A stretch of 20,933 nucleotides of DNA, from positions 1-20,933 of IMG/VR virus record IMGVR_UViG_3300034190_001592. One strand, given 5' to 3'. Position 1 is the first letter of the stretch. Each line of letters starts with the position of its first letter. The notes under the pieces were generated by a model. It worked only from the letters and a program-made list of their open reading frames with translations, did no database searches and was not told the DNA's origin. The position numbers and the translations under genes were made by a program. Of this stretch, positions 1 to 20,933 are shown piece after piece. The stretch is from a virus.

Positions 1-3
1 TCA

Positions 4-525
4 ATGCAAGATGCTGTAAAAACTTTTACATTAAGCAATGGTCGTAAACCAAAAAGTGTGCAAGAAGTAATAGAATTTTTTAAGAATAGAAAGTTATCTG
101 CTGAAGGCGGAAGAATTGGTTATGATAAAGGTGGAAGCCCTTCTTTTAATGAATATTTAAAAGAACGAGGAATGATTGAAAAACAAATGAATATGGAAAG
201 ATTAATGAAAGAATATAAAGAAGACATGCGTAGAAAAAAAATTAAAGATCAAAGAAGTATGGTTGCAATGGGTGGTATAATGGATATGCCTACAGGTAAC
301 ATGAGAAGAAACCAAGCTGGTGTTATGGAAAGAGACTACAGAGACAAAGGTGGTTTTGTTCCAGTTGGTGTAAAAGAAAAAGCAGATGACGTACCAGCGA
401 TGTTATCTAAAAACGAATTCGTAATGACCGCTGATGCAGTAAGAGGTGCAGGAGACGGTAATATAAAAAAAGGAGCACAACGAATGTATGATTTAATGAA
501 ACGAAATGAAGGTAAGGTAGCATAA
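4..525 (+). CDS. Small Gly-motif virion-associated protein (possibly 5'-partial)
   Basis: This is a 173-residue basic protein of unknown exact role. It has Gly motifs at residues 35-44 (GGRIGYDKGG), 89-91 and 116-117, a charged helical stretch around 48-85, and a C-terminal segment at about 124-168. That segment contains VPAMLS-x2-EFVM (130-141), which resembles a motif common near the ends of tape-measure and other phage tail proteins (VPA-x-L-x-PGEFV). The stop overlaps the next start (TAATG). The ATG at 4 lies at the window edge and the codon before it is open, so the gene could start further upstream. A virion or assembly role is inferred from the motif and from the structural-looking genes downstream. 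No enzyme motif is visible. Confidence 0.75.
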   Translation: MQDAVKTFTLSNGRKPKSVQEVIEFFKNRKLSAEGGRIGYDKGGSPSFNEYLKERGMIEKQMNMERLMKEYKEDMRRKKIKDQRSMVAMGGIMDMPTGNMRRNQAGVMERDYRDKGGFVPVGVKEKADDVPAMLSKNEFVMTADAVRGAGDGNIKKGAQRMYDLMKRNEGKVA

Positions 526-797
526 TGACTAATCCATATAAGAACAATAGAAGTAAAACATTAAAATTAGAAGACAGACCTGAATTAAGAAAAGCTTACC
601 CAAAAGCAGAAATAGGTTTTAATATGAAAAATAGAGATATATTAAAACAAAAACAATTTGATAAAAAATTAGAATTACAAGAGAGAAAAAATTCTAGAAA
701 CAAAGCTCCAAAACCTAAAGGATCAAAAAGATTTGCTGGTGGTGGAATGACAACAAAAGGACTAGGTAGAGCATTCATGAAAGGTGGAAAAGTATAA
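525..797 (+). CDS. Small basic Gly-motif phage protein
   Basis: This 90-residue protein is very rich in Lys and Arg. Residues 1-68 look like a charged, mostly helical or disordered segment. The C terminus (71-90) carries AGGGM and ends in MKGGKV, a Gly-Lys tail that echoes motifs in the flanking genes. Its start shares one base with the stop of the gene before (TAATG), and its own stop shares one base with the next start in the same way. This points to translational coupling within a virion operon. No enzymatic motif is present. The role is unknown; a virion accessory or DNA-contacting protein is plausible from its charge and position only. Confidence 0.7.
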   Translation: MTNPYKNNRSKTLKLEDRPELRKAYPKAEIGFNMKNRDILKQKQFDKKLELQERKNSRNKAPKPKGSKRFAGGGMTTKGLGRAFMKGGKV

Positions 798-1708
798 TGG
801 CTGAAACAGTACAACGTAATTTACCCGCACAATTTATAGAAGATTTAGGTAGAGATTATGGAACGCAGATAGCAGCGTTAACATCACTACCAGTTGATAC
901 AACTAAATTTGCACCACAAGTTGCAGCGCAAGATGCATTACAAACAGCAGCTTACACACAAGCAACAGATGCAGCAACAGGCCTTGGATCATTTCAACCA
1001 TTTTTAACAAAAGCAGGAACTGCAGCAGATGCAGCAACTGGTTTAACTGGAACAGGTGCAGGTACAGGAGCAGGGTCCATTCAATCTTACATGTCACCTT
1101 ATCAATCAGATGTTATTGATACAGCGTTAACTGAATTTGATAGACAAGCTCAAGCTCAAAAAGCATCACAAGCAGCACAGGCATTAGGTATACCTGGTGC
1201 ATTTGGTGGTGGTAGAGAAGGTGTATTACAAGCACAGTACCAATCAGAAAGTGACAGGAATCGAGCAGCATTACAAGCTAATTTATTACAATCAGGTTTT
1301 CAACAAGCACAAGCTGCTAGACAAGCAGATTTAAAAAATCAGTTAGGTATCTCGCAACAACAAGCAACATTGGGTGGTGGTATGCAGAATCTAGCACAAC
1401 AACAAATATCTGGTTTAGGAAGATTGGGCGGCGTGCAGCAAGCGCAATCACAAGCAGTATTAGATGCACAAAGACAAGCAGCACAAACACAAGCATATGA
1501 ACCTTATCAAAGATTAGGCACGTATGGTTCAGGTGTTGCATCATTAATTTCAGGATACCCTGGATCAACACAAGTAACACAAACACCAAACGCTAGTCCA
1601 TTACAAACAGCTCTTGGAGTTGGTACAGGACTTGCTGGTATCTACGGTGGACTAACAGGGAAAAACCCTTTTGCTGCAGTTGGTAGTGCAGTGAAGAGTT
1701 TCTTTTAA
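797..1708 (+). CDS. Ala/Gln-rich putative virion (internal or tail) protein
   Basis: This 303-residue protein is strongly enriched in Ala, Gln, Gly and Ser. Residues 1-60 precede a Gly/Thr/Ala low-complexity patch (about 80-98). A long, predicted-helical Gln/Ala region follows (about 99-250), opening with SPYQSDVIDTAL and containing GIPGAFGGGREG near its middle. The last 35 residues are Gly/Ala-rich and weakly hydrophobic. Composition and position match the Ala/Gln-rich ejection or tail-associated proteins seen in marine podoviruses and siphoviruses, but I cannot assign a specific homologue. It is coupled to the gene before by TAATG and is followed after only two bases by the next start. No signal peptide or catalytic motif is seen. 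Confidence 0.75.
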   Translation: MAETVQRNLPAQFIEDLGRDYGTQIAALTSLPVDTTKFAPQVAAQDALQTAAYTQATDAATGLGSFQPFLTKAGTAADAATGLTGTGAGTGAGSIQSYMSPYQSDVIDTALTEFDRQAQAQKASQAAQALGIPGAFGGGREGVLQAQYQSESDRNRAALQANLLQSGFQQAQAARQADLKNQLGISQQQATLGGGMQNLAQQQISGLGRLGGVQQAQSQAVLDAQRQAAQTQAYEPYQRLGTYGSGVASLISGYPGSTQVTQTPNASPLQTALGVGTGLAGIYGGLTGKNPFAAVGSAVKSFF

Positions 1709-1710
1709 TT

Positions 1711-2985
1711 ATGGCTAGAACTTTAACAAGACCAATGTTTAGAAAAGGTGGCATGGCCCAAAGAGAAGAATATATGGGTGGTGGTATCAAGACTATAAGA
1801 CCTAAGTATATGGGTGGTGGTATGACTGGTATTATGTCAGGTATTGTACCTGATGCAGGACTAACGCCTAGGACTGGTTTTCAAGAAGGTTCTGATTATA
1901 CACCTACAATTAAAGCAGATGAAAGATCGGCTCTTGAAAGATTTCTTGGAGCACCTCCATCAAATGAAACAAGAAAAGAAGCTGAAGAACGTTTGTATGG
2001 TTATGATAATTTAGGACAAACTATTGATACAACAGGAAGAAATATAGTAGGATATAGCGTTGATGCTGCAGGAAATTTTGTAGCTAATCCATTAATAAAT
2101 GCATTTAATTTTTTAACAGGAACAGACTTTGAAACTTCTCCATATAATACAAAACAGTTATTATTAGATAAAGCTACTAATACTGTTAGAGATAAAGATG
2201 GTAAAATTATTTCTACCAATCAAAAACCTATTGAAAAAAAATCTAAAGTAAAAGATGAAATAAATCCATTAGATACTACTGGTGGTGAAAAAGATATCAA
2301 AGATGAAGAATCAGCTTTAATGGAAGCATATAAAGAATACGCTCCTATTTTTGAAAAAGAATTAGGAGTGTCATCTGATGATACTAAAAAATCATTATAC
2401 TTAGATCTTGCTAAATTTGGAGCTGGTTTATTAGCACAACCTGGTGGAGATTTAGTTGGAGCAATCGGTAAAGCTGCAGAAAAACCATTAGAAGGCGCGG
2501 GAGAAACTGTTAAAGAACAATCAGCAGCAAAAAGACAAGCTAAACTTCTTGCATTACAAACAGCTATTAGTGAAGGAAAACCTGGAACTATTGGTAAAGC
2601 TATAAAAGACATAGCAAAAGTATATAAAGTTTCAGAAGAAGAAGCGGCTAAAATCTATGAGAAATGGAATCAAAATACATCTACGGCTCAAGCAGCAGAC
2701 ACAAAAGCTTATAGAGATTTTGCTGATAAAAAAAATGTTAATCCAACAGGTTTTGAAAGAAATATTAAAAAATTATTAGCTTCAGATGATGCAGACTTAG
2801 TTGGTAAGTTTAATACAAAATTACCTGTTACAAAAGATGGTGTTGCTGATGTAGATGAAATTGTAGATAAAGAATATTATATTGGAGAAGGCGGAGAATT
2901 ATACAGAGCAGATAAAAGCACAGACCCACCTAGACTCTTAGAGCCAGGAGAAGACGGTTTCAAAGATTCTGAAAAAGAGGAATAG
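1711..2985 (+). CDS. Putative virion protein with N-terminal Gly-motif repeats
   Basis: This is a 424-residue protein. Its first 65 residues are a string of short Gly motifs: FRKGGM (10-15), YMGGG (21-25 and 33-37) and RTGFQEGS (54-61). The two YMGGG copies are encoded by an exact 17-base direct repeat 36 bases apart. A charged middle follows. At 232-262 there is a small Ala/Gly-rich, weakly hydrophobic helix (starting DLAKFGAGLLAQPGGD), then a Lys/Ala helical region to about 320 and an acidic C terminus. It lies between the Ala/Gln-rich protein and the giant virion protein, so a structural role is inferred. No enzyme motif is recognised. The N-terminal motifs resemble those of the first two genes in the window. 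Confidence 0.75.
   Translation: MARTLTRPMFRKGGMAQREEYMGGGIKTIRPKYMGGGMTGIMSGIVPDAGLTPRTGFQEGSDYTPTIKADERSALERFLGAPPSNETRKEAEERLYGYDNLGQTIDTTGRNIVGYSVDAAGNFVANPLINAFNFLTGTDFETSPYNTKQLLLDKATNTVRDKDGKIISTNQKPIEKKSKVKDEINPLDTTGGEKDIKDEESALMEAYKEYAPIFEKELGVSSDDTKKSLYLDLAKFGAGLLAQPGGDLVGAIGKAAEKPLEGAGETVKEQSAAKRQAKLLALQTAISEGKPGTIGKAIKDIAKVYKVSEEEAAKIYEKWNQNTSTAQAADTKAYRDFADKKNVNPTGFERNIKKLLASDDADLVGKFNTKLPVTKDGVADVDEIVDKEYYIGEGGELYRADKSTDPPRLLEPGEDGFKDSEKEE
1771..1823 (+). repeat. Direct repeat encoding YMGGG motifs
   Basis: An exact 17-base repeat occurs at 1771-1787 and 1807-1823 in the same reading frame, 12 codons apart. Each copy encodes Y-M-G-G-G followed by Ile or Met. The repeat conserves the nucleotides as well as the residues, which suggests a recent local duplication or selection on a short peptide module. 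Confidence 0.85.
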
Positions 2986-2990
2986 GAGGT
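2984..2990 (+). promoter_or_regulatory. Strong Shine-Dalgarno for the giant virion gene
   Basis: AGGAGGT lies five bases before the ATG at 2996 and overlaps the stop codon of the gene before. It is the best anti-Shine-Dalgarno match I saw in the left operon and fixes the start of the 1513-residue protein. It suggests high translation of that product. Confidence 0.8.
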
Positions 2991-2995
2991 AACAT

Positions 2996-5900
2996 ATGGC
3001 AGTAAGTCTAGAACAAGCTTATGGAGCCACAGCAGCGGCTAACAAGAAAAAATCAGAAACTAATTTTTTTGTATCAGCTGCAGCAGGAGTAGCTTCAGGT
3101 CTTATTAAAATTCCAGAAGGTATTGTATCATTAGGAGCAGAACTACTTGATCTTGGGTTAGGAACTGAGTTAGCAGAAGAAGTAGAAAATTTTTTTGATG
3201 ATTTAAATCCTTTTGATGAAGTAGCTGAGTCAAGAGGTATAGGTAAAATAACTCAAGCATTAGCATCTATTGGTCCTGTTGCTATTAAAGGAGCTACCCT
3301 TGGAGTAAAAGCAGCTAGTTCAATACGTGCTGCTAACTTAGCTAGAAGAGCATTAAACGCAAAAAAAACGGGCACAGCAGTTTCATTATCAAAGTTTGGA
3401 AAAATAATTAATAAAGGGGATGAATTAACATCTGGTTTACAAGATGTATTAACAACTCCTTTAGCAGGCGGTATTATAGGTAGTGGTGTTGGTGAGTCTT
3501 TAGTTTCCGATGAAGATATTGGAACACTAGGTGATATGTTAAAAGGAACTTCTTTAGAGCCTTTTGCTATTACTATGATGGATACAGAAAGCAAAGAAGG
3601 AAGAGCAGAAGCTTTTCGTAGATTAACTAATAGAATAAAATTTGGTACAGAAGGAGCGTTATTTAATTTAGGAATCACGGGAGTTGGTAAAGGTGTTAAA
3701 AAATTAAGAGAACCTGCAACGTATGGATTAGAAAGATGGAAAGATGGTGGAATTATGGGTTCAGTAGAAAAAGCTTTATATGGTTTAAAACCTGCTTACG
3801 CTGGAACACAGGCTGGTTTAGAAGCTCAACGTTTGGGTATAGATGCTATACAAGCCGCTAAAGCAGAAGCTGCAAACGAAGTTGCATTACTACATAAATC
3901 TATAAAAGACGTTGTACCTAAATTAGATAAATCTTTAAACTTAGATGAATCAGGAATTTTAAAAGAACTCCAAGAAATATTGCAACCTTTTCCCGGTAAA
4001 AAACTTGAGTCTATTAAATTAGAAGATTTACCTCGTATAATTGAGAATAAATCCGGAGTTAAAAATAACGCTAGAGAAAGATTTAAATATAAATATTCTG
4101 GAACAGGAGACAAAGAAACTAGAAGATTAATTACTCCTGAAAAAATAATTGGTGAAGAAGGACAAAGAGGATTTTTTAGTGTTGAGGATTACGCTATTGT
4201 TAAAGGAGGTAAAGCAGATAAATTTTTAAATAAACTAGAAAAAAGTGGTGGACAAAAAGCCAGAAAAGATTTTGAAAATGTAATAAAAAATATGAGATCT
4301 ACCGTTGATAACTTAACAGGTAAAATTTCACAAAAAGATTTAGCTGTAGAACTATCTCAAAAATTACACGCAGAACTTGGAAATTATTTAACCGCAGACT
4401 ACGCTCAATTTAATCAATCAACTATTCCACTTTTTAGGGTTAATCGAGCTGTTGCAGAAATAAAAGAACCTGCTTTAAAATCTTACGTAGAACAACAAAA
4501 ACGTGCATATCGAATAGCTGAATCGGAAACATTAAAAAAAACAGGTAAACAAATAAAACCAGAAGATATAATAATACCTGATAAAGAAATTATTAAATTT
4601 ACTGATGAGGGTTCAGCAAAAATTGATAGGTATTTAAAAGCTAGAAATCTTGAAGAATTAGATCCGGACAAAGCAATTGAAAACATAGTAGGTGAATCAG
4701 CTAAACAAAGTGAAAAAAATGCTATTTCAGTTCAAACATCTGTTCTTAAAAGAAAAAAATTAGAGGAATGGGAAGAAATTGTTTTAGGACGAATAATGAA
4801 TCCTATTTATAATTTTACAAACAGTGTTACTAAAATGGCTTCATTAAATTACACATTAGATTATGTAAACACTATTGCTAAACAAGGAAGCATTAAAGGA
4901 GGTAGAGTTGTAGTAGAAGGCGGTGTTACTAAATTTTTAAATTCAATGAATGAACCCATTGATATTGCAGCTTTAACTCAAGACAATATAAAAAAAGGAC
5001 GTGTTAAATTAAAATCATTTGATGCAAATGGTAAACCGTATACAGAAAAACAAATATTAGATATTGCAACCAAAGAAACAGAAGATTTATTAAAAACAGA
5101 ATTTGATAGATCAAAATATATTTTTGGTCAAGGAGATGCACCAGGTTCAACAGTTAGCGCTGCAGAAGATTTGGTTGCTTCCGGTAAAGCTAATAGCATA
5201 GAAGAAGCAACTTTTATGTTAAAAGATCCAAAACAATTTAAACAAGTAAAATCTACAGGTATAGATGGACTATCACCTTTAGATGGTAAATGGATGCAAG
5301 CACCACAGTATGATACTGTGTTTGATACAACAACTAATTGGTTAGAAAATTTAGGCACATTAGGTACAATTTATAAATATGGTGTTCTTGGACCAAAAAC
5401 AATTTCTCAAATAAGTAAAACAGTTTTAAATGCTTTAACTCACGTAAGAAACTTTATTAGTGCTGGTGCTTTTGTTGCAGCTAATGGTGCAGCCGTTCCT
5501 ATAGGAGGAGATTTTAAAGCATTGTTACCTACAAGTTTAGGGGGTGAAGTTTTAGCAACAGGTAAACTAGGTGAAGGTATTTTTGAAACTGCAAGAAAAA
5601 TGAGTGCTTATCGATTAAATGCTAAACGAGATGCAGCGGTTGCTGATTTAGTAAGAAGATCAGCAAGAGTAGGTGTAGGTGGCGGTACTCAAGCAGAAGT
5701 TGGAGAAATTATTAGAATGCAAAGTGATTTTGGTGGAAACCCGTTAGGTAATCTAGCCGAAACACAAGGTAAAGCATTTAATAAAATATTAAAAGGTAAG
5801 GAGTTTGCTAAAAAGTTTTATGAAAAAACACAACAATTATATGTAGAAGAAGATACTTTTCATAAAAATGTTAATTGGTTTTTAGAACGTAATAGGTATG

Positions 5901-7537
5901 GAAAAATTTTAGACGATTTAAAAATAAATAAATCTAATTTTAAAGATGCATTAAAAGGTAAAGGTGTTACTACGGAAGTAAGAGATTTTTTAAACAACTC
6001 TGTTGAAAGATTTTATGATAAAACAACAAGGACTTTTGATGGTGACTTTCAATTATTTTTAGATGAGATAGGTGGAAAGTTGACACGTAATAATGTGCCT
6101 AACTATGCTTATGTTGGTAGATTTGGTAGAGCTTTACGTATGTCTCCTTTTGGAAACTTTATTGCATTTCCACTAGAAATAATGAGATCAGGTTCTAATG
6201 TAGTAGATACAGCAATTAAAGAAATGTCTAGTAATATACCTTCAATAAAAAAACTTGGTAAAAGAAGATTGGCTAGTTTTGCGGTAACAGTTGGTGGTAT
6301 ACCACAAGTAGCAAAACAAACTGGAATGGTATTAAACGATGTAGACAATGAAGAAATGGAAGCATTACGAAGAGTAGTTCCAGAGTGGTCAAAAAACTCT
6401 ACACTAGTTCCTGTAGGTAGAGATAAAAATGGTTATTTAAAATATGTAGATTTTAGTTATTCTAATGCATATGATTTTTTATTAAGACCTATTCAAGCAG
6501 TTAACAACGCTGTTAACGAAGGTAAAGAAGATGGCATATCTTTAAAAGCTGCCTTAGGTGATGGATTACAAGATGGGATGAGAGAACTATTAGAACCATT
6601 TGCGTCTGAATCTATTTTAACTGAAGCTGTTATAGATTCTGTTATTAGAGGAGGAGTAGGTAAAGATGGCCGAAGAGTATGGAGAGATGAAGATGAACCT
6701 TTTACAAAAATGATAAAAGCTGTTGGTCATATTGGAAAACAAGTAGTTCCGATGGGATCTACTTTTAAACAACTAGAAAGACTGTCTCTTGCAGCAAGAG
6801 ATAAAACAGATGAATATGGTAGAACGTTTAATCTATCAGATGAGCTACCTGGTATATGGGGTTTTAGAGCAGTAAAATCAGACCCTGAAAGAGCTTTACA
6901 ATTTAAAATTTCTTCGTTTGGATCTTCTTTAAAGAAGAGTGAAAATTTATTTACATCACCTTTATTAAGAGGTGGTAGAGTTTCTGCGCAAGATATTTTA
7001 GAAGGATATCAATATTCTGAAGTTAGAAGATTTCATGTTTTAAAACAGATGGCAAAAGATGTTGAAGCTATGCGAGATTTAGGAATGGATGATAGTGTAA
7101 TTAGAAAAAAATTAAAAGCTAGAAAAGGTTTAGGTAAAGATGTTATCAATAATGTTTTGTTTGGAGAGTATACGCCTAAAAAACCTACAGATTTTTTTGT
7201 AACAAGAATGAATGAAATTAATAATGATTTAAATGAAAAAGAAGGTGTTAATATATCCAATCCTTATTATGAAGCATTACCTTCAATTAATAAAATAATT
7301 GATAAAAATTTTAGAATTAATTTATTAGATGACGATATTTCTTTTTCTCAACTAGGTTTTGAATTACCAAAATCTCCATCTATTATTAGTAAGGTATTTA
7401 ATAACGATGGCCCTGTAAGAACTAACATAACAAGCGCAGAACCTGTACTAGCAGCAAGCGGCCAGAACCAAGCTTTAACTAAACCATTCAGTCAACTATC
7501 AAGTATAGAGAAGGAACAATTATTGTTTAACAGATAA
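2996..7537 (+). CDS. Giant putative internal virion / DNA-ejection protein
   Basis: At 1513 residues this is the largest gene in the window. The N terminus (about 24-60) and residues 85-115 are small-residue-rich and weakly hydrophobic. Long Lys/Glu-rich helical stretches follow (about 270-600). A conserved-looking block near 1045-1090 contains SPFGNFIAFPLEIMRSGSN, followed by further charged helices. Size, helical content and placement among virion genes fit a large internal-core or ejection protein such as T7 gp16, or a tape-measure analogue. Unlike T7 gp16, I see no lytic-transglycosylase motif at the N terminus, and there is no clear run of transmembrane helices as in many tape measures. 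The start is fixed by AGGAGGT. A virion role is inferred; a polyvalent protein delivered into the host is the main alternative. Confidence 0.7.
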   Translation: MAVSLEQAYGATAAANKKKSETNFFVSAAAGVASGLIKIPEGIVSLGAELLDLGLGTELAEEVENFFDDLNPFDEVAESRGIGKITQALASIGPVAIKGATLGVKAASSIRAANLARRALNAKKTGTAVSLSKFGKIINKGDELTSGLQDVLTTPLAGGIIGSGVGESLVSDEDIGTLGDMLKGTSLEPFAITMMDTESKEGRAEAFRRLTNRIKFGTEGALFNLGITGVGKGVKKLREPATYGLERWKDGGIMGSVEKALYGLKPAYAGTQAGLEAQRLGIDAIQAAKAEAANEVALLHKSIKDVVPKLDKSLNLDESGILKELQEILQPFPGKKLESIKLEDLPRIIENKSGVKNNARERFKYKYSGTGDKETRRLITPEKIIGEEGQRGFFSVEDYAIVKGGKADKFLNKLEKSGGQKARKDFENVIKNMRSTVDNLTGKISQKDLAVELSQKLHAELGNYLTADYAQFNQSTIPLFRVNRAVAEIKEPALKSYVEQQKRAYRIAESETLKKTGKQIKPEDIIIPDKEIIKFTDEGSAKIDRYLKARNLEELDPDKAIENIVGESAKQSEKNAISVQTSVLKRKKLEEWEEIVLGRIMNPIYNFTNSVTKMASLNYTLDYVNTIAKQGSIKGGRVVVEGGVTKFLNSMNEPIDIAALTQDNIKKGRVKLKSFDANGKPYTEKQILDIATKETEDLLKTEFDRSKYIFGQGDAPGSTVSAAEDLVASGKANSIEEATFMLKDPKQFKQVKSTGIDGLSPLDGKWMQAPQYDTVFDTTTNWLENLGTLGTIYKYGVLGPKTISQISKTVLNALTHVRNFISAGAFVAANGAAVPIGGDFKALLPTSLGGEVLATGKLGEGIFETARKMSAYRLNAKRDAAVADLVRRSARVGVGGGTQAEVGEIIRMQSDFGGNPLGNLAETQGKAFNKILKGKEFAKKFYEKTQQLYVEEDTFHKNVNWFLERNRYGKILDDLKINKSNFKDALKGKGVTTEVRDFLNNSVERFYDKTTRTFDGDFQLFLDEIGGKLTRNNVPNYAYVGRFGRALRMSPFGNFIAFPLEIMRSGSNVVDTAIKEMSSNIPSIKKLGKRRLASFAVTVGGIPQVAKQTGMVLNDVDNEEMEALRRVVPEWSKNSTLVPVGRDKNGYLKYVDFSYSNAYDFLLRPIQAVNNAVNEGKEDGISLKAALGDGLQDGMRELLEPFASESILTEAVIDSVIRGGVGKDGRRVWRDEDEPFTKMIKAVGHIGKQVVPMGSTFKQLERLSLAARDKTDEYGRTFNLSDELPGIWGFRAVKSDPERALQFKISSFGSSLKKSENLFTSPLLRGGRVSAQDILEGYQYSEVRRFHVLKQMAKDVEAMRDLGMDDSVIRKKLKARKGLGKDVINNVLFGEYTPKKPTDFFVTRMNEINNDLNEKEGVNISNPYYEALPSINKIIDKNFRINLLDDDISFSQLGFELPKSPSIISKVFNNDGPVRTNITSAEPVLAASGQNQALTKPFSQLSSIEKEQLLFNR

Positions 7538-7556
7538 ATTTAAGGTATAAAATATT

Positions 7557-9338
7557 ATGGACGAAGATGAAATTTTAAACGCGCGACAAGTAGCAGAGCA
7601 AAACCCAGAGCTTAATACAATACGAGAACAATTATTTGGTGAGAACTATCTTGATGATATTGAGCAAGGAACAGGTATCGCACAATACTATACAGGCTTT
7701 GGTGAAATGCCTACATTAGATTATACACCACCAGTTGTTGAAGAAGCAGCACCTGCTGTTGATGTAACACAACCAGTTGTCGATAGCGGTGGCGGCGGAG
7801 GAGGTGCTGGTATATCCACTGGTGGAGATGATGATATTGATTATTCACAAAACCCATTAACACAAATGATTACAACACCAACTGGTGATACGATGACTGT
7901 TAAAGAAGCAATGACTACAGATGCTGCATACACAGGAACAGATCAAAGTGGTTTAGGTGGAGCTGATGGTATGAGCGGAGGACAAGCAACACCAGGCGCA
8001 GAATTTGCAGATCAAAATCCTTACGGTGGCACAGGTACTATGGATGATTTAGGTGCGGATAGTTTTCCAGAATATCAAGAACCAACTGTTGCTACTTATG
8101 GAGATACGACTACAGGATTAGAAGATCCTTTAGAAGGTTTTGATTTAGAAACAGGGCAACCTGAAACAATAGATACAAGAGCTACCGAACCACCTTCTTT
8201 AGGATTTGGTACTCCTCCTGAAGCAGACATATACCAAGATCCAATTATGAGTATGGCAAATATGAATCAAGCAGATGTCATAGCAAGTGATGCAAATGTA
8301 GGTTTTGATACACCAGAACAAACTAACGCTATTAACGAAGCATTCAACAGTGTTAAAGATTTAGGTGCAGCAGGTGTTGATAAATTAAGAGATAGTTTAG
8401 TTGCATTGGGTGGTAAAGTAAAAGAAGGTTTTGATAACACAGTTGAGATTGGTGGTAAAACAATTGATCTTGGTAAATCTTTATTAGGTGGTGCTATTAG
8501 TCTTGCAACAGGTATACCTGGAATAGGTTTTGCTTTAAATGCAATACAATCAGATCCGGTAGACGCTGCAACAAAAACAGGTTTACAGGAACAAGGTTAT
8601 GAGTTTGATGATATAGGTAGATTAACTACAGGACCTATGGCAGGATACGCTGTAGAATCTATGTTTGGTGATGGTATTGCAGATGCAACATTAGATAGAA
8701 TAGATAAGATTGAAAATAGAAGTGCTCCACAAACAGAGGATAGTATAGAAAAAGTTGAAGAACTTTATGATTTTTTAGGTGATGTTACGGAAGTTAAAGC
8801 TGAAGAATTTGGGCCACAAGAAGATATCGGTGCTATATCAGGAGATATGAATACAGGTGCAGATCCAGTATCAGGAGATTTACCAGGCGGTGGAAATATT
8901 GGTGATGAATTTGGTAGTGGTGGAGACACACAAGCTACAACTGGACCAACAGTTAGTCGTTCAGATGCAGATTATGGACAATTTGGTAGAGCACAATCAG
9001 CTCAAGCTGGAGGTGGCGGTAATCAAGGCGGTGGCGGCAAGATCGTCTGCACTATGATGAACGACTCTTACGGCTTTGGATCTTTTAGAAATAAAATATG
9101 GTTAAAACATTCAAAAGACTTAGCGCCTGAGTATCAAATAGGTTATCATAAAATATTCTTACCGTTAGTTAAATTATCTAAAACAAATAAAGTATTAAAA
9201 AAAACATTAGAACATATCGCAGTTCATAGAACTATTGATATTAGACAAGAAGCGAGAGGCAAGGTGCATCTATTAGGTAGAGTATATAGAAAAATACTAG
9301 AACCTATTTGTTACGTGGTAGGTAAATATGTCAAATAA
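7557..9338 (+). CDS. Acidic Gly/Asp-rich virion protein with a basic C-terminal domain
   Basis: This 593-residue protein has two very different parts. Residues 1-480 are acidic and low-complexity (Asp, Glu, Gly, Thr, Pro), with a Gly run near 80 and a weakly hydrophobic segment around 305-325. A Gly/Gln linker (about 480-494) leads to a compact, basic domain at 495-593. That domain starts KIVCTMMNDSYGFGSFRN and holds a helical Lys/Leu region and the motif EHIAVHRTIDIRQEARGK. I recall this C-terminal domain as recurrent in uncultured marine phages, but I know no function for it. The last 11 bases overlap the next gene. It is probably a structural or appendage protein. The start lacks a well-spaced Shine-Dalgarno (AAGG about 13 bases away). 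Confidence 0.65.
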   Translation: MDEDEILNARQVAEQNPELNTIREQLFGENYLDDIEQGTGIAQYYTGFGEMPTLDYTPPVVEEAAPAVDVTQPVVDSGGGGGGAGISTGGDDDIDYSQNPLTQMITTPTGDTMTVKEAMTTDAAYTGTDQSGLGGADGMSGGQATPGAEFADQNPYGGTGTMDDLGADSFPEYQEPTVATYGDTTTGLEDPLEGFDLETGQPETIDTRATEPPSLGFGTPPEADIYQDPIMSMANMNQADVIASDANVGFDTPEQTNAINEAFNSVKDLGAAGVDKLRDSLVALGGKVKEGFDNTVEIGGKTIDLGKSLLGGAISLATGIPGIGFALNAIQSDPVDAATKTGLQEQGYEFDDIGRLTTGPMAGYAVESMFGDGIADATLDRIDKIENRSAPQTEDSIEKVEELYDFLGDVTEVKAEEFGPQEDIGAISGDMNTGADPVSGDLPGGGNIGDEFGSGGDTQATTGPTVSRSDADYGQFGRAQSAQAGGGGNQGGGGKIVCTMMNDSYGFGSFRNKIWLKHSKDLAPEYQIGYHKIFLPLVKLSKTNKVLKKTLEHIAVHRTIDIRQEARGKVHLLGRVYRKILEPICYVVGKYVK

Positions 9339-9525
9339 AAATAGCGCATTACAGAAAATAGAATCACACGAAAAGCTTTGCAGAATTATGCAAAAGCAAA
9401 CTCACGATCGTATTAATCAATTACAGAATCAAATAACTAGAATAGAAAGAATACTACTTGTATCTATGGGTTCTGTTATGACTGGTATGGCTGGTGTTAT
9501 TATAGTCTTAATACAAAAATTGTAG
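9328..9525 (+). CDS. XhlA-like small membrane protein (holin-associated candidate)
   Basis: This is a 65-residue protein. Residues 1-40 are a charged helix with heptad-like spacing (IxxLQNQITRIERIL), consistent with a coiled coil. Residues 43-63 form one hydrophobic transmembrane segment, and the protein ends two residues later (KL). This arrangement, an N-terminal amphipathic coil plus a C-terminal membrane anchor in under 90 residues, matches the XhlA family of holin-associated phage proteins. A lysis role is therefore plausible but unproven, and no endolysin gene is in the window. It overlaps the gene before by 11 bases and ends the virion operon at a hairpin. Confidence 0.6.
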   Translation: MSNKNSALQKIESHEKLCRIMQKQTHDRINQLQNQITRIERILLVSMGSVMTGMAGVIIVLIQKL

Positions 9526-9550
9526 CGCTCATACGTAAGTCCTACAATTT
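9517..9550. terminator. Shared bidirectional terminator between convergent genes
   Basis: Perfect 9-base inverted arms (AAATTGTAG at 9517-9525 and CTACAATTT at 9542-9550) enclose a 16-base loop. The left arm overlaps the stop codon of the 65-residue gene, and the minus-strand helicase ends at 9552. Read on the minus strand the hairpin is followed by five T residues; on the plus strand by three. It therefore looks stronger for the helicase transcript. The stem is AT-rich, so efficiency is uncertain. Confidence 0.6.
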
Positions 9551-9551
9551 C

Positions 9552-10997
9552 CTATATCCAATCTTTTAATTCTTCACCCATTACTTGACTAGCTATATTA
9601 ATTTTTTTACGTAAAGCTTTTACAATTCTTTCATCAACAGTGTCTTCTGCAATAATATCTACATAAGTCATAGGTTTAGTTTGGCCTATTCTATCTATTC
9701 TAGCTTCTGATTGTTGTCTTTTCTCTAAATCATAACCATTAGAATAATAAATCATAGTTGATGCAGCAGTTAAGGTAATACCATATCCACCCGTTTGAGG
9801 TGTACCAACTAAAAATCTAACTGGACTATCTGGGTCTTGTATTTCTTTAATTGCTTTTTGTCTGTCTTCCACAGATGTGTTTCCATAATAAGTCATAACA
9901 CAGTTATCCACACCTGTATTAAATTCTTTTTTAATGTGTTCTACGATTGTTTCTATGTCGTGCCTATAATGTGCCCAAATTACAACCTTACCGTGTACTT
10001 CATGTAAAAGATCTATCAATTCTTCTATACGATTATTTTTTAATACTTGAGTAGTACCGTCATCAGATGTAAAATGTCCGCACGTTATTTGATGCAATCG
10101 CATAAGTTGTGTCATAACTGTTGCAGTTGTAGCAGCTTTGCCATTTAAGAAAGCTAAAGCTGTTTGTTTCATTTGAGAATAAACTTTCTTTTGTTCATCA
10201 CTTAATTGTACAATACGTTTCATAAATGTTTTCTTTGGTAGATCTAAGCAGTCATCTTTTAATACACGGTAAGAAAAATTTTTTAATTTTTCTGATAACT
10301 CACCAAGATTACGATAACCCACAACAATCTGTACAGATCGTCCACCAAAGTTAGCTGTTCGCATTACTGCATATCTATTTTTAAAAGTATAAAAAGAACT
10401 ATGATCTAACAACCAAGGACTTAAAAAATAACATTGTGTATACAAATCTAACGGTGATTTAGTAACAGGAGAACCTGTAAGTATTCTTCTATACTTAGAA
10501 TGTTTTGCTAAACCTAATATGTTTTTTGTACGTTTAGCACCAGGGTTTTTAATAGTAGTAGACTCATCAATTGCAATCAATGCATTGTGACAGCTTAAAA
10601 ATTTGTGTGCAAAATCAACACCTTTTTTAGTAGAAAATGCTTCTACATTCATAATTAAAACATGTAATTCTTCACCAGTTTTAAACAAAGTATCAAGTTT
10701 TCTTGCTTGAGTTTTATTTATCATCGCTTGCCATAACACCATTTTTTTATCTATATGATCTACAAGGTGTGTGGGTATTTCTGAATTATACCAGTTCTGG
10801 TATACTCCTTTAGGTGCTATAATTAAAGCACCATTAATTTTACCTTTGTCATAAAGCATAGATATATTATCTATTAATACTTTAGATTTACCTGTACCCA
10901 TTTCCATAAAGTAGGCATACACTTCTTTTTCCCATGACTTTTCTAACGCAGTTAATTGATGCGCGTAAGGCACAGTCTTAAATTTATAGTTAATCAT
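9552..10997 (-). CDS. SNF2-like superfamily II DNA helicase/translocase
   Basis: This 481-residue protein is a complete SF2 motor. It has a Q-motif-like PYAHQ (10-14), Walker A MGTGKS (33-38), Walker B DEST (144-147) in place of DEAH, motif III TGSPV (174-178), motif V GGYGITLTAAS (403-413) and motif VI QQSEARIDRIGQ (428-439) with Arg433 and Arg436. The RIGQ ending is typical of SNF2-type ATPases in phages. It is an ATP-driven DNA translocase or helicase, probably acting in replication, recombination or fork remodelling. It is the only minus-strand gene, with its own predicted promoter (11020-11048), an AGAAG ribosome site 6 bases before the ATG, and a terminator, so it appears to be a single-gene transcription unit. 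No nuclease domain is fused. Confidence 0.93.
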   Translation of the reverse strand: MINYKFKTVPYAHQLTALEKSWEKEVYAYFMEMGTGKSKVLIDNISMLYDKGKINGALIIAPKGVYQNWYNSEIPTHLVDHIDKKMVLWQAMINKTQARKLDTLFKTGEELHVLIMNVEAFSTKKGVDFAHKFLSCHNALIAIDESTTIKNPGAKRTKNILGLAKHSKYRRILTGSPVTKSPLDLYTQCYFLSPWLLDHSSFYTFKNRYAVMRTANFGGRSVQIVVGYRNLGELSEKLKNFSYRVLKDDCLDLPKKTFMKRIVQLSDEQKKVYSQMKQTALAFLNGKAATTATVMTQLMRLHQITCGHFTSDDGTTQVLKNNRIEELIDLLHEVHGKVVIWAHYRHDIETIVEHIKKEFNTGVDNCVMTYYGNTSVEDRQKAIKEIQDPDSPVRFLVGTPQTGGYGITLTAASTMIYYSNGYDLEKRQQSEARIDRIGQTKPMTYVDIIAEDTVDERIVKALRKKINIASQVMGEELKDWI

Positions 10998-11014
10998 TTA
11001 TTACTTCTTTCTAG

Positions 11015-11043
11015 TTGACAACATAAACATAAAATACTATATT
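11015..11043 (+). promoter_or_regulatory. Rightward sigma70-type promoter for the replication operon
   Basis: A consensus -35 TTGACA (11015-11020) is followed by a 17-base spacer and the -10 TATATT (11038-11043), which matches 5 of 6 consensus bases. Transcription would start near 11050, essentially at the ATG (11051). It is read by host RNA polymerase by inference; no phage RNA polymerase gene is in the window. Confidence 0.75.
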
Positions 11044-11048
11044 GTCAA
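11020..11048 (-). promoter_or_regulatory. Leftward sigma70-type promoter for the SF2 helicase
   Basis: Read on the minus strand, TTGACA (11048-11043) is followed by a 17-base spacer and TATGTT (11025-11020), which matches 4 of 6 consensus -10 bases. The expected start near 11013 leaves a leader of about 16 bases with AGAAG before the helicase ATG. Its elements overlap those of the rightward promoter. Confidence 0.6.
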
Positions 11049-11050
11049 GC

Positions 11051-11437
11051 ATGAAAGAAAACACGTTAAACAATCAACCAATTGTATATCTACTACAAGA
11101 AGTACCAGGTACTAAAATAGGTCGTCCTAAATATAATATTATTGGGGCACAAAAATTTGGTACAATAAAAGTTCTTCTTAGAGAAGATACACAAATTGTT
11201 AGAAGTCCTGGACCTATAACTTATCAATTGAGAAGATTGCTAAAAGATTTTTCTGATAAAGATTTTTTACTTTTATCTGGAGATCCTAAAGTTATTGGTT
11301 TGGCAATTGCTGTTGCGTGTGATATTAACAATGGAAAGTACACAACGTTAACTTGGGACAGGCAAGAAAAAATGTATTACCCAACCGAGTTTAACATACA
11401 TGAAAGAGGTGAAATCGATGAGTCAAATAGACTATGA
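11051..11437 (+). CDS. Conserved phage protein of unknown function, first gene of replication operon
   Basis: This is a 128-residue protein from the ATG at 11051. The segment from about residue 10 (IVYLLQEVPGTKIGRPKYNI) to residue 115 has the look of a compact alpha/beta fold, with LLKDFSDKDFLLLSGDP in the middle and WDRQEKMYYPTEFNI near the end. I recall this as a conserved marine-phage gene with no assigned function. No catalytic motif is evident. An alternative TTG start at 11042 would fall inside the predicted -10 element and so is unlikely. No Shine-Dalgarno precedes the ATG, and the predicted transcript begins at about that position, suggesting leaderless translation. It overlaps the next gene by 20 bases. 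Confidence 0.8.
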   Translation: MKENTLNNQPIVYLLQEVPGTKIGRPKYNIIGAQKFGTIKVLLREDTQIVRSPGPITYQLRRLLKDFSDKDFLLLSGDPKVIGLAIAVACDINNGKYTTLTWDRQEKMYYPTEFNIHERGEIDESNRL

Positions 11438-11969
11438 ACAAGATAGAATACAATCTGTAACACAAGCGGATGCTGCAAAGTCATTATCCGATAAGGTTAT
11501 AAAACTTAAAAATTTAGAAGACGAAATTTCTAACGCAGAAAAAAGTGTTTCTAAATTAAAAGAACAAGCAAAACAATTATCGCAGTTTGAAATACCGACG
11601 ATGATGGAAGAAATGCATATTACAAAATTAAAGCTGAAAGATGGTGAGGCCGTAGAAATAAAAAAGATATACGGTGCATCCATACCTCAAGAAAATCAAG
11701 AGGCAGCTTTTACATGGCTTCGAGACAACGACCTAGGTGATATTATTAAAAATGATATTACCGTTACCTTTGGTCGAGGCGAAGACAACAAGGCAAGCGA
11801 ATACGCAAACCTTGCACAAGGTCAGGGGTATGAACCCGTCCAGAAAATTGGCGTTCATCCTCAGACACTTAAAGCAGTAGTCAGGGAGCGTCTCGAATCT
11901 GGACGTGAGATGCCCTCTGATTTATTCAAAACTTACGCAGGTAACAGTACAAAAATCACTAGGAGATAG
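11418..11969 (+). CDS. Conserved phage protein, coiled-coil N terminus and GC-rich C-terminal half
   Basis: This is a 183-residue protein. I chose the ATG at 11418 because AGAGGTGA lies just upstream; an in-frame ATG at 11400 has no such site. Residues 20-55 are a charged coiled-coil-like helix. The rest contains KLKLKDGEAVEIKKIYGA, VTFGRGED and a C-terminal VHPQTLKAVVRERLESG segment, which I recall as a conserved phage family without a firm function. The stretch 11761-11940 has 89 G or C in 180 bases (about 49%), far above its neighbours. It sits in the replication operon, overlapping the gene before and ending two bases ahead of the next start, so a replication-accessory role is plausible. 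Confidence 0.75.
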   Translation: MSQIDYEQDRIQSVTQADAAKSLSDKVIKLKNLEDEISNAEKSVSKLKEQAKQLSQFEIPTMMEEMHITKLKLKDGEAVEIKKIYGASIPQENQEAAFTWLRDNDLGDIIKNDITVTFGRGEDNKASEYANLAQGQGYEPVQKIGVHPQTLKAVVRERLESGREMPSDLFKTYAGNSTKITRR

Positions 11970-11971
11970 AT

Positions 11972-12694
11972 ATGAGTGACGAGAAGCAAATGACGACAAA
12001 GAAAGAAGCAGGATTACCTTCATCAATATTGTTTGAAGATGATGCTGCAGCAGGTTTTGAGAATGTAAAGACAACTAGTTTGGCTTTACCTATCTTAAAA
12101 CTTTTACAAAATGGCTCAGGAGAAGCACAAAGACGTAATCAAAATTATGTTGAAGGTGCAGAACCTGGTATGTTTTTAAATATAGTTACAAAAAAACTAT
12201 ATGATGGAGCAAAAGGAATAGAAGTTATTCCTTGTCATTACAAGTTAGAGTATCAAGAGTGGGCTGATTTTGGAACTGGTTCTAATAGACCAGAAAACAT
12301 ATATGCAGATGACTCTGAGATTCTATCAAAAACAACTAAAGATGGATCTGGTAAAGACCGATTAGATAATGGTAATTATATCTTAACTGTTGGTCAACAC
12401 TATATCCTAATCGCTGATGGAGATTCTATCGAACAAGCTTTAGTATCTATGAGTTCATCTCAAGGTAAAATAAGCAGAGGATGGAATTCTATGATGCTGT
12501 CTATTACCTTTGAAGGTAAAAATGGACCATACAATCCATCATCTTTTAGCCACAGTTATAAATTAACTTCGGTTTTAAATTCTGGTAAAGGCAATCAATG
12601 GTACGGTTATAACGTTACCAAGATTGGTCCAGTTAAAAACGAAGCTTTATACGAACGTGCTAAAAAATTTTACACTAGTTTAGCTAGCAAATAG
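11972..12694 (+). CDS. Conserved phage replication-region protein (possible ssDNA-binding)
   Basis: This is a 240-residue, single-domain-looking protein. Landmarks are LALPILKLLQNGSGEA (about 37-52), GAEPGMFLNIVTKKLYDGAKGI (about 62-83), IPCHYKLEYQEWADFG and a beta-rich second half with SMSSSQGKISRGWNSMM. This layout (a 'P-x-LKLLQ ... GA-x2-G ... P-x-Y-x3-Y-x-EW' pattern) recurs in phage proteins often found near replication genes and sometimes labelled as single-strand DNA-binding. That label is from memory and unverified. AGGAG lies six bases before the start. The gene is followed by a GC-rich hairpin before the primase. No signal peptide or membrane segment is seen. Confidence 0.75.
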   Translation: MSDEKQMTTKKEAGLPSSILFEDDAAAGFENVKTTSLALPILKLLQNGSGEAQRRNQNYVEGAEPGMFLNIVTKKLYDGAKGIEVIPCHYKLEYQEWADFGTGSNRPENIYADDSEILSKTTKDGSGKDRLDNGNYILTVGQHYILIADGDSIEQALVSMSSSQGKISRGWNSMMLSITFEGKNGPYNPSSFSHSYKLTSVLNSGKGNQWYGYNVTKIGPVKNEALYERAKKFYTSLASK

Positions 12695-12703
12695 TGTGAA
12701 TAG

Positions 12704-12733
12704 TGGGCGGCCGATGGAGACGTAGGCCGCCCA
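12704..12733 (+). terminator. GC-rich hairpin between replication genes (terminator or attenuator-like)
   Basis: A perfect 9-base stem (TGGGCGGCC at 12704-12712, GGCCGCCCA at 12725-12733) with a 12-base loop (12713-12724) follows the stop codon of the gene before by 9 bases. Eight of nine pairs are G-C in an otherwise AT-rich region. The downstream T tract is weak (TGTTTAATC). Partial termination, RNA processing or 3'-end stabilisation are all possible. It also lies only 20 bases before the primase ATG. Confidence 0.6.
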
Positions 12734-12752
12734 TGTTTAATCAGAGAGCAAT

Positions 12753-14291
12753 ATGAAAGAGTTAAGTAAATTTATATATATATTTGAAGGTTTAGACATT
12801 GCCCATGGTATCACTAAAAAAAGTGATGAGATTAATGAGAAGGGTAAAAATAAAACTAGTTCCTTTACAATACACAAACCACCTATTGAAAAATTATGGC
12901 AAGATCATTTAGAAGGTAAAGATCCAGGTTTAGGTATTATTCCAATTAATAGAGAGAATAAATTAAAATGGGGTTGTATTGATGTTGATGTATACCCTGT
13001 AGATCATCAAGAGTTTGTTAAAAAATTACAAGAAAAAAATATTAAAGCAATAGTGTTTCGTTCTAAATCTGGTGGAGCACACATATTTGTTTTTACAAAA
13101 ACTTTTGTTCCAGCGATTGTAATGAGAGCAAAATTAAAAATTATAGCTTCAGAAATTGGTTATGCAAGAGCAGAAATATATCCTAAACAAGATACCATTA
13201 ATGTCGCTAGAGGTGACACAGGAAGTTTTTTAAATTTACCATATTATAATTACAAAGATACAGTACGATATGCCTTTAACTCTAAGGGAATTAAAATGTC
13301 TTTAGAAGAATTTTTTAATTACCATAGCGAAATGGCTATGACAGAAGAAGAGTTAACTAATTTTGCTATTGTAAACGAAAAAGAAAATTTAGATTATTTT
13401 AAAGGTATGCCACCATGTCTAGTTACTTTACTAAGTGACGGAGTTCCAAACGGACAAAGAAATAATTGTATGTATAATGTTGGTGTCTATCTTAAAAAAA
13501 GATATCCACAAAATAATGAATGGAAAGGTCGTATGCACATATACGATGAAAAATTTATGAAGCCACCATTAGGTTCTAATGAAGTTGATGTATTAAAAAA
13601 ATCTTTAGAGAATAAAGAGTATAAGTATAAATGTAAAGATGAGCCAATAGCTAGTTTTTGTAGTGCTAAAAAATGTGCAACAAGAGAATTTGGTATAGGA
13701 GAAGATGGTCCTACTTTAGAGATTACAGAAATTAGAAAGTACGAGTCTGAACCACCAATCTGGTTTGTTTCATTAGATGGCCCTACGGTAGAAGTAGACG
13801 GATCAACACTTCATGATGCAGAAAAATTTTCTGTAGCGTGTATGGAACAAATTGGTAAACCTTTAATGCCTGTTCCAAAACATGCATGGCGAAAAGCTTT
13901 AATAAAATTAATGGTAAATGCTAAACCGATAACAGCTCCAGAGTCTTCTAAAATTAGTGTACAACTAACTGAAATTTTGTCTGAGTATATTAATAAAACT
14001 CCAGGTAGAGATAAAGAAGATATTTTAAGAGGTGTTGCTTTTACTGATAAGAATGGCATTACTATGTTTAAGTTTGCAAATTTTTGGAAGTATTTATTAC
14101 GAACAAAAACTTGGGCTGACAAGACGTATCCTAAACAAAAAACATTAAGAATGTTGCAACAGTTATTTAAAGCAACAGAAACTACTCCAAAAATAGATGG
14201 TAAAACACATAGAGTTTTAGAAATGAATCATGTTAATTTAGACAAACCCTCTACAAAAAAATATGAAATGGAGAAAGAACCATGGCAGTAA
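12753..14291 (+). CDS. Archaeo-eukaryotic-type DNA primase (AEP / PrimPol-like)
   Basis: This 512-residue protein makes the primers for phage DNA synthesis. Residues 70-165 hold the AEP catalytic signature: the DxD metal pair D77/D79 (IDVDV), the S-x-H-type motif SKSGGAH ending in H110, and EIYPKQD (141-147) followed by GSFLNLPYY (157-165). Downstream, C222 (in PPCL), the G-x-RNN motif (234-238), C294, C303 and C308 form a four-cysteine set in the order expected for a PriL-like Fe-S or Zn site. The last 180 residues lack clear motifs; they may be a helical PriCT-like or helicase-contact domain. The start at 12753 has only a weak AGAGAG. It overlaps the SF1 helicase gene by 10 bases, so the two products are probably made together. 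TOTE-type primases share these catalytic motifs. Confidence 0.88.
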   Translation: MKELSKFIYIFEGLDIAHGITKKSDEINEKGKNKTSSFTIHKPPIEKLWQDHLEGKDPGLGIIPINRENKLKWGCIDVDVYPVDHQEFVKKLQEKNIKAIVFRSKSGGAHIFVFTKTFVPAIVMRAKLKIIASEIGYARAEIYPKQDTINVARGDTGSFLNLPYYNYKDTVRYAFNSKGIKMSLEEFFNYHSEMAMTEEELTNFAIVNEKENLDYFKGMPPCLVTLLSDGVPNGQRNNCMYNVGVYLKKRYPQNNEWKGRMHIYDEKFMKPPLGSNEVDVLKKSLENKEYKYKCKDEPIASFCSAKKCATREFGIGEDGPTLEITEIRKYESEPPIWFVSLDGPTVEVDGSTLHDAEKFSVACMEQIGKPLMPVPKHAWRKALIKLMVNAKPITAPESSKISVQLTEILSEYINKTPGRDKEDILRGVAFTDKNGITMFKFANFWKYLLRTKTWADKTYPKQKTLRMLQQLFKATETTPKIDGKTHRVLEMNHVNLDKPSTKKYEMEKEPWQ

Positions 14292-15826
14292 TTAGAAAAA
14301 AAATAATGGGACCACCTGGTACAGGTAAAACTTATAGACTTGTTAATCATTATTTAAATAAAGAAATTAATGAACTACATACAGATTCAAAAAAAATAGC
14401 TTACGTTACTTTTAGTAAAGCTGCAGCTTTAGATGGTTCTATAAAAATAGAAAAAGTATTTCCAGGTCTTGAACTTTTATATGTATCTACGTTGCATGGT
14501 ATAGGCACAAAAGAATTAGGTATTAACACCAAAGAAAAACTATTGAAGGGTAAAAAGTGGAAACAATTTAAAAATGTATTTCCAATTTATTCTGCAGTTA
14601 ACTTTGATACTTTTATAAATGAAAACGGAACTACCATACACCAGGATAAAAACTTACAAGTTATAAATTATGCTAGAGCAAAATTAATTAGTTTAGAAGA
14701 ATCATCTATACAATTAAATTATCATCAAGGCGCTGTAGATATATTTTTTGTGCAGCAATTAGAAAGAGACATTGAGTATTATAAAAAATCAAATGTTATG
14801 TATGAATTTTCTGACATGATTAAAATATTTGTTGAGAAACAAAAGCATCTTGCTCTCGATGCAATTTTTCTTGATGAAGCCCAAGATCTGAATCCTTTGC
14901 AATGGGATATGTTTTTTTACATTGAGTCTAAATGTAAACGATCATACATTGCAGGGGATGACGATCAAACAATATATAACTTTCAGGGTGCAGACTCTAA
15001 TATTTTTATAGACCTAGAAGGTGAGAGAGATGATCAAGAAATATCTCATAGGGTTCCAAAAGCAATACATAGAAAAGCCTTGGAAATATTACCTTACATA
15101 AATAAACGAGTAGATAAAAAATGGTATCCTAAAAATGAAGAAGGTGAACTTATTGAAAATTGTTTTTTAGAAGATTTAGATTTTAATAAAGGAGAGTGGA
15201 TGATTTTGGCAACGACTAACAAATTGTTACAGGATTTTTCAGAGCATTTTTATAGAAAAGGTTTAAGAATTTTTGGTAAAGGAAATACTATTCTACCACA
15301 AAAAACATTAGAGGCTTATAGAACTTGGAACAAGCTAAACGATGGACAATTAGCTACAGTTGAAGAAACAAAAAATATGTGGACTTGTTTAAACTATAAT
15401 AAAGGTCATATTAAATATGGTTATTCTAGTGGCAAAACATTGAGTGGTGATGAGTTAATATCTTTAGATATTTTAAAAAAAGATCATGGTTTGTTAATTG
15501 ATGGTGACTGGCAACAATTAAGTTTTGATGAAGATGTAAAAAAATATATAAAAAGTATTTTAAAAAGCGGTGATGATTTATCAACAGATCCGAGAATAGA
15601 ATTATCTACTATACATGGAGCTAAAGGTAGGGAAAGAGAAAATATTGTTTTATGTATAGATTATGGAACAGAGACACAATCAACAATGTTAGCACAAAAA
15701 GCAGCTGAAGATCCAGATTCAACACATAGATTATTTTTTGTTGGTGTAACACGAGCAATGCAAAGATTATATATTTTATCACCATTAACATCACACTACT
15801 ACACAATAGGAGGACAAATAATATGA
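14282..15826 (+). CDS. UvrD/Dda-like superfamily I DNA helicase
   Basis: This 514-residue ATPase carries the SF1A helicase motifs in order: Walker A GPPGTGKT (10-17), motif Ia around TFSKAAA (43-49), Walker B LDEAQD (197-202), motif III GDDDQTIYNFQGA (225-237), motif V STIHGAKGRE (442-451) and motif VI VGVTRAMQRL (487-496). It is shorter than UvrD or Rep (about 670-720 residues) and closer in size to T4 Dda, so it has reduced 1B/2B insertions. It is expected to unwind DNA 3'-5' (UvrD type) or 5'-3' (Dda type); polarity cannot be read from the sequence. It is coupled to the primase by a 10-base overlap and to DUF3310 by ATGA. It probably serves as a fork or recombination helicase. Confidence 0.92.
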   Translation: MAVIRKKIMGPPGTGKTYRLVNHYLNKEINELHTDSKKIAYVTFSKAAALDGSIKIEKVFPGLELLYVSTLHGIGTKELGINTKEKLLKGKKWKQFKNVFPIYSAVNFDTFINENGTTIHQDKNLQVINYARAKLISLEESSIQLNYHQGAVDIFFVQQLERDIEYYKKSNVMYEFSDMIKIFVEKQKHLALDAIFLDEAQDLNPLQWDMFFYIESKCKRSYIAGDDDQTIYNFQGADSNIFIDLEGERDDQEISHRVPKAIHRKALEILPYINKRVDKKWYPKNEEGELIENCFLEDLDFNKGEWMILATTNKLLQDFSEHFYRKGLRIFGKGNTILPQKTLEAYRTWNKLNDGQLATVEETKNMWTCLNYNKGHIKYGYSSGKTLSGDELISLDILKKDHGLLIDGDWQQLSFDEDVKKYIKSILKSGDDLSTDPRIELSTIHGAKGRERENIVLCIDYGTETQSTMLAQKAAEDPDSTHRLFFVGVTRAMQRLYILSPLTSHYYTIGGQII

Positions 15827-16029
15827 AACCATACGACAAACAAATCGGAGGATCTCACTATCAAAAATATAAAATTCAACCAAGCAAGTTTGTAATAGAG
15901 AATAAGTTGCTCTATCCAGAGGGGTGTGCTATAAAATATATTATTAGACATGCAGACAAAGGAAAGAAACAAGATTTATTAAAAGCAATTCACTTTATAG
16001 AAATGATAATCGAAAGGGATTATAAATAA
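15823..16029 (+). CDS. DUF3310 family small phage protein
   Basis: This 68-residue protein shows the DUF3310 signature: GGSHYQ (9-14), a central IQPSKFVIENKL segment and EGCAIKYIIRHADKGK (33-48) followed by a short Leu/Ile helix. Members are common in phage replication regions. They have been annotated as SaV-like or as putative nucleotide kinase-related proteins, although this length holds no P-loop, so the enzyme label is doubtful here. It starts inside the stop of the SF1 helicase (ATGA) with TAGGAGGA upstream, and its stop is directly followed by the polymerase ATG. It is complete compared with the family's usual core. Confidence 0.88.
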   Translation: MKPYDKQIGGSHYQKYKIQPSKFVIENKLLYPEGCAIKYIIRHADKGKKQDLLKAIHFIEMIIERDYK

Positions 16030-17985
16030 ATGTATACTGCGCAAACAGAATGGAATAGTCCTACTTCTTTTCCAGACTTAAAAGACCATAAGTATATTGC
16101 AATAGATTTAGAAACAAGAGATCCAGGTTTAAAATCAAAAGGTTCTGGTGCATTAATTGGAGAAGGTGAGATAGTAGGTATTGCAGTAGCTGTTGAAGGT
16201 TGGTCTGGGTATTATTCTTTTGGTCATTTAGAACAAAATCATTTTGATGAAGTTAGTGTTATGAGTTGGATTAAAGATGTATGTGCTTTACCTGCTACAA
16301 AATTATTTCACAATGCAATGTATGATGTTTGTTGGTTAAAAGCATATGGAGTTAAGATTAATGGACACATTGTAGATACAATGGTGATGGCAGCATTGGT
16401 TGATGAGAACAAATTTTCATACTCATTGAACAGCGTTTCATATGAATGGTTGGGCGAAGTTAAAGATGAAACAGCATTAAAAGAAGCTGCAGCTAAAGCT
16501 GGTGTTGATCCAAAAGCTGAGATGTGGAAACTACCTGATATGTTTGTTGGTGCTTACGCAGAAAAAGATGCAGAACTAACTTTAAAATTGTTTAAAAAAT
16601 TATCTGTTGAGATTAAAAAACAAAATCTTACAAATGTATTTGATCTTGAAACGCAATTGTTTCCATGTTTAATTGATATGAAGATTAAAGGCGTTCGAGT
16701 GGACGTTGAAAAAGCTCATAAATTGAAGCAGCAATTAGCATCACAAGAAGAAAACTTACTCCTAGAAATAAAAAAAGAAACCAACCTAGAACCTCAAATA
16801 TGGGCTGCAAGAAGTATCGCCAAAGTCTTTGATAAATTAGATTTACCTTACGAAAGAACTGCAAAATCAAAAGCACCATCCTTTACTAAAAATTTTCTTC
16901 AAGAACATAAACATCCTATTGTTAATAAAATTGCAAAAGCAAGAGAGATAAACAAAGCACATACTACATTTATAGATACAATTATCAAGTACCAACATAA
17001 AGGTAGAATACATGCAGACATTAATCCTATTAGAGGTGAAGGTGGTGGGACTGTAACAGGTAGGTTTTCATATTCTAATCCAAACCTCCAACAAATACCA
17101 GCAAGAAACAAGCAGCTGGGGCCAATGATACGATCATTGTTTATACCCGAAGAAAAACATACTTGGGGTTGTTTTGATTACTCACAACAAGAACCAAGAC
17201 TAGTTGTACACTATGCAGCATCAAGTCAAAAACTTCGTGATGAAGAAGAGGTAAAAAAAATTGTAGATGAGTTTAATAACAATGAAGTAGACTTTCATCA
17301 AACTGTAGCAGACATGGCAGATATATCTAGAACACAAGCTAAAACAATTAATCTTGGACTATTTTATGGTATGGGTAAAGCAAAACTTCAAGCGGAATTA
17401 GGTCTGTCTACAAAAGATGAAGCAGAAAAATTATTTAATAAATACCATGATCGTGTTCCTTTTGTTAAAGATTTAATGAACAACACTTCAAAAGATGGTT
17501 CAGCATTAGGATATATTAGAACTTTACTTGGAAGAAAATGTAGATTTGATAAGTGGGAATTAAATGAATACAATCCTGGAGTTTTTAGTCCACCTATGAC
17601 TGAGGCAGAGGCAAGAGAAGCTTCTGTTATTAAACAAAAAACAAAAGAAATAGAAAGACAAAAATACAAAATAGAATTAGGCGAGATTACAGAAGATCAA
17701 ATTTTAAAAAATATAAAACCAAATATAAGAAGAGCATTTACTTACAAAGCACTAAACAAATTAATACAAGGGTCAGCAGCAGATATGACTAAACAAGCAA
17801 TGCTAAACCTATATCGAGAAGGTATTGTGCCACACATACAGATACATGATGAACTTGATATTTCTGTAGAATCACCACAGCAAGCTAAAAAAATTATTGA
17901 GATTATGGAAGAAGCTGTTACACTAAAGATCCCCAACAAAGTTGATTATGAATCAGGAAATAACTGGGGAGAAATAAATGGATAA
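16030..17985 (+). CDS. polA: Family A DNA polymerase with 3'-5' exonuclease
   Basis: This 651-residue replicative polymerase has both domains. Proofreading exonuclease: Exo I with D26 and E28 (AIDLET), Exo II HNAMYD (94-99) with D99, and Exo III YAEKD (176-180) with D180; all acidic residues are present. Polymerase: motif A DYSQQE (383-388), motif B R434-x3-K438-x3-L442-x3-Y446, and motif C HDE (606-608). There is no 5'-3' exonuclease domain, as is usual for phage PolA. At the position of E. coli Phe762 there is Leu442 (codon ctt). Surveys of marine viral PolA link that residue to replication speed and lifestyle. It follows DUF3310 with no gap and is the main replicative enzyme of the module. 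Confidence 0.96.
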   Translation: MYTAQTEWNSPTSFPDLKDHKYIAIDLETRDPGLKSKGSGALIGEGEIVGIAVAVEGWSGYYSFGHLEQNHFDEVSVMSWIKDVCALPATKLFHNAMYDVCWLKAYGVKINGHIVDTMVMAALVDENKFSYSLNSVSYEWLGEVKDETALKEAAAKAGVDPKAEMWKLPDMFVGAYAEKDAELTLKLFKKLSVEIKKQNLTNVFDLETQLFPCLIDMKIKGVRVDVEKAHKLKQQLASQEENLLLEIKKETNLEPQIWAARSIAKVFDKLDLPYERTAKSKAPSFTKNFLQEHKHPIVNKIAKAREINKAHTTFIDTIIKYQHKGRIHADINPIRGEGGGTVTGRFSYSNPNLQQIPARNKQLGPMIRSLFIPEEKHTWGCFDYSQQEPRLVVHYAASSQKLRDEEEVKKIVDEFNNNEVDFHQTVADMADISRTQAKTINLGLFYGMGKAKLQAELGLSTKDEAEKLFNKYHDRVPFVKDLMNNTSKDGSALGYIRTLLGRKCRFDKWELNEYNPGVFSPPMTEAEAREASVIKQKTKEIERQKYKIELGEITEDQILKNIKPNIRRAFTYKALNKLIQGSAADMTKQAMLNLYREGIVPHIQIHDELDISVESPQQAKKIIEIMEEAVTLKIPNKVDYESGNNWGEING

Positions 17986-17990
17986 TTATT

Positions 17991-18641
17991 ATGGCATATT
18001 TAAATGCAAACATACCGCCAATCTATGCACAAATAAGAAAGGAGTATCTATATGACAATAAAAAACATCATGGAGAAGTTGAAGATTGTATTGTCTTTGG
18101 TATTAGCTGTATTACAGGAAGGGCTATACTATGGCACGCAATTATGGAAAACGGTGCAGTCTTTTATCGTTTGCCAATTACGGCTTTTATTCAACGTGAT
18201 TATGAACCATCAACTGTTCCCACTAAGAGACTTGATGAATTGGAACTTTGGAATAGCTTTAGTTATTACCCTGCTGTTACTACTTATGATATCTTAAGTG
18301 GTCAACACGGTAAGTATATAGGAAAAGATAAGAAATGGCATCATGGTAATTACCTCTTTACCGTTGACTTTGCACATCCAGAGAGTAATATAGTCGACAC
18401 CGAACATTCGGAAATACCGCACGAACATAAGTGCGCTCACATTATTGCTTTAGACGATGGCAATTTTGCAGCACAACCTAACAATAGAATTATATGGGAC
18501 TTACCTTCTTTTACAGTAAAGAACAACATCCCTGATTGGAAGGTACAGACATCAGAGTGGAACGTAGAAGATTCTGGTAAATGGCAAACTGAAGACACGG
18601 ATAAATTTTTCTACGAAATAGAGGAGAAGAAAAATGATTAA
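17991..18641 (+). CDS. Conserved marine-phage protein of unknown function
   Basis: This is a 216-residue soluble protein. Recognisable blocks are KEYLYDNKKHHGEVEDC (about 18-34), GISCITGRAILWHAIMENGA (about 37-56) followed by RLPITAFI, a central LELWNSFSYYPAVT, and HKCAHIIALDDGNFAAQPNN near 147-166. I recall this as a gene found repeatedly beside replication genes in uncultured marine phages, always without a function. The start at 17991 lacks a good Shine-Dalgarno, but no later in-frame start keeps the N-terminal block. It probably depends on coupling to the polymerase, whose stop is five bases away. A strong AAAGGAG inside it (18038-18044) precedes an out-of-frame ATG. Confidence 0.8.
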   Translation: MAYLNANIPPIYAQIRKEYLYDNKKHHGEVEDCIVFGISCITGRAILWHAIMENGAVFYRLPITAFIQRDYEPSTVPTKRLDELELWNSFSYYPAVTTYDILSGQHGKYIGKDKKWHHGNYLFTVDFAHPESNIVDTEHSEIPHEHKCAHIIALDDGNFAAQPNNRIIWDLPSFTVKNNIPDWKVQTSEWNVEDSGKWQTEDTDKFFYEIEEKKND

Positions 18642-18714
18642 AAAATGGATTGTAAGACCAATTAGAAAAGTTTGGGATTGGTTAACAAATATTGTTAAAA
18701 GCTGGATTGGTTAA
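18634..18714 (+). CDS. 26-residue Trp-rich cationic amphipathic peptide
   Basis: A very short gene starts inside the end of the one before, 8 bases ahead of its last base. GAGGAGAAG sits just upstream, giving a good ribosome site. The 26-residue product has four tryptophans (W5, W14, W16, W24), six Lys or Arg and one Asp (net about +5), with hydrophobic and basic residues alternating as in an amphipathic helix. It has no charged-free stretch long enough for a classic transmembrane helix. The composition resembles membrane-active cationic peptides, so a membrane or lysis-related role is possible. That function is inference. The next gene begins two bases after its stop. Confidence 0.55.
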   Translation: MIKKWIVRPIRKVWDWLTNIVKSWIG

Positions 18715-18715
18715 T

Positions 18716-18856
18716 ATGAGTAAATGTGAAGATTGTAAACACGATTGTCATTGTGAAGATATTTCACATATCGACATTTGTGAATGCACTAAATGTATTT
18801 GTAGTACAAAAGACGAAGACAAGACATGGGAAAACGAGGTTGTATACGAAAAATAA
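18716..18856 (+). CDS. 46-residue eight-cysteine putative metal-binding protein
   Basis: This small protein carries eight cysteines between residues 4 and 29 in the order C-x2-C-x3-C-x-C-x8-C-x-C-x2-C-x-C, plus three nearby histidines (H9, H12, H18). An acidic, unstructured-looking tail follows (about 30-46). The spacing, with three CxC pairs and two CxxC pairs, resembles metallothioneins or tightly folded Zn or Fe-S mini-proteins more than a single zinc ribbon. There is no signal peptide, so a cytoplasmic location and metal binding are more likely than disulfides. It begins two bases after the Trp-rich peptide, with only a weak ribosome site, suggesting translational coupling. A reading frame with this cysteine pattern is unlikely to be accidental. 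Confidence 0.65.
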   Translation: MSKCEDCKHDCHCEDISHIDICECTKCICSTKDEDKTWENEVVYEK

Positions 18857-18870
18857 TGGAGATAAGCAAA

Positions 18871-19560
18871 ATGAATTATTATTTTACAGGTATATTAATT
18901 ATCTTAATGAGTTTGTTAGCGTTTTGTGTAAAGCCAGGTTATTCTGCAGAAACACAATCGAACGTAAGTGGGAGTAACACAAGTATTGAAGGTGGGTACA
19001 CTGGTGGAGCAACAACATATCAATCCGGATCATCATCTAACACAACAACAAACTCTACATCTAATTCTAATATAAGATCAGCACCACCAACAGCGTCATC
19101 TCCATCATACAATTCTATGACACAAGATGTATGTGCAGTAGGTGGATCACTTGGTGTACAGACATTTGGACTAGGAATTAGCGGCGGGAAACATTTTATA
19201 GATAAAAATTGTGAAAGATTAAAATTAGCAAGAATATTAAATGACTTCGGCATGCGTGTAGCAGCCGTGGCTATTCTCTGCCAAGATGAACGCGTATTTG
19301 AAAGCATGATTTCTGCGGGCACTGTCTGTCCAATCGACGGCAAAATTGGAGCTGAGGCTATGGCATTGTGGGCTAAATATGGTCATGAAAGACCAGACTA
19401 TAATACATATATGAAACGTGTTAAAGACAGAGAAAAAGCTGATAAAAAAGCAGAAAAATTAAGATTAAAAGAAGAAGCTAAAATGACAAAAGAATTTGAA
19501 AAAGTAGATAAAGATATTAAAATAGAAATTATACCGTTAAAGAAACCTAATGTTAGATAG
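18871..19560 (+). CDS. Secreted conserved phage protein with four mature cysteines
   Basis: I chose the ATG at 18871 (229 residues) because it gives a clean Sec signal peptide and has GGAG nine bases before it; an upstream in-frame ATG at 18826 would bury the signal. The signal has a hydrophobic core at about 6-18 and probable cleavage after A26. C19 is not in a lipobox. The mature protein has a Ser/Thr/Asn-rich low-complexity stretch (30-82), then a globular core with C88, C114, C137 and C153 (contains VGGSLGVQTFGLGISGG and CERLKLARILNDFGMRVAAVA), then a Lys/Glu coiled coil (about 183-215). I recall the core as recurrent in marine phages, function unknown. Two disulfides in the periplasm are plausible. 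Its end overlaps the next gene by 11 bases. Confidence 0.8.
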   Translation: MNYYFTGILIILMSLLAFCVKPGYSAETQSNVSGSNTSIEGGYTGGATTYQSGSSSNTTTNSTSNSNIRSAPPTASSPSYNSMTQDVCAVGGSLGVQTFGLGISGGKHFIDKNCERLKLARILNDFGMRVAAVAILCQDERVFESMISAGTVCPIDGKIGAEAMALWAKYGHERPDYNTYMKRVKDREKADKKAEKLRLKEEAKMTKEFEKVDKDIKIEIIPLKKPNVR

Positions 19561-19669
19561 ATTTTTATATAATGCGTTTGGTAAATTAGATGATTTATGT
19601 GAATGGATAGCTAACAAATTAGCTGGACCAAGATGTAAATGTGGCAAGAAAAAGAAAAAGGATGCCTAG
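19550..19669 (+). CDS. 39-residue small protein with CxC and poly-Lys tail
   Basis: A short gene overlaps the end of the secreted-protein gene by 11 bases and the next gene by 8. Residues 1-25 could form an amphipathic helix (LYNAFGKLDDLCEWIANKL). The C terminus has C29-K-C31 followed by five consecutive lysines (33-37). C17, C29 and C31 could bind metal. No good Shine-Dalgarno is visible; translation by coupling is likely. The function is unknown. Support comes from the overlaps on both sides and from the ordered composition, not from homology. Confidence 0.5.
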   Translation: MLDRFLYNAFGKLDDLCEWIANKLAGPRCKCGKKKKKDA

Positions 19670-19784
19670 ACCTGTGCGTAAATGGATAGTAAGATTAAGA
19701 ATGTGGTATGCAGATATAAGAGGACATCACGGCAAACGATGGGATTATGAACCTTCTAAATATTACATGAGGAAAAAGAAATGA
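19662..19784 (+). CDS. 40-residue Arg/Lys-rich small protein
   Basis: This tiny, strongly basic gene product has more than a dozen Lys/Arg and three Trp (W8, W15, W27), with a PRP start, a GHHGKRWDYEPSKYY segment and a KKK end. It overlaps the genes on both sides (8 bases with the one before; ATGA with the one after). AAAAAGG abuts its ATG, which is an awkward spacing for a ribosome site. It could bind nucleic acid or membranes. The function is unknown. Confidence 0.45.
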   Translation: MPRPVRKWIVRLRMWYADIRGHHGKRWDYEPSKYYMRKKK

Positions 19785-20146
19785 AGATATCAGAAAATAC
19801 ATCTGTAAGTATGCCTATGAAAAATATGATTGGTATCATTATAGCTGTTGCTATGGGTGTCTTTGCATACACAGAAGTTACAGCTAGACTAACATCGTTA
19901 GAAACATCACGTGAACTGTTCCAAGCAGATTTACTGAAAAAGAGTGAACAAAAACCAACAGACCAAGAACAGTTCATGTTAATAGAGTCTTTGTATGGTG
20001 ATGTAGAAAAATTAATTACAAATCAAGAACAAAATATGACTAACAAAGTTAATATAGAATTTCTTAAAACGCAACTAGAAAAAGCTTTAGCTGACGTAGA
20101 ACAGTTAAAAGATAAGGTTAGACAAAATGGCAACGGGACGCATTAA
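19781..20146 (+). CDS. Membrane-anchored coiled-coil protein (i-spanin-like topology)
   Basis: This is a 121-residue protein. One transmembrane helix lies at about 16-31 after a short N terminus with one basic residue just before it (K14). Long charged helices with heptad spacing follow (about 34-55 and 68-115). It would sit in the inner membrane with its coiled coil facing the periplasm. This is the topology of phage inner-membrane spanins (Rz) and of several other small phage membrane proteins. No embedded or adjacent lipoprotein partner (o-spanin) with a lipobox is visible, so the spanin assignment is weak. GAGG lies 8 bases upstream, and the start overlaps the stop before (ATGA). Confidence 0.75.
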   Translation: MKISENTSVSMPMKNMIGIIIAVAMGVFAYTEVTARLTSLETSRELFQADLLKKSEQKPTDQEQFMLIESLYGDVEKLITNQEQNMTNKVNIEFLKTQLEKALADVEQLKDKVRQNGNGTH

Positions 20147-20297
20147 TAGACAAATTATAGATTACATCGAATCGATGGAGAAAAAAACAAAACAAATGAA
20201 ATTTGTAAAAGATTTAAAAAAAGAAGTTGAAACTGGCAAGCATGGTACACAAAAATATGTACTAAAGCAAGGGGTCAACAAAGGTAAAACAGTATGA
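20127..20297 (+). CDS. 56-residue Lys-rich small protein
   Basis: This small gene overlaps the end of the coiled-coil protein by 20 bases and the next start by ATGA. The product is basic (many Lys), with an N-terminal helix (RINRQIIDYIESMEKK), a middle KFVKDLKKEVETGKHG and a Lys-rich tail. AAGG is about 10 bases before the ATG. No membrane segment or catalytic motif is seen. The function is unknown; nucleic-acid contact is possible from its charge. Confidence 0.5.
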   Translation: MATGRINRQIIDYIESMEKKTKQMKFVKDLKKEVETGKHGTQKYVLKQGVNKGKTV

Positions 20298-20503
20298 TTG
20301 AAACAGTTATAGCATTGTTGATGATTGTTAATGGCGAGATAAAAGAACATAGAATACAAGATGGTATGTCACAATGTTTAAAAGGTAAACGTGTTGCAAT
20401 GAGAGATGCAAAAACACATATAGAATATCAATGTATAAAATCTAAAGCAGAAACAGAAATATATTTAGGTGAAAAATCAATTGTAACACTTATATTAAAA
20501 TGA
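20294..20503 (+). CDS. 69-residue conserved small phage protein
   Basis: The N terminus (MIETVIALLMIVNG) is hydrophobic but short, and could be a buried strand or a weak membrane anchor. The remainder is a small alpha/beta-looking domain with C28 and C47, GKRVAMRDA and a hydrophobic end. I recall similar small genes in marine phages, without a known function. AAAGG lies nine bases before its ATG. It is joined to its neighbours by ATGA-type overlaps at both ends. Confidence 0.7.
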   Translation: MIETVIALLMIVNGEIKEHRIQDGMSQCLKGKRVAMRDAKTHIEYQCIKSKAETEIYLGEKSIVTLILK

Positions 20504-20933
20504 AATGGTTATACGCATTTTTAATACTAACATTAATTATACTTTCAGTTAAAGCAGAAGACGATACTGCAACATCAATAAATATATTACCAAACGCAGG
20601 CACAACATCCTCTAACATGGATAACTTTGATCTAGATGGTGTACAATCTGGATCTACAGGTGCATTAAATAATAATTCTACACACAATGGTTTTACAATT
20701 ACCTGCCCAACACAAGTTAATAATGCGTGTGGTACAGCGTTTAATGGTGAGCTAGAAGCAAGTTATCAGATGAAAGTAAGTGCAGATGGCACATTAGTTG
20801 GCATAGACGGCGTTGAAGCTAGTACAACTTACACTTCAACACAAAAAAAATTAGATGGTGGAATACAATTAAATTCATATTTTTCAATACAAAACTGTGA
20901 AGATGGTAATAGTTCTTATAGCTGTGGTCAATC
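20500..20933 (+). CDS. Secreted protein, partial at the window end
   Basis: The gene starts at the ATG at 20500, overlapping the stop of the gene before, and is open to the last base, giving 144 residues so far. A Sec signal peptide is clear: a basic start (MKW), a hydrophobic core at about 4-16, and V-K-A before probable cleavage after residue 19. The mature part is rich in Asn, Thr, Ser and Gly, with C69, C77, C133 and C142 (pairs spaced by 8-9 residues), consistent with beta-rich, disulfide-bonded periplasmic or surface protein. No Shine-Dalgarno is visible, so it probably relies on coupling. It is not similar by eye to the other secreted protein except in composition. The function is unknown. 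Confidence 0.75.
   Translation, partial: MKWLYAFLILTLIILSVKAEDDTATSINILPNAGTTSSNMDNFDLDGVQSGSTGALNNNSTHNGFTITCPTQVNNACGTAFNGELEASYQMKVSADGTLVGIDGVEASTTYTSTQKKLDGGIQLNSYFSIQNCEDGNSSYSCGQ

Follow-up and report, generated by a model that had tools for sequence, protein, structure and literature searches.

We identified in a 20.9-kb viral record (20,933 nucleotides; hereafter the window) a 34-base-pair element at positions 11015-11048 that, with a probability of about 80% as judged from comparative sequence evidence, comprises two host-type sigma-70 promoters running in opposite directions over the same DNA, likely for compact co-expression of two transcription units and without a committed switch between them. 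The nearest named relatives of the window are the pelagiphages HTVC027P and 023Pt_psg01 (helicase approximately 65% identical), and its sequence is that of an HTVC023P-type pelagiphage. Pelagiphages are among the most abundant marine viruses and their hosts are the most abundant bacteria of the ocean. HTVC027P has no RNA polymerase of its own and is reported to use that of the host throughout infection (PMC12753301). The junction offers a specific model, open to testing, of the way a pelagiphage lacking an RNA polymerase uses the host enzyme, complete with predicted starts and a predicted leaderless mRNA. It lies in the 53 bases of intergenic space that separate a leftward helicase gene from a rightward operon, with the following layout:

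9552 to 10997, minus strand: SNF2-type SF2 helicase gene (PF00176, PF00271), downstream of the predicted leftward promoter
11015 to 11020, plus strand: rightward -35, TTGACA
11020 to 11025, minus strand: leftward -10, TATGTT, 17-base spacer; base 11020 in common with the rightward -35
11038 to 11043, plus strand: rightward -10, TATATT, 17-base spacer
11043 to 11048, minus strand: leftward -35, TTGACA; base 11043 in common with the rightward -10
11051 to 11437, plus strand: first gene of the rightward operon, Pam3 gp32-like protein (PF23992, phrog_5888)
11400 to 17985, plus strand: rest of the replication operon (Pam3 gp33-like and gp34-like proteins, primase, helicase, DUF3310 protein and DNA polymerase A)

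Geometry of the proposed promoter pair

The two promoters interlock reciprocally, each -10 abutting the -35 of the other with one base in common (11020 and 11043). The sequence features expected of overlapping divergent sigma-70 promoters are present: a -35 and a -10 on each strand, a spacer within 16-18 bases, an outward orientation and physical overlap. The rightward promoter scored 11/12 and the leftward promoter 10/12 as sigma-70-like sequences, the former being the best such match between positions 6000 and 16000. The arms of the inverted repeat (TTGACAACATA and TATATTGTCAA) show 10 matches over 11 positions; over the whole 34-mer, 11 of 17 positions match. These boxes, spacers and matches, first reported by a sequence-only reading of the window, proved correct in coordinates and in letters. 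The exact pattern TTGACA-N22-TGTCAA has a single copy in the window and never arose in 500 dinucleotide shuffles, and the relaxed form TTGAC-N23..28-GTCAA averages 0.13 copies per dinucleotide shuffle. Still, the conservation of the pair in relatives weighs far more than these single-sequence statistics. The window contains 4 copies of TTGACA, two of them in the pair. An apparent depletion of this hexamer (4 versus 17 in shuffles) was discarded, as it ranks only 19/180 among permuted hexamers and other phages do not show it. A search of Rfam matched no element at the junction.

Conservation in related phages

We compared 80 loci carrying the helicase and 80 carrying the rightward gene; the relatives were sampled via the helicase or its neighbor, and the frequencies describe this sampled set. 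Nearly all of the fetched loci had facing TTGAC and GTCAA cores upstream of the helicase, and both -35 cores were kept in 81 of the 92 relatives with distinct helicase proteins. This conservation supports the proposal, already made in the sequence-only reading, of two mutually overlapping divergent promoters. Both promoters are thus conserved in 81/92 distinct loci that keep the two genes, the HTVC027P clade and HTVC023P being exceptions. The gap from TTGAC to GTCAA in these 81 relatives is 23, 24, 26, 27 or 28 bases and never 25, an absence with a naive chance of about 2%. On a quick helicase tree, in which the branches of HTVC023P, DSL-LC04 and 023Pt_psg01 are distant and long, the five gap lengths and the absence of the pair, six states in all, require at least 21 changes. 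Such natural variants, with five gaps and many independent changes, are a ready series for measuring how far the interlock can go before the promoters interfere.

Across this range of gaps (23-28 bases), the spacer separating a -10 from the -35 of the same promoter remains 16-18 bases long. Both -10 elements are enriched over shuffles of the spacer only (z of 6.6 rightward and 6.2 leftward), at levels that 0 of 500 shuffles reached, and TA occupies the first two -10 positions in both directions in 31/31 representatives. Some relatives carry a weak -10 in one direction. The matrix applied to -10 elements is an approximation modelled on E. coli. Furthermore, a search of 22 whole phage records recovered the pattern in all 22, mostly as a single copy, and the junction was among the matches in each. 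The 13 SAR11 genomes searched for TTGAC-N23..28-GTCAA had 39 sites against 112 for reversed-pattern controls and, therefore, no enrichment. An interlock that would be a host-wide feature of SAR11 promoters is ruled out by this result.

Two probable promoters rather than one palindrome

The two -35 elements vary independently. At their sixth base, the left and right boxes read TTGACA/TTGACA in 39 relatives, TTGACA/TTGACT in 27, TTGACT/TTGACA in 14 and otherwise in 1. The left and right halves of the same genome were no more complementary than halves taken from different genomes, so the alignment of related phages did not bear out the co-variation of arms that had been suggested as a check. These observations bear on the possibility that the palindrome is the operator of a dimeric repressor or activator, of phage or host origin, that switches the two units through the promoter overlap. 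The inverted repeat in the window, with its 10/11 matches, invites this interpretation, and divergent phage control regions often have operators, as in mycobacteriophage BPs (PMC4557955). However, an operator for a rigid dimer is disfavored because the half-site gap ranges from 23 to 28, the genomes have no excess self-complementarity and the -35s change independently; neither the fixed half-site spacing nor the co-varying arms of such an operator were found. The product of the adjacent gene also lacks a match to a regulator family or a confident structural match to DNA-binding proteins. We consider a dimer operator quite improbable, and the repressor use of the palindrome raised in the sequence-only reading loses ground accordingly. 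The evidence indicates instead two host sigma-70 promoters that are probably under separate selection.

The Pam3 gp32-like protein (11051-11437, plus strand) was discarded as a classical DNA-binding regulator, having no family support and no confident structural match. Its AlphaFold2 model is confident (pLDDT 85) and the best PDB matches are of the CARF/SAVED type (ring nuclease Sso2081, CBASS Cap5, a viral SAVED ring nuclease and Csa3), all with E-values above 1e-3 and TM-scores of 0.35-0.53. A role in nucleotide-signal binding or counter-defence could be envisaged from the model, as a lead only.

A second alternative is that each phage has one real promoter, the facing GTCAA acting as a discriminator or as a translation-start element of the rightward gene. 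The weak -10 that some relatives have in one direction could be accommodated in this way, as could the position of GTCAA, just before the ATG in 42/47 relatives with a gap of 23 or 24. Yet the directional promoters that these phages carry (in L042 and L157, at HTVC027P gp35 and in 023Pt_psg01 at 17038, for example) have the form TTGAC-17-TA with no GTCAA after the -10. GTCAA near the start codon is, for this reason, best read as the opposite -35, and its candidacy as a start-site motif that these phages would use generally was dropped. In addition, the leftward -10 is enriched on its own and, where the left TTGACA is lost, AGTCAA persists as the helicase promoter TTGACT-17-TATATA. A single promoter per phage is, in our estimation, improbable, and the reading as two promoters is retained. 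In the group with gaps of 23 or 24, relatives with AGTCAA on the right side have a rightward -10 changed to TANAAG or TANAAA, with loss of -7T. This base is nearly invariant in E. coli, but in the Alphaproteobacteria that have been studied, SAR11 not being one of them, most promoters lack it (PMC8407463), and its loss in the AGTCAA variants is normal for this class.

Variant junctions

The rightward TTGACA is lost in the HTVC027P clade (L149, L150, L152, L153, L155 and L161, the last being HTVC027P) and in L157. A central TATATA or TATAAT serves there the retained leftward promoter, TTGACT-17-TATATA, and most of these junctions have, by eye, a possible rightward TTTACT 16-18 bases upstream of the central -10. 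The central TATATA-like element (the central sequence of HTVC027P is TATATAAT) appears from these sequences to serve both directions. HTVC023P has yet another arrangement at its junction. The interlock is, therefore, dispensable over longer evolution. The sequence-only reading had named the disappearance of one arm, with both genes retained, as an outcome that would refute its model. This outcome does occur in the distant HTVC027P clade and in L157; across the whole set, 81 of the 92 distinct relatives have the pair.

Another variation is the presence in L012, L021, L068 and L085 of approximately 70-140 extra bases separating the pair from the helicase start, with both promoters staying beside the right-hand gene. 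Three of the insertions (L012:140-220, L021:4850-4965 and L068:5840-5985) contain hairpins close to the helicase Shine-Dalgarno, with fold z values of -4.3, -2.85 and -0.75, respectively, and no match in Rfam. Similar interlocked pairs are also found elsewhere, at gp30|gp31 of HTVC027P (L162:15944-15983; with TTGAT/ATCAA) and at L143:4652, beside a gene for which visual inspection of a short N-terminus suggests, tentatively, a terminase-small-subunit-like product. Both of these pairs are apparently leaderless on the two sides.

Predicted starts and translation

Assuming a discriminator of 7 bases, the geometry of the promoters predicts the following features:

11051, plus strand: predicted rightward transcription start, at the A of the ATG
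11012, minus strand: predicted leftward transcription start
11007 to 11012, minus strand: AGAAAG, predicted Shine-Dalgarno of the helicase, at the 5' end of the leader

Each start is one base away from those given in the earlier reading (11050 and 11013). The mRNA of the rightward replication operon should be leaderless, and that of the helicase should have a 15-nucleotide leader opening with the Shine-Dalgarno AGAAAG. The 3' end of SAR11 16S rRNA, taken from one locus, is CACCUCCUUUCU, which makes AGAAAG a plausible Shine-Dalgarno. In relatives with gaps of 23 or 24, the ATG lies 2-3 bases past GTCAA in 42/47. Most of those with gaps of 26-28 carry GTCAAGAAAGnnATG or a similar sequence, providing a short leader with a Shine-Dalgarno, the exception being four L039-type relatives whose ATG overlaps GTCAA. 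The junctions adopt several geometries: a mainly leaderless right gene at gaps 23/24, mainly a Shine-Dalgarno leader at 26-28 and a shared -10 in the HTVC027P clade.

Exclusion and probable co-expression

Because the promoters overlap, binding of polymerase to one or the other is mutually exclusive, and host RNA polymerase would engage the site facing either left or right, never both ways together. Once bound, it would transcribe the helicase leftward or the replication operon rightward, depending on relative promoter strength. The arrangement would most likely serve to express both units together in little space, in a ratio set by competition for the single site. The comparison shows that the -35s and -10s of both strands are conserved, that spacing and arms change independently, and how the elements lie relative to the start codons; from this we infer transcription both ways, the start positions, leaderless translation on the rightward side and the setting of a ratio.

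The sequence-only reading went further, proposing a built-in either/or decision between helicase and replication operon, with the leftward promoter as the weaker. The geometry does exclude simultaneous binding. However, exclusion applies per binding event and a regulatory either/or decision does not follow from it; a committed decision would require a regulator or some form of memory, neither of which the data indicate. The leftward promoter is the weaker by score in the window (10/12 versus 11/12) but not as a trait of the family, the better -10 among 29 distinct representatives being rightward in 12, leftward in 12 and equal in 5. Basal bidirectional promoters of E. coli did not compete, whereas strengthened, strongly active ones did (PMC12825309). 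By analogy, whether exclusion amounts to competition would depend on occupancy. A true developmental switch, in which a polymerase engaged one way blocks the other and the cell expresses either the helicase or the replication operon, would benefit from an overlap that rules out simultaneous binding and from the near-consensus sequence of both promoters, the setting in which competition showed in E. coli (PMC12825309). Nevertheless, with no memory element or regulator indicated, both products belonging to DNA metabolism and neither direction consistently stronger in relatives, we regard such a switch as very improbable. Beyond compact co-expression, the interlocked module could be a compact ratio-setting device of HTVC023P-type pelagiphages, its geometry having changed while exclusion was kept by selection on exclusion itself beyond compactness, although we hold this to be rather unlikely.

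Comparison with known divergent promoters

The element belongs with the overlapping divergent promoters, as a compact form of them. Classical examples are bioA/bioB and argE/argCBH of E. coli, whose divergent promoters overlap, exclude each other's polymerase and have a dedicated operator (for BirA and ArgR, respectively). The pelagiphage element is alike in exclusion and differs in the lack of a supported operator and in the reciprocal -35/-10 interlock. It also resembles the bidirectional promoters described by Warman, Grainger and colleagues in that a short sequence binds sigma-70 polymerase in two orientations with mutual exclusion (PMC10268837, PMC12825309). Those promoters, however, have a symmetric shared -10 and opposite-strand starts 7-25 bp apart, whereas the -10s are separate here, each overlapping the other promoter's -35, and a distance of 39 bp separates the predicted starts at 11012 and 11051; the element is, thus, not of that type. 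The junction of the HTVC027P clade is closer to the shared -10 type (PMC10268837, PMC12825309). Temperate phages also have divergent early promoters at a control junction, Prep and PR of mycobacteriophage BPs among them, but these pick lysis or lysogeny via a repressor (PMC4557955), whereas DNA-metabolism genes flank both sides here. HTVC027P, the relative that has been studied, is reported to be lytic (PMC12753301). In the open-access literature we found no earlier description of the interlocked geometry in phages and none of pelagiphage promoters.

Other observations

The protein encoded after DNA polymerase A (17991-18641, plus strand) has no Pfam family and matches a PHROG described as ferredoxin, in disagreement with the PurM-like annotation of the gene found at the same place in HTVC027P and 023Pt_psg01. 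Finally, the minus strand of HTVC027P at L162:17753-17873 matched the Flavobacterium-1 RNA of Rfam (RF02976) with 90 bits, in a pelagiphage.
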